Shown one piece after another: positions 1 through 64,000 of a stretch of DNA of 64,000 nt. The notes below the pieces were generated by a model. That model did not search any database and was not told where the DNA came from. It worked only from the letters and a program-made list of their open reading frames with translations. The stretch is from Neptuniibacter pectenicola (lineage in GTDB: Bacteria > Pseudomonadota > Gammaproteobacteria > Pseudomonadales > Balneatricaceae). Each line of letters opens with the position of its first letter. Within the stretch, counting starts at the first letter, position 1. The position numbers were made by a program, and so were the translations under genes. Location: the NCBI RefSeq assembly GCF_001597735.1, contig NZ_LUTS01000010.1, forward strand, positions 1 through 64,000, in the 5' to 3' direction.

Positions 1-213
1 CGAATTATAGACACTTCCTAAACAACGTCAACAGCCAGAACTAAAAAACTGCAAAATAAAGGGAAAAAAGTGAGATTGAGCAAGAATTAGGACTAAATTG
101 ATTACGGAATAGTCAATTTAACGTTAGCGCCCCACCCAAGAACAGAGAAGCGCATGCAAACATGACATAAAGCGGGACTATATAGGCGCCATTAACACAA
201 ACGCCACCACGCC
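1..213. other. Non-coding left edge downstream of murI
   Basis: No convincing reading frame is seen here. The only structure noted is a short inverted repeat, AAATTGA paired with TCAATTT, around 101-125 with an 11-base loop and no strong T tract. Whether it ends murI transcription cannot be decided. Confidence 0.4.
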
Positions 214-1059
214 TTAATGGGCAAAGTGTTGTATATCAACTAATTGTATTTCTGAGGCAGGAATAGGATCTGAGAAAAAGTGCTGAGCCACACGCGCGAA
301 ACGGGTAGGCCCGTCGGTTACTAAGAACTGAACCTCCCCTTTGACCGCCCCTATATTTAATAGACCATCTATTTGCAATCGATCAGCCACCGCACGGGCC
401 GTTATCTCTGCCGAATCGACTAAGCTGACCGCGTCACCCATCACCTCCCCAATCACTCCCTTTAATGCAGGAAAATGCGTACAGCCTAATACTAGCGTAT
501 CGATCATCGGATGATCGACATGCCGGAATGGTTCAAGACAGGCTTCAACTATTTGCTTAACGAGATCACCGTTATGCCAACCCTCTTCAGCAAGCGCAAC
601 AAATAATGAACAGGGGTGGGCTACAACAGAAGCACTAGGTAGCCGTTCTAATATTGCATTTTGATATGCTTGGTTATTAACGGTCCCTTCCGTAGCAATC
701 ACACCGATATGCTGACTCTGGGTAGCATCACAGCTAGCGTCGGCACCTGGGCCAATAACACCAATCACAGGAATATCTGGATATAAATACTGAAGTGGCT
801 CAATAGCCACCGCCGATGCCGTATTACATGCAATCACAAGCATTTTAACGTTGCGCTCAATCAGCGCTTTCGCCGCTTGTTCAGCATAACGGGTGACAGA
901 TAACGCACTCTTAGTTCCATAAGGAACCCGTGCAGTATCACCTAGGTAGATGAGGTTTTCATTAGGAAGGCGTTGACGAATCGCATTGAGGACGGTGAGC
1001 CCACCCACGCCGGAGTCAAAAACACCTATAGGCAGCTGGACATCACCACTTGCACTCAT
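214..1059 (-). CDS. murI: Glutamate racemase
   Basis: Converts L-glutamate to D-glutamate in the cytoplasm for peptidoglycan stem peptides. The 281-residue protein has the family length. The N-terminal GVFDSGVGG signature lies at residues 12-20, and the two catalytic cysteines are in ACNTAS (Cys78) and LGCTHFP (Cys193). The ATG overlaps the TGA of der by four bases (ATGA), so translation is probably coupled to der. It is the last gene of the minus-strand series, and I see no clear terminator after it. Confidence 0.97.
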
Positions 1060-2492
1060 CGCTTACTTTTTTTCTTCTTGTTCATTTTTTTCAATTGTTT
1101 TACGTGATCCCTAAAACGCTCTTTTTTAGCTAACTGACGCGAGCTAAGCGGGTTCACTTTGCCTTCAAATGGGTTTTCGCTCGATTTGAACTCGAAACGA
1201 ATCGGCGTGCCTTTAATGGCAAGCACTTTAATAAACTTGTTTTCCAGATAACGCTTATATGAACCCGGCAACGATTTTGTCTGATTACCATGGATAACAA
1301 TAATAGGGGGATTAGACCCACCCTGATGAGCATAACGTAATTTAATACGACGATTATTGATCGCAGGCGGTTGATGATCGGCGACAATATCTTCAAGCAA
1401 TCGCGTTAACTTACTGGTCGACCATTTAGCCATGGCACAATCGTAAGCTTCTTCAACAGAATCATACATATTACCCACCCCACTTCCATGAAGCGCGGAG
1501 ATAAAGTGCATACGAGCAAAATCAGCGAACTCAAGCTTACGCTCAATCTGCTCTTTAACCTCATCCTTCTCTTCAGCCGTCATGCCATCCCATTTATTCA
1601 ATGCAATAACTAATGACCGCCCGGTATCAATCACAAAGCTGAGCATATGCATATCTTGCTCAGTTATTCCGTCACGGGCATCGATAACCATAACGACTAC
1701 ATGCGCATCTTTAACCGCTTGCAGAGTCTTAACAATAGAGAATTTTTCTACCGCTTCACGAATACTTTTACGACGTCGAATACCTGCCGTATCAATCAGT
1801 GTGTAATTCCGACCATCGCGCTCGTAAGGGATATAAACACTATCTCGTGTCGTACCGGCCTTATCAAATACAACGACACGCTCTTCACCTAACAAACGGT
1901 TAACCAAGGTTGATTTGCCCACATTCGGCCGACCAACCACTGCAATTTTGATCCCTTTCTGCACTTGCGCCATCACTTCAAGCGACTCTTCAGTCAGCTC
2001 TGGTAACTCTTCAAGCACATATTCAATTAACGAGGTAACACCACGTCCATGGGCAGCAGCAATCGCCAATGGATGACCTAAACCTATAGAGAAGAAATCA
2101 CCGATAACAACATCAGGATTTAAGCCGTCCGTCTTATTTACAACTAAATGGCAAGGCTTTGATGTTTTACGTAAGTAGTTAGCAATAACCTCATCGGCAG
2201 GGTTAAGACCTGCACGACCATCAACAAGAAACAACACTATATCCGCTTCATCGATCGCCTGAAGTGATTGTTTAGCCATTTCATAGTCGATACCTTGCTC
2301 ATCGCCCGTGATACCGCCCGTATCAATTACGATGTAATTCTGATCCTCACCTAATTGACCCTCGCCATACTTTCGATCGCGCGTAAGCCCTGGCAAGTCA
2401 GCCACTAACGCATCTCTTGATTTAGTTAGGCGGTTAAATAATGTAGATTTGCCGACATTCGGTCGACCAACGAGAGCAATTACCGGAAGCAT
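1056..2492 (-). CDS. der: Ribosome-assembly GTPase Der (EngA)
   Basis: GTPase needed for 50S ribosomal subunit maturation. The 478-residue protein carries two G domains in tandem: one P-loop GRPNVGKST lies near residue 9 and a second identical one near residue 187. Matching DxxG segments (DTGG, DTAG) and NKxD motifs (NKTD, NKWD) are present. A C-terminal KH-like domain and a very lysine-rich tail follow, both typical of the family. It lies after bamB in the same direction, 84 bases downstream, and its stop overlaps the murI start. Confidence 0.97.
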
Positions 2493-2576
2493 GAACCCTA
2501 CTCCTGCATTATGCAGGTATAAACAAAACGACGGCTACATGCCTAGCAAGTAGCCGCCAGAATCGAACAATTTAAG

Positions 2577-3728
2577 TTACTGTATGCTCAGCGCAGCCAA
2601 ACGGCCACTATTTGTGAGCACATACAAAACATCATCTTTGACGAGCATATCGCCATAGACGCCTGAAGAATCTACCTTATGTCTAGCAACAAAATGACCA
2701 TCGGTCTGCGACATAACATGCAGATAACCTTCATAATCAGCGACCACAACATCACTACCTATAGTGGCAGGCGCTGTGATACCTCTATTTTCAAGCTCAG
2801 CCTGGCGCCAAACACTCGCGCTACTTGCACGATCAAACGCCTGAACAGCGTCATTAGACTCACTGACGTAGATATTACCAAAACCTTCAGCTAATGAGTG
2901 GTAGCTTGATACATCCTGCGCCCACACTACCTGCGCACGGAATGGGTTTATCGCCACTAGACGTCCCTGATAACTAGAGACATAGATCATCCGATCAACT
3001 AACAGCGGACGCCCATCAATATCAACCATACGCTCCAATTCAGATCGACCTTGCGGCAACGCCACTCGACTTTCCCAAATTGCAGCACCTTTAGCATTAT
3101 CAATCGCTACCAGCTTACCGCTAGCAAACCCTGCAAACGTAACATCACTTGCCACAATAGGTGAACTGGTGCCACGCAAGGTTAAACGAGGAATCTGGCT
3201 GTCATATAACCAGCGCTGCTCACCCGTCACTATATCAAAGGCAATAACTTTACCGTTAATTAGCTGAAAAACGGCGAGCTCTTCATTAAATTGAGCCGCT
3301 GAAGTCACTTCCGAGTTAACGTTAGCACGCCATAACTCAGCACCATCTTCAGCAGAAAGCACAACCACTTCACCCTCTTCGTTAGCGACAGCTACTCGGC
3401 CAACACCTGCACCAACACCGCCCACGATCGTGGTTTCAAGCTCTACTTCCCAAACTTTCTTGCCTGTTTTAACATCAAACGCATACACCGACCCATCTTT
3501 ATCAGAGGCAAATATATGCTCTCCATCAATGGCCGGTCTAAACTGGTGATACTTGTTACCTAAGCCTGAACCTACAGAAGCGGACCATAAAACAGATACA
3601 GTTTTTTCTGCCTCAAATGAAACCAAAGGATTGGGTTCAACTTCTTCGCCATCATCACCCCAAAAGCCACAGCCTGCGATGATCAGAGACGCGATACTAA
3701 CTGCAGCTAAACGGCATAGACTTTTCAT
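2577..3728 (-). CDS. bamB: Outer membrane assembly lipoprotein BamB
   Basis: Accessory lipoprotein of the BAM complex, which folds beta-barrel proteins into the outer membrane. The first 20 residues are a lipoprotein signal with lipobox IIAGC (Cys20). The rest consists of repeats of the PQQ-type eight-bladed propeller, seen as recurring patterns such as VYAFDVKTGKKVWE and VIAFDIVTGEQRW. Length is 383 residues. The start codon directly abuts the stop of yfgM, so the two genes are one transcription unit in the usual yfgM-bamB-der order. Confidence 0.95.
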   Translation of the reverse strand: MKSLCRLAAVSIASLIIAGCGFWGDDGEEVEPNPLVSFEAEKTVSVLWSASVGSGLGNKYHQFRPAIDGEHIFASDKDGSVYAFDVKTGKKVWEVELETTIVGGVGAGVGRVAVANEEGEVVVLSAEDGAELWRANVNSEVTSAAQFNEELAVFQLINGKVIAFDIVTGEQRWLYDSQIPRLTLRGTSSPIVASDVTFAGFASGKLVAIDNAKGAAIWESRVALPQGRSELERMVDIDGRPLLVDRMIYVSSYQGRLVAINPFRAQVVWAQDVSSYHSLAEGFGNIYVSESNDAVQAFDRASSASVWRQAELENRGITAPATIGSDVVVADYEGYLHVMSQTDGHFVARHKVDSSGVYGDMLVKDDVLYVLTNSGRLAALSIQ

Positions 3729-4385
3729 TTAACTCTCCTGTGCAGCCAGATCATTCAATTTCATTTCTAACAACGGACGGTTATTCGCAGTAGATGCATT
3801 AAGAGCCGTCTCATACGCAGACTTAGCCTGAGCGATTTCACCTTTAGCGAGGTAAATATCACCTTTCAACTCATTAATACTCACCACATAACCAGCAACC
3901 GGCACACTATTGATAATAGTCAGTGCTTTATCCGCATCGCCTTGGTCAGCAATAATTCGTGCTTTACGCATACTTGCTAACACAAAAATTGATTCCGTCG
4001 GCTGATGAGCCAAAACCCAATCAAGCTCGGTAAGCGCCTTATCCAACTCACCCTGCTCAACGGCAACACGCGCCATAATGAGTGCTGCATAATTTGCATA
4101 GGCAGTATCATCATAATCCGCTTTAAGCTGCCCACTCAGGTGGTTAGCTGTCGCCAGCTTCGCTTCATCCTGCTGCGGGCCGATTGCACCAACAACAGAA
4201 TCCAATAAATTTTGATACAGAATAGACCCATTCTCAGCCTGAACAGACTCGTGCTGCTGCCAACCTTTCCAGCCAAGAACGGCTGCCAACGCTACCGCAA
4301 TACCTAGAATCAAGGATTTGCCATTCTCATCCCACCACGACTTTAGCGCCTGGACTTGCTCTTCTTCGGTGCGTAGCTCTGCCAC
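3729..4385 (-). CDS. yfgM: YfgM-type translocon-associated TPR protein
   Basis: Inner-membrane protein known in Escherichia coli as an ancillary SecYEG partner that works with periplasmic chaperones. The 218 residues begin with a short cytoplasmic part, then one membrane segment at about residues 23-41 (SLILGIAVALAAVLGWKGW), then a periplasmic TPR-like helical domain. Translation begins at a GTG preceded by AGGAG six bases upstream. It sits between hisS and bamB, as in other gammaproteobacteria. Confidence 0.9.
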   Translation of the reverse strand: MAELRTEEEQVQALKSWWDENGKSLILGIAVALAAVLGWKGWQQHESVQAENGSILYQNLLDSVVGAIGPQQDEAKLATANHLSGQLKADYDDTAYANYAALIMARVAVEQGELDKALTELDWVLAHQPTESIFVLASMRKARIIADQGDADKALTIINSVPVAGYVVSINELKGDIYLAKGEIAQAKSAYETALNASTANNRPLLEMKLNDLAAQES

Positions 4386-4426
4386 CTTAAACTCCTGTGC
4401 CTATGTTCAAATTCAATAAATTTAGG

Positions 4427-5695
4427 TTATGCGCGATAGTATTCTGTAATCGCTGCCAGCATCTGCGCTTCCGTAAGATCAAACACCGGTTCATCTTGGT
4501 GCCAGATTGTACCGCAAAGCTGCTGATTATCAGACTCTTTTACTAATAGAACAAGAGGCGCACCTGATTGTTGCGCTTTCTGTTTAATATTTTTTAATCC
4601 ACCGCAGTGTACACGCACTCTTAAGCCCTCACATTCATCACGCAAACGATCAGCCAAAAGTACAATTTTGGATTGCAAACCTTTCTCTTCTGCCGCCACA
4701 TAGAGATCAAACGGCAAACGCACCTTCTCAGGTATCAGCTCTAATGTTTCAAGCAATAAGATTAGGCGCTCAACACCCATCGCAAATCCAACCGCCGGTG
4801 TAGGTCGTCCGCCTAACTGCTTAACCAGTCCATCATAACGACCACCCGCACAGACCGTACCTTGAGCACCTAACTTATCAGTTACCCACTCAAAAACGGT
4901 TTTGCAGTAATAATCCAAACCGCGCACTAAACGAGGGTTAACCTCATAAGCAATGCCCGCTGAATCCAAAATTGATGTTAGCTCAGAGAAATGCTGCCGC
5001 GATTCCTCATCTAAATATTCACTCAACACAGGCGCATCATTTAACAGTGTCTGTGTTTGTGGGTCCTTGCTATCCAATATACGCAGTGGATTAGAGTCTA
5101 GACGACGCAGACTATCTTCATCCAACTGCGCTTTATGCGCACTTAAAAAAGTAACGAGCGCGTCTTTATACTCAGCCCGCGCCTCATTACTACCTAATGA
5201 GTTAAGCTGAAGCGTAACCGAGTCGAGTAACCCCAACCGCTTCCACAAACGCGCACTCAATAGAATAACTTCTGCATCTATATCTGAACCGCCCATCCCA
5301 AAGGTTTCGACACCAATCTGATGGAACTGACGATAACGTCCCTTTTGAGGGCGCTCATAACGAAACATTGGACCTTGATACCAAAACCGCTGCATCTGAT
5401 TAAAGAGCAAACCATGCTCTTCTGCGGCACGCACGCAGCTTGCCGTACCTTCGGGACGAAGCGTTAAACTTTCGCCATTGCGGTCATCAAAGGTGTACAT
5501 CTCTTTTTCAACAATATCAGTTACTTCACCGATAGAGCGTTTAAAGAGATTCGTCTGCTCAACGATCGGCATACGAATTTCACTGTAACCATAAGCAGAA
5601 AGGACATCATTGACGGTACTTTCAAGATATTGCCATACTGGCGACTGTTCGGGCAGGATGTCATTCATCCCGCGGATGGCTTTAATTTTGGCCAA
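4427..5695 (-). CDS. hisS: Histidyl-tRNA synthetase
   Basis: Charges tRNA-His with histidine. The 422-residue class II synthetase shows RPEGTASC, motif 2 around [14 protein letters not shown], the histidine-binding signature [15 protein letters not shown] near residue 259, and GFAMGVERL (motif 3). The start is a TTG with AGGT about eight bases upstream; the conserved N-terminus [14 protein letters not shown] follows immediately. rodZ ends only 24 bases upstream. ispG, which often sits between rodZ and hisS, is missing here. A paralogous but non-catalytic protein, HisZ, is encoded at 18-19 kb. Confidence 0.96.
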
Positions 5696-5719
5696 AACTA
5701 CAACCTATAATGCTAAAAA

Positions 5720-6682
5720 TTATTCAGAAACAGGGAGATTTAAACGAACGACATTCTTATTACTAAAGGGCGCTAGATCAAACGTAGCCCCATTATATCT
5801 AAAACTACCAACCGCATCCGCCGCACCAATAAGAATGCTCAACGGCGGTTTACCTGTAACGTTAACACTCTGCCCTTTTCCCCTAAGGTTATTAAACAGC
5901 TTTTGACCGTCACCATCCTTAATAGATACCCAGCACTCCGCAACAAAATCAGCAGAGATTGTAATATCCGCGTTGACATCCAACACTTGACTAGAACCGT
6001 TCAGCGCAGCGCCAGCCTCAGCTGATTTTGGCGTTGCATCGATCGCATCCTGAAGCGCTTTACGCTCCTCTTCAGTCAACTCGGCCTGCTCTTCATCAAC
6101 CGCGGCTTTATTGCTTAGACCTTCATCAACAGGACTGTCATCTAATGTAGGCAAAGCTAAAGTAGCCGTACCATTTTCTAACATGACAACGTCACCCGCG
6201 TCGGTTGCCGATGAAGCGTTTTCTATACCCTCACCTTCAGGCGCAGACGTGGCATCAAAACCGCCATACTGAGTCTGCCACCACCAGATTGAGACCCCTA
6301 AAATCGCTAACACAAACACCCATGTGAATAATTTCATCAATGGATCGCCCATCTTAACCTGCTGACGAACGCGACTAACAGGACGAATAGCGCCGTTGCT
6401 GGAGCCCTCACCATGAATGGCGACATATTCCGCAACGCGCGCATCGATACCATCAATACCTAACATCTTTAAGTAGGCACGAATATATCCTCTAGCAAAT
6501 ACCATACTTGGCAGGCCTTCTAAACGACCAGCCTCTATACATCGAAGGTACTCAGTCGGCAGGTTTAGATCCGCTGCCGCTTGTTCTATAGATATAGAGC
6601 GAGATTCACGAACAGACGTCAGGCGCGCACCCCATTCTTCAGCCAGCACTTCAGGTTGGCGTTCTTGTTCTTCATTATTCAA
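5720..6682 (-). CDS. rodZ: Cell-shape protein RodZ
   Basis: Membrane protein that links MreB filaments to the elongation machinery. The 320-residue protein has a cytoplasmic XRE-type helix-turn-helix domain (about residues 15-90), a basic stretch, and one membrane segment at about 117-135 (WVFVLAILGVSIWWW). A low-complexity linker rich in Ala, Glu and Asp and a C-terminal beta domain of the DUF4115 type follow. Translation starts at TTG, with GAGGAG eight bases upstream, and this TTG overlaps the pilW stop. Confidence 0.93.
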   Translation of the reverse strand: MNNEEQERQPEVLAEEWGARLTSVRESRSISIEQAAADLNLPTEYLRCIEAGRLEGLPSMVFARGYIRAYLKMLGIDGIDARVAEYVAIHGEGSSNGAIRPVSRVRQQVKMGDPLMKLFTWVFVLAILGVSIWWWQTQYGGFDATSAPEGEGIENASSATDAGDVVMLENGTATLALPTLDDSPVDEGLSNKAAVDEEQAELTEEERKALQDAIDATPKSAEAGAALNGSSQVLDVNADITISADFVAECWVSIKDGDGQKLFNNLRGKGQSVNVTGKPPLSILIGAADAVGSFRYNGATFDLAPFSNKNVVRLNLPVSE

Positions 6683-7446
6683 CGCGCAGACTCCTCATAT
6701 TCACGATACTCTTTTGAATCCGGGTACAGGTTTTTAAGAATCAATGCAAAAGTAGCGGCACGGGTTGCTTCTCTATTATGTCGAGCCAACCGAATGCCGA
6801 CCCAAAGACTTTTTGCATAGTGATCAACACGTCGATTTTCTACTAAAGCAAGAAAACGATCAAAGTAATTTTCAGCTTCCAAGTAATTACCTTCTAATAG
6901 ATACAGATCGGATAATTCTACCAATGAGACCGGCCGATTAGCGGTTACTTGTAGCGCACGTTTAAACGCGTGCTTAGACGCTTCATTACGTTCCAACAAA
7001 CGATAGCAGCGGCCTAAGTTTTCAAATGCTTGGGATCGTAAGTTATAGAAAGGATCTTCGGTGGCTCTTGCTAGCTCTTCACATGCTTCGGCATAACGCT
7101 CATTAGAGAAGAGAAAAGCACCAAAATTATTGTGTACCATGGCGGAGTCAGGTGCGACCGATGTCGCCTTGCGGAAGTACTTCTCAGCTAAATCATCATC
7201 ACCCTCAAGCTGAAAGGTCAAAGCTAATCCATTATACGCTTCGGCGTAACCACTATTAAGCTCAATAGACCGCTGGAATGACTGCTTCGCCGTTACCGTA
7301 TCGCCACTTTGAAGGTATTGAAACCCCAGCTGGGAATATGCTTCATAAGCAACTGTCTTATTGCTCTCAGGCTGGGAACCCTTTGTCGTACAACCCACGA
7401 CGACTAGCACCATAAATAGAGCGAGTACCAGTTTGATTCCTCTCAC
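6679..7446 (-). CDS. pilW: Type IV pilus biogenesis lipoprotein PilW (PilF)
   Basis: Outer-membrane lipoprotein pilotin required for PilQ secretin assembly in type IV pilus systems. The 255-residue protein has a lipoprotein signal ending VVVGC (Cys19), followed by TPR repeats, for example around AYEAYSQLGFQYLQSGD and AYNGLALTFQLEGD. The start is GTG with GGGAAGGA upstream. It overlaps rodZ by four bases. No other pilus genes occur in the window, but its place between rlmN and rodZ matches Pseudomonas. Confidence 0.9.
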   Translation of the reverse strand: MRGIKLVLALFMVLVVVGCTTKGSQPESNKTVAYEAYSQLGFQYLQSGDTVTAKQSFQRSIELNSGYAEAYNGLALTFQLEGDDDLAEKYFRKATSVAPDSAMVHNNFGAFLFSNERYAEACEELARATEDPFYNLRSQAFENLGRCYRLLERNEASKHAFKRALQVTANRPVSLVELSDLYLLEGNYLEAENYFDRFLALVENRRVDHYAKSLWVGIRLARHNREATRAATFALILKNLYPDSKEYREYEESAR

Positions 7447-7479
7447 GCTTTCCTTCCCTCTTTTTGTTATGAGTGACGC

Positions 7480-8595
7480 TTACTCAAGCCCTTGTTGTAC
7501 AACAGGTATATATTTTTGACTACGACGCGTTCGGTCTTCAACTTGACCCACTAATTGACCACAAGCAGCATCAATTTCATCACCGCGCGTACGTCTTACC
7601 GTCGTAACAATGCCACCATGAACGATAATCTCTTTAAATGCCAGAATTCTTTCTTCTGTCGGACGCTCATAGCCTGAATTAGGAAATGGATTGAATGGAA
7701 TGATATTCAATTTTGACGGCATTCGACGTAAAACTTTCAGTAACTGCTTGGCATGTTCCGGCTTATCATTTACACCATTAATCAACGTATATTCAACGGT
7801 GATGACGCGCTTATCACTTAGCTTGCCTAAATAACGATTACAGGCATCAACCAAGTCGTTAATAGGATAACGTTTATTAATGGGCACAAGAATATCACGT
7901 AAATCATCATTCGGCGCATGTATAGAAACCGCCAAAGACACATCGGTCACTTCAGCAAGTTTATCAATTGCAGGCACAACCCCCGCAGTGGATAAAGTAA
8001 CACGCCTTTTAGATAAGCAGTATGCATTATCTTCCATCATCAATGTCATCGCATCAACGACGTTATCGAAGTTCATTAGCGGCTCACCCATCCCCATCAT
8101 CACTACATTCGACACAACCCGTTGTGAGGTTGTGTTGTAGTCACCATAGGATCTAATCGCAATACGCAGCTGACCAATAATTTCAGCTGCCGTCAAATTG
8201 CTATTAAAGCCCTGCTTACCCGTAGAACAAAAACTACAATCTAATGAACAACCTACCTGCGATGATACGCACAGTGTTTTGCGATCGCCGTCAGGAATTA
8301 AGACAGCCTCAACACTGGAGCCACTCTCAGTACGAATAACCCATTTTTTAGTGCCATCTTTGGAAACTTTTTCGAGTAAAACTTCAGGCTCACGAATTTC
8401 CGCAACTTCTTCCAGCTTAATGCGTAATGCCTTACTGATATTCGTCATCTCTTCGAAGCTAGAGGCTCCAAGCTGATGAATCCATTTAATCACCTGGGTT
8501 GCACGGAATTTTTTCTCGCCAATTTCTTCAAAAAAAACTTCCAGTTTTGCGGGTGACATGCCCAGTAAATTAACTTTCTTGGTGGATTCAGTCAT
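7480..8595 (-). CDS. rlmN: Dual-specificity rRNA/tRNA adenine-C2 methyltransferase RlmN
   Basis: Radical SAM enzyme that methylates C2 of A2503 in 23S rRNA and A37 in some tRNAs. The 371 residues contain the iron-sulfur motif CSLDCSFC (CxxxCxxC) near residue 120 and the glycine-rich [11 protein letters not shown] region. A C-terminal cysteine in AACGQL serves as the resolving or methyl-carrying residue. The ribosome binding site is weak. It lies 75 bases after ndk on the same strand. Confidence 0.96.
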
Positions 8596-8670
8596 GGATG
8601 ACAGTGCTCATAATTGGGGTAGATCAATAGACCGCTTAACCCGAAAAGGAGAAAGCGGCCTGGACGGCAA

Positions 8671-9078
8671 TTACTTACCGAAGAAGTAAGCGATTTCGCG
8701 CTCAGCTGATGCTGGAGAATCAGAACCGTGTACCGCGTTTGCATCAATAGACTGTGCAAAGTCACGACGAATTGTTCCTTCAGCCGCTTCCTGTGGGTTA
8801 GTAGCACCCATTAGCTCACGATTTAAAGCAATTGCATTTTCGCCTTCAAGCACCTGAACAACAACAGGACCAGACGTCATAAATTCAACAAGATCACCAA
8901 AGAAAGGGCGTTCTTTATGTTCTGCATAAAAACCTTCAGCTTCCTCTTTAGAAAGCTGTTTTAGCTGCATTTCAACGATTTTTAGACCGTTAGTCTCAAA
9001 ACGAGAAACGATTTTACCAATAACGTTTTTAGCAACTGCGTCAGGCTTGATAATTGAGAACGTACGTTCAAGTGCCAT
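8671..9078 (-). CDS. ndk: Nucleoside diphosphate kinase
   Basis: Transfers phosphate from ATP to nucleoside diphosphates through a phosphohistidine. The protein begins with the conserved [12 protein letters not shown] block and contains the active-site histidine in NAVHGSDSP near residue 116. At 135 residues it stops right after IAYFFGK, a few residues shorter than the 141-143 common in proteobacteria. The core fold and catalytic motif are complete, so this is probably just a short C-terminus. Confidence 0.95.
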
Positions 9079-9267
9079 GTTTAAAGCTCCAAAATAAAAT
9101 AAAACAAAAAGAGTTATCTGAAAACCTTTACCGTTTGGTTAAATACCTACTTTTATCAATAGGAAACAATCAACAAACTGCAATAGGGCTTTCGGATGAC
9201 CCCTACAAAAATCCAGCGCGCAATTATACGCTAGAGCGGCGCCAGAAAACAGCACTTAAAAAACAAC

Positions 9268-9290
9268 AAAACCCGGCTTAACCGGGTTTT
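9268..9290 (-). terminator. Intrinsic terminator after the isc operon
   Basis: A perfect 9-bp stem (AAAACCCGG with CCGGGTTTT) and five-base loop lies 18 bases after the iscX stop. T-rich sequence follows on both strands, so it could act in either direction. It separates the isc operon from ndk. Confidence 0.85.
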
Positions 9291-9308
9291 TATACAATAG
9301 CTTGAGAA

Positions 9309-9509
9309 TTAATCCATCTCTTCTATCCAAGCCATTTGAATGCCTTCAAGAATCTTCTCTCCACAACGATCAGGATCATCATCAAACGTTTCGAGATCCA
9401 TCACCTTTTGATACAGATCTGGAAAGCTAATCGTCATAGGATCCTGCTCTGGATACTTTTCAGACAACTCTATAGCAATATCTAATACATCCACCCACTT
9501 AAGACTCAT
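9309..9509 (-). CDS. iscX: Iron-sulfur assembly adaptor IscX
   Basis: Small acidic protein that binds IscS and modulates cluster assembly. Starting at the ATG before SLKWVDVLDIA gives 66 residues, exactly the family length. An upstream in-frame codon would add 19 residues unlike the family. AAAGGGA precedes the chosen ATG. Conserved features are FPDLYQKV, the acidic stretch and the C-terminal GIQMAWIEE. It begins ten bases after fdx and is the last isc gene. Confidence 0.92.
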   Translation of the reverse strand: MSLKWVDVLDIAIELSEKYPEQDPMTISFPDLYQKVMDLETFDDDPDRCGEKILEGIQMAWIEEMD

Positions 9510-9519
9510 ATCAATCCCT

Positions 9520-9861
9520 TTAGTGACGTTCAGAAACCTGATTAATGGTGTACTTTGGAATTTCAACGACTAAGTCTTCATCCCCTACTACCGCCTGACA
9601 ACTCAAACGCGACTCAGGCTCTAAGCCCCAAGCCTTGTCTAACATATCATCCTCAAGCTCATCCGATTCCTCTAAGGAACCAAAGCCTTCACGCACAATC
9701 ACGTGACAGGTGGTACAAGCGCAGGACTTTTCACAGGCGTGCTCAATCTCGATTCCATGAGCAAGCGCCGCATCACAGACCGTAACCCCTGGCTCGGCGT
9801 CAATCACCTTACCTTCAGGACATAACTCATCGTGTGGCAGAAAGATAATCTGCGGCATCAC
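9520..9861 (-). CDS. fdx: ISC-type [2Fe-2S] ferredoxin
   Basis: Electron donor for iron-sulfur cluster synthesis. The 113-residue protein has the adrenodoxin-like ligand pattern: [10 protein letters not shown] supplies the first three cysteines (Cx5Cx2C) and LSCQAV the fourth. Many acidic residues surround them. Its start overlaps the hscA stop by four bases, indicating coupled translation in the isc operon. Confidence 0.95.
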
Positions 9862-11735
9862 TCACTCTCCCCAAGTTCATCAATACTGTGGCCTTGCAAC
9901 GCTTTCTGAATACTATGATCCATCCGGCGCGAAGCATACTCATCCGACGCTTTCGACAAGGCGGCAACGCCCCGTTCAATAGCAATCAGATCACTACCAT
10001 TACGTAGCTCAATTAGTTTTTCAATCTCACTTTCCAGTGCGGCGTACTCATCAGCACTCAACAACTGCTTACCGTCAGCGACCAACGCATCCTGAAGTGA
10101 AACAATCAGCCGATCTGCATCCACCTGCTGCTCGCGCAACGCACGCACATCTTTATCTTCAGCAGCATTTAAATAGGACGCTTTCAGCATCTCTGCAATT
10201 TCAACATCACCTAAACCGTAAGACGGTTTAACCTGAATACTACTCTCAACACCCGAGGTCAGCTCTTTCGCATGAACACCCAACAAACCATCGGCATCCA
10301 CTTGATAGGTAACGCGAATTTTAGCAGCGCCCGCCGCCATCGGCGGTATACCCCGTAAAACAAACCGCGCTAAAGAGCGGCAATCCGATACCAGCTCACG
10401 CTCACCTTGGACAACATGAATCGCCATCGCCGTTTGGCCATCTTGATACGTGGTAAACTCTTGAGCGCGCGCAACAGGAATAGAGGTATTCCTATGTATA
10501 ATTTTCTCCGTTAACCCACCCATCGTCTCAATACCTAGCGAGAGTGGAATAACGTCCAGCAACAACATACCGCTATCAGGTTTATTACCTGCCAGCACAT
10601 CAGCTTGAATAGACGCACCCACGGCAACAACACAGTCTGGGTCTATTTTTATATGTGGCTCACGCGCGAAAAACTGCTTTACCTCTTCCCGCACCAATGG
10701 CACACGGGTTGAACCGCCTACCATCACAACTTCGAGCACATCTTCAGCTTCAACCGATGCATCTTTCAACGCTCTACGGCAAGCCCGAATGGTACGCTTA
10801 ACAAGTGGCGAGACCAGCTCATCAAACTGAGCTCTCGATACTGTAATGGACTGTTTATGCCCTTTAATCTCAAGATCAATGGTCGCTTCGTCAGCACCAC
10901 TCAATACTTCTTTCGCTTGTTTTGATTTTTCCATCAAATAGCGGGATACCGAATTACCATCAATATCTACGCCTAGCTGCTGCGCTATCCACTCAGCCAG
11001 AGCCAAGTCAAGATCATCACCACCCAGTGCACTATCACCACCGGTAGACAGCACCTCAAACACGCCTTTATTTAGACGCAGTATAGATATATCAAAGGTA
11101 CCACCGCCAAGGTCATAAACGGCAATAATGCCTTCCTTACCTTGATCTAAACCATAAGCAACAGCCGCAGCCGTAGGCTCATTCAACAAGCGAAGCACTT
11201 TAATATTCGCTAAGGTCGCTGCATCTTTAGTCGCCTGCCGCTGCGCATCGTCAAAATAAGCAGGAACCGTAATAACAGCACCCGTCAACTCGCCGCCTAG
11301 CGCCTCTTCAGCACGGGCAACCAACGTTTTCAATATATCAGCTGAGACCTGAACAGGGCTTTTGTTGCCTGCTGCTGTTTTAATGTACGGCATACCACCA
11401 TCATTAATATCAAACTGATAAGGCGCTTCATCACCTAGCGTCTTAAGATCACTAACGCCGCGCCCCATTAATCGTTTAACCGATATAATCGTATTATCTG
11501 GATCTGAAGCAGCATAGGTACGCGCCTCAGCACCCACCAAATGATTGCCGCATGGCATATACCGCACAACGGAAGGCAACAGGTGCTGACCATCAATATC
11601 GGGGATGGTAACTGCTTCACCACTCTTAACGGATGCCACAAGAGAATTGGTGGTGCCTAAATCGATACCAACTGCCAATTTATGCTGATGCGGAGCTTCA
11701 CTCTGCCCCGGTTCTGCTATCTGTAATAGCGCCAT
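9858..11735 (-). CDS. hscA: Fe-S cluster chaperone HscA (Hsp70 family)
   Basis: Specialised Hsp70 that, with HscB, promotes release of the cluster from IscU. The 625-residue protein has the ATPase signature [10 protein letters not shown] near residue 23, phosphate-binding [14 protein letters not shown], and [13 protein letters not shown] substrate-binding domain and helical lid end at about residue 625. Its client motif LPPVK is present in IscU encoded upstream. It starts ten bases after hscB. Confidence 0.96.
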
Positions 11736-11744
11736 AGTATTGCG

Positions 11745-12275
11745 TTAACCATCCAGCCTGTCTTCGAGACGTTCTATCTCAACGACAAGCTTTTCTAAAA
11801 ATTGCATTTTACGCACAGACTCAGTTGCGACACTTAACGCCTCATCCTGATAATTCTGTGCAAACTGTTCGCGCAAAGCCTTTAACATACCTTGAACTTC
11901 AACCTGTAGCGCGTCTAATTCAGTATATGGATCTTCCAGCTCAGGAATCTCTTCCAAACGCTCACGTAACTCCATCTGCTGCATCAAGAACATTGGGTCG
12001 ACGGCTGTAGATGACTCACTCTCGGTATCAATCCCTCGTAATGACAGAAGATACTGCGCTCTTAAAAGCGGTGAACGTAATGTCGCGATCCCTTCATTAA
12101 GGAAGGACATATATTGCACAGCCATACGCTGCTCACGATCAGATAAATGAGCATAACGGTCAGGGTGAAGTGTTTTTTGTAATTCGCGAGAACGATCAGC
12201 CAGTGCTGACTGATCAACAGTGTACGATACCGGCAGGCCGATAAACTCAAAAAAATTCTTAGTGATATCCATCAT
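11745..12275 (-). CDS. hscB: Fe-S co-chaperone HscB (J-protein)
   Basis: J-domain partner of HscA that delivers IscU. The 176-residue protein has an N-terminal J domain with the HPD motif in LHPDRYAH (about residues 37-39) and a C-terminal three-helix domain that binds IscU. Two consecutive ATG codons (MMD) make the exact start uncertain by one codon. No strong ribosome binding site is visible. Order within the operon is standard. Confidence 0.94.
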   Translation of the reverse strand: MMDITKNFFEFIGLPVSYTVDQSALADRSRELQKTLHPDRYAHLSDREQRMAVQYMSFLNEGIATLRSPLLRAQYLLSLRGIDTESESSTAVDPMFLMQQMELRERLEEIPELEDPYTELDALQVEVQGMLKALREQFAQNYQDEALSVATESVRKMQFLEKLVVEIERLEDRLDG

Positions 12276-12290
12276 TCTGCCGAAAAGAGT

Positions 12291-12617
12291 TTAGACGTTA
12301 AAGCTTTCACCGCAACCACATTCGCTAGAGACATTAGGGTTATTGAATTTAAAACCTTCATTCAACCCCTCTTTCACGAAATCTAATTCAGTACCATCCA
12401 AGTACAACAGGCTTTTAGGGTCAATAACAATCCGAACATCTTGCGGACCATTAAACACCTCATCCTCTTCCTGAACATCATCTACGAATTCAAGGACATA
12501 AGCCATACCAGAACAGCCAGAGGTACGCACACCTAAACGAATACCCGTACCGTGGCCACGCTTCTCAATATAGCGAGCAACATGCTCTGCTGCCGCCTCA
12601 GTCATGGTAATTGCCAT
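12291..12617 (-). CDS. iscA: A-type iron-sulfur carrier IscA
   Basis: Iron or cluster carrier of the ISC system. The 108-residue protein shows the three invariant cysteines: one in TSGCSGMAY (about residue 36) and two in ECGCGESF near the end. It lies between iscU and hscB. The related protein ErpA is not encoded in this window. Confidence 0.95.
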
Positions 12618-12652
12618 AAACGTCTACTTCTCCCGAACAAGCAACTAAACGA

Positions 12653-13036
12653 TTACTTGCTCTTTTTTTCTTTATAGTCGGCTACTGCCGCTTTAATCGC
12701 GTCTTCAGCTAACACAGAGCAGTGAATTTTCACTGGTGGTAACGCTAACTCTTCAGCAATGGCAGTATTTTTCAACTCTGCTGCTTCTTCTAGCGACATA
12801 CCTTTAACCCACTCAGTGATTAAAGAGCTAGAGGCGATCGCAGAACCGCAACCATAAGTTTTAAACTTAGCATCTTCAATAATGCCATCGTCGCTTACCT
12901 TGATCTGTAAGCGCATAACATCACCACATGCAGGCGCTCCTACCATGCCGGTACCAACGTTTGCATCTTTATCATTCATCTTGCCAACATTACGAGGGTT
13001 CTCGTAATGATCAATAACTTTCTCACTATAAGCCAT
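12653..13036 (-). CDS. iscU: Iron-sulfur scaffold protein IscU
   Basis: Scaffold on which IscS sulfur and iron are assembled into [2Fe-2S] clusters. The ATG at 13036 gives 127 residues starting AYSEKVIDHY and has GGAGG upstream; an upstream TTG would run through that ribosome binding site. Cluster ligands are in GAPACGD, YGCGSA and IHCSVLAEDA. The HscA-recognition motif LPPVK immediately precedes the last cysteine. Confidence 0.96.
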   Translation of the reverse strand: MAYSEKVIDHYENPRNVGKMNDKDANVGTGMVGAPACGDVMRLQIKVSDDGIIEDAKFKTYGCGSAIASSSLITEWVKGMSLEEAAELKNTAIAEELALPPVKIHCSVLAEDAIKAAVADYKEKKSK

Positions 13037-13065
13037 GACGACCTCCAAAAACTTTCAGCGTTGAA

Positions 13066-14280
13066 TTAGTGATGAACCCATTCAACTTTGCTCAGATCAA
13101 CACCGTCTTGAAACATATCCCACAACGGTGAAAGCTCACGTAGCTTGCTCACTGCATCCTCAATTTGAGCCACAGCGTAATCAACCTCTTCTTCCGTCGT
13201 AAAACGCCCGAAAGAGAAACGAATAGAACTATGTGCAAGTTCATCATTCAAACCCAACGCACGAAGCACATAGGAAGGCTCTAAACTTGCAGACGTACAA
13301 GCCGAACCGGAAGAAACAGCCAGATCTTTTAATGACATCAGTAATGACTCACCCTCAACAAAGGCAAAACTGATATTTAAATTACCCGGAACTCGCTGCT
13401 CTTTAGAACCATTCAAATAAACCTCTTCCATATCCTTAATACCGGCAAGGAAGCGATCTCTTAATGCGATAATAGCTTTAGTATCGGCAGCCAGCTCTTC
13501 TTTACAGATACGAGCAGCTTCCCCCATACCTACAATTTGATGTGTCGGCAAAGTACCTGAACGCATACCACGCTCATGACCACCGCCGTGAATTTGAGCT
13601 TCCAAACGGACACGCGGCTTACGACGTACAAACAGTGCACCGATCCCTTTTGGACCATACATTTTGTGCGCGGAGAAGGACATAAGATCAACTTTCGCTT
13701 TATCTAAATCAATCTCTATTTTGCCGGCACTTTGAGCCGCATCCACATGAAAGATGATACCCTTAGCACGGGTCAACTCACCAATGGCTTCAATATCTGT
13801 AATTGTGCCAATCTCGTTATTCACATGCATAAGCGACACAAGAATCGTATCTTCACGAATAGCATCTGCAACCGCTTGCGGCTCAATCAAACCATCTGTA
13901 TTGGGCGTTAAGTAAGTTACTTCAAACCCTTCACGTTCAAGCTGACGGCATGGATCTAAAACAGCTTTATGCTCAATCTTAGAGGTAATAATGTGCTTAC
14001 CTTTCTTTTGATAGAAATGAGCTGCGCCTTTTACCGCTAAATTATCAGATTCTGTAGCGCCCGAAGTCCAAACAATCTCACGGGGATCCGCATTAATCAG
14101 ATCAGCAACTTGGCGTCGAGCAATCTCTACTGCTTCTTCTGCTTTCCAACCAAACAGGTGTGAGCGAGAAGCGGGATTGCCAAAATTACCATCCACCGTC
14201 AAACACTCGACCATTTTATTAGCAACGCGTTGGTCAACAGGAGTCGTAGCGGAATAGTCTAGATAAATCGGTGTTTTCAT
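13066..14280 (-). CDS. iscS: Cysteine desulfurase IscS
   Basis: PLP enzyme that mobilises sulfur from cysteine for Fe-S clusters and tRNA thiolation. The 404-residue protein has the PLP lysine in [12 protein letters not shown] (about residue 206) and the persulfide cysteine loop [16 protein letters not shown] (about residue 328). The protein ends in VEWVHH, as in many proteobacterial IscS, the end that contacts IscU. It follows iscR by 19 bases. Confidence 0.97.
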
Positions 14281-14299
14281 TAATTCTCTCCGAGCCTAC

Positions 14300-14797
14300 T
14301 TATACAGACGCTTTACCTGAAAGCGCCAGCGTATCTGATCCCGTCATAATCTGATCCAAATTAACCCGATCCTGACGTTCTGAAATATTTTGCACATCTT
14401 TTCTGGCGACTAAATCAGCCAATGATATGCTTCTTAAAAAACCATGAATTTGATCACTTAAATCGCACCATAGATGGTGAGTGAGGCAAATTTCGCCACT
14501 TTGACAGTCACCATGACGCTGGCAACCTGTCGCATCGACCGATTCATTCACCGCATCGATAACCTCAGCAACATTGATAACAGCTTGTTCGCGATTAAGC
14601 TGATAGCCACCACCTGGGCCTCGCACACTACGTACTAATTCATTTCTACGCAGTTTTGCAAATAACTGTTCAAGGTATGACAAAGAGATTCCTTGTCTTT
14701 CTGATATATCAGCCAAACTAATAGGACCCTTGCCTTCATGCAGAGCCAGATCAAGCATTGCTGTTACAGCATAGCGCCCTTTTGTCGTCAGTCGCAT
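14300..14797 (-). CDS. iscR: Fe-S cluster-sensing repressor IscR
   Basis: Rrf2-family regulator that, with a [2Fe-2S] cluster, represses its own operon. The start at [11 protein letters not shown] gives 165 residues. An ATG 27 bases further up would lie almost at the predicted transcription start, so it is less likely. The winged-helix domain is N-terminal, and cluster ligands occur as [16 protein letters not shown] (Cx5Cx5Cx2H, about residues 92-107). Autoregulation is supported by the binding site just upstream. Confidence 0.95.
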
Positions 14798-14832
14798 ATT
14801 TCGTACCCCGATGCGAGTTAGCATTTGAGTCT

Positions 14833-14865
14833 ATTATGCAATACCCGACTAAAAAGGTCAATTAA
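14833..14865 (-). promoter_or_regulatory. isc operon promoter with IscR type 1 site
   Basis: Reading the minus strand, TTGACC (14861-14856) and CATAAT (14838-14833) are separated by exactly 17 bases and form a sigma-70 promoter. The 25-base interval 14865-14841 fits the published type 1 IscR consensus at nearly all defined positions, including the GAC and AGTC half-site cores and the terminal GGGTAT. Transcription should start near 14826, giving iscR a leader of about 28 bases. Placement over the -35 and spacer implies repression by [2Fe-2S]-IscR. Confidence 0.85.
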
Positions 14866-14952
14866 ATAACCAACCATTATAGTAGGGCTTTACCTACTTT
14901 GTGCGCGAATTCTAACACGAATAGACGATAACCCCACGCCCCAAATCAAAGA

Positions 14953-15693
14953 TTACTCTTTAACCTGCTTCTGGGTGGCCGTTAAGATGCCACGCAGCAC
15001 ATTCACCTCAACCTTATCCAACAAGGAACGAAGGTATAGGCGGCGCAATCTAGGCATTAATTGACGCGGACTATCTGGGTCCAAAAAATCAATATCGATG
15101 AGCGTCTGCTCCATATGAGCAAACAACCGCTCTAGGTCAGCACTATCTGCCAAGTCGATATCCCAATCCGTTCCCCACTGCGGTTTATGCACCGCATTTT
15201 GCTCAGCATACAAACTCGCCATGCGTAGCTCATAGGTAATCACCTGAACAGCCGCCGCCAAATTTAACGAACTAAACGCCTCATTTGAGGGTATGTGCAC
15301 ATGATGATGACAAAGGTGAAGCTCTTCATTAGTCAGCCCACGATCCTCTCGACCAAAAACGATCGCGACTTTTTTATCCGTCATGATAGGCGATACGATT
15401 GAAGCCAACTCGCGAGGATCAACAATAGGCCAAGGGATATGGCGACCACGCGCACTTGTCCCAACAACTAACTGACAATCCGCAATAGCGTCCTCTAGAG
15501 TCTCGTGAATAACCGCACTCTCTAGCAGGTCCGTTGCCCCTGAAGCTCGCGCATCAGCATTGGGATGCGGAAACTTTTTAGGCGCCACAAGATGCAGCTC
15601 TTCAAACTTCATATTTTTCATTGCACGCGCGACCCCACCAATATTTCCAGGATGGGTAGTATTAACAAGCACGATACGCACATTAACTGACAT
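14953..15693 (-). CDS. trmJ: tRNA (cytidine/uridine-2'-O-)-methyltransferase TrmJ
   Basis: SPOUT-class enzyme methylating the ribose of position 32 in tRNAs. The 246-residue protein begins MSVNVRIVLVNTTHPGNIGG and has the C-terminal knot motifs IVFGREDRGLTNEEL and IPSNEAFSSLNLAAAVQ. The ATG at 15693 has AAGG eight bases upstream; a TTG one codon earlier is also possible. In many relatives cysE lies between trmJ and iscR, but here only the iscR promoter region does. Confidence 0.94.
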   Translation of the reverse strand: MSVNVRIVLVNTTHPGNIGGVARAMKNMKFEELHLVAPKKFPHPNADARASGATDLLESAVIHETLEDAIADCQLVVGTSARGRHIPWPIVDPRELASIVSPIMTDKKVAIVFGREDRGLTNEELHLCHHHVHIPSNEAFSSLNLAAAVQVITYELRMASLYAEQNAVHKPQWGTDWDIDLADSADLERLFAHMEQTLIDIDFLDPDSPRQLMPRLRRLYLRSLLDKVEVNVLRGILTATQKQVKE

Positions 15694-15814
15694 CAAATCG
15701 ACCTTAGAAAGTAGGAAACAACCTATTTTAACAGACCTAGCGGCATCAATTCAGCTATTAAGCACATCTAATCCCCGACTTAACACAAGCTTTTATTCAC
15801 GACTCTCCCATCAT

Positions 15815-15829
15815 CAGGTATAATACCTG
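15815..15829 (+). promoter_or_regulatory. Probable suhB -10 region inside a palindrome
   Basis: CAGGTATAATACCTG is a 15-base palindrome with a single central A. Its centre contains a perfect TATAAT (15819-15824). No good -35 box is seen at the standard distance. The site is 35 bases upstream of the suhB ATG, so it is a plausible promoter or operator. Confidence 0.5.
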
Positions 15830-15863
15830 CTTCAATTTTGTACAGTCTTTAGGTCCCCATCAG

Positions 15864-16676
15864 ATGCAACCTATGGTTAACATTGCACTGCGCGCTGCTC
15901 GCGTCGCAGGAGAACAGATTACCCGCGCCGTCGAACGCTTAGATCTTGTAAAATCAGAACAAGCGGATGTAGCAAAATTAATCAGCGAAACATGTAAAAA
16001 AGCTGAATTAAGCATTACTCAGGCGATCCACAAAGCTTACCCAAGCCACAAAGTGGTTGGGGAGTACACTGGGGAACATGCACCTATTGGCGAAGGCCCT
16101 GAATTCACTTGGAGCATCAATCCAATTGACAGCCTATCCAATTTCTCCAACGGCTTACCAACCTTTGCACTTTGCATTGCAGGCCAACAGAACAATCGCA
16201 TAGAACACGCATTGATTCTAAACCCCATTACGAACGAAGAATTTACAGCTAGCCGCGGCCATGGGGCGCAGCTAAATGGTAAACGCTTACGCGTAAGCAA
16301 CCATAAAGGCATCGAAAACGCCTTAATCAGCACCGGCTTCTTCAATCGCAAAAATGATAAAGATCACCTCGAAACTTATCTCAATATTTTTCGCGATATC
16401 ACCACAACAGGTGGCACCCTTTATAACGGCGGCTCCCCTGCACTCAATTTAGCCTACACTGCGGCAGGCCGAATCGATGGCTATTACCAGATCGGCCTAA
16501 ATTACGGTGAGATCGAAGCAGGGCTTCTACTTATTCAAGAAGCTGGCGGACTTGTAGGGGACTTTAAAGGCAGCAATGATTTCCGTAAAAACGGTAATTT
16601 AGTTGCAGGCAACCCTAAAATGTTTAAAGCACTCACTAAGGCACTTCAACCATCACTTACTGATGATCTGAAATAG
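15864..16676 (+). CDS. suhB: SuhB-like protein, probably catalytically dead
   Basis: Clear member of the inositol monophosphatase/SuhB family by length (270 residues), colinear sequence and position beside trmJ. In E. coli SuhB joins the Nus factors in rRNA transcription, a role not requiring catalysis. Here most metal-site residues differ from the family: Cys44 where Asp is usual, WSINPID (Asn86, Asp89) for WxIDPxD, Ser90-Leu91 for Gly-Thr, and Gly215-Glu216 for the Trp-Asp pair. Glu67 is kept. The fold-defining parts EEFTASRGHGAQLNG and NLVAGNPK are intact. I infer a retained non-enzymatic role. Confidence 0.9.
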   Translation: MQPMVNIALRAARVAGEQITRAVERLDLVKSEQADVAKLISETCKKAELSITQAIHKAYPSHKVVGEYTGEHAPIGEGPEFTWSINPIDSLSNFSNGLPTFALCIAGQQNNRIEHALILNPITNEEFTASRGHGAQLNGKRLRVSNHKGIENALISTGFFNRKNDKDHLETYLNIFRDITTTGGTLYNGGSPALNLAYTAAGRIDGYYQIGLNYGEIEAGLLLIQEAGGLVGDFKGSNDFRKNGNLVAGNPKMFKALTKALQPSLTDDLK

Positions 16677-16692
16677 ACCTTACTGTAGACAC

Positions 16693-16720
16693 AAAAAAAC
16701 CGGCATATGCCGGTTTTTTT
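16693..16720. terminator. Bidirectional terminator between suhB and purA
   Basis: The perfect palindrome CCGGCATATGCCGG (16700-16713) is flanked by seven A on the left and seven T on the right. It therefore forms an intrinsic terminator in both directions between these convergent genes. Confidence 0.92.
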
Positions 16721-16735
16721 ATGCTTACACAACCC

Positions 16736-18037
<1,302 letters not shown>

Positions 18038-18071
18038 CTACTTGAGATTACTTGAAAAAATTTAATACACG

Positions 18072-19247
18072 TTACAGGTCGCTAACGACCCATTCACCAT
18101 TACGCTGCACCAATTGAGCGGTACATTTTGTTGCCGGTTCAACGTCCGACAACGCATAAATAACACTGACACCATCCGCACGAAGCTGCTTCACTTTCTC
18201 TAGAAGCGAAGCATCCTCTTCTGCTGGCGCTAGAACTCGCTGAAGGCTTGGAGCCACATCCGAAGATAGCTCAACAAGCGTATACAGATCAGCACTAAAA
18301 CCGGTCGCCGGACGCGCACGCCCAAAATCGCGACCAATCTCATCGTATCGACCACCTTTAGCAATCGCTTGCCCAAATCGAGGGATATACGCAGCGAAAA
18401 CAACACCTGTGTGGTAGTTATAACCGCGCAATTCACTTAAATCGAAATACTGATCTAGATCGGGAAAGCGTAGCGCAAGACGATCAGTTAACTGCTGTAG
18501 GTACTCAATAGCGTCAAGCACACGCGCAGGCGCCTCAGCAAACAACTGACGGGCACGCGCTAACACCTCAACCCCACCGTTCAAGCGGGGTAATTCTAAC
18601 AAACATTTTGCGATGATAGGTTTTGCATCCAAGGCGTTAACAAACAACGTCAACTCAGGCAACGCCTTACGACTTAATATATCCAAATACTGTTCTTTCT
18701 GCTGCTCAGTTAACTGCGCAACTTCCATCAACCCAGTAAACACACCAACATGACCTAAATCGATACTCAGCTCATGCTCAAGGCCCACCGCCTGCATAGT
18801 CTCAACCATAAGGGAGATAACTTCTACATCACTCTCAATACCTGAGTGACCATAAAGTTCAGCACCAATCTGTAGAGGGTTACGCGAAGCTAAAGGCTGG
18901 GTAGGCATGGCATGAACAACAGGGCCGGCATAACAAAGACGTGTTACGCCGGGTGTACGTAAGCGGTGAGCATCAATACGTGCAACTTGCGGTGTAATAT
19001 CCGCGCGTACACCGATTAAGTGACCACTCATCTGATCCGTTGCTTTAACTGTATTAAGTTCCAAATCACGACCAACACCTGTCAGCAACGACTCAAGATG
19101 CTCAAACAAAGGCGGCATAACCAACTCATAGCCCCAATGCTCATACAGATCCAGTAGACGCCTACGTGAAAGTTCAACGCGACGGGCCTGCGAGGGAAGA
19201 AGCTCTTGCACACCTTCCGGTAGCAGCCAACGATCTGCCAATGCCAT
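18072..19247 (-). CDS. hisZ: ATP phosphoribosyltransferase regulatory subunit HisZ
   Basis: Catalytically inactive paralogue of histidyl-tRNA synthetase that activates short-form HisG in histidine synthesis. The chosen ATG (MALADRWLLPEGVQELLP) has GGAG seven bases upstream and gives 391 residues; an upstream in-frame start would add 19 residues. Class II core remnants such as VRADITPQVARIDAHRL and LRGYNYHTGVVF are visible, without an anticodon-binding domain. HisG itself is not in the window. Confidence 0.93.
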   Translation of the reverse strand: MALADRWLLPEGVQELLPSQARRVELSRRRLLDLYEHWGYELVMPPLFEHLESLLTGVGRDLELNTVKATDQMSGHLIGVRADITPQVARIDAHRLRTPGVTRLCYAGPVVHAMPTQPLASRNPLQIGAELYGHSGIESDVEVISLMVETMQAVGLEHELSIDLGHVGVFTGLMEVAQLTEQQKEQYLDILSRKALPELTLFVNALDAKPIIAKCLLELPRLNGGVEVLARARQLFAEAPARVLDAIEYLQQLTDRLALRFPDLDQYFDLSELRGYNYHTGVVFAAYIPRFGQAIAKGGRYDEIGRDFGRARPATGFSADLYTLVELSSDVAPSLQRVLAPAEEDASLLEKVKQLRADGVSVIYALSDVEPATKCTAQLVQRNGEWVVSDL

Positions 19248-19311
19248 GTGGTACTCCGTATATCTCAAAAAAACATCACACCGGGTAAACACCCGATACT
19301 TCAATAAATCT

Positions 19312-19509
19312 TTAATGAACTACGTAGAGAAGAAAAACCCCTAGTAGCATACTGCCAAGACCGATAAAACGTAGAGATCGGTCACTGATAAGCGCAAGCT
19401 GCTGAACAAGATTGCGCCATCGCTGTGGATAAAGAAAGGGGATTATACCTTCAAATATAAGCATCAAGCAGAAACCAATCACCAGACCATTAATCAATTC
19501 AGATGACAT
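19312..19509 (-). CDS. Small DUF2065 (YjeT-like) membrane protein
   Basis: Of unknown function. The ATG at 19509, with AGGTAGGT upstream, gives 65 residues made of two membrane segments (about 6-24 and 46-64) joined by a basic loop with PQRWRNLVQQLA, typical of DUF2065. It sits between hflC and hisZ, as in Pseudomonas. Its start lies beyond the terminator that follows hflC, so it may rely on read-through or its own promoter. Confidence 0.85.
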   Translation of the reverse strand: MSSELINGLVIGFCLMLIFEGIIPFLYPQRWRNLVQQLALISDRSLRFIGLGSMLLGVFLLYVVH

Positions 19510-19541
19510 AAACCTACCTGATATTCCCAATCCCATCACAC

Positions 19542-19564
19542 AAAAAAACCGGGCTTTAACCCGG
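19542..19564 (-). terminator. Terminator after hflC
   Basis: On the minus strand CCGGG, a six-base loop and CCCGG are followed by seven T (19548-19542). It lies about 80 bases after the hflC stop and upstream of the chosen DUF2065 start. Confidence 0.85.
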
Positions 19565-19641
19565 CTGCGATATTCTATCACGGAATCAGGGGAATGCCTT
19601 CCCCTGAACCGCTTTTTTGTATATTTTTACGTCAACATTTC

Positions 19642-20514
19642 TTAACGTACACTCGGTTGCCCCATGTACTTAAAGAAATCGCTGTCAGGCTTCAAGACAA
19701 GCACATCGCCACTTTGGGAGAATGACTCGCGGTACGCCTGCAAACTACGGTAAAACGAGTAGAACTCTGGATTAGCTGAATAGGCTTTAGCATAGTTATT
19801 TGCTGCAACCGCATCCCCTTCACCACGAAGCTCTTCTGACTCACGATACGCCTCGGCCTCAATAACCGTTCTCTGACGATCAGCATCCGCACGAATACCT
19901 TCCGCAAGCTCTTTACCACGGGAGCGAAGCTCGCGCGCCTCAAGTTCACGTTCAGAACGCATACGTCCATAAACAGATTCAGACACCTCTTGCGGTAGAT
20001 CGATACGCTTAACACGCACATCTACAACTTCGACACCTAACTCTTGGATAGCAATTTTACTTAAATTATTAGTCAGTTCGCGCATCAACTCTTCACGCTC
20101 ACCAGAAACAACCTCAGTTACAGTACGCTCACCAAACTGATTACGTAATCCAGTATCAACACGGTCTGAAAGTAGCTGCGCTGCTTTTAACGTATCACCA
20201 GACGTTGCGGTATAAAATTTCTGTACATCCGATACACGCCACTTCACAAAAGAATCAACGATTAAACGCTTCTTCTCAAGGGTCAAGTACGCTTGTGGAC
20301 GCGCATCCAAGGTCAGAATACGTGCATCAAACTTACGCACTTTATTCATCACTGGAATTTTAAAATGCAAACCAGGTGCTACATCCGCTTGGGAAACCTC
20401 ACCGAACTTCAGCAAAACCGCGCGTTCAGTTTCTTTCACGATATACAGAGAGCTTTGGGCAAACAAAACGACAATCGCTAGGATAACTAGGCCTACTATG
20501 GATTTAGATTGCAT
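19642..20514 (-). CDS. hflC: HflC, SPFH membrane subunit regulating FtsH
   Basis: With HflK forms a periplasmic cage that modulates the membrane protease FtsH. The 290-residue protein has one N-terminal membrane anchor (about 5-24, IVGLVILAIVVLFAQSSLYIV), an SPFH/band 7 domain and a long charged helix region around residues 170-230. Its ATG shares one base with the hflK stop (TAATG). Confidence 0.95.
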   Translation of the reverse strand: MQSKSIVGLVILAIVVLFAQSSLYIVKETERAVLLKFGEVSQADVAPGLHFKIPVMNKVRKFDARILTLDARPQAYLTLEKKRLIVDSFVKWRVSDVQKFYTATSGDTLKAAQLLSDRVDTGLRNQFGERTVTEVVSGEREELMRELTNNLSKIAIQELGVEVVDVRVKRIDLPQEVSESVYGRMRSERELEARELRSRGKELAEGIRADADRQRTVIEAEAYRESEELRGEGDAVAANNYAKAYSANPEFYSFYRSLQAYRESFSQSGDVLVLKPDSDFFKYMGQPSVR

Positions 20515-21704
20515 TATCGACCCTCCCTACGTGTAGTCTGTCTTATACGAAGCTCATCAACCACCTGATCGGTTACTTCTCTCAAGCTTTGGCTATCTAA
20601 ACGAACGGGTGAGTTCGCATCAGCCGCTACAGGTCGACTTTGCATAATTTTATCCAGTGGTAAGTACATCATATTATTACCACCCTCAACATCGATCAGC
20701 ACTTTAGGGTTACCCGCAAGCACTTCCTGCATTGTGTCTAAATACAAACGTTCACGTGTTACGTCCGGCGCTTTCTCATACTCTGTTAGTAATGCAGTAA
20801 AACGCTTAGCATCACCTTCAGAACGAGCAACAACCTGTTCTTTATACGCACTCGCTTCTTCTAAGACACGCTGTGCCTTACCGCGTGCTTCTGGAATAAT
20901 TCCATTCGCATAAGATTCAGCTTCGTTTTTAACACGCTGCTCATCTTCTCGCGCCTTGATCACATCATCGAAGGCGTCTTGAACCTGATTAGGTGCCTTA
21001 GCTTCTTTGATGTTGACCTTAGAAATGCGCAAGCCAGTACCGTAATCCTTCATATAATTCTGCAAACGTTCTTGCACTTTAACTGAAAGTTGCTCACGCC
21101 CCTGCGTCAAAATCGAATGCATATTGGTAGAACCAACCACATGACGAAGCGCAGATTCAGCCGCATGAGAAAGACTTGCTTCAGGATCCCTAACCGTTAA
21201 GACAAATCCTTTGGCATCAGAAATAACGTACTGAACCGTCATCTCAACATCAACGATGTTCTCATCTTTAGTCAACATAAGCGCACGATGATCACGGGTA
21301 CGAACACGTGTCACGTTTACAAGTTCAACAAGATCGATTAACGGTGGGTTCCACTGCAAGCCAGGTTCGACAGTACCACTGTACTTACCTAAACGAAGCA
21401 CAACGCCTCGCTCCTGCTGATCGACTGTATAAAATCCCCAGCCACCCCAGACCAATACCGCAATTACGGCAATGATCACAAAGAATCCAGCACCCGATGA
21501 AGAGCCGGAGTTTCCTCCATTTCCAGAATTACGCTTGCCAGAACCACCGAATATACCACTCAGCTTATCCTGCAGTTTACGTAACGCCTCATCTAAGTCA
21601 GGAGGTCCCTGATCACCACCCCCTTTATTACCCCCGCGGTTATTATTACCACTACCCCAAGGATCTTTATTATCGCCATTACCACCAGGCTCATTCCAAG
21701 CCAT
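20514..21704 (-). CDS. hflK: HflK, SPFH membrane subunit regulating FtsH
   Basis: Partner of HflC. The 396-residue protein begins with a glycine- and asparagine-rich cytoplasmic tail (about 1-70), then a membrane segment at about 74-93 (FFVIIAVIAVLVWGGWGFY), then the band 7 domain and coiled-coil region. The low-complexity N-terminus is typical of HflK. hflX lies 134 bases upstream. Confidence 0.95.
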   Translation of the reverse strand: MAWNEPGGNGDNKDPWGSGNNNRGGNKGGGDQGPPDLDEALRKLQDKLSGIFGGSGKRNSGNGGNSGSSSGAGFFVIIAVIAVLVWGGWGFYTVDQQERGVVLRLGKYSGTVEPGLQWNPPLIDLVELVNVTRVRTRDHRALMLTKDENIVDVEMTVQYVISDAKGFVLTVRDPEASLSHAAESALRHVVGSTNMHSILTQGREQLSVKVQERLQNYMKDYGTGLRISKVNIKEAKAPNQVQDAFDDVIKAREDEQRVKNEAESYANGIIPEARGKAQRVLEEASAYKEQVVARSEGDAKRFTALLTEYEKAPDVTRERLYLDTMQEVLAGNPKVLIDVEGGNNMMYLPLDKIMQSRPVAADANSPVRLDSQSLREVTDQVVDELRIRQTTRREGR

Positions 21705-21838
21705 ACGCCACTCCGTATAAACAACTAGTTAGCTAAATTAAAACACACAAACCCAATAAACATTATTCGATTGATCATACTACCCCTCTCGTAATACTCG
21801 ACGTATTTAAAAGAAACAGACGTATCCATCGAACAAAC

Positions 21839-23143
21839 TCAATAAGGATTGACCTCTACTGGAAAACAACGTTCCTGAGGCATACCCAAATGACTCAAAA
21901 TTTGTAACATATCTTTTTTCTGGATACGCACCTCAAGAACAATAGATCCATTTTCATCCATTTGCTCCGAAAGTACCGCACCACTGTCATACAATCGCGC
22001 TCTAAACTGACCTTCACTTGATTGCAAAGTAACACTGTCGTGATAAACATCATCCGCCAGTAACTCATTAACCGCCTGAAATAACAGTTCATGACCTTTA
22101 CCCGCTACCGCTGATAACCAAACGCGAATAGGTTTACCCTCTTCGTTACGGTCAATGCGAGCCTCACGCCCTTCAAGCAGGTCAATTTTGTTATACACTT
22201 CAAGCACAGGCACTTCATCTGCGCCAATTTCACCCAAAACATGTTCAACTTCAGCTACATGCTCATGCCTATCATCATCATGACAATCGATCACATGCAA
22301 TAACAGTGTTGCCTCAATCGTTTCTTGCAGTGTCGCCCTAAATGCTTCAACCAGTTTATGCGGTAAGTGTCGAATAAAACCAACCGTATCAGCCAGTATC
22401 GCGGGCCCAACATCCTCAATATCAATACGACGCAAGGTTGGATCCAAGGTCGCAAAAAGTTGATCAGCTGCATACACTTCGGAGGCCGTAAGCGCATTAA
22501 ACAACGTCGATTTACCCGCATTGGTATACCCAACCAATGAGAGCGTAGGTACTTCGGCTCGTTTTCGCGAGCGACGCCCCTGATCACGCTGCTTACGTAC
22601 TTTTTCCAAACGTTTATGAATAGATTTCATCCGAGCACGCAACAAGCGACGGTCAGTCTCAAGCTGTGTTTCACCCGGACCACGCAAACCTATACCACCT
22701 TTTTGTCGCTCAAGGTGAGTCCACCCGCGAACCAATCGGGTCGACATATGGTCCAACTGCGCCAACTCAACCTGCAACTTACCCTCATGGGTACGTGCAC
22801 GCTGAGCAAAGATATCCAGTATGAGTCCTGTACGATCAAGCACCCTACATTGGATTTCACGCTCAATATTTCGTTCCTGAGCGGGACTCAAGGCATGGTT
22901 AAAAATCACAACTTGCGCATCATGATGATCAACCAAGGTCTTCAGCTCTTCAAGTTTACCTTGCCCTATGAAGAACTTAGGATTGGGGTGCCCAAGCGAC
23001 CCAGTAAGAAATTCAACCGGATCTGCACCAGCAGATAATGCCAGCTCTTCGAGCTCCTTCGGACTTTCTTGGTCAGCCGCAGCTGCCAAATTCATGTGTA
23101 CTAATATGGCGCATTCGCCACTCTTCGGTCGCTCAAAGAACAA
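21839..23143 (-). CDS. hflX: Ribosome-associated GTPase HflX
   Basis: GTPase that splits or rescues stalled and stressed ribosomes. The 434-residue protein has the HflX N-domain with HALSPAQERN and the glycine-rich linker GGIGLRGPGETQLETDRR. Its G domain contains GYTNAGKST, DTVGFIRHLP and NKID. The start is probably TTG, because FERPKSGECAILVH aligns with the E. coli N-terminus; it begins six bases after the hfq stop. Confidence 0.93.
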   Translation of the reverse strand: MFFERPKSGECAILVHMNLAAAADQESPKELEELALSAGADPVEFLTGSLGHPNPKFFIGQGKLEELKTLVDHHDAQVVIFNHALSPAQERNIEREIQCRVLDRTGLILDIFAQRARTHEGKLQVELAQLDHMSTRLVRGWTHLERQKGGIGLRGPGETQLETDRRLLRARMKSIHKRLEKVRKQRDQGRRSRKRAEVPTLSLVGYTNAGKSTLFNALTASEVYAADQLFATLDPTLRRIDIEDVGPAILADTVGFIRHLPHKLVEAFRATLQETIEATLLLHVIDCHDDDRHEHVAEVEHVLGEIGADEVPVLEVYNKIDLLEGREARIDRNEEGKPIRVWLSAVAGKGHELLFQAVNELLADDVYHDSVTLQSSEGQFRARLYDSGAVLSEQMDENGSIVLEVRIQKKDMLQILSHLGMPQERCFPVEVNPY

Positions 23144-23149
23144 TGATTA

Positions 23150-23392
23150 TCAGTCCTCTGCTTTCATTTCGTCAGCCGACGGCAGTTTTACAGGACGCGC
23201 GGGTACAACTGTAGAAATCGCATGCTTGTAAACCATCTGACTTACTGTGTTTTTCAACAGAATCACAAACTGATCGAAAGATTCGATCTGACCCTGCAAT
23301 TTAATACCGTTTACCAAAAAGATAGAGACCGGAATACGTTCCTTACGTAACGCATTTAGATAAGGGTCTTGTAACGATTGCCCTTTTGACAT
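23150..23392 (-). CDS. hfq: RNA chaperone Hfq
   Basis: Hexameric Sm-like protein that pairs small RNAs with mRNAs. The 80-residue protein has the Sm1 region ([21 protein letters not shown]) and Sm2 motif with YKHAIST. A short C-terminal tail is present instead of the long enterobacterial one. It sits in the conserved miaA-hfq-hflX-hflK-hflC order. Confidence 0.97.
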
Positions 23393-23517
23393 TTTGCAAA
23401 CTCCTTCCCAAGAAATATTTTATATTTTGTCGTTATAGTATTGCTGACGGCGCACAATTCGCCTCACTGTAACCGTATTACAACTAATATACGGCATTTT
23501 TACAGTCCAGCATGACA

Positions 23518-24450
23518 TTATATAATGCCACCATCCACTAATTTCAAGGCATTAGATAATAGTTTTGGATCATGAGTGTCCATCCAAGCGAGATTTTCCC
23601 AACTTCTCAGCCAAGTAACCTGCCGCTTTGCTAACTGACGCGTAGCCACTACACCCTTAAATTTCATGGTTTCAAAATCCCATGTGCCCGCAAAATACTC
23701 CCATACCTGCCGGTAACCAACACACCGTACTGAGGGCATCTGCAGGGTTAAATCGCCACGCTCCCACAACCCACGAACTTCATCAACAAACCCTTGTTCC
23801 AGCATGATATCGAAACGTTTTTCGATACGCTCATGCAACATCGTTCGCTCTTTTGGCATCACCGCCATTGGTACGATAGAAAAATCAGGCTGTTGTGATT
23901 TTTGCTCTGCCCACAACTCACTCATCGGCCGCCCCGTGATCTCATACACCTCAAGCGCCCGCTGCAATCGCTGCGAATCATTTTTATTTAAGCGCGCCGC
24001 CGATTCTGGGTCCACATCCGCTAAACGACGGTGGATACTCTCCCACCCCTCTAGTTCAGCCTTTTTTAAAATCTGCTCACGCACCACGGGATTCGCTTCG
24101 GGTAAAGTAGCTAATCCATTCTTTAAGGCGTGAAAATACATCATCGTTCCACCGGTCAACAGAGGAATTTTTCCCGCTGAACGTATTTCATCAATTTGCG
24201 CCAGCGCATCACGGCGAAACTCCGCCGCCGAATAAGCCTCGGCCGGATCACATAGATCAATCAGCTTGTGGGGGTAACGCGCCAAGGTAGCCGAATCCGG
24301 CTTAGCCGTGCCTATATCCATACCACGATAAATCATCGCCGAATCGACACTCACAATTTCGCATGGCAGTTGATCATACAACTGCATAGCAAGATCCGTT
24401 TTACCTGAAGCCGTCGGCCCCATCAAAAAAATAACTGGCAGATTACTCAA
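23518..24450 (-). CDS. miaA: tRNA dimethylallyltransferase
   Basis: Adds a dimethylallyl group to N6 of A37 in tRNAs reading codons that start with U. The 310-residue protein has the P-loop GPTASGKT (about residues 11-18), DSAMIYRGMDIGTAKP and the GTMMYF segment. It begins 11 bases after mutL. The 125-base gap to hfq may hold an hfq promoter, but I see no strong boxes. Confidence 0.96.
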   Translation of the reverse strand: MSNLPVIFLMGPTASGKTDLAMQLYDQLPCEIVSVDSAMIYRGMDIGTAKPDSATLARYPHKLIDLCDPAEAYSAAEFRRDALAQIDEIRSAGKIPLLTGGTMMYFHALKNGLATLPEANPVVREQILKKAELEGWESIHRRLADVDPESAARLNKNDSQRLQRALEVYEITGRPMSELWAEQKSQQPDFSIVPMAVMPKERTMLHERIEKRFDIMLEQGFVDEVRGLWERGDLTLQMPSVRCVGYRQVWEYFAGTWDFETMKFKGVVATRQLAKRQVTWLRSWENLAWMDTHDPKLLSNALKLVDGGII

Positions 24451-24461
24451 AATACCCTCAA

Positions 24462-26360
24462 TTACTGTCCACGCATAAATAACTTATCAAGATCACTCAT
24501 TGTCATCTGACTCCACGTAGGTCGACCATGATTGCACTGTCCACTACGCTCGGTACTTTCCATATCACGCAGTAGCGCATTCATCTCAGGTATTGTCAGC
24601 TGTCTATTTGCCCTAACAGCGCCATGGCAAGCCATAGTGCCTAACAACTCATTAATATGCTGTTCTATTCGCTTACTTTCACCGTAGACCAACATGTCAG
24701 ATAACACATCACGAATCAGTTGCTCTACATTACCTTTCGCTAACGAAACCGGCACTTGACGCACCACTAACGTTTCTTCACCCATACGCGCCAACTCAAA
24801 GCCTAAACGTTTAAAGGTCTCCGCATGCTCTTCAGAACAATCCGCCTCACGATCGCTCACCGCAAGACTCAAAGGTACCAATAACGGCTGAGAACGTACC
24901 ACATCCTCTTCATAAGACCGCTTCATGCGCTCATATACAATGCGTTCATGTGCCGCATGCATATCGACCACAATTAAGCCTTGGGCACTCTCTGCAAGAA
25001 TATAAACGCCATGCAGCTGGGCAATTGCATACCCCATCGGAGGGCACTGCTCTTCCCCCTCAGTCACTACATCAGTTTGACTACCCTCAGGGTGCAATGC
25101 CCCATAACCTGACAACTGGTCATTAATCTGTCCGCGTGAGGGCTGAGAATTGGCATAATTAGGTACATAACCCGCACCCATGCGGGATGATGAATCACCA
25201 CCCACCGATCCACCAGCAACCGACGCCTGACTCCGCTGACTAAACGCCATCCGCCCCTGCTCATGTCGCTGTTCTGGTGCGGCCGTTATTGATTGCAGTC
25301 CGCCATCAAGCCCCGCGTCAACACTCCGCTCACCCGTTAACTGATCTTGTGGTCGCATATCGGCGATTAAACGATGCAAGGTTCGAAATAAGAAATCATG
25401 GACCAAACGACTTTCGCGAAAACGAACTTCATGCTTGGTCGGGTGAACATTGACATCCACTAAGGCGGGATCAAGCTCTAAATAAAGCACGTAAGCGGGA
25501 AAGCGACCGTGATAAAGCACATCAGCGTAAGCTTGTCTGACCGCATGGGTCACCACTTTATCTTTTATCATGCGCCCATTAACAAAGAAATATTGTAGAT
25601 CGGCCTGACTGCGAGAGAAGGTAGGCAAGCCCACCCAGCCCCACAACCGTAGCCCTGAGGCCTCTGCAACCACATCAACATTAAGCGCATTATCGATAAA
25701 GGCTGAGCCACAAATGCTGGCCACTCGGCGCTCTTGCTCCAATTGACTATCAGCTTGACGTAACTGATGAATCACTTTCCCGTTATGCCGTAATTGGAAT
25801 GCCACATCAAAACGGCTTAACGCCAAGCGTTTAACCACTTCATCAAGATGACGAAACTCAGTTTTTTCAGTTTTAAGAAATTTACGCCGGGCTGGGGTAT
25901 TAAAAAACAGGTCTTTAACTTCAACCGTTGTGCCTTCTGGGTGGGCGGCAGGCTCAATGGTCGCCTCCATATCTCGCCCTTCAGTCTGCACTTGCCATGC
26001 ATTCTCTTGCGAAGCCTGGCGGGAGGTCAATGATAAGCGGGAGACAGAGCTAATACTGGCTAACGCCTCGCCGCGAAAGCCTAAACTGCCAACGGCTTCA
26101 AGATCTTCCAGCACCTGTATTTTCGATGTCGCATGCCGACTTAACGCTAATGGCAGATCTTCTTTGTCTATACCCGCGCCATTATCGCGAATGCGCATCA
26201 ACTTCACGCCGCCCTGCTCAATTTCAACATCAACCTTACTGGCGCCAGCATCAAGGCTATTTTCTAGAATTTCTTTTATAACTGAAGCAGGTCGTTCGAC
26301 AACCTCGCCCGCTGCTATCTGGTTAGCTAATCGCGGTGATAGCAAATGAATGCGTGACAT
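24462..26360 (-). CDS. mutL: DNA mismatch repair protein MutL
   Basis: GHKL ATPase coordinating mismatch repair. The 632-residue protein has the N-terminal motifs [22 protein letters not shown] and [10 protein letters not shown], a variable linker (about 340-430), and a C-terminal dimerisation domain. The C-terminal part has [12 protein letters not shown], matching the metal-binding endonuclease motif DQHA(x)2E(x)4E except Met for Gln, so this MutL may nick DNA itself, unlike E. coli MutL, which relies on Mut[10 protein letters not shown] and CNHGRPTW follow. Confidence 0.96.
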
Positions 26361-26370
26361 TAAAAATCCT

Positions 26371-27699
26371 TTAACTTGCGGGAATTCTTAGAACTTGGCC
26401 CACTTTGATCGTATCATTTTTCAGGCTATTAACCTTACGTAATGATGCCAACGAAACACCATTTTTTGAAGCAATAACGGAAAGCGTATCACCGCGCACA
26501 ACTTTGTAGCTACGATTATCCTTAGCTTTGCGCTGCGCTATCAACGTAAGAGCCGGCGGCTTACGCTCAAAATGCTGCACAATACCTTTATAGATCGCAT
26601 CAGCCATCTTCTTTTGATAGCTTCTCGTTTTTAAATTTGCGGCTTCACCGGGATTAGAGATAAATCCAGTTTCAACCAAAATAGAGGGGATATCAGGTGA
26701 TTTAAGCACCACAAAACCGGCCTGTTCCACGTGGGACTTATGCATACGCGCAAAACGCTTAATATTGGTGTGAATCCCTTTCGCTATAGAGCGACTGTCT
26801 TCTCGGCTGGCCGTCATCGACATATCAAGCAAGACACTCGCTAACACATTATCTTTATCATCTAAGCTAACACTCCCCACACCACCAATCAGATCCGCAC
26901 TGTTTTCTTTACTGGCTAACCAGCGGCCCATCTCACTACTTGCGCCTCTCGAAGAAAGCACCCAAACAGAAGCACCTCGGGCCCGCGGGTCTTTAAATGC
27001 ATCCGCATGAATAGAGACAAATAGATCCGCATTATGCTTCCGCGCGGCGGTCGTTCGCCCCCGTAAACTAATGTAATAATCCCCGGTACGCGTCAACTGC
27101 CCTTTGTAACCCGGCGTTTGATCTAAACGTCGCTTGAGCTCTTTCGCCATCGCCAAAACAACATCTTTCTCTCTAACCCGTCCGCTACCGATTGCCCCCG
27201 GATCATCACCACCGTGACCCGCATCGATCGCAATAACAATATCTCGTCCCGCGATAGCTTGAGGCTCCGCCGTTTTAGTCGCTTTACCTAGGGATTCTTT
27301 CTCATACAGGTCTAAAACCAACCGATGACCATATTTTTGGTTAGGTTTTAGATCAAAACTTTTGGGCCGCACCCCATGCTTCAGGTCTAACACTAACCTG
27401 AGCGTTTTACCGTTTTTACCTGAGCGAATGCGCTCAACGGGGCTTTTATCCAGCCCCAACCGTTCTAAATCTGCCTTTAACGTCGAGTTTTCAACATCCA
27501 ATACAATGCGGTCAGGGTTATCTAACGTAAATACCTTATGCGCAGCGGGCCCCGAAAGATCAAACACTAAACGCGCATGATCTGGTGCAAGCCATATACG
27601 CACTTTCTCGACCTCCGCCGCGTTGACCGCAAATGCGCCAAGCAGCAGAACGGCACCAAATAACCAGCTTACAACCCGTTGATACTTCGTTATTCGCAT
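26371..27699 (-). CDS. amiB: N-acetylmuramoyl-L-alanine amidase (AmiB type)
   Basis: Periplasmic zinc amidase that splits septal peptidoglycan. The 442-residue protein has a signal peptide (about 1-27, ending [10 protein letters not shown]), an AMIN domain (about 30-130), an Amidase_3 domain with zinc ligands in [14 protein letters not shown] and SIHADAF and the glutamate in VETGF, and a C-terminal LysM motif ([14 protein letters not shown] to IPAS). It lies between tsaE and mutL. Confidence 0.95.
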
Positions 27700-27768
27700 A
27701 AAGCCTTAATAAACCCCTTCACAAAAACTAAAAACGCCCACTTAATCGATAACACAGTATATAAACGT

Positions 27769-28242
27769 TTAACTCATAAGCTTATCGGCCATTATCTGAC
27801 CTAGTGCAGTCTGTGGTGTCCAACTCAACTGCCGACCATACCCCAACAACGCTATCTGTAACACTAAATCAGCCACAGGAAGCATCCCACGACCTTTATC
27901 TGGCCACTCAACTAAACAGAGCGCTTGCTCATCAAAATAATCTCGAATACCTAGGTACTCTAACTCTTCGGGATCGGACAACCGATATAAATCAAAGTGG
28001 TAGATATGCTTACCATTAACCTCATAAGGTTCCACCAGCGTATAGGTAGGACTCTTAACCGAACCTTGATGACCAAACCCTCTAATAACGCCGCGACTCA
28101 AGGTTGTTTTACCCATACCAAGATCACCTAACAAAAAAATAACCCCGTGACCTTGCGTAGCTTGGGCTATTTTAGCGCCAAAGGCGACCATAGACGCTTC
28201 ATCTGGTAGTTCAATCCGATACTCTTTACTCATATTTACCAT
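27769..28242 (-). CDS. tsaE: tRNA t6A modification ATPase TsaE
   Basis: P-loop protein of the complex that makes N6-threonylcarbamoyladenosine in tRNA. The 157-residue protein has Walker A GDLGMGKTTLSRG and the conserved SPTYTLVEPY and HFDLYRL segments. The start may be at MVNMSKEYR or three codons later (28233). Either start overlaps the 3' end of nnr by 8-17 bases, suggesting coupling. Confidence 0.94.
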   Translation of the reverse strand: MVNMSKEYRIELPDEASMVAFGAKIAQATQGHGVIFLLGDLGMGKTTLSRGVIRGFGHQGSVKSPTYTLVEPYEVNGKHIYHFDLYRLSDPEELEYLGIRDYFDEQALCLVEWPDKGRGMLPVADLVLQIALLGYGRQLSWTPQTALGQIMADKLMS

Positions 28243-29755
28243 TTATCACTTTAGGAATCGTTAAAAACAGATCGGACGCCAGCATGCCCACCTCACCTTG
28301 AGACTGAGCAACCGCGTCAGCCGCTTTCGCATGGACATAAACGGCAATACGGGCTGCATTTTCCGGGGTCATTTTTTGCGCTAAAAATGCACCACAGATA
28401 CCCGATAGCACATCCCCCATGCCGCCAACCGACATACCGGGATTACCCCCATTACATAAATAACTGGCGTCACCAGCGGACACAAGCGAGCCTGCACCTT
28501 TTAGAACAACAGCGCCACCGCACACCGCTTGTAACTTTTCAACCGCACTAAAACGATCGTGTTCGATCTCAAGCACCGTCATATCCAATAACCGCGACGC
28601 CTCACCCGGATGCGGCGTACAGATCCAACGAGCACGTTGATGACGATCATACTGAGTAAATAATTGTTTACTGGCCATTAAATTTAAAGCATCAGCGTCT
28701 AGCACCATGGGCTTATCTACAGCCAATGCCGCCGCCAACATCTGCTCAGCCCATGCATTTTGACCAAGTCCGGGCCCTAACACAATCACATCCGCCTGCT
28801 CCAGCAATGGCTGCAAGTGCGCACCCGAGTCAACAGACTTAACCATAACCTCTGGACATCGACTTAACGACGCCGCCACATGTTCAGCACGCGTAGCCAA
28901 GGTGACTAAACCTGCACCACTGCGTATGGCCGCCTCTGAGGCTAATAACGCAGCCCCGCCCATACCACGATTGCCACCAATCACCAATAAATGACCAAAC
29001 TTCCCTTTGTGAGACGCCTTTAGACGCGGCGGCAAACACTCACGCAAGTCGTCGTCCGTTGTTCTAAAAAGATTAACAGGGATCGCCTCATAAACATCAT
29101 CCGGCACTTTAAGATCATCAAATAACAGAGTGCCGCAGTAATCAACAGCCTCTCCCGTCAACAAACCCCGCTTCATGCCGATAAAACTCAATGTCATATC
29201 AGCGCGTACAGCAACGCCCAACACGCGCCCGGTGTCAGCACAAAGCCCTGACGGTGTATCAACTGAAATAACCGGCTTAGAGGAGGCATTAAGCTGCTCA
29301 ATCGCGGCACGAAATGCACCACGAACATGACCGGACAACCCCGTGCCTAACATGGCATCAACTAACAGGGCACCACGAAAGCTCATGCCAGGCCGATAAA
29401 GCTCATAGGTCGGATATATCGCTTGCAGCTGCTCCCATGCAGCTAACGCCTCCCCCTGAAGCCCAGCAGAAAAATGCTCATCACCGATACAAATCAGCTG
29501 TACATCAAACCCTTTCTGCTTAGCCAACAGCGCAACAACAAAACCATCGCCCCCATTATTACCAGCACCACACAAGAAAGTGATCGCCGTGACGCTGGGG
29601 AAACGCTCAAGCATTTCAGCAAAAACAGCGTGCCCCGCTCGTTGCATAAGACGGATACCCGGAATGCCAAATTCATTGATTGCCGTACGATCTAGCACAC
29701 GGGTTTGTTCCGCTGTGTATAATGTCGCCGGAAGAACCGCTCTGTTAACAGACAT
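28226..29755 (-). CDS. nnr: Bifunctional NAD(P)H-hydrate epimerase/dehydratase
   Basis: Repairs hydrated NAD(P)H. The N-terminal YjeF_N epimerase half (about 1-215) shows FLCGAGNNGGDGFVVALL. The C-terminal ADP-dependent dehydratase half has GHLLVIGGNRGMGGAALLAS, LDADALNL and NGGNPGMSVGGMGDVLSG. The ATG at 29755 gives 509 residues; a GTG one codon earlier is possible. It is divergent from queG, with a 76-base gap. Confidence 0.95.
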   Translation of the reverse strand: MSVNRAVLPATLYTAEQTRVLDRTAINEFGIPGIRLMQRAGHAVFAEMLERFPSVTAITFLCGAGNNGGDGFVVALLAKQKGFDVQLICIGDEHFSAGLQGEALAAWEQLQAIYPTYELYRPGMSFRGALLVDAMLGTGLSGHVRGAFRAAIEQLNASSKPVISVDTPSGLCADTGRVLGVAVRADMTLSFIGMKRGLLTGEAVDYCGTLLFDDLKVPDDVYEAIPVNLFRTTDDDLRECLPPRLKASHKGKFGHLLVIGGNRGMGGAALLASEAAIRSGAGLVTLATRAEHVAASLSRCPEVMVKSVDSGAHLQPLLEQADVIVLGPGLGQNAWAEQMLAAALAVDKPMVLDADALNLMASKQLFTQYDRHQRARWICTPHPGEASRLLDMTVLEIEHDRFSAVEKLQAVCGGAVVLKGAGSLVSAGDASYLCNGGNPGMSVGGMGDVLSGICGAFLAQKMTPENAARIAVYVHAKAADAVAQSQGEVGMLASDLFLTIPKVINGKYE

Positions 29756-29834
29756 CACTTAAACCAATTTTATGTAACGTTATGTTTTTATAACATTATG
29801 AGGAATCTTCCCCGTAAAGGGCAAGCCTGAATAT

Positions 29835-30959
29835 ATGCCAGATAATCCATCACACACACTCGCAACCCTCGCACAGAAGATAAAAGACTGGGCCAATGAG
29901 TTAGGTTTTCAACAGTGCGGGATTACCGATTGCGATCTAAGTGCCGAACGCGCGCATTATGAGCAATGGATCGAAGCGGGATATCACGGCGAGATGGGGT
30001 ACCTCAACAACCATTTAGACAAACGATTCTCAGCGGATAGTTTACTGCCCGGTACGCAACGCATTATCTGTGTACGTATGGATTACCTGCCACCTGATAC
30101 CGATGCCTTAGAGGTGCTAGATGATGGTAAGCATGCTTACGTATCTCGCTACACGCTAGGCCGCGACTATCACAAGCTTATTCGTAAACGACTCACCCAA
30201 CTTGGCAAAAAGATCGATGAGGCGGTAGGGGAAACCGTCTTTCGCGCATTTGTTGACAGCGCCCCCTTATTGGAGCGCCCTTTGGCTGAAAAAGCGGGCA
30301 TTGGCTGGCGCGGAAAGCACACGCTTATTCTTAACCGTGAAGCTGGGTCTATGTTTTTTCTCGGGGAGTTGCTCATTGACCTCCCCCTGCCTATCGATGA
30401 ACCCACTACGGAAGAGCACTGCGGAAAATGCACCGCGTGCATCGATGTATGCCCCACCCAAGCATTCCCTCAACCCCACCTACTCGACGCACGTAAATGC
30501 ATCTCTTATTTAACCATAGAGTTGAGCGGTTCCATCCCCGAAGCCCTTCGTCCTAAAATGGGCAATCGCATTTTCGGTTGTGACGATTGTCAGCTTATCT
30601 GCCCTTGGAATAAGTTTGCTGATTTCACGCGGGAACAGGATTTTCATCCACGACAAAAACTCGACAAGCATGAGCTAATTGAGCTCTTCAACTGGGATGA
30701 AGCTACCTTCTTGAAAAAAACTGAAGGGTCAGCCATCCGCAGAACCGGTCATATTGGCTGGCTCAGAAACATTGCCGTCGCCTTAGGCAATAGCGACGGC
30801 GGCGAGGCGGTCATTAATGCGTTAAATGCTAAATTAACGCATGAATCAGAGATTGTTCAGGAGCATAGCTTATGGGCGCTAAACCGTTTAGCCAAAAGCG
30901 AGGAAAAAGGGATGCTACCGATCCATACACATCCCCGACGAGAGAAAATTAAATTCTAA
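29835..30959 (+). CDS. queG: Epoxyqueuosine reductase QueG
   Basis: Cobalamin-dependent enzyme for the last step of queuosine tRNA modification. The 374-residue protein has two ferredoxin-type cluster motifs: CGKCTACIDVCP (about residue 196) with a later Cys in RKCISYL, and CDDCQLICPWN (about residue 249). A HEAT-like tail follows. It is convergent with orn, and the short gap shows no strong terminator. Confidence 0.94.
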   Translation: MPDNPSHTLATLAQKIKDWANELGFQQCGITDCDLSAERAHYEQWIEAGYHGEMGYLNNHLDKRFSADSLLPGTQRIICVRMDYLPPDTDALEVLDDGKHAYVSRYTLGRDYHKLIRKRLTQLGKKIDEAVGETVFRAFVDSAPLLERPLAEKAGIGWRGKHTLILNREAGSMFFLGELLIDLPLPIDEPTTEEHCGKCTACIDVCPTQAFPQPHLLDARKCISYLTIELSGSIPEALRPKMGNRIFGCDDCQLICPWNKFADFTREQDFHPRQKLDKHELIELFNWDEATFLKKTEGSAIRRTGHIGWLRNIAVALGNSDGGEAVINALNAKLTHESEIVQEHSLWALNRLAKSEEKGMLPIHTHPRREKIKF

Positions 30960-30990
30960 AGCCCTACCCCACCAGCCTTAAACGGGTAGA

Positions 30991-31533
30991 TTAAAGCTTA
31001 ATGAAATGCTCTCGGTAATATTTCAACTCTTCAATAGAGTCTCGAATATCATCTAAGGCTAAGTGAGAGCCTTTTTTAACGACACCAGCAGCCACTTCAG
31101 GCTTCCAGCGTTTAGCTAACTCTTTCAGCGAACTGACGTCTAAATTACGGTAATGGAAAAACGCTTCCAACTCCGGCATATATTTATCAAGGAAACGACG
31201 GTCCTGACCAATACTATTGCCACACATGGGGGACTCACCCGCAGCCACATATTGCTGTAAGAACGCAATCGTATCCCGCTCAGCCTGAACCTCAGTCACT
31301 GTACTCTCTTTAACACGCTGAGTTAGGCCGGATTTACCATGCTGATTGGTACACCATTCATCCATACCATCCAACAACGCATCAGATTGATGGATCGCTA
31401 ACATAGGACCTTCAGCCAATATATTTAGATCAGAGTCGGTCACTATGGTCGCAATCTCAATAATCACGTCCGTTTTCGGCTCAAGACCGGTCATTTCTAG
31501 ATCAATCCAGACCAAATTACCTTTATTTGTCAT
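30991..31533 (-). CDS. orn: Oligoribonuclease
   Basis: 3'-5' exonuclease that degrades di- and short oligonucleotides, including pGpG from c-di-GMP turnover. The 180-residue DEDDh protein has [11 protein letters not shown], the [17 protein letters not shown] segment and the [14 protein letters not shown] end motif. It is divergent from rsgA, as in Pseudomonas. Its activity would complement the cyclic-di-GMP enzymes encoded elsewhere in this window. Confidence 0.96.
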
Positions 31534-31704
31534 TAAAAATCTCCAAAGTTGACGCAGGCACTACTCTTTCCCTTAGAATACCCTACCTTAGGCAGCTAAA
31601 CAGGCCTTATTATTCTATTAAAATCATAAAAACGGGGATATTTAGTGATTCAGCCGCTACTCTTTAAGAAAACACAGCAACCAAGGGCGTATCACTAACA
31701 GGCT

Positions 31705-32733
31705 ATGACAAAACGAAAACTTACCCGTCGTCAAAGCTGGCGCATTCAAAAGATCCAAGATGAACGCACCGCACGTGCGTCTAAAAAAGACTCAACCATT
31801 GAGCAGCAACTCGACAGTAGTGAATTAGGACCTGAACAACATGGCCTAATTATTTCTCACTTTGGTCGCACCGTTGATGTCGAGGCTGCTGAAGGTGAAC
31901 ATGAAGGCACCATTATTCGCTGCCACATGCGTACTAACTTAGGCCAACTAGTGACAGGCGATCGCGTCATCTGGCGCCAAGGTAAAGATACCGGTGTGGT
32001 CGTCGCCAAGCTCGAACGTAAGAGCGAGCTCCTCCGCCCAAACCCCTACGGTGAGATGAAACCGGTCGCCGCCAACATTGATTTTATCGTCATTACGGTT
32101 GCGGTCGAGCCGACTCCCCATGCAAACCTTATTGACCGTTACTTAGTCGCTGCCGAACTGAGTGGTATAGAGCCGGTTATTTTGCTGAACAAAACCGACT
32201 TACTTAATGCAGAAAACCGAGAAAAAATTGAAGCGATGCTTCAGCGTTATCGCGATATTGACTACGAAGTCTTGCTGGCCTCAACATCGGCAGAAGAGGG
32301 CCTCGCAGAGCTTAAAGCCAAACTTGATCAACGGATCAGTGTGTTTGTGGGTCAATCTGGGGTAGGTAAGTCATCACTCATTAACGCCCTACTACCCGGC
32401 ATCGACTTAAAAGTCGGCGATCTATCGGTACAAACCAAAAAAGGCCGACACACCACAACCACCGCACGGTTATTTCACTTCCCTGATGGCGGCGACCTTA
32501 TTGACTCCCCGGGAATCAGGGAGTTTGGCTTATGGCATATTGAGCTAGATGACGTTATCAGCGGCTTTAGAGAGCTTAAGCCCCTCGCCGGTTTATGTAA
32601 ATTCCGTGACTGTAATCATGAAAAAGAGCCGGGTTGCGCGCTGAAAAGTGCGGTTGAAAATGGCACAATCAGTGAGCAACGCTGGAAAAGCTATAAATAC
32701 ATTCTCTCCTCCATTGAGGAGCAGAATAGTTAA
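31705..32733 (+). CDS. rsgA: Ribosome small-subunit GTPase RsgA
   Basis: Late 30S assembly GTPase. The 342-residue protein has an OB domain, a circularly permuted G domain (NKTD near residue 154, P-loop GQSGVGKSSLIN near 216, DSPGIREFG near 270) and a zinc finger with CKFRDCNHEKEPGC. The basic N-terminus (TKRKLTRRQSWRI) is usual. Confidence 0.96.
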   Translation: MTKRKLTRRQSWRIQKIQDERTARASKKDSTIEQQLDSSELGPEQHGLIISHFGRTVDVEAAEGEHEGTIIRCHMRTNLGQLVTGDRVIWRQGKDTGVVVAKLERKSELLRPNPYGEMKPVAANIDFIVITVAVEPTPHANLIDRYLVAAELSGIEPVILLNKTDLLNAENREKIEAMLQRYRDIDYEVLLASTSAEEGLAELKAKLDQRISVFVGQSGVGKSSLINALLPGIDLKVGDLSVQTKKGRHTTTTARLFHFPDGGDLIDSPGIREFGLWHIELDDVISGFRELKPLAGLCKFRDCNHEKEPGCALKSAVENGTISEQRWKSYKYILSSIEEQNS

Positions 32734-32780
32734 ATGCAGTACAGACTATAAAAAAATAAGCGAACAAGGGCGTAGTACAC

Positions 32781-33872
32781 ATGTCGAACTCTCCATACGG
32801 TGCCAAGTCTTGGGTCAGCTACCTAAAAGACCGCCCTCTGCCTGTAAGAAACAGTGTGCTTCGCCGCCTGCAACGTAAATTATGCGATGCTTCCGTTCCA
32901 CTACAAGACTTAAAAAAAGTCATCAAGTCTGATCCTGTTCTCTGTTTACACATGGTGCGTAAGGCCTCAGAACTGCATGATAAAGTAGACTCAAAAGTAA
33001 CCAGCATTGATCACGCCATTAACTCTCTCGGGTTAGACCACATAGAGAGCGTTGCCAAAACAATCACCCCACTAAAGCTCAACCCATCGAGCGTAGCGCA
33101 GAAAATGTACTTCCGTTATATCGCTGTGAGTCATCATGCGGCTTCTCAAGCCCAGTCATGGTTACTGCGTAAGAAGACCCTCTTTGCAGAAGAAACCTAT
33201 CTCGCCTCCCTGTTTTACGGTGTAGGTCACTGGCTGCTATGGCAGCATGCCGCCTTACATATGAGCGAAATTCAGATAAAAATACGGGAAGAGAATACGG
33301 ACGTTGTATTAGCCGAAACCGATATTCTTGGCTGTACAGTTCAAGAAATTTCGCGCGGATTAATTGAGAGTTGGGGCATCTCTGAACTCGCCGTCACCAG
33401 CTTAGAACATGAAACATCACCCAATAAAAAGACGCTGGCGCAACTGCATCAACGCGCACTCGGCGATCCACGTTTAAGCGCAGAGGTCCTACGGGATATC
33501 AACCACCTCGTACAGGAGAAGTTTTTCCCTGTAAAACTATCCAACTGGATCGCCTTGACCACCAGCTTTGGCTGGGAAAGCACAAAGTCGATGAAAATTA
33601 TCGATATCATCAATGATTTTTTAAACGCCGAAATTGCAGAAACAATCAACAATTTGCATATCACCTGTGCCCAATCATCACGCATTTATCATGTACCTGG
33701 CACACTCGCGCTCGCGGCGGAAATGCTACTACTGCCCTCCCCTAACAGCATTAACTACCGTATCTCTAGCAAAGAAGCTGCGCTGCTTTGCAACGCAATG
33801 CCTGCCACCGCACAACAGACAGCAGCTAAGCCTAAATCCCCACAGCCCCGTGAAAACGACACACCCCCGTAA
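32781..33872 (+). CDS. HDOD-domain signalling protein (5' part of a frameshifted gene)
   Basis: HDOD domains are regulatory relatives of HD hydrolases found in two-component and c-di-GMP contexts. Residues about 20-270 fit an HDOD domain (RLQRKLCDASVPLQDLKKVI, HAINSLGLDHIESVA, LASLFYGVGHWLLW). The frame ends at residue 363 in a low-complexity PQPRENDTPP right after a run of five C (33864-33868). One extra C would fuse it to the GAF frame that follows. It lies 47 bases after rsgA. Confidence 0.85.
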   Translation: MSNSPYGAKSWVSYLKDRPLPVRNSVLRRLQRKLCDASVPLQDLKKVIKSDPVLCLHMVRKASELHDKVDSKVTSIDHAINSLGLDHIESVAKTITPLKLNPSSVAQKMYFRYIAVSHHAASQAQSWLLRKKTLFAEETYLASLFYGVGHWLLWQHAALHMSEIQIKIREENTDVVLAETDILGCTVQEISRGLIESWGISELAVTSLEHETSPNKKTLAQLHQRALGDPRLSAEVLRDINHLVQEKFFPVKLSNWIALTTSFGWESTKSMKIIDIINDFLNAEIAETINNLHITCAQSSRIYHVPGTLALAAEMLLLPSPNSINYRISSKEAALLCNAMPATAQQTAAKPKSPQPRENDTPP

Positions 33873-33928
33873 AAAACAAATCGGAATTTCTAGACAAGGC
33901 CACGTACGACCAAATAGCTGAACGCTTT

Positions 33929-34399
33929 TTGAAAGACTACACCGCCTACTCCCAGCCTAAGCATATTTTACGTGGACTGATGCAGGGCTTAAGCAAAGGG
34001 TTAGGGTTTAATCGTGTTGCCATCTTACTGGTCAACCATCGGGCTCACTCGCTTAAAACCGCCATCACCTATGGGTTTGACGATGGACACCCGATCCATG
34101 CATTTAAATATGACCTGGAAGTACCCAGCCTCTTCAAAAAACTGAGAGAAAAACCAGGCTGCATCTGGATAAAACCCAGTAACAAAGAGCAACTTCTGCA
34201 TAGGCTGCCTGAAACCTACCATGACTGGGGAAACCCTAACGGTTTCCTCCTCATGTCTGTTTTCTGTGATAAAACCCCCTTAGCCATCATCCACGCTGAT
34301 TATGATATGGCAGGGCCAGAAATCACTGAATTTCACTATGAACTCTTCAAACACCTCTGCTCCACCGCAACCTCCCGCCTGAAGATAATCAAAAAATAG
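33929..34399 (+). pseudogene. GAF-like C-terminal part of the HDOD protein, out of frame
   Basis: This frame is open from 33854 but has no good start; the first usable codon is TTG at 33929. Upstream of it the same frame reads LDKATYDQIAERFLKDY, which looks like domain linker. The following about 150 residues (HILRGLMQGLSKGLGFNRVAI, HADYDMAGPEITEFHYELF) resemble a GAF sensor domain. I interpret both pieces as one gene split by a one-base deletion, by sequence error or by recoding; two separate genes are less likely. Confidence 0.65.
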
Positions 34400-34511
34400 C
34401 GTGGGCTCTCACAATCAGTCAGTTTGTTACAAATATAGACAGGATAAGCTTTCCAGCGTTATACCAACCCAGTATTATCTTCTCTTCTAATCAGTTTTTT
34501 GGAGCGATCAC

Positions 34512-35327
34512 ATGACACTGCCCCTATTAATTGAGGCCTCTGAACTTAATCAGCACCTCAATAATCCCGATCTATTAATTGTTGATCTCTCCAGTGAAGA
34601 GAATTATCTAAAAGGGCATATCCCCGGCGCCATCAATCTACCTGCCTCACGTTTACTTTCAGGACAAGCGCCGGTTCCAAACAAGCTTCCCTCTAAAGAT
34701 CAGCTACAACAGCTATGTAACGATATCGGCTTAACCAAAAACAGCGTAGTGGTGGCCTATGATGACCAAAAAGGCCCCTTGGCGGGCAGGTTTATCTGGA
34801 CACTACATGTGATAGGCCACAACAGCGGTTCTATGCTTAATGGCCAACTCGCCAGCTGGACAGCGGCAGACTTACCGCTCGAAGCAAGCCCACAGCACGC
34901 CAAAGCCGCCACCGCCTACAACATAAACATTAACCCTGCCCTTATCGCAGACGTTGCATTTATAACACAACATCTAAAAGCACCTAACGTGGTGATATGG
35001 GATGCTCGAAGCTACCCTGAATACACTGGCGAGAAGGTTATCAACGCCGCCAAAGGGGGGCATATTCCGGGCGCCCATCACTTTGAATGGACCGATTGCT
35101 TCATTAGCGCAGATAACCTTCGGATTAAACCCGCTAATGCATTATTATCAGCGCTTAAAGAGCAAGGCATCACCCCAGACAAAACAATCATTACACACTG
35201 CCAAACCCATCGCCGCTCGGGACTTACCTATATCGTTGCACGCCATTTAGGTTTCAATGATGTGCGCTGCTATGACGGCTCATGGTTTGAATGGGGTAAC
35301 CTACCTGAAACACCTGTGGAGAAATAA
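34512..35327 (+). CDS. rhdA: Thiosulfate sulfurtransferase (rhodanese)
   Basis: Transfers sulfane sulfur to cyanide or other thiophilic acceptors. The 271-residue protein has two rhodanese domains: an inactive N-terminal one (KGHIPGAINLPASRLL) and a catalytic one ending with THCQTHRRSGLTY, where the cysteine near residue 238 carries the persulfide. GGAG precedes the ATG. Its stop shares one base with the psd start, as in the rhdA-psd pair of Pseudomonas. Confidence 0.93.
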   Translation: MTLPLLIEASELNQHLNNPDLLIVDLSSEENYLKGHIPGAINLPASRLLSGQAPVPNKLPSKDQLQQLCNDIGLTKNSVVVAYDDQKGPLAGRFIWTLHVIGHNSGSMLNGQLASWTAADLPLEASPQHAKAATAYNININPALIADVAFITQHLKAPNVVIWDARSYPEYTGEKVINAAKGGHIPGAHHFEWTDCFISADNLRIKPANALLSALKEQGITPDKTIITHCQTHRRSGLTYIVARHLGFNDVRCYDGSWFEWGNLPETPVEK

Positions 35328-36199
35328 TGAGAACGCTCAAAGATAAACTGTTTATTCTTTTTCAACAGATTGTGCCGCAACACCTTTTATCGAGACTGGT
35401 TGGGAAAATCGCTGATTGCACAATCCCTTGGGTGAAAAACAGCTTTATAACCTGGTTCTGTAATAACTATCAGATCGATATGACGGAAGCACAAGAAGAG
35501 GTAGCGACAAACTACCCGAGCTTTAATGCCTTTTTCACACGGGCCTTAAAAGATGATGCTCGACCTATAGACCACACCCAAGGCGTGATTACCAGCCCAG
35601 CAGATGGTGCGTTCAGCCAATTAGGCAAGATAGAACATGGCCGAATTTTTCAGGCAAAGGGACGCGGTTATGGCCTAACGACCCTGTTAGGCGGTGACCA
35701 AGAACGGGCGTCAGCATTTATCGATGGAGCGTTTGCAACCATCTACCTTTCACCACGTGACTACCATCGTGTACATATGCCTGTCACAGGTACACTCACC
35801 CATACCACTTACGTGCCGGGTGATCTTTTCTCAGTCAACCAAACAACGGCGGAAGGGGTTGAGCAGCTCTTTGCTCGAAACGAGCGACTCATCGCCTATT
35901 TCGATACAGAACACGGCCCGATGGCCATGGTGTTAGTGGGCGCCATGATTGTTGCAGGCATAGAAACCGTATGGTCAGGACAGGAAGCCCCTCGCCTAAA
36001 AGCAGCGGTACACCGATCCTTTCAGCAGGATACCGCCAAACCGATCAGCCTCGAAAAAGGCGCAGAGATGGGCCGTTTTAAGCTCGGCTCAACCGTCATA
36101 TTATTATTTGGTAAAGACGCTATTAACTGGCAAGCAGAGCTTCAAGCCAATAGCCCCATAAAACTGGGCGAAGCAATAGGCGCACAAAACACCGTATAA
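35327..36199 (+). CDS. psd: Phosphatidylserine decarboxylase proenzyme
   Basis: Membrane-associated, pyruvoyl-dependent enzyme making phosphatidylethanolamine. The 290-residue proenzyme has the self-cleavage motif LGST in RFKLGSTVILLF (about residue 252), where the serine becomes the pyruvoyl group. It also has YLSPRDYHRVHMP and SPADGAFSQLG. Start and stop overlap (TAATG) couples it to rhdA. Confidence 0.96.
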   Translation: MRTLKDKLFILFQQIVPQHLLSRLVGKIADCTIPWVKNSFITWFCNNYQIDMTEAQEEVATNYPSFNAFFTRALKDDARPIDHTQGVITSPADGAFSQLGKIEHGRIFQAKGRGYGLTTLLGGDQERASAFIDGAFATIYLSPRDYHRVHMPVTGTLTHTTYVPGDLFSVNQTTAEGVEQLFARNERLIAYFDTEHGPMAMVLVGAMIVAGIETVWSGQEAPRLKAAVHRSFQQDTAKPISLEKGAEMGRFKLGSTVILLFGKDAINWQAELQANSPIKLGEAIGAQNTV

Positions 36200-36301
36200 A
36201 CAGCCTATATCTAATAACCCTAAACTATGTCTGCTGTTCTCAACTATTTTTTGACGTAAACTAAACAGATTCAACGATTACCTATAGGTATGAGAGTTAC
36301 A

Positions 36302-37318
36302 ATGAACAACCTAATTACGTTACTTGAAGAAAAAAATATTCAGCTCAACACTGACAACACCCATGTCCTAAGTAGCAGCGGTAAAAAAACTCAAGTTGTT
36401 CCTCTTATCCATCAACGTATTCTGTCCGTCAAAGGCCCTGAAACCGAAAAGTTTCTCCAAGGACAGCTGAGCTGTGATGTTAGCGCAGCCTTTAGCACCG
36501 GCAGCTCTTTAGGTTCACACTGCAATATTAAAGGCCATATGCTGAGCCTGTTCCGCCTACTTAAAGCGGGGAATGACGAGGCGTGGTTACGTATGAGCCA
36601 TGATATCTTCGACAGCGCGACCGCTAACCTGAAAAAGTACATGATGTTCTCTAAAGCAGAGTCCAGCGAAATCAGCGATCAGATCTCAGGGATCGGTCTT
36701 ATAGGTCCTGGTGCGCAAACCCTAATAGAACGTTGGTTTGGTAACAGCCCTAGCGAAACAAATAGCATCATATCCCTAAGCAATGGCTTAGTGGTACGCG
36801 TACCCGGTGATCGGTTTGAGATATGGATGGAAGATAGCGCTTTAGTCGACATGTTACAGCAGCTACCTGAAGAAGCGGGTATTGGCTCAACCAATGACTG
36901 GATTCTCAGCGAAATCGATGCCGGTATCCCCGACCTGCGTGCAGAAACGCAGGAAGCGTTCATCCCACAGATGACAAACTTTCAAGTCTTTGCCGGCGTT
37001 AGCTTCACAAAAGGTTGTTACACCGGACAAGAGATTGTGACGCGCCTACAGCACCGCGGACAACTGAAAAAGCCGATGTATATTGCGGAAGTCTCTGCAG
37101 ACACCCCACCACAGGCGGGCGATGCGATTACCGCACTGAACAAACCCAATGCTGGACGCGTCGTTATTGCCGCCCAATGCGGTGAAAACAGATACAGATT
37201 GCTCGCAGTTATTGTAAAAAATGTAGCGGAGCAAGATCCCTTGTTCCTGCATGATCAAGCGGTAGAGCTTAAAACGCTTCCCTATTCACTTGATCCAAAG
37301 CTTTTTCTACCCAAATAA
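36302..37318 (+). CDS. ygfZ: Folate-binding Fe-S repair protein YgfZ
   Basis: Tetrahydrofolate-binding protein of the GcvT-like fold that helps maintain certain Fe-S enzymes. The family signature KGCYTGQEIV is present in FTKGCYTGQEIVTRLQHRG (about residue 237). The ATG at 36302 has GAGAG five bases upstream; an ATG four codons earlier is the alternative. It is monocistronic in appearance. Confidence 0.92.
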   Translation: MNNLITLLEEKNIQLNTDNTHVLSSSGKKTQVVPLIHQRILSVKGPETEKFLQGQLSCDVSAAFSTGSSLGSHCNIKGHMLSLFRLLKAGNDEAWLRMSHDIFDSATANLKKYMMFSKAESSEISDQISGIGLIGPGAQTLIERWFGNSPSETNSIISLSNGLVVRVPGDRFEIWMEDSALVDMLQQLPEEAGIGSTNDWILSEIDAGIPDLRAETQEAFIPQMTNFQVFAGVSFTKGCYTGQEIVTRLQHRGQLKKPMYIAEVSADTPPQAGDAITALNKPNAGRVVIAAQCGENRYRLLAVIVKNVAEQDPLFLHDQAVELKTLPYSLDPKLFLPK

Positions 37319-37409
37319 ATGCTCAATTAACTACCAGCAGTTGACCTATTGGTGAAATAACGAGACACTTCTCACATGGATTTAATACCGCTAAGGGAGA
37401 AGCGCGGGG

Positions 37410-38660
37410 ATGAAAGGTAGTACAACGAATACCCCGACAATACCGTTATTGCTTATTGGTATGACAGCGATACTTAGTATATTGCTGCTTCTTTATATCC
37501 ACGTGATTTCAAAAAGCACAAGCCAAAAGTTTGTCCCTTGGGTCGATGCCTCAATGGAGATTAAGCTGGAAACCACACTCGCCCATTTATGGTTTGAAGA
37601 GATGTTAGCGGGTGACTCCAGCTTATCCATAGACACCGTCTACCAGCATGTAACGCTGGCTAAATGGTATGCTACCGCCATCTTAGATGGGGGCGAAAAC
37701 GAACAAGGTATCTACTACCCCCTTCAAGATAGCAAGTTAAGAGCGCAAGTTAATGCGCTGCTGTATTCTTTACAACAGTTCCATAATGCCACCAATACAC
37801 GTTATCAACTTACCGATAACCGATCCACCACCGATCAACAGCTGAATACGCTTTTCATGCAAATAATGGAAAACGCCAGTACCCTAGAAGCCGATTTAAA
37901 ACAACATATAGCGCATGAGAACAACTCACAGAACACGCTCTTATTTATGCTGTTTATTGTTATATGTTGTATGTGCTTTATTTCGGCGTACTCTATCTGG
38001 CGCTTTACCGACAACCGAACACGCTACCTCAAGCAGCTCTCCGCAGCCCATCGACAAATATCGGAACAGTACGCAAAATTAAAGACTCTGGCCCATACGG
38101 ATCAGCTAACAGGCATACCCAATCGAAAGATGCTAGAAACCTTCGCCCACCAAGCGCTGAGTAAAGTAAAAAGGGATAAAAAGTGGCTCTCGGTGACCTT
38201 TATCGATTTAGATTTCTTTAAACCGATCAATGACCAGTTTGGCCATAATGTAGGCGACAAAGTCCTTATCAATTTCACCAACACGATTAAAGCGCACTTA
38301 AGAGAAGGGGACATTCTTTCTCGCTTAGCAGGAGATGAGTTTATTCTTCTGATCGAAGCCGGTAGCGAGACAGACCTTCACGATGCACTCAACCGCATCA
38401 TATCCTGTGTGCAAAATCAGTTATTACAACCGATTGTCACCACCCCTGTGGATATCCACGTTCGATACAGTGCAGGCACAGCCGTCGCACCAAAAGATTC
38501 AACCGACTTTGAGACCTTAGTCCACTACGCCGACCTTGCTATGTACGACAGCAAAAAGAATGGACGCGGGCAGCATCACTATTACGACGACACCAACACC
38601 CGCCAAGAGGAGCTCACCTTTGAGTCGACTAACCCTGAGGAGGGAGCTGCCAGTTTATAG
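37410..38660 (+). CDS. Membrane-bound diguanylate cyclase (GGDEF)
   Basis: Predicted to make cyclic di-GMP. The 416-residue protein has a membrane segment at about 12-33, a periplasmic helical sensor of about 140 residues unlike any domain I can name, and a second membrane segment at about 176-198. A GGDEF domain follows with active-site AGDEF at 307-311 and an inhibitory I-site RxxD (REGD, 298-301) five residues before it. The last 32 bases overlap the end of ung on the other strand. Confidence 0.92.
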
Positions 38661-39312
38661 CTGGGCGCCCCTGCTGAGTAAGATAATCGTTCGCTTGACT
38701 AAAATGCTGGCAGCCCAAAAAACCACGGTAAGACGATAACGGAGAGGGGTGAGGTGCCTTTAAGACCAGATGCCGCTCTTCATCGATACACGCACCTTTC
38801 TTTTGCGCATAACTTCCCCACAGCATAAACACCACATGCTGACAGCGCGCGTTAATCACCCGAATAACTTCATCGGTAAAGCGTTCCCAGCCTTTGCCTT
38901 GATGTGAGCCAGCCGCGCCCTGCTCTACCGTTAGCACACTGTTTAGCAGTAACACTCCCTGCTGCGCCCAACTTTCCAGATAGCCATGGCTAACAGGCTC
39001 AACGCCGAGGTCCGAATACAACTCTTTATAAATATTTACCAATGACGGTGGCACCTTAACCCCCGGCTGGACCGAAAAGCATAACCCGTGGGCCTGCCCC
39101 GGTTGGTGATAGGGGTCCTGCCCCAGAATAACCACTTTTACATCATCCAGGGGCGTTGCTTCGAACGCATGGAACCAATTCTCAGAGGGCGGAAAAATCA
39201 CTTTCTGTTGATCCGCCTGCGTTCGCAAAAATTGCATTAACCTTTGCATATAAGGCTGTTCAAACTGCTCACCTAAAGCCGCTTGCCAACTAGGCGCCTG
39301 TGCTAACACCAT
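38629..39312 (-). CDS. ung: Uracil-DNA glycosylase
   Basis: Removes uracil from DNA. The 227-residue family 1 enzyme has the catalytic [18 protein letters not shown] (Asp and Tyr near residues 65-68), LLLNSVLTV and the [11 protein letters not shown] leucine loop. Its 3' end overlaps the convergent diguanylate cyclase gene by 32 bases, leaving no room for a terminator between them. Confidence 0.97.
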
Positions 39313-39326
39313 GATAACTTACTACC

Positions 39327-39761
39327 CTAATCGTTTAATGGATGCCGTTTTCCCATCGGGGACTCCATAATCACGCGACCATGCCAGATAGAGAAATATC
39401 TAAGCTTACCGGGCGCATGGGAGACGACACCTGAAATTATGATTGCCAAGAAATAGATAATGGCATTCGGCTGATCAAACCACCAGATCATGGTCGATAA
39501 CAACAGCAACTTAACCCCGATAGCCGTCCCTCGCAGCTGAAGCAACCAGATACCATCGGAATACACCTCTAACGCGCTCATGACAAAACCACTCATGACT
39601 GTCAGGTATAAAAACCACTGCCAAGACGCCACGGGCTGCTGATATAAATACGCGCCCGCCAACCCAGAAACCCCAATCAAATGCACGGTACGGCTGATAA
39701 TACTTATCCAACGTTTTGCGGGGATACTCCGTTTTTTTGCGGGGAAGAGCCAATTCATCAT
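39327..39761 (-). CDS. Unrecognised small inner-membrane protein
   Basis: I do not recognise the family with confidence. The 144-residue protein has a basic N-terminus (PAKKRSIPAKRW) and about four predicted membrane segments: TVHLIGVSGLAGAYLYQ, WFLYLTVMSGFVMSAL, IGVKLLLLSTMIWWF and AIIYFLAIIISGVVS. A conserved-looking polar tail with KLRYFSIWHGRV follows. It ends 15 bases before ung starts in the same direction, so they may be cotranscribed. Two ATG codons in a row leave the start open by one codon. Confidence 0.7.
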   Translation of the reverse strand: MMNWLFPAKKRSIPAKRWISIISRTVHLIGVSGLAGAYLYQQPVASWQWFLYLTVMSGFVMSALEVYSDGIWLLQLRGTAIGVKLLLLSTMIWWFDQPNAIIYFLAIIISGVVSHAPGKLRYFSIWHGRVIMESPMGKRHPLND

Positions 39762-39810
39762 ATGGGCAGTCTATCTCTCATCAGCGAAAACAATGAAACG
39801 CACACCTACA

Positions 39811-39833
39811 AAAAAGCCCTCAGAGAGGGCTTT
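39811..39833 (-). terminator. Terminator after lysS
   Basis: On the minus strand a perfect 9-bp stem (AAAGCCCTC with GAGGGCTTT), a three-base loop and a T run follow the lysS stop by about 30 bases. It separates lysS from the membrane-protein gene and ung. Confidence 0.88.
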
Positions 39834-39861
39834 CAAGTGTTCGCTATAGTTCTATTTGCAA

Positions 39862-41364
39862 TTACGTCCGTGGACGCATGGCAGGAAACAGAATCACATC
39901 ACGAATCGAAGGTGAGTCAGTGAATAACATCACGAGACGATCAATACCAATACCCTCTCCGGCAGTCGGCGGCAAACCATATTCCAACGCGTTGATGTAA
40001 TCGCCATCGTAATGCATCGCTTCATCATCACCGGCATCTTTCTCAGCGACCTGCGCACGGAAGCGTTCCGCTTGATCTTCAGAGTCATTCAACTCGGAGA
40101 AACCATTTGCCAGCTCACGACCCGCAACAAAGAACTCAAAGCGATCGGTAACAAAAGGATTATCATCGCTACGACGGGCCAACGGTGAGACCTCAGTAGG
40201 GTATTCAGTAATAAAGGTCGGCTGCTGAAGGCGATGTTCAACCGTTTTCTCGAAAATTTCGATCTGAACTTTGCCTAAGCCCCAAGTATCTTTAACCGCA
40301 ATATCTAAGCGTTCAGCAATCTGGCGCGCCGCATGATCATCAGCCAAAGCCTCAGCCGTAATATCTTCGTTAAAGTGCAAAATGGAATCGAATACACTTA
40401 AACGCTGGAACGGCTTAGCCATATCGTATTCAAAGGTTTCAAGGACTTCACCTTCATCATTACGAACGGTATTGATGATCGTTGTTGTACCTAACACCTC
40501 TTGTGCCACAGTACGCAGCATATTTTCAGTTAGGTCCATTAAGTCATGGTAGTCGGCATAAGCCTGATAGAACTCAATCATAGTGAATTCTGGGTTATGA
40601 CGCGTCGATAGACCTTCGTTACGGAAGTTACGGTTAATCTCGAACACCCGTTCAAAACCACCCACAACCAAACGCTTCAAATAAAGCTCAGGCGCTATAC
40701 GAAGATACATGTCACGATCAAGCGCGTTATGGTGTGTCACAAACGGACGTGCTGTTGCACCACCGGGAATGACTTGAAGCATCGGTGTTTCTGCTTCAAT
40801 AAAACGGCGTTCAGTCAGGAAGTTTCGAATACCGGATACTATTTTAGAGCGCATCTCAAACACGCGACGCGAATCCTGATTAGTGATCAGATCGACATAA
40901 CGCTGACGATAGCGAATTTCAGTATCCTGCAAACCTTTGTGCTTATCCGGCAAGGGACGTAGGTTCTTAGTCAGTAACTGGTATTCGCCCATATCCACAT
41001 AAAGATCACCTTTACCGGACTTGTGTAGAACACCTTGCACACCAATAATGTCGCCAAGATCTAAACGCTTAGCAAATTTACGTGCTTCTTTATTGACATA
41101 AAACTGAACACGACCCGTCATATCTTGAATCACGCCAAACGCGCCGCGATTCAACATTACACGGCCTGCAATGCTAACGGTTATCGCCGCTTCTTCCAGC
41201 TCTTCCTTCGTCTTATCGCCATACTGATCTTGTAGATCCTGAGCGTACGAATCACGACGGAAGTTGTTTGGAAAGGCATTACCCTCTTCACGAAGCGCAT
41301 TTAACTTTTCGCGACGCTCTGCGATTAGGCGGTTCTCATCTTGCTTCTGATTATTGTCAGACAT
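39862..41364 (-). CDS. lysS: Lysyl-tRNA synthetase (class II)
   Basis: Charges tRNA-Lys. The 500-residue class II enzyme has an N-terminal OB fold, motif 2 with [21 protein letters not shown] and motif 3 in [14 protein letters not shown]. It follows prfB by 128 bases, the standard prfB-lysS arrangement. Confidence 0.97.
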
Positions 41365-41492
41365 CGGTGTGTAAACCTTTAAATTCGTTAACTAATAGTC
41401 CAACCTTAAACAGGAAGGACTTGGCTGTTACAACGCACAGGGGTTACACCTATACGCTCTAACAAGCGCCATAATCTCAAGAGACCTATTGT

Positions 41493-42587
41493 TTAAAAGC
41501 CCGCTTTTAAGCTCGCTTCAATAAATAGATCTAGATCACCATCCAGCACCTTATCGCAGTTAGAACTCTGCACATTGGTACGTAGATCCTTGATACGTTG
41601 ATCATCTAAAACGTAAGAACGAATCTGACTGCCCCAGCCAATATCCGCTTTTGAATCTTCCAATTCCTGCGCGGCTTCACTGCGTTTCAACATCTCCATT
41701 TCATAGAGCTTAGCGCGCAGCTGCTTCATACAGGTATCTTTGTTTTGGTGCTGTGAACGCTGACTCTGACTCTGTACAACAATACCCGATGGTTCATGGG
41801 TAATACGCACAGCAGATTCCGTTCTGTTGACATGCTGACCACCCGCACCAGAGGCACGGTAAACGTCAACACGAAGATCCGCAGGGTTAATCTCGATCTC
41901 TACATTATCGTCAATCTCAGGTGATACAAACACCGACGAAAATGACGTATGACGACGACCACCCGAATCAAACGGCGATTTACGGACTAAACGGTGTACA
42001 CCCGTTTCTGTTCGTAACCAACCAAAAGCATATTCACCTTGAAACCGAATTGTCGCCGATTTAATACCCGCCACATCACCTGCCGAACACTCTAGCAGCT
42101 CAGTTTTAAAGCCTTTATCTTCACCCCAGCGTAGATACATACGCAGCATCATCTCAGCCCAATCTTGTGCTTCGGTACCACCGGAGCCTGACTGAATATC
42201 AAGAAAGGCATTATTAGCATCAGCTTCACCAGAAAACATACGACGAAACTCAAGTTTCTGGAGACGCTCTAGCATGGCAGCCACATCGTTTTCGACTTCA
42301 ACGACGGTGTCTTCATCATCCTCTTCGACCGCCATATCGAGCAGGTCACGCGTATCTTCAACACCCGCCGTCAACTCATCGATCGTCTCAACGACCATCT
42401 CGAGCGCCGCGCGTTCCTTACCAAGCTGCTGAGCATTTTCAGGGTTATCCCAAATAGCAGGATCTTCTAGCTCGCGAGTCACCTCTTCAAGGCGCTCTTT
42501 TTTACCTTCATAATCAAGAAATCCGCGTAATTCGTTTGCACGATCGTGGATATCTTTTAAGGCATTGAGAATTGGGTTAATTTCCAT
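41493..42587 (-). CDS. prfB: Peptide chain release factor 2, without programmed frameshift
   Basis: Recognises UGA and UAA. The protein starts at [10 protein letters not shown] (364 residues) and has the SPF tripeptide in RKSPFDSGG and the GGQ catalytic motif in [12 protein letters not shown]. Normally codons 25-26 contain CTT TGA, decoded by +1 frameshifting. Here the frame reads GGA TTT CTT GAT TAT without a stop, so the autoregulatory frameshift is absent. The ribosome binding site before the ATG is poor, and an in-frame start 20 codons upstream exists but adds non-family sequence. Confidence 0.95.
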
Positions 42588-42772
42588 GATAAAGAATCGT
42601 AGACAGCCGTTTAAAAAAGGGCGACATTTTATCGAAATTAAGCCCATAACACTACCAATTTCGATCCATCTTACGCTTTAATTGCCTTAACGCCTTAATT
42701 CCACGATTCAAACTAGCACTACATAGAAACAAAGATTTAGAATAGTTTTATTCGGTGACAACGGAATCCAAG

Positions 42773-44224
42773 ATGTTTAGTAAACGCCTTATATTACTCT
42801 TACTACTTTTCTTCACGCCTCACCTCTCAGCCGCTACCGGTGAAGGCGAAATCGCCCTCATCGACATGACCGGTTCGATCTTCGGCATTTTAGCGCTTGT
42901 CATTTTTGTTATCGGTTATATTTTCGTGCTGGGGGAGGAGTTTATTCACCTCAGAAAATCCAAACCGATTATGGTCGCCGCTGGCTTAATATGGCTATTA
43001 ACCGGCATCGCCTATGCACTAAGTGGCGACGAACTCACCGCAGGGTTAGCCGTTCGGCAATATATTTTAGAATATGCGGAGCTTTTCCTCTTTTTATTAG
43101 CCGCCATGACATTTATCACCACCATGGAGGAGCGTCTTGTTTTCGCCGCACTCCGTTCTTGGCTGGTTGTACAAAGCTTCTCCTTACGAAAAATCTATTG
43201 GATCACTGGGTTACTGGCCTTTTTTATCTCGCCTATTGCCGACAACCTATCAACCGCACTGCTAATGGGCGCCGTCGTATTAGCTGTAGGAAACTCCTAT
43301 CATAAGTTTGTCACCGTGGGCTGCATCAACATAGTTATTGCCGCGAATGCGGGCGGCGCATTCAGTCCCTTTGGCGACATTACAACGCTCATGGTTTGGC
43401 AAAAAGGCTTAGTGCAATTTGAAGACTTTTTACTGCTATTCTTCCCTGCATTAATCACTTGGTTTATCCCAGCCTTCCTGATGAACAGAGTCATTGAGGA
43501 CGGCCCGCCATCCGGCGAAACAAACCTCCTCCACATGAAGAAAGGCGCCGTAACCATTATTATTATTTTCCTCTTCACTATCGCCTTATCGGTGGCCTCA
43601 CACAGCCTATTACACCTGCCTCCAGTGTTAAGCATGATGACCGGATTAGGCATTTTAAAATTGTTTGGTTTTTACATTAGCCAACAAGCACCCATCAGCC
43701 AAGATCAAGGACATATACACCATTACCAAGCGGAAAATATGCAAACCCATGAACAAAGTAAAGGGGATCATGCCGATGTTATCCGCCGCTTTAATATCTT
43801 CAAAGTTGTAGAACGCTCATCATGGGATACCTTGATGTTTTTCTATGGCGTCGTGCTTTGCGTAGGCGGTCTCGCCACACTCGGCTATCTCACCCTGTTA
43901 TCAGAATTTATGTATCAAGGATTGGGCGCAACAACGGCCAATATACTGGTTGGGGTCGCCTCAGCACTGATTGACAACATTCCAGTAATGTTTGCCGTAC
44001 TGAGTATGGAGCCTGACATGAACGTACAGCAATGGCTGCTGGTCACGCTCACCGCGGGTATTGGTGGTTCACTTCTGTCGGTGGGGTCTGCGGCAGGTAT
44101 TGCGCTAATGGGGCAAGCTCAAGGGGTTTACACGTTTATGAGCCATCTAAAGTGGAGCTGGGCTATCTTAATAGGATACGGCTCCGGCATCCTAACCCAC
44201 CTGTATATCAGTGGTTTACTCTAA
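42773..44224 (+). CDS. nhaD: NhaD-type sodium/proton antiporter
   Basis: Inner-membrane Na+/H+ antiporter common in marine and halophilic bacteria. The ATG at 42773 has GGAA upstream and gives 483 residues starting with a signal-like segment (KRLILLLLLFFTPHLSAA); a GTG six codons earlier is possible. About a dozen membrane segments and NhaD motifs occur: DNLSTALLMGAVVLAVG, NAGGAFSPFGDITTLMVW and DNIPVMFAVLS. Convergent with fldB. Confidence 0.9.
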   Translation: MFSKRLILLLLLFFTPHLSAATGEGEIALIDMTGSIFGILALVIFVIGYIFVLGEEFIHLRKSKPIMVAAGLIWLLTGIAYALSGDELTAGLAVRQYILEYAELFLFLLAAMTFITTMEERLVFAALRSWLVVQSFSLRKIYWITGLLAFFISPIADNLSTALLMGAVVLAVGNSYHKFVTVGCINIVIAANAGGAFSPFGDITTLMVWQKGLVQFEDFLLLFFPALITWFIPAFLMNRVIEDGPPSGETNLLHMKKGAVTIIIIFLFTIALSVASHSLLHLPPVLSMMTGLGILKLFGFYISQQAPISQDQGHIHHYQAENMQTHEQSKGDHADVIRRFNIFKVVERSSWDTLMFFYGVVLCVGGLATLGYLTLLSEFMYQGLGATTANILVGVASALIDNIPVMFAVLSMEPDMNVQQWLLVTLTAGIGGSLLSVGSAAGIALMGQAQGVYTFMSHLKWSWAILIGYGSGILTHLYISGLL

Positions 44225-44226
44225 AA

Positions 44227-44249
44227 CGGCGTTCAGTCGAAGAACGCCG
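44227..44249. terminator. Hairpin between nhaD and fldB
   Basis: An 8-bp stem (CGGCGTTC with GAACGCCG) with a seven-base loop lies directly after the nhaD stop and before the convergent fldB end. No good T tract follows, so its strength as an intrinsic terminator is uncertain. Confidence 0.5.
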
Positions 44250-44257
44250 CTAGCGCC

Positions 44258-44779
44258 TTAGTCCCTGCCAAATTCGGCGAGTACTTGCTGGGACCATTGT
44301 TTAACCCGCTCATTCGTCTCGCCATGCTGACAATCTTCATCAATGGCCAAGCCTACAAACTGGGTGCCGTCATCCGTTACCGCTTTTGATGCTTCAAAAT
44401 CGTATCCCTCAACCGGCCAATACCCCACCATCACGGCACCTTGTGCCTGCATATGATCGTGAAGTAAGCCCATCGCATCAAGAAACCACTCGCTGTAACC
44501 TATTTGGTCGCCCAAACCGAAAACAGCACAGGTCTTACCTGAGAGATCAGCCGCTGCAATTACATCCCACAGATCAGCCCAGTCCTCTTGTAGCTCACCA
44601 AAATCCCATGTTGGAATACCCAGGATTAAATGCTGGTAATCTGAAATGCTATCTAACCCATCCGCCGCAATATCAATCCGGTGGATTTTATCAAAGCCAA
44701 CATTCTCTGCTATGAGTTCAGCAACGCTTTCTGTGTTTCCAGTTGTAGAACCATAAAAAAGACCAATCGATCCTTGCAT
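44258..44779 (-). CDS. fldB: Long-chain flavodoxin, FldB-like
   Basis: FMN electron carrier. The 173-residue protein has the phosphate-binding loop GSTTGNTE (about residues 10-17), the loop around LGIPTWDFGELQEDW, and FGLGDQIGYSEWFLDAMGLLHD. The last stretch matches E. coli FldB more closely than FldA. It is transcribed away from the phasin-like gene's terminator and is probably monocistronic. Confidence 0.9.
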   Translation of the reverse strand: MQGSIGLFYGSTTGNTESVAELIAENVGFDKIHRIDIAADGLDSISDYQHLILGIPTWDFGELQEDWADLWDVIAAADLSGKTCAVFGLGDQIGYSEWFLDAMGLLHDHMQAQGAVMVGYWPVEGYDFEASKAVTDDGTQFVGLAIDEDCQHGETNERVKQWSQQVLAEFGRD

Positions 44780-44804
44780 TCCTTTTACCTTATTTCAGAC
44801 AAAC

Positions 44805-44829
44805 AAAAAGCAGCACATGGCTGCTTTTT
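44805..44829 (-). terminator. Terminator after the phasin-like gene
   Basis: A perfect 10-bp stem (AAAAAGCAGC with GCTGCTTTTT) and five-base loop lie 15 bases after the gene end. The A run on the plus strand gives a T tract on the minus strand. Confidence 0.88.
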
Positions 44830-44843
44830 TGGATTATAACAAA

Positions 44844-45167
44844 TTACTTATTAAACGCATCGAAAGTAGAGTGTGCGATCTCTTCAATCTCGGTTCTTGC
44901 ATCTTGTAACGCCTTCAAATTTTGATCACTGGCACTCTTAATTGTTGTTTCAAGATCTTTTGCATAACTCTTCTGTAGGTCAATCAGGTCGGTAGGTGAC
45001 TGACATTTCTGCATCTCTTGCGTCTGCTGAATGGTGGCTTCAATACAAGATTTGGTACAAGCCATCTGCTGCCGAGTCAGCTCCTCTAACATCTTAGTTT
45101 GAATATTAACCAGCTCTCGAAAAGGCCCCATTGAATCTGTAATTTTTTTATTCATATCCTGAAACAT
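44844..45167 (-). CDS. Short phasin-like protein
   Basis: Probably a phasin (Phasin_2-like), a helical protein that coats polyhydroxyalkanoate granules. The ATG at 45167 has GAGGA eight bases upstream and gives 107 residues, almost entirely amphipathic helix with many Gln, Glu and Lys (for example LVNIQTKMLEELTRQQ and SASDQNLKALQDARTEIEEI). No PHA synthase genes are in the window. Another helical coiled-coil role cannot be excluded. Confidence 0.75.
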   Translation of the reverse strand: MFQDMNKKITDSMGPFRELVNIQTKMLEELTRQQMACTKSCIEATIQQTQEMQKCQSPTDLIDLQKSYAKDLETTIKSASDQNLKALQDARTEIEEIAHSTFDAFNK

Positions 45168-45341
45168 AACCACTTCCTCTACTCTACCGCCAGAAGCACA
45201 ACAATTTCACGTCGCTTATAATTCACATAATGTACGCATGATTTATTTCTTTAAACACTTATAATAAAGCACTCTATCATCAAAATGGCAAAGTTTATCT
45301 TGTCCCTATGATACCAAATAACAATATAAAGGATGTGGGAA

Positions 45342-45734
45342 ATGCGCCTGTTACACACAATGTTACGCGTTACTGATTTACAGAAATCTATCGATTTCTA
45401 TACCGACGTTTTAGGGATGAAACTTTTACGCAGTAAGGACTACCCTGAAGGACGCTTCAGCCTAACCTTTTTAGGCTACGGCGACGAATCAGAGCACACG
45501 GTATTAGAGTTAACCCATAACTGGGATACAGATAGCTACGATTTAGGCAACGCCTATGGACATATCGCCATTGAAGTTGACGATGTCTATAAAGCCTGTG
45601 AAAAGATCAAAAGCAAAGGCGGCGAGATCGTACGCGAAGCGGGTCCAATGAAAAACAGCACCACCATTTTGGCCTTTGCTAAGGACCCTGATGGCTACAT
45701 GATTGAGCTTTTAGACGCGACACGTAACGACTAA
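45342..45734 (+). CDS. gloA: Lactoylglutathione lyase (glyoxalase I)
   Basis: Converts the hemithioacetal of methylglyoxal and glutathione to S-lactoylglutathione. The 130-residue protein has the metal ligands in LLHTMLRV (His), [10 protein letters not shown] (Glu), [10 protein letters not shown] (His) and GYMIELLD (Glu). The ATG at 45342 follows AGGA by eight bases; an ATG three codons earlier is too close to that site. A hairpin terminator follows. Confidence 0.96.
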
Positions 45735-46048
45735 GCCCAATAAAGAGGCGACCGCCAAAATAAAAATATATAAGAAAAACGCCCGTCATAGCCCGCCATT
45801 CGGGGCTATGGCAGGTTTTATTAACGCGCCTTCACTTTACTGCATTCAGCCGTAATGCAGACTCAGGTCATTATTAGTATAATACGCACGCGTTATATTA
45901 GAGCGTGCTAAATAAACACGATAGTGATTTTATAATTTGCATACAAAATTCACCTTTATAGCCATTAGGTATGAAAATTTGTATTCAATAGGGTTATAAT
46001 TAACCACCTCTCTCGAATCCTAACGACATTTAAAGTGAGCGATACTCG
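45735..46048 (+). other. Intergenic region between gloA and the Sel1 gene
   Basis: No gene is seen. It holds the gloA terminator hairpin, a second 7-bp hairpin (CTGCATT with AATGCAG, 45840-45860), very AT-rich sequence, and a TATAAT at 45995-46000 about 50 bases before the Sel1 gene start. That TATAAT is a plausible -10 box, but no good -35 box was found. Confidence 0.5.
45787..45820 (+). terminator. Terminator after gloA
   Basis: The stem CATAGCCC with GGGCTATG (45787-45810) is followed after a few bases by TTTT and lies about 50 bases beyond the gloA stop. Confidence 0.7.
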
Positions 46049-46846
46049 ATGAAGAAACAATTTCTTTTAGCTGCAGGTTTGATGCTAAGCATTAGCACAA
46101 CACAACTAATGGCGGCTGACCTCGGCAAAGGCACACTAGCTTTTGATAACAAAGACTACACCACTGCGTTCAACGAACTAAACACTTTTGCCAAAGAAGG
46201 CAATCAAGATGCGATGAACATGGTTGGCCAGATGTATGAAAATGGCTGGGGTGTAGAAAAAGACCTTAAAAAAGCACGTCGATTTTACAAGCGTGGCGCA
46301 GCGTTAGGTCACATGGGTTGTGTTAACAGCCTGCGCGCCCTAAAAGATCAAGAATACAAAAAAGAGTTAGTAACCGTTGTTCCGGCTGCAGAAGCAGGAG
46401 ACGCTAGCGCGCAAAATCGCCTCGGAGAGATGGCGGAATTTGGCTATGGCATGAAACGCGACCCTAACTTAGCGATTCAGTGGTACAAACAAGCCGCAGA
46501 ACAGGGCTTAGTTGCAGCACAACATAACATTGGCCGTAGCTATAACTTTGGCACAGGCGTAGAACAGGATTTTGCGGAAGCAGAACGCTGGTACCGTAAA
46601 GCCGCGGAACAAGGCCATACGGATGCGATGTTCTTTTTAGGCACCCTCTATTCCAACAACCACGGCATGCAAGCGGATCAAAACACTAATATTCTTGCTT
46701 ATGCGTGGATGCACAACGCTGCTGAGCTAGGCAACCGTACAGCGGTCGCCATTGAAAAACGCTTAGTGATGAAACTTAGCGAAAGCGAACTAACCGACGC
46801 TAAACAGTTAGCAGCCACATACCGTCAAGAGTACGTTGGCAAGTAA
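46049..46846 (+). CDS. Secreted Sel1-repeat protein
   Basis: Sel1-like repeats form TPR-like solenoids for protein contacts; the role of this one is unknown. The 265-residue protein has a signal peptide (about 1-22, ending LMAAD). At least three Sel1 units follow, seen as DAMNMVGQMYENGWGVEKD, AQNRLGEMAEFGYGMKRD and AQHNIGRSYNFGTGVEQD with WYxxAAEQG. It stands alone with its own upstream region and terminator. Confidence 0.88.
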   Translation: MKKQFLLAAGLMLSISTTQLMAADLGKGTLAFDNKDYTTAFNELNTFAKEGNQDAMNMVGQMYENGWGVEKDLKKARRFYKRGAALGHMGCVNSLRALKDQEYKKELVTVVPAAEAGDASAQNRLGEMAEFGYGMKRDPNLAIQWYKQAAEQGLVAAQHNIGRSYNFGTGVEQDFAEAERWYRKAAEQGHTDAMFFLGTLYSNNHGMQADQNTNILAYAWMHNAAELGNRTAVAIEKRLVMKLSESELTDAKQLAATYRQEYVGK

Positions 46847-46866
46847 CTCCCCGCGTTAAATATAGT

Positions 46867-46899
46867 AAAGGCGATCCTAGGGTCGCTTTTATTATATTT
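46867..46899 (+). terminator. Terminator after the Sel1 gene
   Basis: A stem formed by AAAGGCGATC and GGTCGCTTT (with G-T pairs) is followed by an AT-rich tail. AT-rich sequence on both sides can extend the pairing. Confidence 0.7.
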
Positions 46900-47054
46900 C
46901 TAACCTGCTCGACCTTAGGGCAATCTAAACTGAGTTTATTTCATTCAAGATATCAACAGATTGATGATATAATCACCACCTCATAACCCAATAGACTTCT
47001 TGATTAGGTAGGCATACACCTTCCTCTCCAGCCCCTACACGACGAATAAACCTT

Positions 47055-48299
47055 ATGAATAGCGTGAAAACGCCCTCTGCTGACATGTTAAGCCTTTCCT
47101 CTAAACGCCCTCAAACAACAGCAACAGTCATACTCGCTGCCGGTTTATTTGCGTATAGCCTCTATTGGCTCAACAGCAATGAATCCAGCCAACTTATGTG
47201 GCTGATGCTGATCGGTGGTTTACTGGGATTGGCCCTTTTCCATGCCTCCTTTGGCTTCACCACTGCGTGGCGTAATTTCATTATCAATCGTCGTGGTCGT
47301 GGTCTTAGAGCACAGATGATCATGCTCTCAGTCACCGTCTGTTTATTCTTTCCGGCCTTAAGTGCAGGCGAGCTCTTTGGCACAGAGGTTGGCGGTTATA
47401 TTCGCCCTCTCGGCTATTCAGTCCTGATCGGCGCATTTATGTTTGGTGTCGGCATGCAGTTAGGCAATGGCTGTGCTTCAGGCAACCTTTACCACGCGGG
47501 CGGCGGACAATTGCGCGCCATCCCAAGCATGATCGGCTTTATGATTGGCGGTTTATGGGCAACCGCTGACTATGAATGGTGGATGGAGCTGCCCCAATTG
47601 GCACCGGTATCGGTGATTGAGCAAGCCGGTGTGGTCGGAGCCATTCTATTAAATCTAGCAGTTTTTGCTGCCATTGCGGGCATCACTATCTGGCTCGAAA
47701 AACGTTCCCACGGTGAGGTAGAGACAGATAAAGCCTTCGCCGACATCACCAACTGGCGGCGCTACCTACAAGGCCCTTGGCCCTTCATCTGGGGCGCACT
47801 GGCTTTAGCTTTACTCAATTTTGCCACACTCGCCTTAACGGGCCGCCCTTGGGCGGTTGCTGTCGCGTATCCACTTTGGGGCGCTAAGCTTGCCATGTTA
47901 TTGGAGCTGGAACTAGATTTTGACTTCTGGACCTACTGGCTTCAACCGGGCAGAGAAAGCGCATTAAGTGAAAGCCTCACGAGCGATATAAACTCTGTAA
48001 TGAATGCAGGCGTGTTACTCGGCGCTTTTCTTGCGGCAGCTATGGCGGGAAAATTCTCCTTTGAGTGGCGCTTACCGCTACTTCATTGGATTGCCGCGAT
48101 CTTAGGTGGATTGATGCTAGGTTATGGCGCTACTATAGCGTTTGGCTGTAATATCGGTGCTTATTTTGGTGGTATCGCCTCCGGCAGTTTACATGGATGG
48201 CTTTGGCTTGTTGCCGCCTTTGCTGGCAGCTACTTAGGTACCTATTTGCGCCCCTTATTTAAGTTAGATGCACAAACCTCAACAGCAAGCACCTGCTAA
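47055..48299 (+). CDS. YeeE/YedE family membrane transporter
   Basis: The family includes TsuA, which imports thiosulfate, so transport of a sulfur compound is likely but unproven. The 414-residue protein has about ten membrane segments and two pseudo-repeated motifs with conserved cysteines: MQLGNGCASGNLYHAGGG and TIAFGCNIGAYFGGIASG. No tusA-like gene is adjacent. rhdA, a sulfurtransferase, lies 12 kb away and is not obviously linked. Confidence 0.88.
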   Translation: MNSVKTPSADMLSLSSKRPQTTATVILAAGLFAYSLYWLNSNESSQLMWLMLIGGLLGLALFHASFGFTTAWRNFIINRRGRGLRAQMIMLSVTVCLFFPALSAGELFGTEVGGYIRPLGYSVLIGAFMFGVGMQLGNGCASGNLYHAGGGQLRAIPSMIGFMIGGLWATADYEWWMELPQLAPVSVIEQAGVVGAILLNLAVFAAIAGITIWLEKRSHGEVETDKAFADITNWRRYLQGPWPFIWGALALALLNFATLALTGRPWAVAVAYPLWGAKLAMLLELELDFDFWTYWLQPGRESALSESLTSDINSVMNAGVLLGAFLAAAMAGKFSFEWRLPLLHWIAAILGGLMLGYGATIAFGCNIGAYFGGIASGSLHGWLWLVAAFAGSYLGTYLRPLFKLDAQTSTASTC

Positions 48300-48342
48300 A
48301 TACCGCAAACTTTTTACATAATTCAGATGACAGCGATAACCC

Positions 48343-48801
48343 ATGACACGTTCCTTTAAAGAAACCTACTCCGATATAAAGATCGCCAGCCCGCTTAAAC
48401 GTTTAGGCGCATTTATCTATGACATGATGCTGATTATCGCATTGCTCATGGTCTCTACTGGCATTATCACCATGGGCTTTAATGATGGGGAATCGGTACA
48501 AGGTCCCCTATTCCAATCATTCCTCTTTATTTTGGTGTATCTCTTTTTGTCTTTCTTCTGGATGAGGAATGGGCAAACACTCGGCATGCTCGCGTGGCGC
48601 TTACGCGTACAAACAACCGAAGGTGAGCGCCTTAATGCTAAGCAATGCTTACTTCGCTACATCGTCGGCATACTATCCCTTCTCGCCGGAGGTGTAGGTT
48701 TTTTATGGATGTTTATCAGCAAACAAAAAATGACATGGCACGATATAGCATCCGGCACCCATGTGGTTGAGCTACCGAAACGTGCAAAGATTTTAGAGTA
48801 G
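48343..48801 (+). CDS. RDD-family membrane protein
   Basis: The 152-residue protein contains the RDD-domain start RLGAFIYDMMLIIALLMV, two to three membrane segments, and the typical GQTLGMLAWRLRV block. Function is not established; some RDD proteins are proposed as antiporters. It begins 43 bases after the YeeE/YedE gene and is convergent with lptG, a context also known from Pseudomonas. Confidence 0.85.
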   Translation: MTRSFKETYSDIKIASPLKRLGAFIYDMMLIIALLMVSTGIITMGFNDGESVQGPLFQSFLFILVYLFLSFFWMRNGQTLGMLAWRLRVQTTEGERLNAKQCLLRYIVGILSLLAGGVGFLWMFISKQKMTWHDIASGTHVVELPKRAKILE

Positions 48802-48868
48802 GGTCAAGATAAAAGCGGTGAGACATCCCTTGCTCAACGGCAGCAAAGCACACCGCTGAGCCTCGATC

Positions 48869-49957
48869 TTACTTAGCTCGATTTAACAGCCAGAAGCCTA
48901 AGCCAATACAGATAACAATAGGTGCCGCCACGGCGATTAAAGGCGAGAAGCCAAATACCGCACTGGTTGGCCCTAAAACATCTTGGCTCAATTTAAACGC
49001 CAACCCAACAATAATGCCGGTAATCAGCCGCTGACCTAACGTAACGCTTCGCAGTGGACCAAAAATAAACGAAACCGCAACAATCACCAAAGCAAAGATA
49101 GCAACAGGCAGTAATAACTTGCTCCAAAAGGCAACGCGATATTGCGAAGACGCTAAGCCCTGCTCATCCAGATAATCACCGTAAGACAACAATCCAGACA
49201 TTGATAAGTTCGTTGGTTTAATCATAACCACTTTAAGTAGTTCAGGTGTTAAACCACTGGCCCACACTTCGCTCTCTAGTTCAGATGTCATCAACTGAGC
49301 CGCAGCGGGATCATCGCTCTCCCTTTTATCCGGAAAACGGGTCTCTTTAATCCTCGACAACTCCCAATCCTGACCGTTATACCGTGCGGTTTTAGCAAAA
49401 CTTGCACGTGCCAAGGTCAAATCATCATTAAACTCATAACGGGTCAATCCCCGAACAGAGCCATCAGGAATAACGGCGTTAATATGCAAAAAGGTCATCT
49501 CGTCCCTGTGCCACACATGGCTAGCATCACTGATAGCCGAGTTTCCTGTTAGCATCACTTGACGGTGGCTTTGCGCACTCTGCTCGCTCTGCGGTACGAC
49601 AAACTCACCTAAACTCAAGGCCATAACAACAATCAGAAAAACCGGTTTCATAACGGAAACGATAATGCCGAACGTGGATACACCTGCCGCACGCATAACC
49701 GTAAGTTCCGAGCTGGATGCTAAAATGCCCAGTCCTAACAAACAGCCAATCAAACTAGACAGTGGAATAAATTCATAAAAACGACGGGGGGCCGTTAACA
49801 TCACATACTTAACCACCGCACCAAAGGTATAGTCCCCGCCAATATCCTTCATCTCCTCAACCAACGCGAAGAGCATATCTAAACCAGCAACCACTAAAAG
49901 AACAATTAAGAAGCCACCTAATACATGGCGCGCCACATACAGATCTAAAATTTTCAT
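48869..49957 (-). CDS. lptG: LPS export permease LptG
   Basis: Inner-membrane subunit of the LptB2FGC transporter that extracts lipopolysaccharide toward the outer membrane. The ATG at 49957 gives 362 residues and overlaps the lptF stop as ATGA. The protein has three membrane segments at each end and a beta-jellyroll periplasmic domain between (about 120-270). The lptF-lptG pair is standard. lptB is not in the window. Confidence 0.94.
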   Translation of the reverse strand: MKILDLYVARHVLGGFLIVLLVVAGLDMLFALVEEMKDIGGDYTFGAVVKYVMLTAPRRFYEFIPLSSLIGCLLGLGILASSSELTVMRAAGVSTFGIIVSVMKPVFLIVVMALSLGEFVVPQSEQSAQSHRQVMLTGNSAISDASHVWHRDEMTFLHINAVIPDGSVRGLTRYEFNDDLTLARASFAKTARYNGQDWELSRIKETRFPDKRESDDPAAAQLMTSELESEVWASGLTPELLKVVMIKPTNLSMSGLLSYGDYLDEQGLASSQYRVAFWSKLLLPVAIFALVIVAVSFIFGPLRSVTLGQRLITGIIVGLAFKLSQDVLGPTSAVFGFSPLIAVAAPIVICIGLGFWLLNRAK

Positions 49958-51072
49958 GAGCTTTTCTTCCACAACATACTCAACGTCGGCATAGGTATTT
50001 GGTTATACAACCGACTCCAGAAAGCGCCAAACACAATCATATTGAAGGCAAATCCAGCAAAGATTAAATGCACGACCCAAATAGCAAGGGGAGAATATAC
50101 ACCCTCACCAACACTGCTGGTCACACTACTCAGAATTGAAATATAGGTTAGGTAGATAATAATAGATGGCACCAAACGGGCGAAACGCCCCTGCCTAGGG
50201 TTCACTCGGCTCAACGGAACCGCTAACAGCGTAACCACTATGGCGAGTACAGGTAACGATAAACGCCAATTTAGCTGGGCACGATATTTAGGCTTGTCTG
50301 ACTGCCAAAGCGTCGATGTGGGCAAGGCTTCGATATGATCATAGCGAATTTCACTATTTTTGCGCGCGATCTCACTGCCATACTTAGCAAACCCTAGCTC
50401 AACAAAATCCCCTAAACCCGGCAACCCTTCATAACGATAGCCATTGGCTAAGATCACAAATCGCTGATCCCGCTCAGTATCCGTCAACGTATCACCGCTT
50501 TCAGCTAACGTAATCCGCACCCGGTCATTGGTTTTATTTCGGTCGGCAATAAATGTCATACCTAAAAGGCCGTTTTTGCTCACCGAATCGGTATACGTGA
50601 CCCGCGCACTATTGCTCTGGCGCTGAAAACGCCCCGGCACAAGGCTTTCCAACTCACTACGGCTTTCTTGATCATCAAAGATTTTATTCGTTTCTGATGC
50701 CCCATAAGGCGATACAACCGTTGCTAACAAACCGACAATAACCGCAACAAACAGCGCCGGCCCCATAGAGAAACCGATTAAACGTCGACGGCTCATCCCA
50801 CAAGCTTCCAACACCGTCATCTCACTCTCAAGATAAAGGCGCCCATAGCCCAACAAAAAGCCTAGGAACAAGCCCAAGGGCAAGATCAGCTCAAGAAAAC
50901 CGGGCAAACGATAAAGCATAATAGAAAAGAGAACGCTCGGGTCTAACTCACCGACAGCGGCTTTCGACAGATACCTGACAAAACGCCCACTCATAATGAT
51001 AAACAACAGAACCGAGCTCACAGCGAGCATACTGAGCAGAACTTCACGTGCTAAATAGCGAAAAACGATCAC
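49954..51072 (-). CDS. lptF: LPS export permease LptF
   Basis: Partner of LptG. The 372-residue protein starts MIVFRYLAREVLL and has six predicted membrane segments around a periplasmic domain. Characteristic segments are FLGFLLGYGRLYLESEMTVLEACG and VPLSRVNPRQGRFARL. The start is GTG with AAGGA seven bases upstream. It is divergent from pepA, with about 225 bases between. Confidence 0.94.
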   Translation of the reverse strand: MIVFRYLAREVLLSMLAVSSVLLFIIMSGRFVRYLSKAAVGELDPSVLFSIMLYRLPGFLELILPLGLFLGFLLGYGRLYLESEMTVLEACGMSRRRLIGFSMGPALFVAVIVGLLATVVSPYGASETNKIFDDQESRSELESLVPGRFQRQSNSARVTYTDSVSKNGLLGMTFIADRNKTNDRVRITLAESGDTLTDTERDQRFVILANGYRYEGLPGLGDFVELGFAKYGSEIARKNSEIRYDHIEALPTSTLWQSDKPKYRAQLNWRLSLPVLAIVVTLLAVPLSRVNPRQGRFARLVPSIIIYLTYISILSSVTSSVGEGVYSPLAIWVVHLIFAGFAFNMIVFGAFWSRLYNQIPMPTLSMLWKKSS

Positions 51073-51298
51073 TCTATGTCCTTAATGAAAACTGTTACCG
51101 ACACAAAAATGGTTTATATTATGAGGCTTCGACATCAAATAAAGCCGATAGTCACAAGAAATTGCCTACTCATTTTGAAAACCGATATGGAAAATCTATT
51201 TAGTATCAGGTCACACACCTATATAGTAGCCAGCATTATCCTTTAATCTGCGGACAATGTCTTGTGCAGACGCATACACGCCTCAAGTTGGAGCCAAT

Positions 51299-52795
51299 AT
51301 GGATTTTGAAATTGTAAACGGTGATATCGAATCACTTGAAACCGAATGTCTAATCATCGCTGTAGAAGCAGATTCCACCTTATCACCCGCAGCCAAAGCC
51401 GCCGATGAAGCAAGCGCGGGTTATATTAGCGAGATTTTAAACGGTGGTGACATCAGCGGCAAAAACGCAGAAAGCCTACTACTACACAAAGTCCCAGGCC
51501 TAAGTGCCAAACGTGTCCTTCTTCTGGGTTTCGGCAAAGAAGATGAACGCAACAACCGTAACTTCCGTAAAATCGTTACGGCCGCTATGGGCATTGTGAA
51601 AAGCACCGGCGTGAGCAGTGTTACCTTTGCACTAGATTGCACACTGACTGACGATGCAGACCAATACCGTCAACTTCGCCATTTAGTTGAGTGGAGCGGT
51701 GCCGAGCTTTACAACTACGACGAAACAAAAAGCAAAAAAGCGGATCCATCCAAGCTTGAGCAGATCGGCATTCTGGTTAGCGAAGAAAACTCAGATCTGG
51801 CCGAAACAGCACTGCTTGATGGTACTGCCATTGTTAACGGCATGAGCATCGCGCGTGACCTCGGCAACCTACCCGGTAACATCTGTACACCGACCTACCT
51901 TGCCGAACAAGCGCTTGAACTCGATGATGAATTTGAAGACCTCACAGCGACCATCGTTGATGAAGACGAAATGGCTGAGTTAGGTATGCACTGCCTTCTA
52001 TCCGTAGGTACGGGTAGCGCACAGCCTTCAAAATTAGTGGTTATGGAATACAAAGGTGGCCCTGAAGGTGAAAAGCCACATGTATTAGTCGGCAAAGGCG
52101 TTACCTTTGATACAGGCGGTATCTCCCTCAAGCCCGGCGGCGGCATGGACGAGATGAAATATGACATGTGTGGTGCAGCCAGCGTATTTGGTGCCATGAC
52201 AGCCGTATGTGAAATGGCGCTACCGATCAACGTGGTTGGTATTGTTGCAGCAGCAGAAAACATGCCGAGCGGTAACGCAACTAAACCGGGCGACATTGTA
52301 ACAACCATGTCTGGTCAAACAGTCGAGATCCTAAATACCGACGCGGAAGGTCGATTAGTGCTATGTGATGCCCTCACTTATGCCGGTCGCTTTGATCCCG
52401 CGTCTGTGGTTGATATTGCCACCTTAACCGGTGCATGTATCGTCGCATTAGGTCACCACGCAACAGGCGTACTCACCAATACGGACGACTTAGCCCAAGA
52501 GCTTATTGAAGCGGGTAATCAAGCGGCGGATAAAGCGTGGCAGTTACCTTTATGGGACGAGTTCCAAGAGCAGCTTGATTCTAACTTTGCTGATATTGCG
52601 AACATCGGTGGCCGCCCAGGTGGAACCATCACCGCCGCGTGTTTCCTATCTCGCTTTACAGAAGAGTACCGTTGGGCGCATTTAGATATCGCGGGTGTTG
52701 CATGGCACAGTGGCGGAAAAGCAAAAGGCTCAACAGGCCGCTGCGTTCCGTTATTGACCCAGTACCTACTTAACCAAGCGGCTGAAGAAGAATAA
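51299..52795 (+). CDS. pepA: Leucyl aminopeptidase (PepA)
   Basis: Cytoplasmic M17 metallo-aminopeptidase; in some bacteria also a DNA-binding factor in site-specific recombination and carAB control. The ATG at 51299 follows GGAG by seven bases and gives 498 residues. The dimetal site is seen in VGKGVTFDTGGISLKP, DMCGAASV and the signature NTDAEGRLVL. It is divergent from lptF, with holC 18 bases downstream. Confidence 0.96.
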   Translation: MDFEIVNGDIESLETECLIIAVEADSTLSPAAKAADEASAGYISEILNGGDISGKNAESLLLHKVPGLSAKRVLLLGFGKEDERNNRNFRKIVTAAMGIVKSTGVSSVTFALDCTLTDDADQYRQLRHLVEWSGAELYNYDETKSKKADPSKLEQIGILVSEENSDLAETALLDGTAIVNGMSIARDLGNLPGNICTPTYLAEQALELDDEFEDLTATIVDEDEMAELGMHCLLSVGTGSAQPSKLVVMEYKGGPEGEKPHVLVGKGVTFDTGGISLKPGGGMDEMKYDMCGAASVFGAMTAVCEMALPINVVGIVAAAENMPSGNATKPGDIVTTMSGQTVEILNTDAEGRLVLCDALTYAGRFDPASVVDIATLTGACIVALGHHATGVLTNTDDLAQELIEAGNQAADKAWQLPLWDEFQEQLDSNFADIANIGGRPGGTITAACFLSRFTEEYRWAHLDIAGVAWHSGGKAKGSTGRCVPLLTQYLLNQAAEEE

Positions 52796-52813
52796 AGCCA
52801 AGGGTTAACATAG

Positions 52814-53248
52814 ATGACCAGTAAAGCTGATTTTTACGTATTGCCTTCAACCGATCCCGATGCACGGGGTCGTTTTCTGTGTCGTTTGGTTGAAAAGATC
52901 CGTGCCCTTGGGCATGAGATCTTTATCCAAACCCGCGACGAAAGCGAAGCACAACGTATCGATCAGCTACTCTGGGAGTATCGTCCTGAATCCTTTATCC
53001 CCCACAGTTTATTGAGTGAATCGGATAACGCAGGCGTAAAGATAGGCTGGGACGCACAGCGCCCAGCCCATCAAGATGTGTACGTAAACCTAGATTTAGA
53101 GATTCCAGACGACGCGCTTAAGTTTGACCGTATTCTAGAAATTGTCGTGCAAAGTGACGATATACTTTTAGCAACACGTGCTAACTACAAGCAATATCAA
53201 GCCAATGACGTACAGATCGATATGCACGATATGCGTAAGAAGATCTAA
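52814..53248 (+). CDS. holC: DNA polymerase III chi subunit
   Basis: Links the clamp loader to single-strand binding protein. The 144-residue protein has the chi-family beginning KADFYVLPS and segments FLCRLVEKIRALGHEIFI and LLWEYRPESFIPHSL. It follows pepA closely. valS normally comes next, but here an extra lipoprotein gene intervenes. Confidence 0.93.
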   Translation: MTSKADFYVLPSTDPDARGRFLCRLVEKIRALGHEIFIQTRDESEAQRIDQLLWEYRPESFIPHSLLSESDNAGVKIGWDAQRPAHQDVYVNLDLEIPDDALKFDRILEIVVQSDDILLATRANYKQYQANDVQIDMHDMRKKI

Positions 53249-53324
53249 CATTAAATACCTCCATTCCCGCTATAGCCGGGCATATTATTCGAAAAGCATT
53301 ACAAAAAATTAAAAGGAGTTAATT

Positions 53325-54083
53325 ATGCTTCGAGCAATACTCGTTTCATTCTGCATAACCCTACTAACAGGCTGTGCTAGCGCACCTACGCCTCCAGCCA
53401 TGAATTTTCATGAGGGAGGTAGAATTGGTTTATATATCGATGTATCTGAAACGATAAAACACAAACACGTAGGCACCACAATTTTCAATAACAATGAGAA
53501 GATTTATCCAGTTCAATGGGATTTTGCGAATAGTATTCAACACATTGTTTCCTCCTCTCTCCAGAAAAATGGGTATGAGGTAGTGATCATTCCTAAAGGG
53601 AGCATTGCAGTTAACAGCGAAAGTCGAATGATCGAATACCAAAAGGAATCTTGGATCGTACCCCCTTCAGGAAAAAAGCTATTTGAGACGTTAAGAAATG
53701 ACATGAAGCTCGATGCCGTGTTTATTTTCCAGAAAGGAAATACCCTAGTGAACCTAGAGTGTGGCTCTGGAGGCTGTTCACCTCACTACATGGATGCGCC
53801 GGGTCTATATAGCCGCTCTATGTTCGGTTTAGCGTATTATCTAGGATCATGGGGATTCGATTGGTACACATACAGCCTAAATCCTCCAGCAGACTTAACC
53901 AAAACCGCCCCCTATGATTTTCACTTTACACAAACCTCAACACCGTTATCGCGTAACCCAGGATTTGAAGAGCCCAAAGAAATCACTGAACTTTCAGCAG
54001 AAGAATTACTGAATCTTAGAAAATTAATTCTGCAGGATATAGAGCAGAAAACGCTCATGCTTGTAGAAAATATGAATAAGTAA
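53325..54083 (+). CDS. Lipoprotein of unknown function
   Basis: I do not recognise the family. The 252-residue protein has a lipoprotein signal with lipobox LLTGC (Cys17), a strong AAGGAG ribosome binding site, and a soluble domain of about 230 residues. Features are an internal CGSGGC pair, an aromatic stretch (YYLGSWGFDWYTYSLNPP) and a helical C-terminus (LSAEELLNLRKLILQDIEQ). Base composition seems more AT-rich than its neighbours. It sits between holC and valS and has its own terminator, which suggests insertion into a conserved pair. Confidence 0.8.
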   Translation: MLRAILVSFCITLLTGCASAPTPPAMNFHEGGRIGLYIDVSETIKHKHVGTTIFNNNEKIYPVQWDFANSIQHIVSSSLQKNGYEVVIIPKGSIAVNSESRMIEYQKESWIVPPSGKKLFETLRNDMKLDAVFIFQKGNTLVNLECGSGGCSPHYMDAPGLYSRSMFGLAYYLGSWGFDWYTYSLNPPADLTKTAPYDFHFTQTSTPLSRNPGFEEPKEITELSAEELLNLRKLILQDIEQKTLMLVENMNK

Positions 54084-54089
54084 TGATTG

Positions 54090-54118
54090 AAGCCCTGTGA
54101 TAAGCAGGGCTTTAATTA
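54090..54118 (+). terminator. Terminator after the lipoprotein gene
   Basis: The stem AAGCCCTG with CAGGGCTT and a seven-base loop is followed by TAATTAAT, seven bases after the stop codon. Confidence 0.78.
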
Positions 54119-54260
54119 ATACAAGTGTTCCCGTTCCCACGCACCGTTACATTCCATTACCTTCTATCAAAACGCCAATAACAACACACGCAATCAAGCA
54201 TCAGCAAAAATAGATCAAAACATCCCGCCCAAACCCTCGCCACTGATTAGCATTAACCTG

Positions 54261-54266
54261 TATAAT
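54261..54266 (+). promoter_or_regulatory. Possible valS -10 box
   Basis: A perfect TATAAT lies about 75 bases before the valS ATG, beyond the terminator of the lipoprotein gene. No good -35 box is seen. It would allow valS to be expressed independently of holC. Confidence 0.4.
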
Positions 54267-54340
54267 GCCGGGTTTATTTGAGCCTCCCAAAAACTCAGGG
54301 AAGCCCGTCATTGACTGATTTTCGGAAGAACTAGAGCGCC

Positions 54341-57205
54341 ATGGAAACGACTTACCAGCCGCACGAAATTGAGAAATCCTGGTACAAAACCTGGGAAGAC
54401 AACAACTACTTCGCCCCATCAGGCGAAGGTGACTCTTACTGCATCATGATTCCGCCGCCAAACGTCACTGGCAGCCTTCATATGGGTCACGCTTTCCAGC
54501 ATACGATCATGGATGCCCTAACACGCTATAAGCGCATGCAGGGTAAAAACACCTTATGGCAGGTAGGTACAGACCACGCGGGCATTGCAACCCAAATGGT
54601 TGTTGAGCGTAAACTGGCAGCAGAAAGCCAGCAGACACGCCATGACCTTGGCCGCGATGCGTTTATCGAAAAGATCTGGGAATGGAAAGAAGAATCTGGC
54701 GGTACCATTACCAACCAGATGCGCCGCCTTGGTAACTCCGTTGACTGGAATACCGAACGTTTCACCATGGACTCTGGCTTTTACAAAGCCGTACAAGAAG
54801 TCTTTATCCGCCTCTATGATGAAGGCCTTGTTTACCGTGGCAAACGCCTCGTAAACTGGGACCCAAAACTACACACCGCTATCTCTGATCTCGAAGTAGA
54901 AAACAAAGAGACCAAAGGTAAAATGTGGTACCTACGCTATCCGCTTGCGGATGGCGCTAAAACAGCCGCCGGTGAAGATTTCCTTGTGGTCGGCACCACA
55001 CGTCCAGAAACGATGCTCGGTGATACCGGTGTCGCGGTTAACCCCGACGATGACCGCTATAAAGACCTTATCGGCAAAGAGATTATCCTACCGCTTGTCG
55101 GTCGCCGCATTCCTATTGTCGGTGATGAACATGCCGATATTGAAAAAGGTACAGGGTGCGTAAAAATTACGCCCGCACATGACTTCAACGATAACGAAGT
55201 CGGCAAACGCTGCAAACTACCTATGATCAACATCCTGACCTACAACGCAGATATTCGCGCTGAAGGGGAAGGCTTTAATACTGACGGTACACCAAACAAC
55301 GACCTTAATACCGCCATCCCTGAAAAATACCGCGGTATGGAACGTTTTGCGGCACGCCGCCAGATCGTAGCGGATTTTGAAGAAGCGGGCTTACTGGTTA
55401 AGATCGAAGAAAACGATATGACCGTACCTTACGGAGACCGTGGGGGTGTTGTCATTGAGCCTATGCTCACGGACCAATGGTTTGCCGATGCCAAAACACT
55501 GGCTAAACCTGCAGTAGAAGCCGTAGAAAAAGGCGACATTAAATTTGTCCCTCAGCAGTACGAGAACATGTACAACGCGTGGATGCGCGACATTCAAGAT
55601 TGGTGTATCTCCCGTCAGCTCTGGTGGGGTCACCGCATTCCAGCCTTCTACGATAACGAAGGCAATGTCTACGTCGCCAACGACAAAGAAGCCGCACGGC
55701 AAAAATACAACCTAGCGCCAGACACTGAACTACGCCAAGACGATGATGTACTGGATACGTGGTTCAGCTCCGCACTATGGACATTCGGTACCTTAGGCTG
55801 GCCTGAAAACACCCAGCGCTTACAGACGTTCCACCCGACCGATGTACTGGTGACAGGCTTCGATATTATCTTCTTCTGGGTTGCCCGCATGATCATGATG
55901 ACCATGCACTTTATGAAAGATGAAGACGGCAAACCCCAAGTTCCCTTTAAAACAGTTTACGTCACTGGCCTCATCCGCGATGAGAACGGCGACAAAATGT
56001 CCAAATCTAAAGGCAACGTGCTAGATCCGTTGGACATGATCGACGGTATTGAGCTACAAACGCTACTTGAGAAACGCACCGGTAACATGATGCAGCCTCA
56101 ATTGGCTGAAAAAATCGGCAAACGTACCGAAAAAGAGTTCCCAGAAGGGATCTCAGCCCACGGTACTGATGCACTACGTTTCACCCTTGCGGCACTGGCC
56201 TCTACGGGCCGTGACATCAACTGGGATATGAAACGTCTAGAAGGTTACCGTAATTTCTGTAACAAAATCTGGAACGCAGCCCGCTACGTGTTAATGAACA
56301 CAGAAGGCGAAGATTGTGGCCAGAACGCAACGGACGACAGTGGTATCGAGCTATCCCTCGCGGATCGCTGGATCAGCAGCCGCCTACAACAAGTCGAAAC
56401 CGACGTGATCAAACATTTCGACGAATACCGTTTCGATATTGCCTCTAAAACCCTGTATGACTTCATCTGGAATGAGTACTGCGGTTGGTATTTAGAGCTA
56501 TCTAAACCGGTATTATGGGATGAAGATGCCTCTGCAGAAGCAAAACGAGGCACTCGCCGCACCTTAGTACGCGTACTTGAAGCATTGCTTCGATTGGCAC
56601 ACCCAATCATGCCGTACATTACAGAGGAGATCTGGCAGCAAGTGAAAGGCTTGGCAGGTAAAGATGGCGACACCATCATGAACCAACCTTACCCTACGGC
56701 AAACAACGACAAGTTTGATGCCAGCGCTGAAACAGAGATCGAATGGCTTAAAGGTGTTATTACCGGTGTCCGTAACATTCGGGGGGAGATGGGTATCTCG
56801 CCAGCGAAAGAGCTTACCGTTTTATTACAAAACGGCAGCGCTGAAGACCTAACACGCCTAGACGCTAACCGTACCTTCCTCTGCAAATTAGCAGCATTGG
56901 AAAGCATCACATGGCTTAACGCCGGTGACGACGCGCCCATGTCAGCAACACAGCTCGTCGGTGATATGGAAGTGCTCGTCCCTATGGCTGGCCTTATCAA
57001 CAAAGACGCTGAACTGGCTCGCTTACAAAAAGAGCTCGATAAGCTGCAAAAAGATATCGGCCGTGTAAAAGGTAAGCTCGGCAACGAGAAGTTTGTATCC
57101 AACGCCCCTGAAGCGGTTATCGCCAAAGAGCGTGAGAAGATGGAAACCGCTCAATCTGCGTTTGATAAACTGCAAGATCAGTACGCTAAGATCGAAGCGC
57201 TCTAA
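54341..57205 (+). CDS. valS: Valyl-tRNA synthetase
   Basis: Charges tRNA-Val and edits mischarged threonine. The 954-residue class I enzyme has the HIGH-type motif in [13 protein letters not shown] (about residue 42), an editing domain with [12 protein letters not shown], and KMSKSKGN (about residue 553). An anticodon-binding domain and a C-terminal coiled coil ([20 protein letters not shown]) follow. It ends before two tandem terminators. Confidence 0.97.
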
Positions 57206-57231
57206 GCCGACGATCATCGCTTACCCTTGAC

Positions 57232-57259
57232 CCGTCCTAAAATACGTTGACGGTTTTTT
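57232..57259 (+). terminator. First valS terminator
   Basis: CCGTC and GACGG form a short stem with a 12-base loop, followed by six T. It lies 27 bases after the valS stop. Confidence 0.65.
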
Positions 57260-57262
57260 ATT

Positions 57263-57294
57263 AAAGCCAGTTGAGCATTCAACTGGCTTTTTTA
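57263..57294 (+). terminator. Second valS terminator, overlapping the transposase remnant end
   Basis: A perfect 12-bp stem (AAAGCCAGTTGA with TCAACTGGCTTT), a four-base loop and trailing T form a strong intrinsic terminator. Its right arm contains the stop codon and last codons of the minus-strand transposase remnant, so it may derive from the insertion element end. Confidence 0.88.
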
Positions 57295-57440
57295 TGCACT
57301 TCAGCAGGTGTTTTCATACCTAAGCTGCTGTGCGGTCTTAAATAATTATATGCATAAATACTTTCATTAAGTACCTGCCTTAAGTCTTCTATTGTTTTAT
57401 AGCGATGGATTAGAAACTCTTGTTTCAAGATGCCATTGAG
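57279..57440 (-). pseudogene. C-terminal remnant of an IS3-family transposase (OrfB)
   Basis: Translating the minus strand gives about 50 codons ending at TGA (57281-57279). They include LNGILKQEFLIHRY, KTIEDLRQVLNESIYAYNYL and RPHSSLGMKTPAEVHKKA, the hallmark C-terminus of the integrase core in IS3-family OrfB. Recognisable sequence stops near 57440, where plus-strand AraC sequence begins. No second inverted repeat or orfA is present, so it is a dead fragment. Confidence 0.85.
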
Positions 57441-57612
57441 TGAATGGCGACAGCGCCTAAAAATAGTACGCGCGGTTCCAATGCTGCAAGAAGGCGCTAC
57501 CGTTGAAAACGTCGCGCTTGATTTAGGCTATAGCACCGCCTCTGCGTTTATCGCGATGTTCAAACGCTTACTAGGTACCACACCCGATGAATACAGAAAA
57601 AACAGCTATTAG
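57430..57612 (+). pseudogene. C-terminal fragment of an AraC-family regulator
   Basis: Sixty codons encode the second half of an AraC-type DNA-binding domain: LSEWRQRLKIVRAVPML, VENVALDLGYSTASAFIAMF and the C-terminal LGTTPDEYR. The sensor domain and first helix-turn-helix are missing. They would lie where the transposase remnant now ends, so the gene was probably truncated by insertion and later deletion. The ATG at 57430 is internal to the original gene. Confidence 0.85.
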
Positions 57613-57690
57613 CCGACAGCAAACATACCTCAACGTACTCTCTCTTTAACAGGGGTTATCTTTTTAATCGAGCCGCCCGTTAAGGCATAA

Positions 57691-57718
57691 AAAAGCCTAA
57701 GCATTCACTTAGGCTTTT
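57691..57718 (-). terminator. Terminator after the proline-rich gene
   Basis: A perfect 11-bp stem (AAAAGCCTAAG with CTTAGGCTTTT) and six-base loop, with a T tract on the minus strand, lie 31 bases beyond the stop of the gene at 57749. It may also act on the plus strand after the AraC fragment. Confidence 0.88.
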
Positions 57719-57748
57719 TATAAGAGCGGGGTTTATCACACCACCTAA

Positions 57749-58201
57749 CTAAGCACTGGCATTAATCACCAAACCCGTTTCAGTTCTATCTTGGCTAGAT
57801 AGCAACGTCATCAGCTCATCAAAGTTAACGGTGCCATCATCATTGAACACAGCAGACACCGCGTCTTCGCCAAAGTCTTCCGTTAGCTTCGCCTGAAGCT
57901 CTTCACTGGATACCGTTCCACCCTGTGGCGGCGGAGGCGGCGGCATAGCTCCAGCGGATTGATTAGCCGGACCTACATTGCTCAACAAGTCAGTTAACGC
58001 CGTTTCATCAACCGTGCCATCGTCAGCTAATATGCTGCTCGCATCAACACCAAAACGACTCTCTAGATTTTCCACCAGCTCCTCAGCAGACAAACTCCCC
58101 TCTTCAATAGCGGAAAGCATGCTGTTTGTCAGTTCTTCAGCCGATGGCGGCTTACCCATCATAGGAGGAGGTCCCATGGGTTGTGTACCCGTAACGTTCA
58201 T
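57749..58201 (-). CDS. Proline-rich protein with degenerate EF-hand-like loops
   Basis: I do not recognise the family. The 150-residue protein has Pro/Met/Gly-rich N-terminal (PMGPPPMMGKPPS) and central (AMPPPPPPQGG) segments and two similar acidic repeats. Each repeat has SAEEL or SSEELQAKL, a helix, then ADDGTVDE or NDDGTVNFDEL. The second loop fits an EF-hand from position 3 on but lacks the first Asp, so calcium binding is doubtful. No signal peptide is seen. GGGG precedes the ATG. Confidence 0.75.
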   Translation of the reverse strand: MNVTGTQPMGPPPMMGKPPSAEELTNSMLSAIEEGSLSAEELVENLESRFGVDASSILADDGTVDETALTDLLSNVGPANQSAGAMPPPPPPQGGTVSSEELQAKLTEDFGEDAVSAVFNDDGTVNFDELMTLLSSQDRTETGLVINASA

Positions 58202-58244
58202 AACATTCCCCTTAAATATCGATGTTTAAAAACGTCAGGATAAG

Positions 58245-58260
58245 TGCAAAGCCTGTACCG
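58245..58260 (-). promoter_or_regulatory. Possible sigma-54 promoter for the proline-rich gene
   Basis: The minus strand reads CGGTACAGGCTTTGCA, which agrees with the sigma-54 consensus TGGCACG-N4-TTGCA at nine of twelve defined positions, including the essential GG and GC with correct spacing. Start of transcription would be near 58234, about 33 bases before the ATG. No activator site was identified. Confidence 0.35.
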
Positions 58261-58395
58261 CTTCACCCGTTAATACAATTCTTTTGACTGCTTAACGTAG
58301 CTTTACCTAACTTTACAAAAAATGGATGAAATTTAAGTACTTAACACCCAGATCATCATTACTTAGACTCAAGCCAAATGAGATACTCCTCGCAA

Positions 58396-58413
58396 GCGGC
58401 AATCGATTGCCGC
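58396..58413. repeat. 18-bp perfect palindrome
   Basis: GCGGCAATCGATTGCCGC is fully self-complementary with no loop. That is more typical of a dimeric protein binding site than of an RNA hairpin. It lies about 195 bases upstream of the proline-rich gene. Confidence 0.6.
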
Positions 58414-58630
58414 CCGATCCAGAGCCGCCAGCTATATGAGCCCATTAACTTAACCGATCCACGCCTGTAGGAAGCCACCCCGTGTGCGATGGTTTTGTGC
58501 CCTATTTCCTTTTAAGGCGCTCACTTATAAAGAGAAGAAAGTTAATTCAGAATCATTGCCCAAAAGGACAATTGCGTTCGAGAGGCCAAGCATTACTTTT
58601 TGCAACATCAACGGCACAAGATACAGTGAC

Positions 58631-59611
58631 CTACAGCAATCCCGACTTAATCAAGTCAAAACTTTCTAATATGCGGGCCACATACTGGTCTTTAGGGCGA
58701 AAACTACCTTGGGTCTTTTGGCGTAAATCGCTTTCCATATGGTTAAGCATTTTACCTAAACGAAAACGGTGTAAGCCTGTCCGAGCTTGAATCGGGTCGG
58801 TGATCACACCGGATAAAGCGGCACAGGAGGCCAGTATGGTCAGGACAAAGGCGATAGTCGCGGCAGTTAAGCCTAACGAGGGATCCGGTGGGAAGATGCC
58901 GTAATAGAGTTCGCCCACACTAGGCCCCAAGATAAAGTCCGAGGCGGCTAACTGAGCGCTTAATGAATAGGCCAACATCAGTGCAATGCCGATCCCACCC
59001 GGCGTAAATTTCTGAAAGGTGAATGCGCCCAAGATGGTACAGGAGAGTGTGTTAGCAATATCCGCCGAGGCGGTTCGCGTCACTTGGTATTGCGACAATG
59101 ACTCAGCCATCACAGGTTCAAAGCAGCCATGAAAATGCGCCATATCCACCTCGACCTGCTCGGTTTGCTGATACAGCTGGCGCAACTCTTCGGTGATATA
59201 GCCATTAAGGGAGTGCGCATGATCCAGCTCGGTGGATGGCCGGCTGAGCAGTTCCGCTATAACAAGGTCAGAAATATGCTGTTGCACCTGAGTAGTAAAA
59301 CCCGCAGGCACCGCGGCTAACAGCGTGCTAAGCCGTCCTTTAGGTGCAATGTAACCCAGAATAAATCGGATCAAGCAGATTAGCGTATAACAAGGGGCCC
59401 AAAACAGGTTCACCGGCGCACGTAAGATATCTAACCCAAAGGCGACACGGTTAGTTTTTTTGGCTCCGGGGTAATCAAAATGGGTGCTGACGAAGTGAGG
59501 TATACGTGCTCGACATGCGTCAAAGTAGCGTTGAATGCCCCGCTCAATGGCGGGTTCTATCTTTGACGCTAAGGTCGCTGTCATGGACGGTAAATTCTGA
59601 GAGCCTGACAT
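58631..59611 (-). CDS. Membrane protein of unknown function (DUF6635-like)
   Basis: The 326-residue protein has an N-terminal region with IPHFVSTHFDYPGA and GLDILRAPVNLFWAP, which resembles what I remember of DUF6635; this is unverified. Three to four membrane segments are predicted: one near 70-90, a pair around 195-235 (IGIALMLAYSLSAQLAASDF) and one near 255-275 (AATIAFVLTILASCAALSG). The ATG follows AAGG by about six bases. Function unknown. Confidence 0.75.
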   Translation of the reverse strand: MSGSQNLPSMTATLASKIEPAIERGIQRYFDACRARIPHFVSTHFDYPGAKKTNRVAFGLDILRAPVNLFWAPCYTLICLIRFILGYIAPKGRLSTLLAAVPAGFTTQVQQHISDLVIAELLSRPSTELDHAHSLNGYITEELRQLYQQTEQVEVDMAHFHGCFEPVMAESLSQYQVTRTASADIANTLSCTILGAFTFQKFTPGGIGIALMLAYSLSAQLAASDFILGPSVGELYYGIFPPDPSLGLTAATIAFVLTILASCAALSGVITDPIQARTGLHRFRLGKMLNHMESDLRQKTQGSFRPKDQYVARILESFDLIKSGLL

Positions 59612-59726
59612 GGTCTACCTTAAGCATAGGATTGTGTGGTGATAACCGGAAAAACACGGTTAGTGTAGCCTATACTTTATTAAAAATAGATGAAAACGTC
59701 TCTCGTTGCCGCGACGGTACTAAAAC

Positions 59727-59749
59727 CGGCTAGCACGTCCGTCTAGCCG
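59727..59749 (-). terminator. Terminator after the DUF302 gene
   Basis: The stem CGGCTAG with CTAGCCG is followed on the minus strand by GTTTTAG. A second GC-rich hairpin (GGGCCG with CGGCCC, 59768-59786) lies between it and the gene end. Confidence 0.6.
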
Positions 59750-59795
59750 ATTAATCAAGCCCATACGGGGCCGTTTGTAGCGGCCCTATAGCCCG

Positions 59796-60263
59796 CTACT
59801 CGGTGGCGGCCTTCGCAAATTTTGCTAATGCACCCGACACTTTATCCAAGGCACCCTCACAGCCTTCCATGTTATGGCGTGCCGCTAAGTAACGAGGATC
59901 ATTGTAGCTTAGCCATACCGCGCCATTTTCATCCTTCCAGATTAACGCTTTTTGCGGTAGGTCGATGCCCATGGTTTGCGCGCATTGCATTAACGGGGTA
60001 CCCGCCTTTGGGTTACCAAACAAAACAACTTCGGTTTCACGCAGTTCTTTATTTACTTTTTTAGCACCGTCGGCATGATTGATACGGGTAAAAACGGTCA
60101 TCCCTTTACTGGTGAGTACCGATTCTAATTTGTCTGCTGTGTCCTTAACGCTACGTGTACTGGGTACACTCACGAGTCCATTATCCGCTGAGGAACCATC
60201 CGCAGCAAACGAGAAATTACTAATACCTAACGTAAGCGCAACTAAGATTAATGCTTGTTTCAT
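59796..60263 (-). CDS. Exported DUF302-domain protein
   Basis: The family is common but of unknown biochemical function. The 155-residue protein has a signal peptide (about 1-20, ending FSFAADG) and one DUF302 domain with VLFGNPKAGTPLMQ, LPQKALIWKDENG and VWLSYNDPRYLAARH. GGGAG precedes the ATG by eight bases. It is divergent from the large GGDEF-EAL gene. Confidence 0.9.
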   Translation of the reverse strand: MKQALILVALTLGISNFSFAADGSSADNGLVSVPSTRSVKDTADKLESVLTSKGMTVFTRINHADGAKKVNKELRETEVVLFGNPKAGTPLMQCAQTMGIDLPQKALIWKDENGAVWLSYNDPRYLAARHNMEGCEGALDKVSGALAKFAKAATE

Positions 60264-60572
60264 ATGTAAAGCTCCCTAAATTTAATCAAACAGCCGTTTG
60301 GATTGAATATGTGACAAGAAAAATGAGAATAAGTTTCAAATAAAGCAATGACATGCCAATCAACATTACCTGTAACAGGGCAAATCATAAAACACAGCGC
60401 GCTTGCTAGCACTGGGGCCATGTCACAGGGCGTCAGCATCTGTATGCTATAGTTAAGTAACATTGTTTTGAACTGATTATTATTAATATATAACTATTTG
60501 TTTTTATTAACTATTAATAGCACTATATACACATACCAACATTACTCATATGAGCACTGGCCAGCATTGACC

Positions 60573-63500
60573 ATGAACCTTAACTGCACAGTTAAAGAAC
60601 GACTCACCTACTCGCTTTATATAGCTGCGCTCTTTGTTCTGCTTATGATGAGTACGTCGGCGTTTAGTAATAACCACATTGAGTTTACACCGGAAGAACA
60701 AGATTTTATCAACAACCATCCCGTTATACGGGTGGGCGCAGAGACCGATTGGGCCCCGATCGATTATGTCCATAACGGCCAACATACTGGGCTGACTAGC
60801 GATTACCTAAAACTCATCGCTGAACGTACAGGGCTTCAATTTGATATAGTGACAGGATTCACTTGGGATGAACTGCTCACGATGCAGCTCAACCAGCGAC
60901 TGGATCTGTTACCCGCTATTTACTGGTCGCCTAAGCGTGATCACTTGATGCACTTTACCTCGCCCTATATCAAGTTACGTCATTATGCTTTTACCAAGTC
61001 ATCCCGTGACGACATCAAAAACATGGCGGATCTACAGGACAAAGTGATCGCGATCCCTAAAGGCTACTCATACTTAGAAACGCTCGAACGTGAGTATCCA
61101 AATATCAATATACTCTTAGTCAATTCGACGCTAGAGGCCATTGATGCCGTTATTACAGGGCAGGCGGATACGCTGATTGAGAGCACTGCAATTATTAATC
61201 ACTACCTTAACGAGAATAATATCTACGGCTTAAAACCAGCGTTTGCCGCCGAATTTAATGTCAATCAGGTATATATGGCGGCACGCGCGGGCTTACCCCT
61301 GCTCGCCTCTATTATTGATAAAGCCCTTAAAGACATCACGCAAACAGAAGCCAACAAAATCACTGACCGTTGGGTCAACATAGTAACCACCGACCCCGCT
61401 CCCCAAAACACACAACTCCTCACCATCGAAGAGCTTCGCTACCTGCAACGAAAGCACGTTATTAAAACCTGTATTGACCCCAACTGGTTACCCTATGAGG
61501 GTTTTATTAACGGGAAATATAGCGGCATTTCAGCCGAGTATATTGCTTACTTTTCGGAGCAGATCGGTATTCCGATTGAGGTGGTAAAAACAGACACATG
61601 GGAGCAATCACTTAAGGCAGCTCGGCTCCGTCAATGCGATATGCTTGCCCTTGCCAGTAACCGACCGGATCGACGCAAATATCTCGCGTTCACGATCCCC
61701 TACGTAAAGACATCCCTCGCCTTAGCGACCCAACAAAATGAGTGGTTCTACTCTAACTTTAGTGAGCTTGCAGGAAAGCGTATAGGTATTATCAAAGGCT
61801 ACTCCCCTAGCAAAGTGATAAAAAAGCGCTTCCCACAAATACAGCTTGTCGAATTTAGTACCATTAATGAAGGCTTACAAAGCGTGACGCAAGGGGAGAT
61901 CCTAGGCTTTCTCGACTCAGTGCCAACCTTGAGTTATCACATTCAAACGGATTTTATTGGGGAGCTAAAGATCAGCGGCAAGTTTGATTACGATTGGAGC
62001 ACTGGGATTGCGGCTCGAAATGATGAACCTCACCTCGTGGCGATATTAAATAAAGTGATTCGCGCCACGCCAGAGAGTGTTCATAACCGTATCAGAAGTA
62101 ATTGGCTCGGTGTACGCTACGAAGAAACGGTTGATTATCGTTCACTTTGGCAACTAGTGTTGGTCTTCAGCATCATCTTAGCCTTAGTCATTTTACGCTA
62201 CCGCCGCTTGAGCAAGCACAGAAACGAAATTACCGACAAAAACACTGAGCTCGCGCGCATCAATGAGCAACTCGAAACACAAAAAGAGGCGGCACAACAT
62301 GTCGCCAACCATGATCTACTCACAGGCTTACCCAATCGCTCACAACTGTTGCTACGTCTCGAGCATGCGATAGAGTTAGCCTCGCGCCAAGGCAACCAAA
62401 TCGCGGTTTTCTTTATTGATTTAGATAGATTTAAATACATTAACGATTCGCTAGGTCACCATGTGGGCGATGCACTCCTGCGCCAAGTTGGTGACAGAAT
62501 GCGGACAAGGTTACGCAATTCTGACACCTTAGCGCGGATCGGCGGGGACGAATTTGTCGTTATTTTAGAATCCGTTGAAGATGAAGCATCCCCCGCTCGT
62601 ACGGCACAGGATCTTATCGACATTATGCAGCAGCCCTATTCTGTCATGGGCCATGCGGTGAATATTAGTGCAAGCCTTGGTATCGCCATCTACCCCAACG
62701 ACAGTCAAGATATACACACCTTAATTAAACATGCCGATATTGCTATGTATCGTGCCAAAGAGCTGGGGCGCAACCACTTCCGTTATTACACACAATCACT
62801 CTCTGAACGCACCGATAAACGCCTCAAAACAGATGCGGCGTTACGTGAGGCCCTATCCCTCAACCAATTCTCGTTGCACTTCCAGCCGATTATAGATTTA
62901 ACCTCATGCACCGTGAGCCACGCAGAAGCATTAATACGCTGGCACCACCCAGAGATGGGCATGGTCTCCCCCGAGTATTTCATCCCGCTCGCTGAAGAAA
63001 ATGGGTTAATCCATGAAATAGGCTTATGGGTTTTACGGGAAGCCTGTCGCTGCCATAAAGAGTGGAAAAGCCAAGGGCTCGATTTACAAAAGATCTCCAT
63101 TAACGTCTCAAGCATTCAGTTCCAAAAAGCGAACCTGGCCGACGCCTTTAAAACTATATTAGAAGAGGAAGCCATGGAGGCACACCGTATTGATATTGAG
63201 ATAACCGAACGTTACCTCATGGATCAGACGGCGCGTAATATCCACTATTTAAACACCCTCAAAAAAGCAGGCCATACGATTACGGTCGATGATTTTGGGG
63301 TGGGTTACTCCTCCATGAGTTATATGAAACGCCTTCCTCTCGATATCATTAAAATCGACCGATCCTTTATCAGCGATATACCGGAAGATAGAAATGATAT
63401 ACAGATCTCTCAAGCAATCATCTCCCTCTCCCATAACTTGGGCTACAAAGCGACGGCTGAAGGTGTCGAAATCGTGGAGCAGTTTAACTTCCTGAGGGAG

Positions 63501-63629
63501 ACGCTTTGTGATTATGCGCAAGGCTACTATTTTAGTCCGCCGGTTCCCGCACATCACTTTATAACCTGTGTAGAGCAATTGAATGCCCGGTTAACGAACG
63601 AAATAGCGTCCTCCGAGATCGATAAGTAA
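60573..63629 (+). CDS. Dual solute-binding sensor with GGDEF and EAL domains
   Basis: Likely a ligand-responsive cyclic-di-GMP enzyme. From the chosen ATG (NLNCTVKERLTYSLY; a longer frame starts 25 codons upstream) it has about 1018 residues. They comprise a signal segment, two periplasmic type 3 solute-binding domains in tandem (about 35-270 and 285-510), a membrane segment near 530, GGDEF with RIGGDEF (about 656-660) and I-site RNSD, and EAL with AEALIRW and DDFGVGYSS. Both catalytic motifs look intact, so it could make or break c-di-GMP. Confidence 0.92.
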   Translation: MNLNCTVKERLTYSLYIAALFVLLMMSTSAFSNNHIEFTPEEQDFINNHPVIRVGAETDWAPIDYVHNGQHTGLTSDYLKLIAERTGLQFDIVTGFTWDELLTMQLNQRLDLLPAIYWSPKRDHLMHFTSPYIKLRHYAFTKSSRDDIKNMADLQDKVIAIPKGYSYLETLEREYPNINILLVNSTLEAIDAVITGQADTLIESTAIINHYLNENNIYGLKPAFAAEFNVNQVYMAARAGLPLLASIIDKALKDITQTEANKITDRWVNIVTTDPAPQNTQLLTIEELRYLQRKHVIKTCIDPNWLPYEGFINGKYSGISAEYIAYFSEQIGIPIEVVKTDTWEQSLKAARLRQCDMLALASNRPDRRKYLAFTIPYVKTSLALATQQNEWFYSNFSELAGKRIGIIKGYSPSKVIKKRFPQIQLVEFSTINEGLQSVTQGEILGFLDSVPTLSYHIQTDFIGELKISGKFDYDWSTGIAARNDEPHLVAILNKVIRATPESVHNRIRSNWLGVRYEETVDYRSLWQLVLVFSIILALVILRYRRLSKHRNEITDKNTELARINEQLETQKEAAQHVANHDLLTGLPNRSQLLLRLEHAIELASRQGNQIAVFFIDLDRFKYINDSLGHHVGDALLRQVGDRMRTRLRNSDTLARIGGDEFVVILESVEDEASPARTAQDLIDIMQQPYSVMGHAVNISASLGIAIYPNDSQDIHTLIKHADIAMYRAKELGRNHFRYYTQSLSERTDKRLKTDAALREALSLNQFSLHFQPIIDLTSCTVSHAEALIRWHHPEMGMVSPEYFIPLAEENGLIHEIGLWVLREACRCHKEWKSQGLDLQKISINVSSIQFQKANLADAFKTILEEEAMEAHRIDIEITERYLMDQTARNIHYLNTLKKAGHTITVDDFGVGYSSMSYMKRLPLDIIKIDRSFISDIPEDRNDIQISQAIISLSHNLGYKATAEGVEIVEQFNFLRETLCDYAQGYYFSPPVPAHHFITCVEQLNARLTNEIASSEIDK

Positions 63630-63653
63630 ACCATGCACACCTTTCCCCAAAAA

Positions 63654-63690
63654 CTGTGGATAAGTTTGTAGATTAATTATGGGTATCCTC
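63654..63690 (+). repeat. Direct repeat copy 1 with DnaA box
   Basis: A 37-base unit that matches copy 2 except at two positions. It contains TGTGGATAA (63655-63663), the exact complement of DnaA box TTATCCACA, and then the box-like TGTAGATTA. It is followed by a hairpin, GCCTTA with TAAGGC, around 63696-63712. Confidence 0.85.
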
Positions 63691-63877
63691 TGTAAGCCTT
63701 ATAATATAAGGCCTACGGAGAATTGTTCGTTTATTAACCCTATCCACCAAACCCCTCTTTTACGCGCAATAGCAATACTTTTTTAAAAAAATATATGACC
63801 GGATGCTTTCGCCTTAACCTCTGTATAAAAAGCAGTCAGATGAAGGTTAAAATACCCTCTATTTTTACCCCCATATT

Positions 63878-63914
63878 CTGTGGATAAGTATGTAGACTAA
63901 TTATGGGTATCCTC
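63878..63914 (+). repeat. Direct repeat copy 2 with DnaA box
   Basis: Second copy 224 bases downstream in the same orientation, with TGTGGATAA at 63879-63887. It is followed by a different hairpin (AAGCCC with GGGCTT, about 63917-63938) in the same relative place. Weaker similarity extends several bases before and about 40 bases after the 37-base core. Confidence 0.85.
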
Positions 63915-63977
63915 GCAAAGCCCCGTAATGAAAGGGCTTAAAGAAACTGGTTACTTTTTACGCCAAGGGATATCTTT

Positions 63978-64000
63978 ATGAAAAATTTCAAATTAATTAG
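63978..64000 (+). CDS. Start of a gene cut by the window edge
   Basis: ATG AAA AAT TTC AAA TTA ATT follows AAGGGA by seven to eight bases, so a coding start is likely. Only seven full codons (MKNFKLI) are visible, and the product cannot be named. A basic then hydrophobic start would fit a signal peptide, but this is a guess. Confidence 0.5.

Follow-up and report, generated by a model that had tools for sequence, protein, structure and literature searches.

The suhB gene carried by the 64,000-nucleotide stretch of Neptuniibacter pectenicola DNA that we analysed (hereafter the window) very probably encodes a pseudoenzyme, kept for rRNA antitermination and 16S rRNA folding. Earlier descriptions present SuhB as a widely conserved phosphatase with a moonlighting role in rRNA synthesis; to our knowledge, that role has been demonstrated only in E. 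coli, with data from P. aeruginosa in its support, and the weight of catalysis in it has so far rested on a few E. coli mutants. In the mechanism that we propose, the inositol monophosphatase (IMPase) fold would stay and the two-metal site and the phosphate loop would be gone, so that inositol phosphates would no longer be hydrolysed. SuhB would still dock on NusA through the AR2 domain and join NusA, NusB/E, NusG and S4 on RNA polymerase at the boxA-type leader of the rRNA operons, where the complex would shield rRNA transcription from termination and aid the folding and processing of 16S rRNA. The non-catalytic protein would be retained because this transcription job is still done. We infer both the lack of catalysis and the transcription role from the sequence.

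The gene and its surroundings in the window are the following:
14953..15696, minus strand: trmJ, the divergent neighbour that marks the orthology of suhB
15796..15824, plus strand: candidate suhB promoter, TTCACG-17-TATAAT, not above chance in the scan
15864..16676, plus strand: suhB, 270 aa, IMPase-fold pseudoenzyme, predicted Nus factor SuhB

The open reading frame starts with ATG, has no internal stops and is complete. The gene order iscA-iscU-iscS-iscR-trmJ, followed by the divergent suhB, is that of E. coli MG1655. The Pfam domain Inositol_P covers residues 2-261 of the protein (142 bits), and its nearest solved relatives are the SuhBs of P. aeruginosa (280 bits) and E. coli (204.6 bits, chain 2qfl). 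The identification as SuhB, proposed in the sequence-only reading from the trmJ context and full-length colinearity, was borne out by this synteny and by both alignments, and the gene is the orthologue of the Nus factor SuhB. The SuhB equivalog model NF008027 was by far the top-scoring NCBIfam model, with 228.5 bits against a cut-off of 332; since it describes the enzyme, inositol-1-monophosphatase, catalytic motifs included, a pseudoenzyme is expected to fall below the cut-off, and the low score weakens the naming by NF008027, not the orthology. An AlphaFold2 model, calculated from an alignment of the window protein and its relatives, reached a pLDDT of 91; by Foldseek, its best PDB match was P. 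aeruginosa SuhB (TM 0.92), and next came two structures with E. coli SuhB, its complex with NusA-AR2 (6ib8) and the rrn anti-termination complex (6tqn). The protein is thus homologous to SuhB over its full length and predicted to adopt the SuhB fold. When named relatives were compared, the window matched N. marinus at 94% and grouped with Neptuniibacter. A perfect palindrome, CAGGTATAATACCTG, was also seen at 15815-15829, over the putative -10 of the suhB promoter; it is incompletely conserved in genome G010, in which an apparent, very long suhB frame turned out to be a run of N in the scaffold.

The active site of the protein is altered at these codons:
15993..15995, plus strand: codon 44, Cys in place of the catalytic-loop Asp
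16062..16067, plus strand: codons 67-68, metal-ligand Glu retained, second Glu changed to Tyr
16119..16136, plus strand: codons 86-91, NPIDSL for DPLDGT (metal/phosphate motif); of the functional residues only Asp89 is retained
16506..16511, plus strand: codons 215-216, Gly-Glu for Trp-Asp, with loss of a metal-2 ligand

At the eight catalytic and metal positions (44, 67, 68, 86, 89, 90, 91 and 216) the window protein reads CEYNDSLE, compared with DEEDDGTD in canonical SuhB, so that six of the eight residues checked are replaced and only Glu67 and Asp89 are left. The substitutions listed in the sequence-only reading (D44C, D86N, G90S, T91L, W215G and D216E, with E67 and D89 kept) were all correct in the SuhB alignment; E68Y, affecting the second Glu of the EE pair, was absent from that list, and other active-site or neighbouring changes are K34A, R187Y and R188N. 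The complete metal site and DGT phosphate loop of a catalytic IMPase are missing and, without a two-metal site and a phosphate-binding loop, the protein would not be expected to hydrolyse inositol phosphates; the persistence of E67 and D89 makes residual metal binding possible.

That the protein is still an enzyme, with a metal site rebuilt from other residues or with a new substrate, we consider very unlikely. The two retained ligands would suit such an enzyme, as would the fixation of C44, Y68, N86, D89, S90 and E216 in the genus and the invariance of D89 in 23 aligned members of the family; at position 215 the genus members vary (W, S or G), the remaining changes being fixed or nearly so. 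However, the phosphate-binding Thr and the second-metal Asp have been lost, and the former site drifts across lineages with no new consensus (N, D, E, F or S at position 86; L, I, E, Q or R at position 91), whereas the canonical set is fully invariant.

The altered gene is not a damaged one. The same changes recur in ten genus members, each with an open frame; dN/dS is about 0.03-0.04 for the closest suhB pairs in the genus, in the same range as canonical Pseudomonas suhB, and the median pN/pS is 0.13, compared with 0.18 for the latter. These shared changes, open frames and low dN/dS rule out sequence error or gene decay, and suhB is under strong purifying selection despite the lost site, as befits a pseudoenzyme. 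It is also extremely improbable that the gene is a pseudogene or a paralogue in decay and that the genuine SuhB is encoded at another locus. Assemblies can miss genes, and this genome is in 203 contigs; however, the assembly has a completeness rating of 100%, relatives with complete genomes in one contig (e.g., G006) have the same degenerate syntenic copy, and the low dN/dS does not fit decay. The search for a second intact IMPase gene, recommended with the sequence-only reading, revealed no other SuhB in the whole genome, its three superfamily members being suhB and two phosphatases of CysQ type, both scoring above the cut-off of the curated CysQ model. Within the window's family, several genomes of genus g4 encode a single PF00459 protein: G013 and G028 have the degenerate SuhB, and CysQ was not found in them; in G447 (90% complete) no PF00459 protein was found.

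The suggested alignment with SuhBs of the order and of Pseudomonas separated the two types clearly. The 51 Pseudomonas-type SuhBs compared were canonical, and all those read from Neptuniibacter, Marinobacterium, Amphritea, Pontibacterium, Nitrincola, Neptunomonas and two Osedax symbionts were degenerate, the six named genera covering the genus and family of the window. Among 167 distinct trmJ-adjacent SuhBs across the order, 74 keep all eight site residues, 92 keep one to three and a single one keeps five; the last, L145 from a genome of family f29 (DENADGAD), perhaps represents a loss in progress. The exact motif DPxDGTTN[FY] is absent in 166 of 391 genomes of the order, a figure that overcounts the losses, as f36, f37, f40, f41 and f43 retain an intact site and differ only at the position that follows DGT (S/L/K/H). 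Reading the trmJ-adjacent gene in representatives located true loss in families f1, f6, f7, f20, f27, f38 and f39, in part of f45 and in single members of f40 and f8. The altered motif differs family by family (e.g., EPFHGYSNL, CVIDDIANF, DAIQGQHLF and FPLLGRENF). In the rest of the class, 196 of 204 genomes have the canonical-type motif DPxDGTxN[FY], a broader pattern than the one used for the order, which suggests that the loss of the SuhB site is concentrated in the order of the window.

A single origin of all degenerate SuhBs was rejected on the rpoB tree (p-AU 2e-13). With 65 genomes, this tree required five changes, four of them forced by well-supported branches; after removal of two partial sequences and one long-branch sequence, family f6 joined the big degenerate clade (support 91), and three changes were left, in the big clade, within f45 and within f8, the last (G363) based on a single gene truncated at the end of a contig. 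We therefore lowered the initial count of five, since f6 may join the big clade, to three plus the long-branch case G138: the phylogeny indicates that the site was lost at least three times, or four if G138 is trusted. In G138 (family f40; L291 and L201), rpoB evolves unusually fast (branch 1.39) and the degenerate SuhB is very divergent, which suggests an altered transcription machinery.

We then compared the degenerate SuhBs at the 66 columns that are invariant in canonical SuhBs. Median family-weighted retention was 0.17 at the catalytic columns and 0.71 at the other canonical-invariant columns (p = 2e-4), and P3, W83, G134, R141, R143, E226 and G228 were fully kept. Two sites stand out in the window protein:
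16284..16292, plus strand: codons 141-143, Arg-Leu-Arg, both Arg in 92/92 degenerate SuhBs and mostly missing from paralogous IMPases; predicted transcription-function surface
16626..16628, plus strand: codon 255, Lys, equivalent to E. coli Lys251, a member of the KL251/254 pair needed for NusA-AR2 binding

At position 255, the 90 degenerate sequences with coverage have Lys in 86 cases, Arg in three and Met in one (Lys/Arg in 89/90); all these counts come from sequences that share ancestry and are not independent, though they span at least three separate losses. By contrast, 12 catalytically intact paralogues located away from trmJ keep all catalytic residues, R141 in three cases, R143 in one and Lys255 in none. 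The residue patterns thus describe a double dissociation, in which degenerate SuhBs drop the catalytic columns and keep Arg141, Arg143 and Lys/Arg255, and intact paralogues do the reverse. As W83, E226, G228 and, mostly, G134 are common to the paralogues, they probably have a structural role; Arg141, Arg143 and Lys255 appear to be SuhB-specific. The equivalent of E. coli Leu254 is Thr in the window protein, and that of Arg184, a residue reportedly mutated in studies of RNA polymerase binding, has been lost in degenerate SuhBs. Many genomes with a degenerate SuhB (L203-L211; f6, f20, f38, f39, f45, f27) encode, at a distance from trmJ, a separate IMPase that is catalytically intact and bears the motif DPIDGTVN[FY]; no IMPase of this type was found in the window genome.

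The residue for contact with NusA-AR2 is preserved as Lys255; in E. coli, the KL251/254AA substitution changed the affinity of SuhB for NusA-AR2 from 94 nM to 141 uM, more than 1000-fold lower (PMC6614801). NusA with both acidic repeats (AR1-AR2) is present in the window genome and in the degenerate families. The rRNA leader of the window genome contains, before 16S, CGCTCTTTAACA, which differs from the E. coli-type boxA at one position, and then a boxC-like stretch, GTGTGGGCGCT. A stricter boxA pattern missed this site, whose first base differs, and it was found by direct reading; a match with at most one mismatch occurred in 0.05% of shuffles. Upstream of 16S in L300 (G109, family f39), the boxA-like AGATCTTTAAAA has three mismatches from the consensus and is weaker than in the other families examined. 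A non-catalytic regulator with another partner, for instance a sensor of inositol phosphate that is no longer a Nus factor, could account for the many surface residues that differ between lineages, but the loss of the DGT phosphate loop, the prevalence of Lys or Arg at the NusA contact and the persistence of NusA AR2 and boxA make it very unlikely. We also looked for inositol-1-phosphate synthase and found none in the 63 genomes searched, canonical and degenerate, so that both kinds of genome alike would be without de novo inositol synthesis by that route. This absence fits a dispensable catalysis and, being common to both, is uninformative as a correlate of SuhB loss.

Taken together, the purifying selection, the single SuhB, Lys255, NusA AR2 and boxA favour retention of SuhB for the Nus complex. 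The sequence-only reading had suggested that this lineage kept SuhB only for its RNA polymerase role: the separation of functions is supported, while the restriction to one lineage had to be abandoned, as the loss extends through the family and recurs within the order. A broader proposal, on which we are evenly divided, is that SuhB has been a pure transcription factor in much of the order since an early ancestor, with catalysis lost independently in at least two to three other lineages, that the surviving Arg139, Arg141 and Lys251 (E. coli numbering) mark the antitermination surface, and that the Arg pair makes an unrecognised contact with NusA, S4, RNA or RNA polymerase. Natural, recurrent loss answers by evolution which function of SuhB is seen by selection, and conservation turns into a map of the functional surface, with the three E. 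coli residues as testable predictions. Moreover, the annotation 'inositol monophosphatase' is probably attached, in many genomes, to proteins that very likely have no phosphatase activity. Pseudoenzymes as such are common; a clade-wide SuhB pseudoenzyme of natural and recurrent origin was not found in the literature searched, which takes in few subscription journals, and it appears to be new.

Among the known systems, E. coli SuhB resembles the window protein in gene order, length, fold, the equivalents of Arg139, Arg141 and Lys251 and the match to the rrn anti-termination complex structure, but it has a full active site and IMPase activity. P. aeruginosa SuhB (8wip; 8wdq with inositol-1-phosphate) is 49% identical and collinear, with a TM-score of 0.92; unlike the window protein, its active site is intact. 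CysQ and the DPIDGTVN-type IMPases belong to the same superfamily, but their catalytic residues are intact, the two Arg and the C-terminal Lys are mostly absent, and their genes are not adjacent to trmJ. A functional parallel comes from E. coli, in which the effects of suhB mutation are relieved without the phosphatase activity of SuhB, and variants that fail to bind RNA polymerase do not complement (PMC6614801, PMC4807359). As in the E. coli mutants devoid of IMPase activity (PMC4807359 and PMC6614801, citing earlier work), catalysis, here judged from sequence, would be gone and the cellular function kept; those mutants, however, were made in the laboratory, whereas the loss described here is natural, occurred in several lineages and has been under long-term selection.
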